Part shown: one piece after another, positions 1-23,112 of the stretch
Layout: each line of letters opens with the position of its first letter
How positions within the stretch are numbered: position 1 is the stretch's first letter
IMG/VR virus record: IMGVR_UViG_3300046323_000368
Coordinates: 1 to 23,112 of that record
Reading direction: 5' to 3' (one strand)
From: a virus
DNA length: 23,112 nucleotides
Notes under the pieces: model-generated
Told to the model about the DNA's origin: nothing
The model's database searches: none
Seen by the model: only the letters and a program-made list of their open reading frames with translations
Translations under genes and position numbers: made by a program

Positions 1-59
1 GGCAACGGCCAGGCTTTGGTTACCGTAAACGCTTCGAGCTGGCGCGCTGTCAGTCCCAT
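1..59 (-). CDS. partial CDS, start of an unknown gene downstream of the primase-helicase
   Basis: Only the first 19 codons lie in the window (MGLTARQLEAFTVTKAWPL), so no function can be given. The ATG at 59-57 overlaps the last codons of the primase-helicase gene in another frame. A perfect AGGAGG Shine-Dalgarno (complement of 70-75) lies 10 nt upstream of it. That SD and the overlap are the reasons to call a gene here. It would be the next member of the leftward replication operon. Confidence 0.5.
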   Translation of the reverse strand, partial: MGLTARQLEAFTVTKAWPL

Positions 60-2605
60 GCTGGCACGTCCTCCTGTGTGTCACTCACATTGCCCGCTGG
101 CGCAGGCTCAGAGCCTGCTGTAACGGGTTTTTCTGCCTTGTCCAATACCCTGATGTACCCCCACGGCCTGACGCGGCCTTTTGTCCACTTGTATTTGCTA
201 AAGCCCAGCGCCTTCATGGCGTTGCCCACCGCCCGCTGCTGGCTGCCTGCACGGTCGATCTTTGAGATGTCCTGGTTCAACGCCTTACTAAACAATTCTT
301 GCGTGCTGAAGAACTCACGATCACAACAGTCCAGAATTGCCCCGTTTTTAATGTTGCCGTCAAAGCCTTCAGTCTTTTGGGTCGAATTGACGTAGCGCGA
401 CAGAACGTCCTGCCACACATCCACAAACTTCCAGCGCTCCTGCTGTGGCACAAACAGCCGTTTTTCTTCTTCTTTTTCCGGGTAGCGCCGCTCGCCCAGC
501 TTGTAGCAATGCACGGCCTCAGCAAACAACTGGTCGCGCTGGTTAGCCATGACCTGCGGGTCAATATTGCCGCAATGCACCACCCAAGACCGCCGGTCAC
601 CGGTTGCGTCTTTCAAAAAGTCGTCAGTGTTGGTGTCACCCGTCAACACGCAATTGCGCGGGTACTCACTGAAGGTTTGCGCATACGGCGCTCTGAACAC
701 GTCAACCCGCTCAGTCACAAACGATTTAACCGCCGTGCTTTCTGCCCGGCCCATCGCGTCCATCTCGTTAAAGTTGAACAGCAAGCGCCCTTGCAAGACC
801 TGCATCGAGTCTTTATCACCGATGCGAAACGTGCCGCCCGCGTAATACTCGCCCGCCAATATTTTCAGCACCGAGCTTTTGCGCGCCCCCTGGGCACCTT
901 GCAGAACTAGCATGTAGTCCATCTGGCAGCCAGGCTCAAACACCCGCGCCACCATGCTCAGCAAAAAGTAAACGCCGACCTTTTGAACATACTCACAGTC
1001 TTCAGCACCCAGCACGTCCACCATCCAATGTTTCAGGCGCGGCACGTTGTCCCACACCAGCCCATTGAAATAGTCTTGCATCGGGTTATAGGCCAGGTCA
1101 GCCGCCGCCATCTTTACGGCCTGCTGGATGGTCATCGGGTTGCCCACAATCAGGCCATGCGCTTCAGCCAGATAGTTGGCCAGCCGCAAGTCATCCAGCT
1201 CAGTCCACTTGCCTGGCGCACCACCCCAAGGTGCTGACCGGGTTTTGTCCAGCCGGTGGCTAAATTCATTCAGCTTCACCAGCTCAGCCAGCGCGGGGTC
1301 CGCATTAAAGGCAAAGTACACGTTTTCGCGTATGCCCTTGATGTTGTGCTTGTCGTCGCGGTACGGGAACAGCAGCGCCTTTGGCCCTTCCCCATCATCC
1401 CCACCACCGCCATGATTTGAACGCCCTACGTCGATAGACGGGCCATTTTTTTTATTCGGTTTTTGCTCAGCTTCAGGCGCTGCCGTCAGCTGCTCCAGCA
1501 CCATGTCAATGCCCTCGGCACAGTGCAGATCGTTAAAGTCGCTGAATCGATTGCCCCGCTCGGTAAAGCGCGGGCACACCAGCCGCCCGCCATGCTTTTT
1601 AGCCGCCGCCATGCCCTTGGCGCGGCCAGCGTTCTCCAGCTTCAGCATATTGGCCACACCGTCGACGGTGATAGCGCCTTGAATGTAATAAACCTCGTTG
1701 CGGTCTTTGGCCCACTCAGCTTTCAGGTCAACCTTGCGGCCATCGGGCAAGTCCCAATGCATGGCACGCAGGCCGCCAGCAGCGCGGGCAAAGTCTTTCG
1801 GGCTGACCGACACGCCATGCACTTCCAGCCGCTCGCACAACCTGGCCACCAGGTGCTTGTCGTCATCACCCGCAATGATCAATTCATGATCAGCGTACAG
1901 CTTGCGGAAGGCCGTGACCACCGGCATCAGGTTACCCGCGTCAAAGCACACCACCACCGGCCAGCCAGTGGCCATGTGCACGCTGGCAGCCGTGGCATAA
2001 CCCTCAGCAAACGCCAGCGGCTTGCCATCAGTCACGGTACCAATCAGGTGAAAGTGCCCCTCCTTCACGGTGCCCGTGCCAAACACCTTGCCACCGTCCT
2101 CACTGATCCACTGCAGGCCATGCAGCTTGCCCGCCACATCACACAGCGGCACCAGCAGCTTGCCAAAGCTAAAGCGAATGCCATAGTTACCCACCTGCTT
2201 GCGCGCCAGGTATGGACTCACGCCGTTGTCTTGCGCCCGGTCCCACAGTTTTTGGGCTTTGGCACTGGCGCTATCGGCCAGCAGGCGGCGCTCTTCGTCG
2301 GCCTCTTTTTCAATCGCCTTTTTACGGTCAAGCCAAGCAGACTTTTCAGCCGGTGACCATTCAACCTCAGTCGGCTCGACCTTCCAAAAGTTGCTTTGGT
2401 CACCGCAGCCGTACACACCCACGATGTAGGTTTTGTCCGTTTTTGGGCTTTTCCACTCATGCAAGATCGCCCAAGCGTTCTTTTTCTTGGGCTTGCCAGG
2501 CGTGCCCGCCCAGGTGAATTTTTTACCGTCTGCAACCAGATCAGCGGGCGGCTCGATGCCGTGGTCGCGGATCTGGTTTAAGACGTCGTCGATTGAAAGT
2601 GCCAC
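50..2605 (-). CDS. Toprim-VapE type primase-helicase (phage replication protein)
   Basis: An 851-residue replication protein expected to prime and unwind phage DNA. The N-terminal part looks like a TraC/phage primase: a Toprim-type domain at about residues 195-260 carries the acidic EGY motif (E201) and the GDDD motif near residue 247. A Gly/Asp-rich linker at about 395-408 separates it from the C-terminal VapE/superfamily 3-like ATPase. That part has a Walker A at about 570-578 (GAQGARKSS), a Walker B-like FNEMD near 612-616, and the GDRR-type motif typical of this family further on. It follows the CII-like gene by 3 nt, so the two are surely co-transcribed. One protein probably replaces separate primase and helicase genes, as in P4 alpha. 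Domain assignment is from motifs read by eye. The function is well supported; the exact family name is less so. Confidence 0.9.
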   Translation of the reverse strand: MALSIDDVLNQIRDHGIEPPADLVADGKKFTWAGTPGKPKKKNAWAILHEWKSPKTDKTYIVGVYGCGDQSNFWKVEPTEVEWSPAEKSAWLDRKKAIEKEADEERRLLADSASAKAQKLWDRAQDNGVSPYLARKQVGNYGIRFSFGKLLVPLCDVAGKLHGLQWISEDGGKVFGTGTVKEGHFHLIGTVTDGKPLAFAEGYATAASVHMATGWPVVVCFDAGNLMPVVTAFRKLYADHELIIAGDDDKHLVARLCERLEVHGVSVSPKDFARAAGGLRAMHWDLPDGRKVDLKAEWAKDRNEVYYIQGAITVDGVANMLKLENAGRAKGMAAAKKHGGRLVCPRFTERGNRFSDFNDLHCAEGIDMVLEQLTAAPEAEQKPNKKNGPSIDVGRSNHGGGGDDGEGPKALLFPYRDDKHNIKGIRENVYFAFNADPALAELVKLNEFSHRLDKTRSAPWGGAPGKWTELDDLRLANYLAEAHGLIVGNPMTIQQAVKMAAADLAYNPMQDYFNGLVWDNVPRLKHWMVDVLGAEDCEYVQKVGVYFLLSMVARVFEPGCQMDYMLVLQGAQGARKSSVLKILAGEYYAGGTFRIGDKDSMQVLQGRLLFNFNEMDAMGRAESTAVKSFVTERVDVFRAPYAQTFSEYPRNCVLTGDTNTDDFLKDATGDRRSWVVHCGNIDPQVMANQRDQLFAEAVHCYKLGERRYPEKEEEKRLFVPQQERWKFVDVWQDVLSRYVNSTQKTEGFDGNIKNGAILDCCDREFFSTQELFSKALNQDISKIDRAGSQQRAVGNAMKALGFSKYKWTKGRVRPWGYIRVLDKAEKPVTAGSEPAPAGNVSDTQEDVPAWD

Positions 2606-2608
2606 AGC

Positions 2609-2980
2609 TTACGCGCCCTGCCCTTGCAGCACCCGGCGCAGCGCTGCGTTTTCTTCACGCAGCCGGTCGTTGATCTTCTCGGTCTCGCTTTTCAGCTTAT
2701 GCAGGCTATGCAGGTCATAACCCCGCTGGTGCAGCATCCACATCAGCGGCGCATCGTTACCGCACACATCCATCAGTTTGCTGAACTTAGGCCACACAAT
2801 GCCCTCAGTGCCGCCCATCCACCGGCTGAACTGCGACTTGTCAGCACCGATCTGTTGCTGCAGCTCCTTGTCAAGCCCAAAGCCAGCCAGCTCAGCGCAC
2901 AAATGCAGCGCCTCCCCCAGCGTCTTTTTGCGGGCCACCTCTTCAGGGCGTATGTCAACAGGTAGGGCAACTTGGTTCAT
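2609..2980 (-). CDS. CII-like / Cro-like HTH regulatory protein
   Basis: A 123-residue protein whose middle (ADKSQFSRWMGG) reads as the recognition helix region of a CII/Cro-type helix-turn-helix. It is followed by a C-terminal heptad-like coiled coil (about the last 30 residues, rich in Lys, Glu and Leu) that would let it oligomerise. The reading frame is open back to a TTG at 2992. The ATG at 2980 is preferred because GCGAGG sits about 6 nt upstream. It is the gene directly before the primase-helicase (3-nt gap). In related phages such proteins either activate a lysogeny promoter or act with the replication genes; which applies here is not visible. Confidence 0.7.
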   Translation of the reverse strand: MNQVALPVDIRPEEVARKKTLGEALHLCAELAGFGLDKELQQQIGADKSQFSRWMGGTEGIVWPKFSKLMDVCGNDAPLMWMLHQRGYDLHSLHKLKSETEKINDRLREENAALRRVLQGQGA

Positions 2981-3041
2981 GAATCCTCGCAATATTGTTG
3001 AGAGCCGTTGAGTGGCTCAAATCGACCAAAAAAAAGAAACT

Positions 3042-3236
3042 CTAGGCATGCAAAAAATAAAAGCCCACACCGCCCCCGCGCACCAAACGCAAGCCGCGTC
3101 CCCGCGACTTTTTAGTGAAGAGGTTTTTGGAATCGGCACCCAGGTAGACCTGGCAGCGTGGGGAAAGAAGGCGAGCAGCCCGCTTTGCTATGCTGAAAGC
3201 CTCTACACAACCAGCTTTCACAAAGGGGCTACTCAT
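3042..3236 (-). CDS. small ORF of doubtful status, opposite the zinc-ribbon gene leader
   Basis: A 64-codon ORF starting MSSPFVKAGCVEAF. Its ATG is complementary to the ATG of the rightward zinc-ribbon gene, so the two start codons overlap on opposite strands. Its first 23 codons lie over the long hairpin at 3173-3234 and match, at both DNA and protein level, the start of the leftward ORF at 3773 (GCVEA motif). No Shine-Dalgarno is visible. The likeness may therefore reflect a conserved DNA/RNA hairpin rather than a protein. The C-terminal half is basic and glycine-rich (RLVRGGG) and was not recognised. Confidence 0.25.
   Translation of the reverse strand: MSSPFVKAGCVEAFSIAKRAARLLSPRCQVYLGADSKNLFTKKSRGRGLRLVRGGGVGFYFLHA
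3173..3234. other. long hairpin element, copy 1
   Basis: Outer arms 3173-3187 and 3221-3234 pair with one mismatch and one bulge. An inner perfect 7-bp stem (3194-3200 with 3214-3220) encloses a 13-nt apical loop containing ACACAACC. On the + strand the right arm contains AAGGGG, the ribosome binding site of the zinc-ribbon gene, so that site could be masked. On the leftward transcript the loop reads GGTTGTGTAGAGG. It is related to the element at 3708-3768. Confidence 0.6.
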
Positions 3237-3540
3237 GATCAACTTCAAAATCAACCCCGACGCAACCTTGCCCATTGCCTGCCCGCAATGCAGCGAGAAG
3301 GAGGACCAGCTTGTCAGTCGGTTGCGCGGCAACCCGGATTTGGTTTGCGGGAGTTGTGGATTGACCTTCAACGTCAACGCCGACCAGATCGACGCTGTGC
3401 TCAAAATGTTCAAAGGCTTGAATCGCTAGCCACTTTAACCAGGCCGGAGACTGGTCTAGCAGAGCGCTCAACTCTTGGGCTAAAGCTCGAAGCTCTGTTG
3501 AATCGCACTGAATGTCTAAAGTTATGGGTCCGGTGGGCAT
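3229..3540 (-). CDS. small leftward ORF coupled to the duplicated Cro-tail ORF
   Basis: A 103-codon ORF beginning MPTGPITLDIQCDSTEL. Its ATG at 3540-3538 overlaps the stop of the upstream ORF as TGATG, a typical coupling arrangement. The first 37 residues or so (helical, with ALAQELSALLDQ) look like a genuine protein start. From about 3429 leftward the frame runs antisense through the zinc-ribbon gene, and that part may be an accidental continuation. It may be an old gene whose 3' part was replaced when the zinc-ribbon cassette arrived. The product was not recognised. Confidence 0.4.
   Translation of the reverse strand: MPTGPITLDIQCDSTELRALAQELSALLDQSPAWLKWLAIQAFEHFEHSVDLVGVDVEGQSTTPANQIRVAAQPTDKLVLLLAALRAGNGQGCVGVDFEVDHE
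3235..3429 (+). CDS. small zinc-ribbon protein
   Basis: A 64-residue protein with two Cys pairs, CPQC at residues 16-19 and CGSC at 38-41, the spacing of a single treble-clef or zinc-ribbon fold. No other domain is visible. The start at 3235 is chosen over an in-frame ATG at 3190 because AAAGGGG lies about 7 nt upstream and the 3190 extension is leader sequence. It runs against the surrounding leftward operon, and its leader is the hairpin element at 3173-3234. An extended -10-like TGCTATGCT lies at 3186-3194 without a good -35. It probably binds nucleic acid or a protein partner; its expression may be confined to lysogens, when the leftward promoter is silent. Confidence 0.75.
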   Translation: MINFKINPDATLPIACPQCSEKEDQLVSRLRGNPDLVCGSCGLTFNVNADQIDAVLKMFKGLNR

Positions 3541-3773
3541 CAAACACCCCCAGCCAAAGCCGCAGCCAGCGGCGCACGGCGCTCGTGGTCGGGGTGCGGC
3601 GGGTTATTGGTTTGACGGCGGTCGGGGCCGGAGCGGGCGGCGGCTGCAGGCGCTACGGTTTCAGTAGCCGCCCTTGCGGCGGCAAGCTCATAACCGGCCA
3701 CAAAGATGCTCGCCACCTCGCGGGGCAAAATAGAAGCTTCAACACAACCATCCCCGCGAGGGGCGAGCAACAC
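3540..3773 (-). CDS. small ORF carrying a copy of the Cro-like protein's C-terminal tail
   Basis: A 77-codon ORF from a GTG at 3773 to the TGA at 3542-3540. Its last 28 residues are identical to the last 28 of the Cro-like protein encoded at 4194-4574, although the DNA differs at five positions there. All five are third-codon-position changes. That pattern argues the tail is or was translated on this strand in both places. The first third (GDGCVEASI) resembles the start of the ORF at 3236 and overlies a hairpin. No clear Shine-Dalgarno is seen at the GTG, so the start is uncertain. The ORF may be a remnant whose N-terminal part was lost when the rightward gene at 3775 was inserted. Function unknown. 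Confidence 0.4.
   Translation of the reverse strand: MLLAPRGDGCVEASILPREVASIFVAGYELAAARAATETVAPAAAARSGPDRRQTNNPPHPDHERRAPLAAALAGGV
3541..3664. repeat. 124-bp direct repeat, copy A
   Basis: It aligns without gaps to 4195-4318, with 109 of 124 positions identical by hand count (about 88%). The first 30 bases are identical, differences cluster near positions 91-108 of the repeat, and the last 14 bases are identical again. It encodes the shared C-terminal tail on the minus strand. Confidence 0.85.
3708..3768. other. long hairpin element, copy 2
   Basis: Arms 3708-3725 and 3752-3768 are almost perfectly complementary over 17 bp, with one unpaired base, around a 26-nt loop containing ACACAACC (GGTTGTGT on the other strand). 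The right arm carries GAGGGGCGAG, the ribosome binding site of the rightward gene at 3775. On the leftward transcript a second small GC-rich hairpin follows at about 3668-3684. This is the same design as at 3173-3234. Confidence 0.7.
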
Positions 3774-3774
3774 T

Positions 3775-4023
3775 ATGGAAATCGAACTAAAAGCACACAA
3801 AATCGACGGCATCAACACGGGTCCATCAGTGATCGTGCATGTGCGAGTTTTGGTGTACCCGGTGCAAGGTTTAGAGGACTTCGAGCCGTTCAAATGGGAG
3901 CTGGAAATTCCTCTGCACAAGGACTGGCGAAATCGCTCTGTGAGCGAAGTCCGGGCCCAAGGGCTGGAGTTAGCGGCAAAAGTAGTCAACATGAACAGCC
4001 TCTCTACCTTATTCGGCGAATAG
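3775..4023 (+). CDS. unknown 82-residue protein, antisense to the leftward operon
   Basis: The protein starts MEIELKAHKIDG. It has a predicted beta-rich first half (alternating Val/Ile around residues 18-30) and an amphipathic helix near the end. No family was recognised. The start at 3775 is chosen because GAGGGGCGAG lies about 8-17 nt upstream, whereas the longer frame from 3706 would translate the hairpin. Its 3' end overlaps the convergent leftward ORF (stop at 4004) by 20 bp. The leader resembles that of the zinc-ribbon gene at 3235, so the two rightward genes probably share a mode of control and may have arrived by the same route. Confidence 0.65.
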   Translation: MEIELKAHKIDGINTGPSVIVHVRVLVYPVQGLEDFEPFKWELEIPLHKDWRNRSVSEVRAQGLELAAKVVNMNSLSTLFGE

Positions 4024-4192
4024 CAAAATTTTTGGCAACAGCGCGGCTCAATTCGCTATTCGGGTCGCTGAGAGCTTCTGCCAGCGATTGCTCTTCTAGG
4101 CCGCGAGGTAACAGCCCTACGCGAGACGAAATAGCGTCTGCGACTGCCCGCTCAATCACAGGCATCAACCATCGAAGGATCAACTTACGCAT
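4004..4192 (-). CDS. small basic/hydrophobic protein coupled to the Cro-like gene
   Basis: A 62-residue protein beginning MRKLILRWLMPVIERAVADA. The N-terminus is a short basic, amphipathic or hydrophobic helix. The rest is helical and acidic (EALSDPNSELSRAVAKNF). The ATG at 4192 comes one base after the stop of the Cro-like gene (TGAGATG), so translation is probably coupled. A 48-nt longer frame inside the cro tail is less likely. The product was not recognised. Its position straight after cro in the leftward operon recalls small early host-modifying proteins, but that is inference only. Confidence 0.6.
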   Translation of the reverse strand: MRKLILRWLMPVIERAVADAISSRVGLLPRGLEEQSLAEALSDPNSELSRAVAKNFAIRRIR

Positions 4193-4193
4193 C

Positions 4194-4574
4194 TCAAACA
4201 CCCCCAGCCAAAGCCGCAGCCAGCGGCGCGCGGCGCTCATGGTCTGGGTGCGGCGGGTTGTTGGTTTGGCGGCGGTCGGGGCTGGTGTGTGTGGCGTTTT
4301 GGGGCGCTACGGTTTCAGGAGCTGCTTGCGCTTGTGTTTGTTGGGATTCGGCCAGTTCAGGCCAGTAAAAAGCGTATTTGTCCGGCCAGCGTTCTTTACG
4401 TGTGAATCGCCCTTGCGACTTGATCTCAATTTGTCCCGCCAATTCGCGCAGTCTGTATTCAGGGATGCCCTTGCCCTCCATCAGCCACTCGTACACCGAC
4501 GGCGGCTTGATGTCCAGCATTCGAGCAACACATGGCACACCACCCAAGACATTGATGATTTCAAAATCGTTCAT
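4194..4574 (-). CDS. Cro-like repressor (YdaS/Cro-type HTH) with a duplicated tail
   Basis: The first gene of the leftward operon, 126 residues. Residues about 8-45 form a Cro/YdaS-type helix-turn-helix (GGVPCVARMLDI, then SVYEWL and GIPEYRLREL). The usual Cro length is 60-80 residues. Here a low-complexity Gln/Ala/Pro linker (about 75-97) leads to a 28-residue Arg/Pro/Ala tail that also ends the ORF at 3540. No ribosome binding site precedes the ATG. A promoter (-35 at 4609-4604, -10 TATACT at 4586-4581) would start transcription exactly on its A, so the mRNA is predicted to be leaderless. It probably binds the operators at 4586-4645, with CI opposing it. Confidence 0.8.
   Translation of the reverse strand: MNDFEIINVLGGVPCVARMLDIKPPSVYEWLMEGKGIPEYRLRELAGQIEIKSQGRFTRKERWPDKYAFYWPELAESQQTQAQAAPETVAPQNATHTSPDRRQTNNPPHPDHERRAPLAAALAGGV
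4195..4318. repeat. 124-bp direct repeat, copy B
   Basis: The partner of 3541-3664, encoding the C-terminal tail of the Cro-like protein on the minus strand. The two copies share the stop codon, and each is followed at once by a coupled start codon (TGATG in copy A, TGAGATG here). Confidence 0.85.
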
Positions 4575-4580
4575 CAGTGC

Positions 4581-4609
4581 AGTATAGGCATACCTTATTT
4601 AAAAGTCCA
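4581..4609 (-). promoter_or_regulatory. leftward early promoter (PL-like)
   Basis: Read on the minus strand: -35 TGGACT (4609-4604), a 17-nt spacer, -10 TATACT (4586-4581), and predicted +1 at 4574, the A of the cro ATG. Operator O1 fills the spacer and touches the first base of the -10. O2 starts one base upstream of the -35. The rightward promoter at 5810-5838 has exactly the same arrangement, which supports the call. Confidence 0.7.
4586..4595. promoter_or_regulatory. operator O1 (AGGCATACCT)
   Basis: A palindromic site of the form AGGYNNRCCT within a wider near-palindrome (4583-4598, TATAGGCA/TACCTTAT). Its centre is 25.0 bp from O2. Confidence 0.75.
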
Positions 4610-4610
4610 T

Positions 4611-4620
4611 AGGCAAACCT
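4611..4620. promoter_or_regulatory. operator O2 (AGGCAAACCT)
   Basis: The middle one of three evenly spaced sites, one base upstream of the leftward -35. Its centre is 25 bp from both O1 and O3. Confidence 0.75.
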
Positions 4621-4635
4621 CATATTTTTTAAACT

Positions 4636-4645
4636 AGGCTAGCCT
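4636..4645. promoter_or_regulatory. operator O3 (AGGCTAGCCT)
   Basis: A perfect 10-bp palindrome ending one base before the start codon of the repressor gene at 4647. Binding here should block the repressor's own transcription or translation start, giving negative autoregulation. A weak -10 (TAAACT, 4630-4635) with no good -35 precedes it, so the repressor mRNA may also be leaderless, like lambda cI from PRM. Confidence 0.75.
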
Positions 4646-4646
4646 T

Positions 4647-5063
4647 ATGCAAACAACACTCGCTGATCGTTTGAAGTACGCCATGGCAGGCCCGCCCAAA
4701 ATAACCGGGCTGGCATTGGCCAAAGCATGCGGCGTGTCCCAGCCATCTGTAAGCGACTGGCTAAATGGCACCACAAAAAGCATGGATGGCGTTAACCTGA
4801 TCGCCGCAGCCGAGTTTTTACGCGTCAACCCCAAATGGCTGGCTACAGGGCTCGGCTTAAAAATTGATCCGCCGTCCGGTCAAAGTGGAATTGCTAGAGA
4901 ACCTGTAGAGCCCTATTGCTTCGACAAGTGGACATCCGAAGCAATTCGACTTTTTAAGAGCCTGCAACAACACCAGCGCGAAGGCGCACTCGCTGCTTTA
5001 AAAACGCATATAAGCCATCTGGATACACCCGAAAACGGCCAAACTCTACGCATGGCCGGATAA
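4647..5063 (+). CDS. CI-like prophage repressor without a LexA/S24 peptidase domain
   Basis: A 138-residue repressor. Residues about 5-45 form an XRE-type HTH (LADRLKYAMA, LALAKACGVSQPSVSDWLNG). Next comes the NPKWLATGLG segment (61-70) that normally precedes the peptidase domain of CI/LexA-like repressors. Instead of the S24 serine-lysine protease (about 100 residues), only a 65-residue helical tail follows (FDKWTSEAIRLFKSL). RecA-stimulated self-cleavage is therefore not expected, and induction probably needs Cro, an antirepressor or another signal. It is divergent from cro across three operators. No Shine-Dalgarno is visible before the ATG. Confidence 0.85.
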   Translation: MQTTLADRLKYAMAGPPKITGLALAKACGVSQPSVSDWLNGTTKSMDGVNLIAAAEFLRVNPKWLATGLGLKIDPPSGQSGIAREPVEPYCFDKWTSEAIRLFKSLQQHQREGALAALKTHISHLDTPENGQTLRMAG

Positions 5064-5147
5064 ACAGAGGGAAAGGCCCAGGCAACAAAAACAAGATCAT
5101 CCGGGCCAACAAGAGTTAAAGTTCGAAAGCCAGAGCCGTCCGCTCAT

Positions 5148-5177
5148 TTGACATCGTTAAATCTGGAAAGCTATAAA
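5148..5177 (+). promoter_or_regulatory. strong constitutive promoter of the SLATT-like gene
   Basis: Consensus -35 TTGACA (5148-5153), an 18-nt spacer and -10 TATAAA (5172-5177), with predicted +1 near 5184. This leaves a leader of about 83 nt before the ATG at 5267. No AGGYNNRCCT operator is nearby, so it should stay active in a lysogen. Confidence 0.65.
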
Positions 5178-5288
5178 ATGCCTGATGACTACAGGGCGCA
5201 TGTACCCCCACGGCCGTTGCCGCCCCCAGCACCACCACCTTTGCGAAACGATCAAAAGGCCAGCAAATGTCAAACGAACGCGGCATAA
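5178..5288 (+). CDS. possible 36-residue proline-rich peptide overlapping the SLATT-like gene
   Basis: The frame runs MPDDYRAHVPPRPLPPPAPP and then on to a TAA inside the next gene (22-bp overlap, different frame). GGAAAG lies 7-8 nt upstream of the ATG. Runs of Pro-Pro-Pro would slow ribosomes unless EF-P helps. However, the promoter at 5148-5177 would start transcription after this ATG, so it could only be made from read-through of the repressor transcript. It may be an upstream regulatory ORF or chance. Confidence 0.3.
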   Translation: MPDDYRAHVPPRPLPPPAPPPLRNDQKASKCQTNAA

Positions 5289-5734
5289 CACTGAATGAAA
5301 TTCGATACGCTGAAAGGCTTTGCCAGCGCACAGCCAGGCTGTATCGACACGTCCAGAGCTTTGGCACTTGGCTTACCGTAGTCGGCGGTAGCGGCACGCT
5401 TGCCGCGCTTGCAAACAATGTACCCAATTGGGTGCCGATTACCGGTGCAATCGTGTTCGCCGCTGCCGGAGCTGCGCTTATCGCCATGCGGCCAGCAGAC
5501 AAAGCAGCCATGAATGAAGCCGATGCCAAACGGTACGCAGCACTCCGCACTCGGGGCCTTGGGCTTGACGACAAGGCCCTTCGCGCGGCGCTTGAGGAAG
5601 CCAGGCAATCAGATGTTGCCGAAGTTGAAGCCCTGCGTGACGTGGCCTGGAACGACGTAGTACAAGAAGTGGGCTATGCAGACAAAAGGGTGTTGCTTTC
5701 AATACCGCAGCGTTTACTTTCTGCCATCGCGTAA
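5267..5734 (+). CDS. SLATT-like two-helix membrane protein (candidate superinfection-exclusion or defence moron)
   Basis: A 155-residue protein with the layout of SLATT-type membrane effectors: an N-terminal charged helix (AERLCQRTARLYRHV), two adjacent membrane segments (about residues 31-49 and 54-74) with a very short turn, and a C-terminal cytosolic helical part rich in Ala, Glu and Arg that ends in an aromatic-poor tail. SLATT proteins are predicted pore-forming effectors in nucleotide-signalling defence systems. Here no sensor or cyclase gene is adjacent. It has its own promoter (5148-5177), an AAAGG binding site and its own terminator (5757-5779), and lies just after the repressor, the place of rexAB in lambda. 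The membrane topology is clear; the SLATT assignment is by resemblance and moderate. Alternatives are an unrelated inner-membrane exclusion protein or a holin-like toxin. Confidence 0.6.
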   Translation: MSNERGITLNEIRYAERLCQRTARLYRHVQSFGTWLTVVGGSGTLAALANNVPNWVPITGAIVFAAAGAALIAMRPADKAAMNEADAKRYAALRTRGLGLDDKALRAALEEARQSDVAEVEALRDVAWNDVVQEVGYADKRVLLSIPQRLLSAIA

Positions 5735-5756
5735 GCCAGTCCAACACCCCTAGCAG

Positions 5757-5779
5757 CCCGTCCGGAACGGGTTTTTTTT
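5757..5779 (+). terminator. Rho-independent terminator after the SLATT-like gene
   Basis: A stem CCCGT/ACGGG around a CCGGA loop is followed by eight T residues (5772-5779). It insulates the rightward early promoter that begins 20 bp later from repressor and moron transcription. Confidence 0.85.
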
Positions 5780-5798
5780 CCTTCATCCGAAAATACTT

Positions 5799-5808
5799 AG
5801 GTTTACCT
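5799..5808. promoter_or_regulatory. operator O4 (AGGTTTACCT)
   Basis: Ends one base before the -35 of the rightward early promoter. Its centre is exactly 25 bp from O5. Confidence 0.75.
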
Positions 5809-5809
5809 A

Positions 5810-5838
5810 TTGACAAACAAATAAGGTTTACCTAATAT
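5810..5838 (+). promoter_or_regulatory. rightward early promoter (PR-like)
   Basis: -35 TTGACA (5810-5815), a 17-nt spacer and -10 TAATAT (5833-5838), with predicted +1 near 5845. O4 abuts the -35 and O5 fills the spacer. It is the only promoter seen for the operon 5880-14513. Confidence 0.8.
5824..5833. promoter_or_regulatory. operator O5 (AGGTTTACCT)
   Basis: Same core as O4. It occupies the promoter spacer and the first base of the -10, exactly as O1 does on the leftward promoter. Confidence 0.75.
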
Positions 5839-5847
5839 TCACCCCAA

Positions 5848-5864
5848 CCCGCAATTCCTGCGGG
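5848..5864 (+). other. 5'-end hairpin of the rightward early transcript
   Basis: A perfect 6-bp stem CCCGCA/TGCGGG with a 5-nt loop, starting about 3 nt after the predicted transcription start and lying before the GGAGTGA binding site. No T-run follows, so it is not a terminator. It could protect the mRNA 5' end or bind a regulator. Confidence 0.4.
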
Positions 5865-5879
5865 AAACCGGAGTGAAGC

Positions 5880-6494
5880 ATGCAGACACAGCAACCCGCA
5901 ACCGCCAGTGCAGACGCTGGCACAGTCAGCCTCGACTACCAGACTTGCCGCAACCGCCGCGAGGCGGCTGAAGCCGAGCTAGCCGAGCTAGAACTTGCAG
6001 AGCGACAGGGCCAGCTGATTCGTGTTGACGGCGTTACCGCGCTGATTAATCGATCAAAGAACCTTGTATTGACGCAGGCCCAGCTGAACAGGCCCGAGGG
6101 CGTTCGGTTTGCGCAAGGCGCGATCAATGCCTATCGTTCAATTCTGCGTGATGCAGGGCAGCTTTTAGCGCGAAGAGACGCTAAATTACCAAGCGGCTAT
6201 TTGCCGTTTACAGACTTCCAGGCTGCTTGGGCCAGTTTGCCCGACAACATTGAACACATGACCGTGGCCGAGGTGCAGGATTTCTTGCACACCCACGGCG
6301 TAGAGATCGCCACTGACACGGTCACCAACGGCAACATCAATGGTGTCGTAAAGCTCAAAGACGACGTGGTCACCGCCATCGACCAGCACGATGAACATGA
6401 TGCCGCGCCTGCTGATGTGGGTAATGGTGCCGGTTGCCATGCTGAATCCGTGGGAGTTGAAAGCCAGATTTTGGCTGAAGGCAATGCAGCATGA
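5880..6494 (+). CDS. first gene of the rightward early operon, unknown, with coiled coil
   Basis: 204 residues, not recognised. Residues about 20-45 (RNRREAAEAELAELELAERQ) form a strongly charged coiled coil followed by GQLIRVDGV. That segment recalls the middle of phage Nu1-like small terminase or regulatory proteins, but the N-terminal HTH of that family is missing. The C-terminal 45 residues are Asp/His/Ala-rich and probably disordered. Binding site GGAGTGA is 4-10 nt upstream of the ATG. As the promoter-proximal gene it should be made first and most; a regulatory or host-takeover role is a guess. Its end overlaps the next gene by 4 bp (ATGA). Confidence 0.75.
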   Translation: MQTQQPATASADAGTVSLDYQTCRNRREAAEAELAELELAERQGQLIRVDGVTALINRSKNLVLTQAQLNRPEGVRFAQGAINAYRSILRDAGQLLARRDAKLPSGYLPFTDFQAAWASLPDNIEHMTVAEVQDFLHTHGVEIATDTVTNGNINGVVKLKDDVVTAIDQHDEHDAAPADVGNGAGCHAESVGVESQILAEGNAA

Positions 6495-6790
6495 CCCGCC
6501 ACCTCAACACTGCCGTCCTCGTGCTGCTGTTTGCAGCCTTGCTCGCCTACATCGGCCCAGCCCTCGACACGCCCGACCACAGCGCCGAATGGCCCACCAG
6601 CACCGAGCTGCAAGCCCTGCAGGCCACCCAGGCAGGCACAGCCCGCCGCGAAGCCGCAGCACAAGCCCTGTGCACCGCTGAGCGCGGCCCGCAGTCTGAG
6701 GCGCGCTGGACGCCTGAAGGCCACCTTGTGTGCACTGCCCGTGCCCGCACCGCAAGAAACACCATCACGATTTTGGAGCCCAAGCTATGA
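6491..6790 (+). CDS. unknown small membrane-anchored protein
   Basis: 99 residues with one N-terminal membrane segment or signal anchor at about 6-22 (TAVLVLLFAALLAYIGPAL). A soluble Ala/Arg-rich region of about 75 residues follows, holding two cysteines about 20 residues apart (CTAERG and VCTARA) that could form a disulphide outside the cytoplasm. It overlaps both neighbours by 4 bp (ATGA at 6491 and 6787). Function not recognised. Confidence 0.7.
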   Translation: MTRHLNTAVLVLLFAALLAYIGPALDTPDHSAEWPTSTELQALQATQAGTARREAAAQALCTAERGPQSEARWTPEGHLVCTARARTARNTITILEPKL

Positions 6791-7134
6791 GCACCTTTAC
6801 CCCTACCGTCTGGCTGCTGCTTGGCTTGACCGTTTTTTTATCGATGGCCGTTGGCGCGCTGATCGTTACGAAGCTGATCAACCGCGACTGGGAGCAAATG
6901 ACGGGCGAGCCCATGTTTGGCGAGCCACCCTACCGCACCGCCAGTGCGGCCACCATCAAAGCGCAGACGCGCCAGATCATCGCCAAGGCCAATGCCAACA
7001 TGCAGGCCGCGATAACGGTCAAAAGTGAATGCCCATACCCGGACAAATGCGGGCAAGGCCGCAAGTGCGCCTGCAAACCCAGCACGGCCACCGCTGACCG
7101 TGCAGACAACTGCACAGCACCCCCAGCCGCCTGA
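6787..7134 (+). CDS. unknown membrane protein with cysteine-rich cytosolic tail
   Basis: 115 residues. One strong membrane segment lies at about 8-30, then a helical region, then a compact cysteine cluster (C82, C88, C94, C96 in CPYPDKCGQGRKCAC, plus C109) that could bind a metal. The start at 6787 is chosen by the ATGA overlap with the preceding gene; an upstream in-frame ATG at 6730 lies inside that gene. With the preceding gene it forms a pair of early membrane proteins, possibly acting together. No family was recognised. Confidence 0.7.
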   Translation: MSTFTPTVWLLLGLTVFLSMAVGALIVTKLINRDWEQMTGEPMFGEPPYRTASAATIKAQTRQIIAKANANMQAAITVKSECPYPDKCGQGRKCACKPSTATADRADNCTAPPAA

Positions 7135-7144
7135 AAGCACAGCC

Positions 7145-7558
7145 ATGCTTGCCGAGCCAACCGTCGACCCAGTTGTCGCCAAGCCGCGCGCGCTGGTGTG
7201 CGTGCGCGTGTTTCTGCGCATGCGCCCCGGGCCTTGCGCAGCCAGCGCCGCCGCTGATGCAGAGCGCGGCTACATCCTGTTCGGCAAAGACACCACCGGC
7301 GCGCTCAATGGCGACTTTAGTGGCCGCTGGCTGGGCACACAGGCTCTGCAGTTTGTCAAAGACTTTGAGGCAGAGCTGGTACCCGGCCGCTGTGTGGACC
7401 TGCAAGTCACCAACATTCGCCCGCAAGGCGCAGAGCTACGCGCCGACATCGTTACCTGCCAGCTCGCACCCCTGGCCCCCAGCTGGGTCCGCCACGCCGA
7501 AAAAGCTACCCCTATCACCACCGCCACCACCACAACAACCGAGACCCAACCCGCATGA
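7145..7558 (+). CDS. unknown phage early protein
   Basis: 137 residues. A conserved-looking core (about 15-115) with alternating beta and helix pattern (LVCVRVFLRM, VDLQVTNIRPQGAELRADIV) ends in a Thr-rich low-complexity tail (ITTATTTTT). The start at 7145 is preferred over in-frame codons from 7025 because the earlier ones lie inside the preceding gene. Its upstream GAAAG is a weak binding site. It overlaps the next gene by 4 bp. Function not recognised. Confidence 0.65.
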   Translation: MLAEPTVDPVVAKPRALVCVRVFLRMRPGPCAASAAADAERGYILFGKDTTGALNGDFSGRWLGTQALQFVKDFEAELVPGRCVDLQVTNIRPQGAELRADIVTCQLAPLAPSWVRHAEKATPITTATTTTTETQPA

Positions 7559-7764
7559 GCACGCTTAAACACACCGAAACACGGTTAGAGCAATGCCAGC
7601 GCAAGCACCTGTACACCGGGCGCGAGCTGCAACCCAACAGCACCCGTCCCGGCGCGATGGACGCCTACAGCCTGCCCAGCGTGGTCGCAGGCGTGCGCAT
7701 TGCCCGCGTCATGCCCCTTTGCGCGCCCACCACCACCAAAACCACCATCAGCACCAAATATTGA
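7555..7764 (+). CDS. unknown small early protein
   Basis: 69 residues with a charged N-terminal helix and a Thr/Lys-rich C-terminus (PTTTKTTISTKY), not recognised. It starts in an ATGA overlap with the previous gene and ends 2 nt before the nucleotide kinase gene, so it is translated as part of the same chain. The Thr-rich ends of this and the preceding protein come from similar ACC-repeat DNA. Confidence 0.6.
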   Translation: MSTLKHTETRLEQCQRKHLYTGRELQPNSTRPGAMDAYSLPSVVAGVRIARVMPLCAPTTTKTTISTKY

Positions 7765-7766
7765 TC

Positions 7767-8564
7767 ATGACCAAACTAAACACCCCTACCATCATTGGCC
7801 TGACAGGCCTGGCAGGCAGCGGCAAAGACACCGTAGCCGACTTGCTCATCTGCCATGTCGGCTTTCAAAAGCTGGCTTTTGCCGACAAGCTACGCGCCGA
7901 GGTGTGCGAAGCCTTTGGCATCGAGCCGCTGCTACTCACCCACCGGGCCACCAAAGAAGAGCCGCACAAAGCACTGTCTTTGGGCATGTGCAAAGACCAC
8001 GGCTTGGTCGGCGCGTTGCTGCACCACAGCGCGCTAGACCACGAGGACGGCACCCACAGCGAGATACTGGCCAGGCCACGCAGCCCAAGGCAAATCATGC
8101 AGTGGTGGGGTACTGAACACCGCCGCTCCCAGCACGCTAATTACTGGACGTGGGCAGTCACCGCCCGCATCAACGACGGCATTCGCAGGGGCCACATGGC
8201 CCACGTCATCACCGACGTGCGCTTTGAAAACGAGGCTGAAACCGTCCGCAACATGGGCGGCACCATCTGGCAAATCAAGCGACCAGCCATGCGCCCCATC
8301 ACGGCAGACGACTACACCAAAGCCGAGCAGGCCAGCCACGTGAGCGAGGTTGACGGCAGCCAGTTCGCGCCAGACGTGGTGATCAACAACAGCCACGACA
8401 TCAGGCACCTTCAATCGGTCGTGATGGGCGCGTGGCTGATGGGCTACACCGGCATGAGCGCGCAAGAAATCTGCAACATGGGCCTGGCTCATACCGACAT
8501 GGCCTGCCAGCAATGGGGCACGTATGGCAAAGCGCTGGCAACTAAAGCGCAGAAAGCCGCATGA
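7767..8564 (+). CDS. deoxynucleoside monophosphate kinase
   Basis: 265 residues. It phosphorylates dNMPs to dNDPs with ATP in the cytoplasm to feed phage DNA synthesis. The N-terminal P-loop is clear (GLAGSGKDT, residues about 14-22) and is followed by the ADKLR segment common to phage dNMP kinases. The middle motif QIMQWWGTEHRR and the later ITDVRFENEAE (the D-V-R-F-x-N-E signature) also fit this family, as does the length. The reading frame is open upstream to 7593, but the ATG at 7767 gives the P-loop its usual place near the N-terminus. It is part of the coupled early operon. Confidence 0.85.
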   Translation: MTKLNTPTIIGLTGLAGSGKDTVADLLICHVGFQKLAFADKLRAEVCEAFGIEPLLLTHRATKEEPHKALSLGMCKDHGLVGALLHHSALDHEDGTHSEILARPRSPRQIMQWWGTEHRRSQHANYWTWAVTARINDGIRRGHMAHVITDVRFENEAETVRNMGGTIWQIKRPAMRPITADDYTKAEQASHVSEVDGSQFAPDVVINNSHDIRHLQSVVMGAWLMGYTGMSAQEICNMGLAHTDMACQQWGTYGKALATKAQKAA

Positions 8565-8836
8565 TGCACCACGCCACGCTTAACCGCCCCCTACGCGGCC
8601 AAGCCATCCGCCGCCTGGCGTCGGTTGCGATTCGTGCGCACGAAATCAACAGCAGTTTGCCTGCCATCGTGCCACGCCCCGCCAGCTTGTCGCCACACGC
8701 AAGCCCAGCAGCGATCGCGCCACCTCGCAAGCCCTTGCCGCATGAAGTCCCCCTTTCGCCAGCAGAAGTTCGTTTGGCGATTGCCCAAGGCATTTGCAGA
8801 GAGCCAACCGACGAAGAGCTTGCCGAGCTGAGCTGA
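8561..8836 (+). CDS. unknown small basic protein
   Basis: 91 residues, basic and Pro/Ala-rich in the first 60, with a helical acidic C-terminus (LSPAEVRLAIAQG, EPTDEELAEL). The start overlaps the kinase stop as ATGA. It was not recognised. The C-terminal helix pair could be a protein-interaction element. Confidence 0.6.
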   Translation: MMHHATLNRPLRGQAIRRLASVAIRAHEINSSLPAIVPRPASLSPHASPAAIAPPRKPLPHEVPLSPAEVRLAIAQGICREPTDEELAELS

Positions 8837-8842
8837 CTTGAC

Positions 8843-9532
8843 ATGACCACAGCGAAACACCCCAAACGGCCATGGACAGACGCAGAGCGCGAGCTGCTGC
8901 GCTCGATCTACCCCGAATGCCACACCGCTGACATTGCGGCGCTGCTCGACTGCAGCGTTGAACGCGTTTACAACCAGGCACACCTGCTCGGCCTCAATAA
9001 ATCAGCCGACTACCTGGCCAGCGAGACCAGCGCCCGCATTCAGCGCGGCAAGCAGCACCCCAACATGGTCGCCAACCGCTTTCAAAAGGGCCAACGCCCG
9101 TGGAACACTGGCATGAAGGGCTGGTCACCCGTTGGCAGCCAGGCCACACAGTTCAAGCCAGGCAGCGTATCGCCCAACCGCCAGGAGTTTGGCGCGCTGC
9201 GCATCAACAGCACGGGCGAGATTGACATCAAACTGTTCGACGGCCTGCGTGCCTGGAAACAGCTTAGCCACTACGTCTGGTTTTTACACCACGGCCACTG
9301 GCCACCGCACGGCCACTGCTTGCGCCACAAAGACGGCGACACCCACAACCCCGCCATTGAAAACCTGCAACTCATCACCCGCCGAGAAAACATGCGCCTG
9401 AACAGCGTACACACCAATTACCCGCCCGAGCTGGCCCGCCTGGTCCAGCTGCGCGGCGCACTTAACCGCCAAGTCAACCAACGGCGCAAAGCCCTAACCC
9501 AAAAACCAACAAAACAAAAGGAAACCCAATGA
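8843..9532 (+). CDS. HNH endonuclease with SANT/Myb-like N-terminus
   Basis: 229 residues. Residues about 10-51 (WTDAERELLRSIYPECHTAD and on) look like a SANT/Myb-type or homeodomain-like DNA-binding unit. The C-terminal half carries an HNH_3-type nuclease: SHYVWFLHHG (H143), RHKDGDTHNP (H162, D164, N169) and IENLQLIT (N174). Such proteins are homing endonucleases or phage DNA-processing nucleases that nick or cut specific DNA. It sits between early genes with 6-nt and 4-bp (ATGA) junctions and is therefore well integrated in the operon, not obviously a recent intruder. Confidence 0.85.
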   Translation: MTTAKHPKRPWTDAERELLRSIYPECHTADIAALLDCSVERVYNQAHLLGLNKSADYLASETSARIQRGKQHPNMVANRFQKGQRPWNTGMKGWSPVGSQATQFKPGSVSPNRQEFGALRINSTGEIDIKLFDGLRAWKQLSHYVWFLHHGHWPPHGHCLRHKDGDTHNPAIENLQLITRRENMRLNSVHTNYPPELARLVQLRGALNRQVNQRRKALTQKPTKQKETQ

Positions 9533-9870
9533 GCAATAGCAACAGCAACAGCAACAGCGACACCACCACGCCAGCCACACCGCCGGAAAGCGTCAACCAC
9601 ATCAGCAGCGTCCGCGCCATGCTGCTGGCCACCATGGCCGACCTGCGCAACCCCGACAAGCCGATGGAGATCGACCGCGCCCTGGCCGTCAGCACCGTGG
9701 CCCAGACAGTTATCAACAGCGCCAAGGTCGAGGTTGAGTACTTGCAAAAGACCGGCCAGATCAGCGCCCCCTTCTTGGAGGTGCCGCCCGACGCGCCTTA
9801 CCTCACCGGCATGGTCACCCTGCCGTCTGGCGCAAAGCTGGCCAGCCACAAGCATCGCTTGCAGGGCTAG
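9529..9870 (+). CDS. unknown phage protein with Ser-Asn repeat N-terminus
   Basis: 113 residues. Residues 2-10 are alternating Ser/Asn encoded by an AGCAAC microsatellite (9532-9561). The core (about 25-75, DLRNPDKPMEIDRALAVSTV) is helical and resembles a protein commonly found next to ParB-like genes in betaproteobacterial prophages; no function is known to me. It starts in an ATGA overlap with the HNH gene. Confidence 0.65.
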   Translation: MSNSNSNSNSDTTTPATPPESVNHISSVRAMLLATMADLRNPDKPMEIDRALAVSTVAQTVINSAKVEVEYLQKTGQISAPFLEVPPDAPYLTGMVTLPSGAKLASHKHRLQG

Positions 9871-9900
9871 TTCAACCCCTTACTACTGGAAATAAACACC

Positions 9901-11826
9901 ATGACCAAAGCTCAAACGTCAATGTATGACGGCAAAACATTCAAGCTGCTGCATTCGCTGCTCGATGCCAGTGGCGAACCCCACCCACACGCTGGCCAGG
10001 AGGTCACCGTGTTGGGCCGATCCAGCAAGAACAGCTACCAGGTCAGCACCGCCGACGACACGGTGCTGGTAGTGCAGCCCGAGGATTGGGGCCCAACGGA
10101 TGCCGAAATGAAAGCGATGCTTGACAAACCCGCGCAAGCGTCGGCGGTGTCCACCGAATTTGCCGAGCAGCTGCAGACGATCAATCTCTACACCGATCCC
10201 GCCCACAACGTAGCGCAGTTGATCGACCTCGACCTGATCGACGACTCCCCATCACAGCCGCGCAGCTTTTACCCCGAGGCATTCATCACCGGCCTGGCCG
10301 AATCCATGAAGGCCGTCGGCATGCTGTCACCCATGCTGGTGCGGCCCAAGGCCGATGGCCGGTTTGAAAACGTCTTTGGCCATTGCCGCAAGCGCGGTGC
10401 ACGCCAGGCAGGCATGCAGCAGGGCCCCTGCTTTGTACGCGAGCTGACTGACGCCGAAAGCGCCCAACTGCAAGCCGTTGAAAACCTGCAGCGTGAAAAG
10501 CTCGACGCGTTTGACGAAGCGCAAAGTTTCGCCGCCTACATCAAAGCGCACAAAGTAACCAAAGACGAATTTTGCCGCCGCACCGGCCTGAGCCGCAGCC
10601 AGGTGTATGCCCGCTTAAAACTATCGACACTGGGCGACGAAGGCGTCAAGGCCTTGCGCAGCGGCCTGATCAAAAGCGAAGTCGCCACTCTGATTGCCCG
10701 GGTACCAGACGTCAAGCACCAGGCCCACGCCCTGAAGTTAATTTTGGACATATCGCCAAAAGAAAGCGGCAGGCCAGAAGATGAACTGATGACGGTGCGC
10801 AAAGCACGCGACATGATCCGCGAAAAGTTCACCCTGGGCCTGAAGGGCGTCATCTGGGCGCTTGACGATGCCACGCTGGTCGAAAGTGCCGGCGCCTGCA
10901 CCGTCTGCCCCAACCGCTCGGGCGTTGACCCGATTCTGTACACCGACCTGTTCGGCAAGCCACATGAATATTCAAACACACCCGCGGGTGAAAACGTATG
11001 TACCGACCCCGCCTGTTTTGACATCAAGAAAACCGCACAACTCAAAGCCAACCAGGCCGAGCTGGAGGCCAAAGGCAAAACGGTGATTGCTGGCGGCAAG
11101 GCTCGCCAGGCAATCAGCGCCACCGGTGAGGTCAAGGCCGGGTACGTGCCCCTGAAAGACGTCAAAGACGCCATTAAAAAAGCCACCGCCAAAGGCAAGC
11201 CAGCGCCAGACATTGCCGTGGTCACCATCCAGAACCCACGCGACGGCAAAACCATCGAGGTGGTGAAGATGGACGACCTGAAGGCCGCAGGCGTCAAAGA
11301 GCCCGTCAAAAAAGCCAGCGGCAACAATGCCGATTATTGGGCCAAGCAGCGCGCCCAGCAAGAACAGGAGCGCATCAAGCAAGAAGCCCTGGCGGCAACC
11401 AACATGGCCGTGCTCGCAGCCGTGCGCCACGCTGCCGCCCAGGCGGCACGCGGCATGCTCGACATGCAGCTGATTGCACAAGTCACCTGGGCAGGCGTCT
11501 CCTACAGAGACAAGTTAACCATCATCGAACTGTACGGCGCGCAAGACCGCGAAGAGATAACCGAACGAATCGACACGATGGGGCCCGACGAATTAGGTCT
11601 GTTCATGCTCGACTGCGCACTCGTTGAAAACCTCAAAAGCCTATACATCAAAGACAAGCCCGACGCCATGCTGACGATGGCCAAACATTACGGCATTGAT
11701 GTTGACGCAGTGCGCAAAGCGCATTTGGCCGCTGAAAAAGCCAAGCCGAAAACGCCAGCCGAGCCACAGACCGAACCAGCCGCCGACGCCGAAGAAGAAG
11801 ACCTTGACGAAGAGGTTGACGCGTGA
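9901..11826 (+). CDS. ParB-like protein with N-terminal extension and Cys cluster
   Basis: 641 residues, about twice the length of chromosomal ParB. Residues about 115-205 form a ParB/Sulfiredoxin-type CTPase fold, with a degenerate GHCRKRGA (160-167) in the place of GERRxxA and an intact ENLQREKLD (194-202). Residues about 218-245 are the KorB/ParB helix-turn-helix (RRTGLSRSQVYARLKL). Beyond it are a putative zinc site (CTVCPNRSG, then CTDPACF, at about 332-378), a Lys-rich linker, a Gln/Glu coiled coil and an acidic end. No ParA partner is in the window. In phages such proteins may bind DNA as regulators or nucleases, or stabilise a plasmid-like prophage. Binding site GGAAAT lies upstream of the ATG. 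Confidence 0.85.
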   Translation: MTKAQTSMYDGKTFKLLHSLLDASGEPHPHAGQEVTVLGRSSKNSYQVSTADDTVLVVQPEDWGPTDAEMKAMLDKPAQASAVSTEFAEQLQTINLYTDPAHNVAQLIDLDLIDDSPSQPRSFYPEAFITGLAESMKAVGMLSPMLVRPKADGRFENVFGHCRKRGARQAGMQQGPCFVRELTDAESAQLQAVENLQREKLDAFDEAQSFAAYIKAHKVTKDEFCRRTGLSRSQVYARLKLSTLGDEGVKALRSGLIKSEVATLIARVPDVKHQAHALKLILDISPKESGRPEDELMTVRKARDMIREKFTLGLKGVIWALDDATLVESAGACTVCPNRSGVDPILYTDLFGKPHEYSNTPAGENVCTDPACFDIKKTAQLKANQAELEAKGKTVIAGGKARQAISATGEVKAGYVPLKDVKDAIKKATAKGKPAPDIAVVTIQNPRDGKTIEVVKMDDLKAAGVKEPVKKASGNNADYWAKQRAQQEQERIKQEALAATNMAVLAAVRHAAAQAARGMLDMQLIAQVTWAGVSYRDKLTIIELYGAQDREEITERIDTMGPDELGLFMLDCALVENLKSLYIKDKPDAMLTMAKHYGIDVDAVRKAHLAAEKAKPKTPAEPQTEPAADAEEEDLDEEVDA

Positions 11827-12263
11827 ACACGGGCGCTCTTTCAGTAATTCAGCCAAAAAAGCCAACCGGCACGGGCTGGGCGATTTATAACAACTCATCC
11901 ACCGCTGACCTGTCTTCGCTGGGCTTTCCGCACACATCGTGGTTACACAAACCCACGGGCCTATTTGCCATTTCAGCCGTAGAGGTGGCCAACGAACCCG
12001 GCCAACCAGAGCTTGGGCCCGAATATCACCTCAGCGTCAGCTTAAGCGGCGCGCGCTGCAGCGCAGCCGACGCGCTGTTTGTACTCGCCGCCTTTGAACT
12101 CACGGACGCAAAAGAAGACAACCACGTACCCAGCGGCCGCGTGCGCAACTTTTGGCGACCGGTGGCCGACAAGCTGTCGGCCTATGAATGCCCTTGCGTT
12201 GACGACGAACCCGCGATCCGCGAGGACAAAGGCGACTTCATCTGGAGAGGCGTCACGCGATGA
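11823..12263 (+). CDS. conserved phage protein of unknown function
   Basis: 146 residues with a central beta-rich region (YHLSVSLSGARCS) and a C-terminal stretch rich in Trp, Cys and acidic residues (VRNFWRPVADKLSAYECPC, DFIWRG). It resembles a small domain often seen in phage early regions, which has no known activity that I can name. The ATGA overlaps at both ends fix the start and place it between the ParB-like and ASCH genes. Confidence 0.7.
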   Translation: MNTGALSVIQPKKPTGTGWAIYNNSSTADLSSLGFPHTSWLHKPTGLFAISAVEVANEPGQPELGPEYHLSVSLSGARCSAADALFVLAAFELTDAKEDNHVPSGRVRNFWRPVADKLSAYECPCVDDEPAIREDKGDFIWRGVTR

Positions 12264-12679
12264 AAGCCCTCACCGTCCGCCAGCCCTGGGCGTGGCTCAT
12301 CGTCAACGGCCACAAGCCTACCGAGAACCGCACCTGGTCCACCGGCCACCGCGGCGCCACGCTGATCCACGCAGCGCTGGGCATGACGCTCGACGAATAC
12401 AACGACTGCCTGGCATTCATTCGCAGCCGGGCAACCATCGCCCACATCGCAGACTTAATACCGCAGCCGTCCGACTTGGAGCGCGGCGGCATCGTTGGCC
12501 AAGCGCGGCTGGTCGACTGCATCAAAAGCCACGACTCCCCATTTTTCACAGGCCCCTTCGGGTTTGTGATGCGCGACCCCAAAGCCCTGCCCTTTCGCGC
12601 ATGGCGCGGCCAGCTGCAGTTCTTTGAAGTGCCAGACGAAGCACCGACCCCAGCCGAGAACCAGGACGCTTTATTTTGA
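12260..12679 (+). CDS. ASCH-domain protein
   Basis: 139 residues. The start ALTVRQPWAWLIVNGHKPTE followed by NRTW and RG is the hallmark of the ASCH fold, a PUA-like beta barrel that binds RNA or modified nucleosides. Some bacterial members hydrolyse N4-acetylcytidine. The later FGFVMRDPK segment fits the second half of the fold. Phages often carry ASCH proteins, with roles in RNA or nucleotide metabolism suspected rather than proven. It starts in an ATGA overlap with the preceding gene. Confidence 0.8.
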   Translation: MKALTVRQPWAWLIVNGHKPTENRTWSTGHRGATLIHAALGMTLDEYNDCLAFIRSRATIAHIADLIPQPSDLERGGIVGQARLVDCIKSHDSPFFTGPFGFVMRDPKALPFRAWRGQLQFFEVPDEAPTPAENQDALF

Positions 12680-12737
12680 AAACCAACACCGTGCAAACAA
12701 CTGCACTCGACCAGCTCACGCCGCACGGAGCGCATAA

Positions 12738-13178
12738 ATGAAACGCAAATACCAAGCCGACCCAATGAGCATGTTCAAGACAATGAACAAGGTCGAACCC
12801 TTTAGCGCCAAAGAGCTGACCCAACTAAACATGCCCGTGCGTATGGCGTTTGACTGCCTGCGTACCGGCGAGGGCAAGGAGATGCACTTTCACACCCTGG
12901 CCGCAGCGGTTAACGTGGCCCTGGTTCGCAGCGAATCAATCGACCCGCTGTGTGTAGAGACTTGCCAGCGCGCGCAAGACGCCCTCATGTCCGTCTTGGC
13001 GCGTAGCAAACGGCTAGGCAAGTGGGGACTGGACGCAGCAGGCCTGCAAGACATACCGCCAGCGATTGAGCTGCACGAACAGCTCTTACAGCTCAGCACC
13101 CCGCTGCAAATGCAAAAGGCCATGAACGAAACCATCCAGCGCATGAATGCCGGCCACGGCCTGGAGATCCCAACATGA
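12738..13178 (+). CDS. unknown conserved phage protein
   Basis: 146 residues, largely helical, with no membrane segment. It contains MPVRMAFDCLRTGEGKEMHF and a C-terminal amphipathic helix (TPLQMQKAMNETIQRMNA). This looks like the small helical proteins that follow ParB-like genes in betaproteobacterial prophages. Function not recognised. GGAGCG precedes the ATG by about 6 nt. It overlaps the next gene by 4 bp. Confidence 0.65.
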   Translation: MKRKYQADPMSMFKTMNKVEPFSAKELTQLNMPVRMAFDCLRTGEGKEMHFHTLAAAVNVALVRSESIDPLCVETCQRAQDALMSVLARSKRLGKWGLDAAGLQDIPPAIELHEQLLQLSTPLQMQKAMNETIQRMNAGHGLEIPT

Positions 13179-13516
13179 CCCGCCCCACACTCAAAGCAAC
13201 AGAGCAACAAGCCCAACCGAAAACCGAGGCCTGGCTTATTGAGTGGGGTATTGGTGCTGAGCGCGGGAAGCACGTATTTACGCACAACGCCATAGCCGAT
13301 TACCGGGATTTGTTCAAAGACGCAACCGTAACTGAGCTTGTTAGACGGCTACCCCTGCCACCTACAAGCACAGACCTAACCATAAAGGCTAAAACCGAGC
13401 CGCTGACGGATGATCAGATTTTGCTATTGATCAAGGATGTGATTGACAGTGACGACCAGGCGTTTTTGGACTTTGCACGGCAAATCGAAGCCGCTCACAA
13501 CATCCACACACGCTAA
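13175..13516 (+). CDS. unknown phage protein upstream of the excisionase
   Basis: 113 residues. The first half contains a short beta-type stretch (EAWLIEWGIGAERGKHVF) and the second half is helical and acidic (LTDDQILLLIKDVIDSDDQA). It starts in an ATGA overlap and ends 2 nt before the excisionase gene. It was not recognised. Its place next to xis and int could mean a role in recombination control, but nothing in the sequence shows it. Confidence 0.6.
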   Translation: MTRPTLKATEQQAQPKTEAWLIEWGIGAERGKHVFTHNAIADYRDLFKDATVTELVRRLPLPPTSTDLTIKAKTEPLTDDQILLLIKDVIDSDDQAFLDFARQIEAAHNIHTR

Positions 13517-13518
13517 GC

Positions 13519-13848
13519 ATGACGACCCCCCTGTCCGTCAAACAAGCCGCCGCCGCGCTGGGCATATCGCCAAGCAAGGTGTACGAGCTGGCGCGGGCGG
13601 GTAAAGTGGCACACTACCGTTTTGACACCACCATCAAGTTTGACCAATCCGACCTTGACGCCTACAAGCAATCATGCCGATCACCCGTCACCACACCGGC
13701 CAATGGCTGTACCAGTTTGACCGCGTCATACCCGGCGCAGGCAGGCAGCGCGCTAACCGCGTACTTCCAAAAGGCTGGTCGAAAAAGCAGGCCGACGAAT
13801 ACGACCGCATCGAGTCCGCAAGGCTCTACGCGCTTGCAACTGGTGTAA
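13519..13848 (+). CDS. excisionase-like HTH protein overlapping the integrase gene
   Basis: Residues 5-50 (LSVKQAAAALGISPSKVYEL, VAHYRF, FDQSDLDAYKQ) are a classical winged HTH of the MerR/excisionase (HTH_17) type. Such proteins bend DNA at attachment sites and direct integrase to excision. Related proteins usually end soon after this domain. Here the frame stays open for 55 more codons, 175 bp into the integrase gene in another frame. The C-terminal extension is Ser/Thr/Pro-rich and probably carries no function. It lies 2 nt after the preceding gene. Confidence 0.75.
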   Translation: MTTPLSVKQAAAALGISPSKVYELARAGKVAHYRFDTTIKFDQSDLDAYKQSCRSPVTTPANGCTSLTASYPAQAGSALTAYFQKAGRKSRPTNTTASSPQGSTRLQLV

Positions 13849-14513
13849 GCAAACAGACCCCATTGATCGAGGACGCCGTGCTACTGTATTTGCAGCAGCA
13901 CGCCCCCACCCTCAAAAACTTCAAAGACCTTGAAGGCGCACTCGCCCTGTGCCAGCCCTGGTACGCAGGCAAGCCCATCACAGCCCTGGCCAGCGTGGCC
14001 AGGCAGTACGCCACCGACACCGCCAAAACCTTATCGGGCAGCACCATCCGCAACCGCCTGGCCTACCTACGCGCCGCCTGCCGCTGGGCGTGGAAGACGC
14101 ACGGCATGGGCGACCACGACCCAGCTGAGCGCATGGTACTGCCCAAGGCCAGCAAGGGCCGACAGGTGTACCTAAGCCGCGCCCAAATGCTGCAAATTGT
14201 CAAAGCCATGCACTACCCGGCTAGCCGGGCTGCAGCCCGCGTCGCGTTTTACACCGGCATGCGTATCAGCGAGATATTGCGCGCCCAGGCGGTCGAGGCC
14301 GGCGGGCAGCTGGCACTGCTGTTGACTGACACCAAAAACGGCACCCCACGCATGGTGCCCGTGCATCCTCGCATCGCCCACCTTGTACGCGGCACAGCCT
14401 GGCCACCATCTGTAACGGCAGACACCGTCACTCACCACGTGAAAGCCGCCATGCGCGCCACCGGCCACGGCCACGCCAGGCTGCACGAACGGCGTGCAAT
14501 CCGTGGAGAGTGA
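13674..14513 (+). CDS. tyrosine integrase, C-terminally truncated
   Basis: 279 residues. The N-terminal arm/core-binding part (SAM-like, about 60-150) and the first half of the catalytic domain are present: box I arginine in AFYTGMRISEI (R197) and the lysine beta-hairpin in TKNGTPRMVPV (K221). The frame then reaches LHERR (H271, R274), which could be the HxxR of box II, and stops five residues later. The second His/Trp and the nucleophilic tyrosine, normally about 30-60 residues further on, are absent, and no other frame downstream restores them. As written it should not recombine DNA. Either the gene was truncated by a rearrangement, or a recombination site lies at this spot. Confidence 0.8.
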   Translation: MPITRHHTGQWLYQFDRVIPGAGRQRANRVLPKGWSKKQADEYDRIESARLYALATGVSKQTPLIEDAVLLYLQQHAPTLKNFKDLEGALALCQPWYAGKPITALASVARQYATDTAKTLSGSTIRNRLAYLRAACRWAWKTHGMGDHDPAERMVLPKASKGRQVYLSRAQMLQIVKAMHYPASRAAARVAFYTGMRISEILRAQAVEAGGQLALLLTDTKNGTPRMVPVHPRIAHLVRGTAWPPSVTADTVTHHVKAAMRATGHGHARLHERRAIRGE

Positions 14514-14542
14514 GTTTTACCAATGAGCAGGATTTTCTTTGA

Positions 14543-14579
14543 TCGCTTTAAAGTGTCGTTTTGGCACACTTTAAGGCGA
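14543..14579. repeat. 14-bp inverted repeat
   Basis: Arms 14543-14556 and 14566-14579 (TCGCTTTAAAGTGT and ACACTTTAAGGCGA) pair at every position, with one G-T wobble, around a 9-nt loop. No T-run follows on either strand, so it is not a standard terminator. It may be a Rho-assisted end for the early operon or an integrase or regulator binding site. Confidence 0.6.
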
Positions 14580-14612
14580 AAAGTCCCAACCCTGCCAGCC
14601 GCCCCAAACGCA

Positions 14613-14652
14613 GAAAAGCCCTGCACACACAAATCAATGTGCATGCAGGGCT
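14613..14652 (-). terminator. Rho-independent terminator of the leftward late operon
   Basis: On the minus strand a perfect 9-bp stem (AGCCCTGCA/TGCAGGGCT, 14652-14644 with 14625-14617) with a CACA/TGTG inner pairing is followed by TTTTC. It lies about 50 bp after the last late gene. Confidence 0.7.
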
Positions 14653-14700
14653 GAAGCTGACTTTGCGGGTCAGCGGAGACAACTGGCAACTGGCAACTGT

Positions 14701-14868
14701 CTATCTTTGCGGCGTGGCCACTTTCGTTCGTGGCGGCTTGACGGTTTCTATTGTCGTGAATCGGTGCTGCTCAGGGCATTCGCGGCGGCGGGTGACAATG
14801 CGGTCGCTGGGCTGCCTGGTGGCGATGACTTGGGTGGGCAGCTTGCAGCCTGGGTAGATGCAGATCAC
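14701..14868 (-). CDS. NrdR-like zinc-ribbon mini-protein
   Basis: 55 residues from a GTG whose last two bases and the next A form the Rz1 stop (GTGA overlap). The segment RIVTRRRECPEQHRFTTIE closely resembles the zinc-ribbon and linker of the ribonucleotide reductase repressor NrdR (RRRREC...HRFTT.E). Upstream, CIYPGC supplies the first pair of cysteines. The likely ligands are C3, C8, C31 and H35 (or close), not four cysteines. The ATP-cone of NrdR is missing, so only the DNA-binding part is present. It is the last gene of the late operon. A role as a late transcription factor, in the manner of Ogr/Delta-type zinc proteins, is possible but unproven. Confidence 0.65.
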   Translation of the reverse strand: MICIYPGCKLPTQVIATRQPSDRIVTRRRECPEQHRFTTIETVKPPRTKVATPQR

Positions 14869-15086
14869 GGAGTCAATGCCGCAGCTCGACAGTCGCGGTA
14901 CTGGTTGGCCACTTCGATTAGTTTGAGCACGGTCGCGCCAAAGCTATCGTCATTTAATGGCGCCAGGGCTGGGCAGCTGGCTATCACCAGCGGGCTCGGC
15001 TTGGCCGGTGATGGCGGCGTTGATGTTGCGCAGCTGGCCAGCAGTGTTGCGGCAATCAGCGTACACAGTGTTTGTTTGTATTTCAC
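14865..15086 (-). CDS. Rz1: Rz1-like outer-membrane spanin lipoprotein
   Basis: 73 residues. A basic start and hydrophobic stretch end in a lipobox (LLASC, Cys19), followed by a Pro-rich segment (STPPSPAKPSP), the standard features of Rz1-type o-spanins. The start lies inside the Rz gene in another frame, and the gene runs 85 bp past the Rz stop, an embedded/overlapping arrangement typical of spanin pairs. With Rz it disrupts the outer membrane at the end of lysis. Confidence 0.85.
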   Translation of the reverse strand: MKYKQTLCTLIAATLLASCATSTPPSPAKPSPLVIASCPALAPLNDDSFGATVLKLIEVANQYRDCRAAALTP

Positions 15087-15294
15087 GGATCGCCTTCTGC
15101 ACGATGGTGCGGTTGATGGGTTGCTGGGCAGCGATGGCGGTGGCGGCGCCGGTTTGCGCGGCCTCGGTGACTTGTCGCACTACGTCGTCAAGTTTCTTTT
15201 GGCTGGCGATCTGGCGGTCTTCACCCACTTGCACGCCGCCAAAATATGCGCCTATGCTGACCAGCAGCGCGGCGATGATGATGTAAGGTGTCAT
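14950..15294 (-). CDS. Rz: Rz-like inner-membrane spanin
   Basis: 114 residues. It has an N-terminal signal anchor (about 3-22, PYIIIAALLVSIGAYFGG) and then a periplasmic Gln/Ala/Lys-rich coiled coil. It contains a single cysteine (YADC) before a tail that is out of frame with Rz1. Position, topology and the overlapping lipoprotein identify it as the i-spanin. It overlaps the endolysin stop by 4 bp (15291-15294). Confidence 0.85.
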   Translation of the reverse strand: MTPYIIIAALLVSIGAYFGGVQVGEDRQIASQKKLDDVVRQVTEAAQTGAATAIAAQQPINRTIVQKAIREIQTNTVYADCRNTAGQLRNINAAITGQAEPAGDSQLPSPGAIK

Positions 15295-15749
15295 GCCAGC
15301 TCCTGAATGCCAATCTTTGCACCAGCATCAGTAATCGTGATTACCCGGTTTGCAGGCTTGTCTGATGCGCGAATGCTGACGTGTACCCACTGCTTGCCCT
15401 TCACGCCTTCCAGGATCAGCTGACCAATGCCTAGCACCGACACCAGCGGCGAAAGCGTCTTGGCTATTTCGTATGGAGTGCCAAAGGCAGGGGCAACAAT
15501 ATCAGCCGCTTGGCCGCGTGCATGGTCTGAGCTGGTCACGCCGCCGACCGCGACATTGAGCTTCATGCACCTGTAGCCGCTGGTGACAATGACAGGCACG
15601 CGCAAGGTGCTGCGTATGCGCTCCAGCATTTCAGCCGTCAGCGTGAGTTTTGCAATGTGCTCGGGCGGTGGTGTGTTGTCAATGCCTAACTGCTTGGCTT
15701 TGTTACTGGCTGTCAGCTCGGCAAGGGTGAAGTGTGGCGACAGGTTCAT
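15291..15749 (-). CDS. endolysin, M15-family peptidase
   Basis: 152 residues. It cleaves peptide cross-links in the cell wall. The zinc site of the M15 (VanY/Ply500-like) family is visible: SDHARGQAADI (H76, D83) and WVHVS (H123), with the preceding VTSGYRCMKLN typical of the family. The N-terminus has no signal, so export through a holin is expected. The ATG at 15749 is chosen over the in-frame extension to 15809 because it gives a TGATG overlap with the upstream gene and the usual family start (MNLSPHFTLAELT). Confidence 0.9.
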   Translation of the reverse strand: MNLSPHFTLAELTASNKAKQLGIDNTPPPEHIAKLTLTAEMLERIRSTLRVPVIVTSGYRCMKLNVAVGGVTSSDHARGQAADIVAPAFGTPYEIAKTLSPLVSVLGIGQLILEGVKGKQWVHVSIRASDKPANRVITITDAGAKIGIQELA

Positions 15750-16063
15750 CAAACATGCTCCTTGAATCGGGTGCGAACAATCAAAACGGCAAAGCCCAAA
15801 ATCACGCACGCGTCTTGCAGCGTGGGCGGCTCCAGGCGCATGAGCGGGGTGATCAGCGCGCCAGCAGCGCCGGTGGCCAGCAGCAGCCAGGCCAGCATTT
15901 TGAGCAGCACCACCGAGCGTTGGCGCAATGACAAGCCGGGCTCAAACAGCGTGGTGCGCTCCAGCTTGTTGAGCGCCTCAGCCAGCACGACCAGCCCGGC
16001 CAGCCAGTGGGCAACGGCTAGCACCGACGCTGGCACAAATGCAAACACGTCAATGTGTGTCAT
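15749..16063 (-). CDS. small membrane protein of the lysis cassette, possible holin or antiholin
   Basis: 104 residues with three hydrophobic segments (about 8-30, 52-72 and 82-98) and an Arg/Lys-rich end. It lies between the other holin candidate and the endolysin and overlaps both (ATGA at 16060, TGATG at 15749). Which of the two membrane proteins is the actual holin cannot be told from sequence; paired holin/antiholin genes in this order are common. Confidence 0.65.
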   Translation of the reverse strand: MTHIDVFAFVPASVLAVAHWLAGLVVLAEALNKLERTTLFEPGLSLRQRSVVLLKMLAWLLLATGAAGALITPLMRLEPPTLQDACVILGFAVLIVRTRFKEHV

Positions 16064-16440
16064 TTCAATGCCCCCCGGTCTGCAAACTTTTCAATCACAA
16101 CGACGAGCACCTTTTGCGCGCCAGCGCCAACAACAAACGAGCTGGCCAGCAAGGTTGACAGCTGGGCGTGGTCGATCATGGCGGGGACCAGGTAGCCAGC
16201 GGTCACGCTGCTGGCTACTGACACAAATATTCGCCTGCCGGTGGTGCGCACCAGCTCGCGCCAGGTGTCGCCGGTGCTGGGTACGGTGTTAAGCAGCGCA
16301 ATAGCGGCCAGCGCCCCCAAGAAGCCCGCCAGAAGCACATCAGCGCGCAAGCCCAGCGGCACACCAAAGGCCGTCAGCACAGGCACTGCAGCGCCCGCCA
16401 GCACCAGCGTGGACACGGCGGTCGAGGTTGGCTCGGGCAT
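16060..16440 (-). CDS. holin candidate (multi-helix membrane protein)
   Basis: 126 residues. Hydrophobic segments at about 8-30, 36-52, 75-90 and 98-118 fit a holin of three or four helices, with a charged C-terminus (EKFADRGALK). AAGGAG lies 7-12 nt before the ATG at 16440, which is therefore preferred to the frame start at 16476. A holin would form the pores that release the endolysin at 15291. Confidence 0.7.
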   Translation of the reverse strand: MPEPTSTAVSTLVLAGAAVPVLTAFGVPLGLRADVLLAGFLGALAAIALLNTVPSTGDTWRELVRTTGRRIFVSVASSVTAGYLVPAMIDHAQLSTLLASSFVVGAGAQKVLVVVIEKFADRGALK

Positions 16441-16568
16441 CACGTGCTCCTTGTGGTTACGGCCGTAATGGCGCATCGTGCGATCAGACCAAACTTCAGC
16501 AGTCGGTGGGGAGCCAGCCGGGCAATCTCAAGCGCTGGCGAGATGGGTGGTGATGCGTTTTTTGTCAT
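16440..16568 (-). CDS. possible 42-residue peptide between tailspike and holin
   Basis: An ATG at 16568 begins MTKNASPPISPALEIARLAP and the stop overlaps the holin start as TGATG. It fills the space between the tailspike stop (16581) and the holin precisely, as the operon's tight packing would predict. One weak hydrophobic helix lies near the end (LLKFGLIARCAITAV). No clear ribosome binding site and no recognised family. Confidence 0.4.
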   Translation of the reverse strand: MTKNASPPISPALEIARLAPHRLLKFGLIARCAITAVTTRST

Positions 16569-16580
16569 TTCAGATAACCG

Positions 16581-18464
16581 TCATTCGATGCGCTGAATTT
16601 GAAGAGCCGATTGCCACGACGCGCCGCCGAAAAGAGGTAACGTTGCTGAAATATCAGCCTTGATATTCACAACATCGCCCGCGTTCAAGTAGCGGTCTTC
16701 ATTTATTGTTGTTGTGAGTAATGTCGTCCCATATTGACTGAGCAAATACAGCCTTGGCGTTGCGTTGTTTACGACCACTTCGACGTAGCTTCCGGCAGCC
16801 GACACCCCGGTCCCCGTGAAAAATAAATTTGCGCCAATTCGATACTGGCCTGCCTGATTTGCAGGGGCAGTAAATGCACCGGTTGTGGTGTTGTAGGCCC
16901 GCCTGCGGTCGCCGTTTGCTGCGATTGTCGGAAAGACAAGAGCTGTTGATCCGCCTAACGCCTGCGTTGCAGCAGCAGCCCGCACTGCATTTAAATAGAC
17001 TGGTGCTGGGTCATTTATAGACAGACCGGATTGATAAGCGCCAGGGCCGGTGCAGCCCTGAATAATCAGCTCTTGAGGGATAAGAGAAGATGAGTCAATT
17101 CTGATGACATCACCATAGCTGCCGGGGCAGTGCATGTCGGTAATGTAGTTGTAGCCGCTTGACGAGCCAGAATAGTTGTAAACCCAGCAGTCAAGATCGC
17201 CTCCGTTGAGCCGTATGCCCTTGGAGTTGTTTAAAAAGATTGCGCCGGTAGAACTGCCAGAGCCATAAAAATGACACCCGGTAAACGTGTGCCCAAATGT
17301 GACATCAACAGCTTCAAGGTTGTAAACCGTGTTGTGGTTAATATTGACGCCGGTAAAGATACCGTGGCAGTGGTTAGATCCGGCTGTCAAAACTACACCG
17401 CGCCCGTTATCAACAATGCTGCCGCCCGTAACGGTGTTGTTGCCTGCCGCCATGTCCATGCCGACCACATTGCCGCTGGCGTTGGTGTTTGTCCAGGTGT
17501 TGTACTCAGATGCAGCTCCGGCGTCGATGACAATACCGCCGGTGTTTTCATGTGCCCCAATGTTTGAAAAGTGCCCTCGGTCGCCGCGTAATGCTGTGGC
17601 GTTGACCGTACCAGTCAAATGCAGGCCTTTACCTTTAAAGCTTGACGCGGTAAGACCCTCAACGACGTAGCGTTTACCACCGTCGATTTTGAGCCCAGTT
17701 TCAACCGCTGTTGATGGGCTGGTTAGCGAGCCTTTTAAAAAACCACGACCGCGCATACCCCAGCGACTTTTTTGCACCGCAGAAAACAACACTTTTGTTT
17801 GGTCAGTCAAGGTGATTTGTGCGTTGTCAAGATACCAGTCTTGGTCGTCAAGAATATTTACTTGATCGCTGACGCTGTAAAGCAAATCCCCCGGCACTGT
17901 GATATTTCGTGCGCCCGATGCAGATGCTTTCTGGAATGCGTTTTTCCAGTCTGCGCCGTCACCAGCTACCCAAAAGCGTTTGACGTTGGCCCGCCCGCGC
18001 AGGATGGCGAATACCGTAGTGGGCTGCTCGTTTGTGTACTCGGTCGGTTGCACGATCGCCGCGCTGGCTGAGCCCTGCGTATTTGTCATAAGGTCAGCCG
18101 CAGTCACCCCCTGAATCAGTCGGAATTTGGCAGTTTCAAATGTGCCGCTGGTAGTGAATGGCAACTGAGCCGCATCAGGCGCATAAGCCAAGCCGCCGGT
18201 CATGACGGTCTGCGTGGCCCGTGTCAAATTGATGCCTGATGTGTAGGCGACTGGCGGCTCATAGCCGCGTAGCAGCTTGGCAGCGGCCTCGGCACTGTCA
18301 CGGGTGGCGCGGGCGGTGGCTTCGACTGCATTCATGCCTGCAAGCGTGGATTTGGTATTGCCCAGGCGATCGGTGACTGCCAGCGCTGTGCTGCTGGCAA
18401 ACGCAGCAATGGTGTCAGTGTCTAGCTTGGCGTTGGTAAGGTCGGTAATGGTGACAGCGTTCAT
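16581..18464 (-). CDS. tailspike/tail fibre with beta-helix and C1q-like end
   Basis: 627 residues. It is the probable receptor-binding protein at the tail tip. The N-terminal 65 residues (TDLTNAKLDTDTIAAFASST) are a helical attachment part often seen in phage fibres. Residues about 150-500 are a long run of short Gly/Asn/Thr-rich strands (HFSNIGAHENTGG, NTWTNTNASGNVVG, NNTVTGGSIVDNG), typical of a right-handed parallel beta helix of the pectate-lyase type. The last 120 residues (from FPTIAANGDRRR to the end, with YRIGANLFF and LNAGDVVNIKADI) look like a C1q/TNF-like jelly-roll trimer domain. Such a spike may degrade surface polysaccharide; catalytic residues could not be picked out. Starts 12 nt after the J-like gene. 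Confidence 0.8.
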   Translation of the reverse strand: MNAVTITDLTNAKLDTDTIAAFASSTALAVTDRLGNTKSTLAGMNAVEATARATRDSAEAAAKLLRGYEPPVAYTSGINLTRATQTVMTGGLAYAPDAAQLPFTTSGTFETAKFRLIQGVTAADLMTNTQGSASAAIVQPTEYTNEQPTTVFAILRGRANVKRFWVAGDGADWKNAFQKASASGARNITVPGDLLYSVSDQVNILDDQDWYLDNAQITLTDQTKVLFSAVQKSRWGMRGRGFLKGSLTSPSTAVETGLKIDGGKRYVVEGLTASSFKGKGLHLTGTVNATALRGDRGHFSNIGAHENTGGIVIDAGAASEYNTWTNTNASGNVVGMDMAAGNNTVTGGSIVDNGRGVVLTAGSNHCHGIFTGVNINHNTVYNLEAVDVTFGHTFTGCHFYGSGSSTGAIFLNNSKGIRLNGGDLDCWVYNYSGSSSGYNYITDMHCPGSYGDVIRIDSSSLIPQELIIQGCTGPGAYQSGLSINDPAPVYLNAVRAAAATQALGGSTALVFPTIAANGDRRRAYNTTTGAFTAPANQAGQYRIGANLFFTGTGVSAAGSYVEVVVNNATPRLYLLSQYGTTLLTTTINEDRYLNAGDVVNIKADISATLPLFGGASWQSALQIQRIE

Positions 18465-18476
18465 GGGTCGTCTTTC

Positions 18477-21218
18477 TTAGTTGATAACGGTTGCTTTGGC
18501 TGGGATCGCCGCGTAGTCGGCCTGGTAGTAGTCGGGTGAGTAATTGATGGCGCGGATGTTCACGCATTCGTTGTCGCTGATGTCCAGCTCAGTGACCAGC
18601 CAAGCTAGTGCGCCGCGTGTGCTGTCGGCGCTGAAACTGAAAATCGTGCGAATGCCGTCAGCGCTTTGGGTGGTGACGATGGCCTCGCTTGGCACGCTTT
18701 GCAAAATGACTTTGTTGGCTGCGCTGCCTGCAATGACGGCGATGCTTTGCAGGCTGCCGTCGCGCTTCATTAAAACGATGCTGTGGGCTTGGCCGGGTGT
18801 GAAGGTCACGTCACCGCTTAACGTCAGCTCCAGGCCTGACTGGGCGATGACCTCGCCGTCCTGGCTTTTAAATCGGGTGCCGTCTGCCACGTCGATGCGG
18901 CTGTTGGGCAGCAGCGCCCTGGCGTCGGTGGTGGTGGTCACGTCCAGGCTCAGGCGCTGGCCTAGCAGCTTGTACAGCTCGCGGTTAGCGCGTAGCCAGG
19001 CTTGCTCAAAGCTGCGAATGCCCGGAATTTCAAACTTTTTGACTTGGGTGTAGTTGCCCGCAAGTGGCAGGGTGATGGTTTCTGACTGGTCGGTGTCGGG
19101 GTCCACATACACAAACTGAACGCCGTCATATTCAGCATCGCTGGCAAACTTGCGCACCACGGTTTCAGCGTCGGGCTTTTTGTTGCGGTGAGTGAAGACG
19201 GCCACGCTGTTGGTTTGCGCCCGGTCGAGTGAAAAGCGGATTTTGCCGTTTTGCCTGTACGCGATGCAAAACGCGGCATTGGCCAGCATGGTGACGGTCT
19301 CTTCAAAACTGGTGTTGTCGCTATCAAAGGTGTAGCTAAACTGCCCTGCCTTGGCGTGCCATGCGTCGAGCTGCTGCTGCACCGCGTAGATTTGCGGCAT
19401 GTCTACCTCAAGCGCCAAATCTCGCGCGCCGATTTGCGGGTCAACAGAGACAGCCGCCATGATGTCGACCATGCGGGTGGTGGCGGCAATGGTGCCGCTG
19501 GCCAGCCTGCCTGTGGCGTCAAACGCGCCGCTGAAGGTGCTGCCGTTGTAGGTAGGTAGCTTGCGGCTGGCCTGGCACTTTAGCTGCCGTGACTTGACCG
19601 CCGTGGCGCGTGATGTGGCTTGGGTAACTGTGTGGATGGTGGTCTTGTTGCCAAACTCGGTTTTGGTGACTGGGCTGACGCTGTACAGGTCGGCAAACTT
19701 GATTTCGTCTTGCACCTGCCCGCCAAAGGCGAAGTCATAGGCGCTGGTACGGCGCATGCGGGCACGGGCGGGGCCTGTCCAGCCGGTGACCAGCTCCAGC
19801 GTCTCGGCTTGTTCATCGCCGGTGGCGGCGGTGAGTGTGCCGCTGACGGTTTGCACGGTGCCGGTAGGCACCAGCGCGCTGGTGAGCTGTTCGACTTCGA
19901 GCAGATACGACACGCTGTTGGTGATTGGCCCGCCGCCTGAGTCTTTGAACACGCCCGCAGCGGCCACCACATTGGCCCAGACCTCGGTGCGGTCGGTGGC
20001 TGGCAGCGTGACCCATGGCGTGTTATTTGACACGCCTGTGAGCTGCACCGAAGCAACGGACGCAGGCACGGGCTGGGTGAAGGTGCTGGTGGTCAGCTTG
20101 ATAAAGCCGTCGCCCACGCTGGCCACGGTGCGGGTGCCTGAGTAGTTGACTGACGGCGTGGTAAAGGTAGCAATGGCCGTCTCAGTGACCAGCGTGCTGC
20201 TGACGGTGATGTCGTCAGGCGTCCAGGTGACGACGGTGAATGTGCCGTTATTGGCAGGGTCGGCAAAGCCGGTCCACGTCAGCACGCTGCCCACGGCCAG
20301 ATTGACAAACAAGCCCGAGGCTGAAAACGTGCTGGTCACATCGATGACGGTGATCAAGGCCGTGCCGGTGGCGCTGAAGTTGGCCATGCTGATCGTGACC
20401 GACGCGCCAGGCATGACGACGCTGTTGAAGTTGGGGCCTTTGGTCGTCTGCGTGATGATGTCGCCTGTGGCATGGGACGTGAAAGCGTAGGTGTCGCTGG
20501 CCAGGATTTGTAGCTGGTTGAGCGCCTTTAGGGTGATGCCGTCAACCTCAATTTGCCGCTTGACCGTCAGCACCGGGTCAATGATGGCCGCGCCGATTTG
20601 CAGCACCGGCGCGTCGCCGCTGTTGGGCGACTTGAACGGGTCATACACGGCAGCCGATGCGCCAGGGATGTCGGCAATCAGCGTGTCGCCGTCTTTGATG
20701 TTGGCCAGGTCGTAATAACCACGGCCTACGCAGTAGTAGCCATACTCATATTTTTGATTCGCCAGCCACTTTGTATAGGTCGGCATCATGAGGCTGGGCA
20801 CTGAGGTGACGGTGCCATAAATGTCTTCAACTCGCTGCAACATGCGCAGCTGGTTTTGCCGCTCGCCCAGGGCGTTGTTTGGGCTGGCCTGGGTGCGGTT
20901 GACGTTGGCTGGCTGCGATGGCTTGGGCGTGAGCAGCCGGGCGACAAAACCCAGCACCATACTTATGGCGATGTTGATCAAAATCGACACCGGATCGCCC
21001 GGGCTTTGCAGCACGGTAACCACCGGCGCGGTGCAGGTGGCAATCGCGGCAGCATCGTGGCTGATGTCGTTGGCGGCGCATGGCTCGCCCGCGTAAATTT
21101 GCAGGGTGACTTGCGGCGTACCGCCGTAGTGCTGCAGCAGCCATTCGCCCAGGTTGTCTGCCTCATGCACGGCGGGCTTGCGGTCGGCAAACGGGTGGTC
21201 GTACAAATAAATTTTCAT
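18477..21218 (-). CDS. tail tip protein J / TipJ-like host specificity protein
   Basis: 913 residues. It forms the central tail tip below the tape measure. Indicators are the N-terminal MKIYLYDHPFADRK region, a hydrophobic segment near residues 70-85 (INIAISMVLGFVARLLTP), VEDIYGTVTSVPSLMMPTY, and the later KFEIPGIRSFEQAWLRANRE and NSRIDVADG motifs seen in TipJ/gpJ proteins. The middle is beta-rich with fibronectin- or Ig-like character (about 230-500). The ATG at 21218 (ATGA overlap with the NlpC/P60 gene) is used; the frame is open to 21335, but that part is shadow. Confidence 0.85.
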   Translation of the reverse strand: MKIYLYDHPFADRKPAVHEADNLGEWLLQHYGGTPQVTLQIYAGEPCAANDISHDAAAIATCTAPVVTVLQSPGDPVSILINIAISMVLGFVARLLTPKPSQPANVNRTQASPNNALGERQNQLRMLQRVEDIYGTVTSVPSLMMPTYTKWLANQKYEYGYYCVGRGYYDLANIKDGDTLIADIPGASAAVYDPFKSPNSGDAPVLQIGAAIIDPVLTVKRQIEVDGITLKALNQLQILASDTYAFTSHATGDIITQTTKGPNFNSVVMPGASVTISMANFSATGTALITVIDVTSTFSASGLFVNLAVGSVLTWTGFADPANNGTFTVVTWTPDDITVSSTLVTETAIATFTTPSVNYSGTRTVASVGDGFIKLTTSTFTQPVPASVASVQLTGVSNNTPWVTLPATDRTEVWANVVAAAGVFKDSGGGPITNSVSYLLEVEQLTSALVPTGTVQTVSGTLTAATGDEQAETLELVTGWTGPARARMRRTSAYDFAFGGQVQDEIKFADLYSVSPVTKTEFGNKTTIHTVTQATSRATAVKSRQLKCQASRKLPTYNGSTFSGAFDATGRLASGTIAATTRMVDIMAAVSVDPQIGARDLALEVDMPQIYAVQQQLDAWHAKAGQFSYTFDSDNTSFEETVTMLANAAFCIAYRQNGKIRFSLDRAQTNSVAVFTHRNKKPDAETVVRKFASDAEYDGVQFVYVDPDTDQSETITLPLAGNYTQVKKFEIPGIRSFEQAWLRANRELYKLLGQRLSLDVTTTTDARALLPNSRIDVADGTRFKSQDGEVIAQSGLELTLSGDVTFTPGQAHSIVLMKRDGSLQSIAVIAGSAANKVILQSVPSEAIVTTQSADGIRTIFSFSADSTRGALAWLVTELDISDNECVNIRAINYSPDYYQADYAAIPAKATVIN

Positions 21219-21586
21219 GCTGGCTTGGCCCAAAATTCGAGCAGCTCGTATTGGCTGCGCAGGCTGGCCATGTCCTGGTACAAGTTGCCAGCGGGCAGCG
21301 CATGCAGCACACTGCCTTGGTGGTACACGCCGCAATGGTGCAGGCCCAGGGCAGCGGTGCGGCCCAGCAGCACCACCGCGCCGTCTTGCGGTTCAGGCAC
21401 TTGCATAAAACCGTGGGCTGACTTGTGCAGCGCCAGACGGAAAGCAGCGGCAATGCTGCGCACCGAGTTGTTGATGACCTGGTAATCGAGCACGCCCTGG
21501 TTAAATTCCCGCGTGTACACATCTGCCACCAGGCTCCAGCACGGCGGCGCGGGGTACTGCTGGCCAAGGTAAAAATTGATGTTCAT
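21215..21586 (-). CDS. NlpC/P60-family tail peptidase
   Basis: 123 residues. In siphophages this protein, homologous to the peptidase part of lambda K, helps complete the tail tip and may cut peptidoglycan during DNA entry. The catalytic cysteine is in APPCWSLV (C16), the histidine in HHCGVYH (about H84), and the third residue is probably H95 in VLHA. Both neighbours overlap by 4 bp (ATGA). Confidence 0.85.
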   Translation of the reverse strand: MNINFYLGQQYPAPPCWSLVADVYTREFNQGVLDYQVINNSVRSIAAAFRLALHKSAHGFMQVPEPQDGAVVLLGRTAALGLHHCGVYHQGSVLHALPAGNLYQDMASLRSQYELLEFWAKPA

Positions 21587-22086
21587 ACGAAACCCCGCAG
21601 CATGGGGATGGCCTTTGGGCTGTAGACCTCGCCAGTGCGGGCCACATTCAAGCGCGGTGACACGGCAGACAACGTGGCCGCGCCCAACTTGTACGCGATG
21701 CTTTCAACTTGCAGGACAGCGGTGGCCTGGGCAGCGGTCAGGTCGTCTGATAAATACTGGCGATACACCAGCCGGATTTTTTCCAGGGTGTTGACAGCAA
21801 TGGCGTCGAGCTGCTGGCGAAACAGGTCGGTGATGTCGGTCGTGTCCAGCGTGATGTCAAACTTTTGGTCGAGGTGGCCGCTGGTGCCTGCCAGCTTGGT
21901 GGCAAAGTTGAGCGGCTGCACGGTTTTAAGGCCGGTTTCTGTCGTGACGCTACCCTCATAAGGCTCACGCCATAAAAACTGCGTGGTGATGGCGCTGTGG
22001 CTGATTTCAAGCACTTCAATGACGTGGATCGTTTGCGGCGCGCTGGCCAGGAAGACTTTGAGGCGGGCTTGCAGGTCCAGGCTCAT
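21583..22086 (-). CDS. DUF1833-type phage tail protein
   Basis: 167 residues. The pattern of IEVLEISHSAITTQFLWREP, FEVxLDxTDxTDLFR-like and VLQVESIAYKLGAATLSAVS matches the DUF1833 tail-component family, found between the tape measure and NlpC/P60 genes in many siphophages. The ATG at 22086 lies 2 nt after the upstream gene's stop; a longer frame to 22176 is shadow. Its role is structural, in tail tip assembly, but not better defined. Confidence 0.8.
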   Translation of the reverse strand: MSLDLQARLKVFLASAPQTIHVIEVLEISHSAITTQFLWREPYEGSVTTETGLKTVQPLNFATKLAGTSGHLDQKFDITLDTTDITDLFRQQLDAIAVNTLEKIRLVYRQYLSDDLTAAQATAVLQVESIAYKLGAATLSAVSPRLNVARTGEVYSPKAIPMLRGFV

Positions 22087-22088
22087 GG

Positions 22089-22577
22089 CTAGACCGCCAG
22101 CACGTTGGTGTCGACGTTGGCGAACTGGGCCAGGCGGGCCAGCAGTGGCCAGCTGTATTCGCCATACGTTTCCCATAAATCAAGCAGCACCTGCGACTCA
22201 GCGTTTGAGAAGTCATAGGCTTGGGTAGTGGCCTCGACCGTGAAGCTGACGGTGCTGATAGGCCCACCGGTGCGGGCAACGCGGTAGCTGTCGGGGGTGA
22301 TGTTGCAGTCGTGATCAGCCAGGCCAAAGCCGCTGTCTAACGGCATGGCGAAGGTGATCGCGCCCTTTTTTAGCAACTGGTGGTAAAACACCTGCCAGAC
22401 TGACAACTGGGTGGCGGTAAGCACCATCGAAACGCTAAATAGCGAGGGGCCACGGTCCCAGGCTAGTGCGTAGCGTGGTGCGCCGCCGGCCACTGCGGTG
22501 CGGTTGACGCCGCCGGGGCCTTGGAAGCCGTAGCCAGCCGCGATGGGCTGAAAGCCGGTGGGGATGCGGACGGTCAT
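22089..22577 (-). CDS. minor tail protein
   Basis: 162 residues. It starts TVRIPTGFQPIAAGYGFQGP and has a beta-rich core with GADHDCNI-like strands and a FSNAESQVLLDLWETYGEYS end. Similar small proteins sit directly after the tape measure gene in many proteobacterial siphophages and are taken as distal-tail components. It overlaps the tape measure stop by 4 bp (ATGA). The specific family was not identified. Confidence 0.7.
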   Translation of the reverse strand: MTVRIPTGFQPIAAGYGFQGPGGVNRTAVAGGAPRYALAWDRGPSLFSVSMVLTATQLSVWQVFYHQLLKKGAITFAMPLDSGFGLADHDCNITPDSYRVARTGGPISTVSFTVEATTQAYDFSNAESQVLLDLWETYGEYSWPLLARLAQFANVDTNVLAV

Positions 22578-23112
22578 GCGCGCTGCCTTTGCGCGTTGAA
22601 GTTTTGCTGCATGGCCCGGCTGACTTTGCTGTTGGGGTCATACAGCGCCTGAGCCATGGCTTCCTGATTTTCTTGCAGGAAAATGGCGCGCTGGCCTGGA
22701 CTGATTTCCTGGCTGACCACGTTGTCAATGCGGCCTGTGGTTTGGTTGACGATGGTGATGGACTCGCCGCCAGAGCTGCTGCCGCCAAATGAGGCCCGTA
22801 GCTGCTCGTTGGAAATGATGGTGCCGGGCTGGCGCGGAATGAATAGCTCTTTACCACGCTCGCCAACTATGCTGGGCACGCCGACGGGCGGGTCGCCGCC
22901 ATCGGCAAATTTAAAAAGGGAACTGAAAAACGATGCGTCAAAGTCAACCGTACCGCCGCCGCCCATGATGCCGCTGCCGCCCAGCAAGCCACCCAGCCCA
23001 CCCAGGCTGCCGCCCAAATCGCCAACGAGGGATTTGGCCTGGATGCGGATCAGGTCGCTGATGATGCTGTCGGCCAGGCTCTTGAAGTCGAGCTTGCCGG
23101 TCTTGGCAAAGC
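22574..23112 (-). CDS. tail tape measure protein, C-terminal part (runs off the window)
   Basis: About 179 residues of the C-terminus are inside the window and the gene continues to the right. The frame reads FAKTGKLDFKSLADSIISDL then IRIQAKSLVGDL, typical of tape measure ends. A Gly-rich stretch and FADGGDPPVGVPSIVGERGK with LFIPRQPGTIISN follow, a very common tape-measure C-terminal signature. It sets tail length and probably forms part of the DNA channel. Confidence 0.85.
   Translation of the reverse strand, partial: FAKTGKLDFKSLADSIISDLIRIQAKSLVGDLGGSLGGLGGLLGGSGIMGGGGTVDFDASFFSSLFKFADGGDPPVGVPSIVGERGKELFIPRQPGTIISNEQLRASFGGSSSGGESITIVNQTTGRIDNVVSQEISPGQRAIFLQENQEAMAQALYDPNSKVSRAMQQNFNAQRQRA

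Follow-up and report, generated by a model that had tools for sequence, protein, structure and literature searches.

A direct repeat of the cro 3′ end between cro and the CII-like gene of a phage genome

Genes of the cro–cII interval

The window (the whole stretch of viral DNA analyzed here, 23,112 nucleotides) carries on its minus strand a gene for a 126-residue Cro-like HTH protein (positions 4197–4574, or from 4194 with the stop codon), which can be divided into a core (residues 1–74), a linker (residues 75–98), and a tail (residues 99–126). Its assignment to Pfam families is borderline, passing narrowly for YdaS_toxin (30.1 bits, cut-off 30) and falling on either side of the threshold for P22_Cro (29 bits against a cut-off of 30.2 in the protein scan, above cut-off in the genome scan); four relatives are ~69–78% identical to it across the core. 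A CI-like HTH_3 protein (4647–5063, plus strand) is encoded divergently from cro, which is the first gene of the early operon and is preceded by a promoter-like site (TGGACT-17-TATACT, 4581–4609, minus strand) of a kind that shuffled sequences also yield about once. The HTH core, the divergent CI-like gene, and the position at the start of an early operon are all shared with the small P22-Cro/YdaS regulators; the window protein differs from the members compared in continuing for ~50 residues past the core and ending in a 28-residue tail unseen there. In an AlphaFold2 model (five sequences) the helical core is moderately confident and the tail is unstructured, with a pLDDT of about 50. Because the disordered C-terminal tail of lambda Cro touches DNA in simulations (PMC12670291), it is plausible by analogy that the flexible, arginine-bearing tail of the present protein influences DNA binding somewhat. 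Beside the CI-like gene, a 155-residue protein (5267–5734, plus strand) matches PADLOC 2TM effector models weakly and phage families of unknown function clearly.

Along the minus strand, cro is followed by ORF62, by the second copy of a direct repeat (copy 2, described below), by a doubtful ORF, by a CII-like gene, and by a large gene (2605–50). The start codon of ORF62 (4004–4192, minus strand) stands next to the cro stop (TGAGATG) with a GGGGG upstream, and family and relative searches returned neither a family match nor kin for it. The doubtful ORF (103 codons, 3229–3540, minus strand, weak codon score) begins with a start that overlaps the stop of copy 2 (TGATG), and lies antisense to the whole of the zinc-ribbon gene (3235–3429, plus strand), such that one of the two is probably non-coding over the stretch that they share. 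The zinc-ribbon gene encodes a 64-residue YnfU-family zinc-binding protein (NCBIfam NF038384, 39.7 bits, cut-off 36), for which a kin search gave none. The CII-like regulator (2609–2980, minus strand), named from a weak CII-like PHROG match, forms the downstream border of the variable interval and has relatives at 48 viral loci.

Converging on ORF62 is a second small gene, ORF82 (3775–4023, plus strand), with a codon score of +0.26 against −0.39 for the antisense frame; it has no significant family match, and its kin searches yielded no more than a weak, partial match within a different and larger protein. Its leader holds a strong hairpin (3707–3769, plus strand; 18 bp, z −7.8 against dinucleotide shuffles) that includes the likely ribosome site. 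In this leader and in that of the YnfU zinc ribbon (3193–3230, plus strand) the likely ribosome site is predicted to be paired, and both display a similar loop, AAGCYTCWACACAACCA, identical at 15 of 17 positions and largely exposed in the predicted fold; within the window, ACACAACC is found only in these two leaders. The two unrelated plus-strand genes could be under shared RNA control. No sigma-70-like promoter or terminator of the plus-strand genes passed a simple scan.

Silent differences between the two cro ends

The 3′ end of cro, comprising the linker, the 28-codon tail, and the stop (copy 1; 4194–4330, minus strand), recurs as a second cro-type 3′ end in direct orientation at 3540–3678 (copy 2, minus strand), which we read as a remnant for the reasons given below. 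A direct repeat had been proposed here in an earlier, sequence-only reading of this DNA, and it is genuine: in a direct-repeat comparison it scores highest in the 23-kb window, with 132 nt matching ungapped at 87% or, when a 2-nt gap is admitted, 139 nt at 86% (E 2e-43). The copies are spaced by 654 bp, equal to 218 codons, and are read in the same minus-strand frame. Their common 28 codons (4280–4197 and 3626–3543) encode the identical peptide PDRRQTNNPPHPDHERRAPLAAALAGGV, and we reproduce the further claim that these codons differ only silently, there being five nucleotide differences, each at a third position and each synonymous.

Comparison of the two copies by the Nei–Gojobori method gives a dN of 0 and a dS of 0.26 for the tail, against a dN of 0.35 and a dS of 0.28 for the 15 codons upstream of it, the silent changes behind these rates being few (five in the tail and three in the upstream codons). 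An all-silent outcome arises in 0.1–0.35% of random placements of five changes (the range follows the transition bias), and a Fisher test on the Nei–Gojobori sites of the tail gives p about 0.001; these values are somewhat generous, since the 28-codon limit was itself set at the first amino-acid change. None of the other five frames leaves all five changes synonymous. The forward-shifted frame, which has the better codon score, was considered as the constrained frame and rejected, as all five changes alter amino acids there. The final 36 nt of the repeat are identical between the copies, and the ribosome site lies within them.

Silent change is thus spread about evenly along the repeat whereas amino-acid change is not, most simply read as selection on the tail peptide and little on the linker. 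The substitution pattern points to a tail constrained as protein and a linker free to change, in agreement with the earlier suggestion that the tail has been under selection. The G+C content of the tail DNA (4197–4280 and 3543–3626) is 71–73%, compared with 52–57% in the cro core and linker, a compositional difference that hints at a foreign origin of the tail.

Cro ends and insertion boundaries in related phages

No instance of the tail came up when 50,697 phage records and 72,556 plasmid records were searched at the protein level (records very near the window may have been omitted from these, so that unseen close kin are possible). A degenerate pattern scan of viral contigs likewise found none, and genome contigs gave nothing credible, their sole match being a chance one in Nocardiopsis. 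The repeat DNA queried alone returned only short, low-scoring matches, mostly from high-GC genomes, and distant DNA searches with the region gave no match in phages or plasmids. The closest Cro relatives (loci L003, L015, L060, and L064) are without the tail and end soon after the conserved ...YWPEL core, and the more distant Cro relatives lack it too. The proposal of a portable tail consequently finds no support, there being no occurrence beyond this record in any of these searches and, among phage proteins, no case of the tail on an unrelated N-terminus.

Both copies of the repeat close with GCT GGG GGT GTT TGA, giving a Shine–Dalgarno-like GGGGG ahead of the next start, and in both the stop is joined to a new start codon (GTT TGA G ATG at the end of copy 1, GTT TGATG at the end of copy 2), an arrangement that the sequence-only reading had described correctly. 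At five related loci (L003, L015, L064, L023, and L018) cro ends in CAG GGG G-- and a stop, with an ATG 0–1 bases on, such that a Shine–Dalgarno-like AGGGGG stands a few bases ahead of the next start; this ending recurs at all five although the linkers that precede it differ. The ORFs after cro vary from phage to phage. Judged from these ends, the conserved portion of the cro end in the phage group is the ribosome site for the next ORF, and this site appears to be what holds the C-terminal Gln-Gly of Cro constant. The signal is a property of cro ends across the group and is independent of the tail, contrary to the view of the tail as a coupling module, and the stop–start at the end of the repeat is best regarded as an ordinary operon feature common to related phages. 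Stop–start overlaps couple translation in many genomes (PMC6728339); the arrangement seen here, TGATG or TGAGATG with a Shine–Dalgarno-like site inside the upstream gene, does not differ in kind from the termination–reinitiation overlaps treated there, the signal in the present group residing in the last codons of several cro genes. Translation across the cro end may be coupled in practice.

The boundary between cro and cII is occupied differently in the window and in its relatives. At loci L015/L016, whose cro core is 74% identical to that of the window, the cII match follows 84 bp after cro; the window has a gap of about 1.2 kb, in which there are two small cassettes with a copy of the tail ahead of each, and thus carries extra genes where relatives have none, as is the mark of moron-like insertions. 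DNA similarity to the L015/L061 phage extends through cro to ...YWPEL (window position 4350), is then interrupted, and resumes at window position 3037, a point 28 nt past the cro stop in that phage. This break and resumption identify the tail, ORF62, ORF82, copy 2, the zinc ribbon, and the doubtful ORF as extra material at the cro–cII boundary. No relative that has the tail but not the insert was recovered, and L015/L016 are without both. In a plasmid of Comamonas odontotermitis used for comparison, the gene order runs from an S24-family peptidase gene through a cro-like frame that lacks annotation, a gene of the CII family, and a hypothetical gene to VapE, whose position is occupied in the window by the large gene 2605–50.

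Origin of the second copy

The frame over copy 2 is open from 4055 to 3540 on the minus strand, and long open frames mean little here because a 541-codon plus-strand frame (3012–4637) also covers the region. A well-placed Shine–Dalgarno sequence is missing before the candidate starts near 3701 and 3773, and ATG 3992, the only good start candidate, sits in DNA that scores as plus-strand coding. The small ORF at 3540–3773 gave no relatives and no family match in our searches and lies antisense to the better-scoring ORF82 and its hairpin leader; from these features it is probably not a gene. The earlier claim that two proteins share the tail accordingly stands insofar as a second open frame exists, while the existence of a second protein is in doubt. 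Going upstream from copy 2, the similarity stops near 3678, with a 2-nt gap, so that the cro frame does not continue there. Given the want of a convincing start, and the ORF82 leader just upstream, copy 2 is most likely a remnant, the severed end of another cro allele. That it holds no amino-acid change would then mean either that the joining was recent relative to the split of the alleles or that copy 2 is under selection.

We favor, with somewhat more confidence than doubt, an account in which two diverged cro 3′ ends were put in tandem by recombination, copy 1 finishing Cro and copy 2 being a remnant. The interval from cro to the CII-like gene would be a variable cassette site of the phage group, and the window would hold two tandem cassettes along the minus strand, each consisting of a cro 3′ end with its Shine–Dalgarno sequence and stop–start, a small ORF on the minus strand, and a convergent gene on the plus strand (ORF82 in one, the YnfU zinc ribbon in the other). 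Two parental phages, both with the 28-residue tail on cro, would have had their cro ends brought together by recombination; copy 1 would now complete the present Cro, and copy 2 would be a truncated piece of the other allele's end, whose remaining role would at most be that of a ribosome site for the following ORF. On this account only silent differences would have built up because each tail worked as a Cro C-terminus for most of the time that the two were diverging, with the linker at liberty to vary, and the stop–start would represent the group's usual handover of ribosomes from cro to the next ORF. Phage recombinases efficiently join DNA diverged by 22% (PMC2327257), and recombination between the copies, computed at three points, gives the same Cro protein in each case with ORF62 and ORF82 removed. 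The repeat, its silent pattern, the site of insertion, and the cro-end signal common to the group are shown by the data, whereas the history of recombination, the reading of copy 2 as a remnant, and any actual coupling are inferred. Against the account count the failure to recover a tail-bearing relative free of the insert, the lack of amino-acid change in copy 2, and the negative promoter and terminator scan for the plus-strand genes.

Tandem duplication of the whole unit (tail, minus-strand ORF, plus-strand gene, and leader) within one lineage, with later replacement of the inner genes and with both tails under selection while copy 2 was temporarily part of a second cro, would account for the like layout of the two units and for the 15 of 17 bases common to the plus-strand leaders. 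We consider it rather unlikely, as the units are otherwise unlike beyond the tail and the leader match, and that match was reached by 9 of 500 shuffles. It is also unlikely that a second protein, OrfB, really exists and terminates in copy 2, Cro's tail then being a C-terminal module under selection, perhaps because of a shared partner or a role in degradation: although the 28 codons of copy 2 are free of stops, frameshifts, and amino-acid changes and the linker is in frame, the start site is not convincing, the upstream DNA is the ORF82 hairpin leader, the N-terminal part has a neutral codon score, and neither relatives of OrfB nor the tail on any other protein were found. Maintenance of the repeat as DNA or RNA (a binding or recombination site, or a structured RNA) and not as protein is very improbable. 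The identity of the last 36 nt, ribosome site included, would suit such a role, as would the folding of the copy 1 plus strand, which exceeds that of simple shuffles (z −3.2); every change is nonetheless a silent third position of the cro frame, and the folding of copy 2 is not unusual on either strand, so that a conserved structure of the repeat is rejected.

Elements that integrate into a gene and rebuild its 3′ end leave one copy to finish the gene and have the other 3′ end beyond the insert, in direct repeat. The window resembles them in that the direct repeat holds the 3′ end of a gene that is kept intact, and differs in that the 654-bp unit is without a recombinase and holds only ORF62 and ORF82, neither significantly family-matched. 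We found no apt precedent in the literature for duplicated gene ends in phages. It is conceivable, if quite improbable, that the 654-bp unit is a recombinase-free cassette that enters genomes via the cro 3′ end and carries the last 28 Cro codons in synonymous form, insertion and excision by homologous recombination preserving Cro at what would be a self-repairing docking site. If the unit were mobile in this way, it would offer genes a simple route into an essential operon while leaving the entered gene unbroken.

Under the recombination account that we prefer, the duplicated cro end at a cassette site would be an unusual yet explicable outcome of phage mosaicism. Mosaicism (PMC2327257) and moron-like insertions likewise present small genes of opposite orientation at a gene boundary with diverged homology alongside, and the present case departs from them in having two copies of the boundary gene's own 3′ coding end. 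The joining of two diverged alleles of one gene end can thereby mimic a selected module, and silent-only differences may reflect constraint in the parents without necessarily implying that both copies function today. For the phage group, the cro ends suggest a recurrent design in which cro carries the ribosome site of the next gene in its final codons and adjoins a site of gene insertion.

Follow-up and report, generated by a model that had tools for sequence, protein, structure and literature searches.

A proline-rich micro-ORF directly precedes a predicted SLATT-fold membrane gene behind a phage repressor

The DNA analysed here, referred to as the window, is a 23,112-nucleotide stretch of viral sequence in which, as the first-pass annotation described, an open reading frame of 155 residues with two predicted membrane helices lies just behind a repressor gene. 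The question raised by this locus is whether the gene acts by itself, as a 'stand-alone', 'one-gene' exclusion system, or together with a partner. A micro-ORF immediately in front of it, overlooked in that earlier reading, points to the second answer. The explanation favoured here, which stands about an even chance of being correct, is a cassette for prophage-borne exclusion, whose encoded peptide would control a SLATT-fold effector of the pore or channel type, either keeping it quiet or tuning it, until infection tips the balance.

Layout and predicted control of the locus

The membrane gene is placed between the repressor gene and the early operon, which is the position of rex in phage lambda (Table 1); this rex position and a promoter of the lysogen type, both put forward earlier, are supported by the layout and the promoter scans. 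No known RNA was found in the window, with neither Rfam matches nor tRNA genes. To the left of the repressor gene, a direct repeat of 132 nt (3540-3671 and 4194-4325, 87% identical and 654 nt apart) makes the C-terminal ends of two ORFs of the window, one of them the Cro/YdaS-like gene, almost identical.

Table 1. Genes and putative control elements around the membrane gene of the window
Feature	Position	Strand	Basis or remark
Cro/YdaS-like regulator	4194..4574	(-)	divergent from repressor; Pfam YdaS_toxin 4.4e-7, P22_Cro 9.3e-7
Three repressor-operator-like sites (4585, 4610, 4635), 25 nt spacing	4585..4645		pattern scan; putative
Short CI-type repressor, HTH only, 138 aa	4647..5063	(+)	HTH_3 1.2e-6; PHROG repressors phrog_4, phrog_2328
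Predicted sigma70-like promoter TTGACA-N18-TATAAA, operator-free	5148..5177	(+)	sequence scan
Possible ribosome-binding site GGAAAG of micro-ORF, within promoter stretch	5165..5170	(+)	sequence
Micro-ORF, 36-aa proline-rich peptide, AHVPPRP motif; unannotated	5178..5288	(+)	last 22 nt overlap membrane gene start
Predicted SLATT-fold membrane protein, 155 aa; TM segments ~31-49, ~56-74	5267..5734	(+)	ORF list, model, hydropathy
Intrinsic terminator-like hairpin + T8	5755..5779	(+)	terminator scan, sequence
Two repressor-operator-like sites (5798, 5823), 25 nt spacing, in early promoter	5798..5833		pattern scan; putative
Operator-bearing early promoter TTGACA-N17-TAATAT	5810..5838	(+)	promoter scan
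First gene of next early operon, outside cassette	5880..6494	(+)	weak terminase-small-subunit-like PHROG match

Among the sigma70-like sites of the window, only the operator-bearing early promoter at 5810 outscores the near-consensus promoter proposed for the membrane gene. When 2000 sequences were drawn from a first-order Markov model built from bases 4601-5300, TTGACA-N16-19-TATAA[AT] appeared in one of them. The site is unlisted by the automatic promoter scan because that scan requires T as the last base of the -10 box, which here is A. The claim that the promoter is free of repressor operators also stands, as none of the five window matches to the operator-like pattern [AT]AGG[CT][AT][AT][AG]CCT lies near 5148: three fall between cro and the repressor gene and two in the 5810 promoter, with neighbouring sites exactly 25 nt apart. 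This pattern was derived from the two control regions themselves, and its bare core, AGG-N4-CCT, has ten matches in the window. A hairpin followed by T8 is present behind the membrane gene, in agreement with the terminator proposed for it, though its folding energy is unremarkable (z -0.4) and the scan returned about as many such sites from the window (5) as from shuffled sequences (4.0).

The -10 box of this promoter abuts the ATG of the micro-ORF. Such an arrangement, counted wherever a box scoring at least 6 began no more than 12 nt before the micro-ORF start, recurs at 16 of 20 family loci, compared with 1 of 184 control starts; because of the relatedness of the loci, P values for this comparison overstate it, and the start in L049 was set one codon late. 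The four loci in which no such box was counted are L043, L052, L063 and L066. The same comparison speaks against reading TATAAA as no more than the spacer behind a ribosome-binding site, and the stretch from 5148 to 5177 is retained under both readings, as a putative promoter and as the probable start region of the micro-ORF.

If a discriminator of 7 nt is assumed, the predicted RNA start falls at codon 2 or 3 of the micro-ORF. Since this is after its ATG, the membrane protein should be the sole product of that RNA, and the micro-ORF must be read from RNA begun further upstream. The scan placed no terminator-like site on the same strand between the repressor gene and the cassette, and the repressor transcript can therefore cover both cassette genes. 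Two transcripts differing in gene content are thus predicted.

A selected reading frame in front of the membrane gene

The micro-ORF of the window encodes the 36-codon product MPDDYRAHVPPRPLPPPAPPPLRNDQKASKCQTNAA. Each of the 24 close loci, made up of the window, 21 viral contigs and the two loci L031 and L034, has a micro-ORF directly before the membrane gene with the motif H[VIKRA]P[PQ][RK], and across 18 compared loci the longer [KR][SAGF]HxP[PQ][RK] is retained. Codon-position variation in these 18 is concentrated at the third position (1.71 bits, compared with 0.43 at the first and 0.57 at the second). Among 20 loci, the ratio of nonsynonymous to synonymous change is 0.15 in the micro-ORF frame and 8.0 and 12.2 in the other two; the underlying single-base codon differences, synonymous to nonsynonymous, are 810:123 in frame and 111:887 and 82:1002 out of frame, all counted from locus pairs that are not independent of each other. 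The micro-ORF frame is under strong selection. In the 20 loci its stop codon lies anywhere from 25 nt inside the membrane gene to 20 nt before its start, with an overlap in 5 of them. With a selected micro-ORF directly in front of it in every close locus, the description of the membrane gene as a solitary unit is not supported.

Among more distant relatives the micro-ORFs are less alike but mostly still proline-rich, and several have a clear Shine-Dalgarno sequence; in several family loci none precedes the micro-ORF. Of 14 distant members found in a PHROG 11791 search and assigned by eye, 11 have a clear proline-rich ORF, two a weak one (L026, L041) and one none (L027). At newly found distant places such an ORF is present in 12 of the 15 examined, no recognisable micro-ORF being seen at L102, L103 and L104; at L087, L088 and L090 a gap of 57-88 nt separates it from the assumed membrane gene start, and that of L087 has only five prolines.

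By one and the same automatic count, an upstream proline-rich ORF was found for 11 of 13 family genes and for 5 of 456 other genes, and a motif of the H.PP[RK] type occurred by chance in two of these 456, without a proline run. All six places with a SLATT match above the curated cut-off (two SLATT_4 and four SLATT_1) were devoid of the micro-ORF, the most proline-rich upstream frame having 4 P in 18 aa. The SLATT_1 controls are limited to the only four places over the cut-off, five below it looking unrelated or unclear. The remaining NCBIfam SLATT_4 places, all below the cut-off, also had no such micro-ORF; one of these, L085, does not look SLATT-like by eye. In profile searches with the micro-ORFs, no Pfam match had an E-value under 2 (three tried), and PHROGs gave no match (five tried). 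A Streptomyces peptide, PepX, for which the term 'SLATT' appears in the accessible part of its description (PMC11256431), is hydrophobic and unrelated.

The main rival explanation takes the micro-ORF as a regulatory leader, in which a ribosome pausing on the proline run would set the translation of the membrane gene and the peptide would have no later function. Three consecutive prolines occur in 24 of 31 micro-ORFs, a sequence that stalls ribosomes unless EF-P helps, according to the portion of PMC4176338 that was available, and the closeness of the stop codons to the next start in the 20 loci would suit such a role. However, PPP is absent from the other seven, one of which (L054) has a QP repeat instead; the constrained H-x-P-[PQ]-[RK] precedes the proline run in the close clade, and the lengths of the 31 micro-ORFs vary from 23 to 59 aa. 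Taken together, a stalling leader seems unlikely.

Family, fold and genomic setting of the membrane protein

By sequence the window protein belongs to PHROG 11791 (1.4e-11) and PHROG 6315 (8.2e-9), its actual family, for both of which the function is recorded as unknown. Relatives emerged only through the PHROG 11791 profile, and later in viral contigs: tblastn with the window protein gave no match in 50,697 phage records or in plasmids, and single-protein scans with it gave none in viral or genome contigs. The profile search of one order gave members in 15 of 399 genomes, of which L040, a spurious match within a histidine-kinase-like ORF, was removed to leave 14. When the search was widened with alignment A2, members turned up in 6 of 369 genomes at the level of the class and in 14 of 398 at that of the phylum, partly the same as the earlier finds; L091 was discarded for an internal stop, which left 15 of 16 new places for examination. 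Two scans of viral contigs found the family in 21 distinct contigs at 45-60% identity, some of them alike (L046/L047, L054/L055, L066/L072 and L063/L067/L068). With other members as queries, L034 matched no plasmid record, and L046 and the second copy in L048 no phage record. The tandem in that last contig consists of two distant members (7267-7770 and 7971-8438), each with its own proline-rich micro-ORF.

The first-pass annotation predicted a charged helix, two adjacent membrane helices and a helical tail of the SLATT type. The helical layout agrees with an AlphaFold2 model built on an 18-sequence alignment, A6, that includes 17 relatives (pLDDT 92.5, pTM 0.82); prediction from the single sequence was unusable (pLDDT 44.1). 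In the all-helical model (helices 3-48, 55-74, 76-97, 102-113, 121-135 and 146-154), a long N-terminal helix continues into the first transmembrane segment, followed by the second and by four more helices, which is the SLATT architecture of a long N-terminal helix, two adjacent transmembrane helices and a helical C-terminal part. The first membrane segment (31-49) is only mildly hydrophobic, with a Kyte-Doolittle value of 1.15, and the second (56-74) reaches 2.1. Among the conserved parts of the protein are R13/Y14, Y26 and the stretch V126-D130.

In BFVD, a library of viral structures, each of the first 7 of 209 fold matches bears the label SLATT or 'SMODS and SLOG-associating 2TM effector', and they belong, judged by organism names, to large DNA viruses; their Foldseek probabilities are 0.92-1.00, with E-values from 6e-3 to 9e-2 against the tool's line of 1e-3, and the match is therefore support for a SLATT fold rather than proof of it. 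No related structure was found in the PDB: its fold search returned no SLATT entry among the matches listed, which are helical-bundle background (Z 7.6 or less), and of two sequence searches one gave a best E of 0.11 with no plausible relative and the other nothing.

Of the 18 sequences in A6, 17 match the NCBIfam profile SLATT_1 and 14 match SLATT_4, weakly (best 1.2e-7), and in A2 SLATT_4 is matched by 11 of 17 and SLATT_1 by 8 of 17; two PADLOC profiles of 2TM effectors match 7 and 4 of the 17 A2 members. The window protein itself stays under the curated cut-offs (21.1 of 55 bits for SLATT_4, 16.1 of 41 for SLATT_1) and has no SLATT match in Pfam. Among A2 members, Pfam SLATT_1 was matched by 2 of 17 (0.059) and Trp_oprn_chp also by 2 of 17, with a better E-value (0.0013). 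Hence the SLATT-like fold is supported by model, fold matches and recurrent weak profiles, and, because the cut-offs are unreached and a Pfam SLATT match is absent in the window protein, the protein is best described as having a predicted SLATT fold while belonging to no curated SLATT family.

In 13 of the 21 viral contigs the membrane gene is preceded on its own strand by a gene recognised as a regulator, the status of L047 and L068 being taken from ORF identity with L046 and L067, that of L049 from weak PHROG matches only, and the regulators of L045, L046 and L059 falling below the Pfam cut-off, with PHROG repressor support for L046. A repressor-like gene, so judged by eye, is found downstream and convergent in L066 and L072, and the contig of L043 ends before the regulator position; in L051, L052, L053, L064 and L070 no same-strand upstream regulator was seen within the stretch listed. 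Small genes resembling HNH endonucleases, with signal-like N-termini by eye, are placed between repressor and cassette in L048 (6731-7138, a weak resemblance) and L049 (7596-7907). In L052, two genes on the opposite strand (5481-6901) lie beside the family member: one, next to it, is weakly similar to metacaspases (6.9e-5), and the other looks TIR/ThsB-like by eye and has no PDB match.

The description of the membrane gene as a moron-like accessory gene is borne out by related loci. None of 16 viral loci with a related primase, some of which stop short of the slot, carries a copy, and in the genomes and records behind the primase-bearing loci PHROG 11791 was found in 0 of 9 and PHROG 6315 in 0 of 20, six viral records being common to both sets. 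In L003 and L011, which are near-identical and have related cro and repressor genes, the slot is filled by other membrane- or lipoprotein-like genes. It is on account of this absence and replacement that the slot is regarded as accessory.

With L026 and L097 as queries, the sole phage record found was Pseudomonas phage TC7, isolated from hospital sewage and related to phage MD8 according to the accessible text of PMC8508860. Its distant member, TC7_041, lies right behind 'repressor protein C'. An unannotated proline-rich ORF of 50 codons (L115 3859-4011), with the strong Shine-Dalgarno sequence AAGGAG in front, stops a single nucleotide short of an ATG of the membrane gene, and it is within this ORF that TC7_041 has its annotated start. 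The micropeptide has been overlooked by annotation in TC7, and probably elsewhere too.

The position behind the repressor, the predicted 2TM topology and the lysogen-type promoter would also suit a surface or DNA-entry exclusion protein of the SieA or HK97 gp15 type. Such a protein would block genome entry by related phages, with neither pore nor suicide, and the micropeptide would aid its folding or help it find a partner. The fold neighbours of the window protein are, however, SLATT proteins, which the available portions of PMC7159879 and PMC12632851 treat as predicted pore-forming effectors, and exclusion at entry is accordingly quite improbable.

Proposed role and relation to known systems

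The exclusion cassette favoured here would be a lysogenic-conversion unit of two genes behind the repressor, for a micropeptide and a 2TM inner-membrane protein, and it probably guards infected bacteria against rival phages. The repressor transcript would carry both genes, and the second promoter, its -10 box abutting the micro-ORF start codon, would yield RNA for the membrane protein only. The membrane protein may be an effector that forms a channel or pore and that the micropeptide silences or tunes, its simplest role being that of a gatekeeper. An infecting phage could upset the balance, for example by halting synthesis of a short-lived peptide, whereupon the effector would act and the infection would be aborted. 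A bolder version, offered tentatively as a possibility, is that this is a new minimal two-part exclusion module, in which the micropeptide gates the effector directly and the ratio of peptide to effector, not a nucleotide signal, decides the outcome. The literature covered, which took in at most a minority of subscription journals, yielded no report of a proline-rich micro-ORF paired with a SLATT gene.

The view of the first-pass annotation, that a single self-sufficient SLATT gene provides exclusion and the micro-ORF is irrelevant, would gain from the recurrent promoter, whose RNA should lack the start codon of the micro-ORF, and from the distant members without one (3 of 15); the retention of the micro-ORF in every close locus, under selection in the 20 tested, makes it highly improbable. 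That the membrane protein responds to a nucleotide signal from host or phage, as proposed for the SLATT proteins of CBASS, TIR and reverse-transcriptase systems, is hardly to be expected, despite its fold, the metacaspase-like gene beside the L052 member and the SLATT genes beside TIR genes in firmicute phages (reported in the accessible part of PMC9503650), as nothing recognisable as a signal-making enzyme adjoins the gene in the window and its identified neighbours are phage genes. More widely, the ORF list and partial family scans of the window revealed no gene recognised as a nucleotide-signal enzyme, SLOG, TIR or reverse transcriptase.

If the cassette is what it appears to be, the gating of SLATT proteins could be tested with two small genes, in a family that is widespread in prophages and brings its tiny partner along, and the isolated phage TC7 is a place to study it. 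The slot behind the repressor gene can also hide coding sequence that annotation overlooks.

SLATT proteins were reportedly defined by Burroughs in 2015. The window protein resembles the SLATT effectors (NCBIfam SLATT_4 and SLATT_1, Pfam PF18186 and PF18181) in its all-helical 2TM model, in the label of its best viral fold matches and in the weak recurrent NCBIfam matches of its family, which differs in falling below the curated cut-offs and in its linkage with a phage repressor and with a micro-ORF rich in proline. SLATT proteins are predicted to form pores, as stated in the available portions of PMC7159879, PMC12632851 and PMC12483538. In DRT10, which combines a UG17 reverse transcriptase, an ncRNA and a SLATT protein, the SLATT gene is needed for phage defence according to the accessible part of PMC12632851; the cassette shares the SLATT-type protein, here by predicted fold, but has no recognised reverse transcriptase, and no Rfam match was found in the window. 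In a possible parallel to toxin-antitoxin pairs, the small upstream gene lies close to the downstream one or overlaps it.

In lambda, an internal promoter (LIT) serves rexB, comparable to the predicted second promoter of the cassette. Like the RexAB systems of lambda and Pseudomonas putida, as they are described in the available portions of PMC12894663 and PMC11077077, the cassette stands directly behind the repressor gene and joins a putative membrane effector to a second product. It differs in that a peptide of 23-64 aa, in the window a 36-aa product with no Pfam match, takes the place of the DNA-binding RexA, and in that RexB has four transmembrane helices and the window protein two predicted ones.
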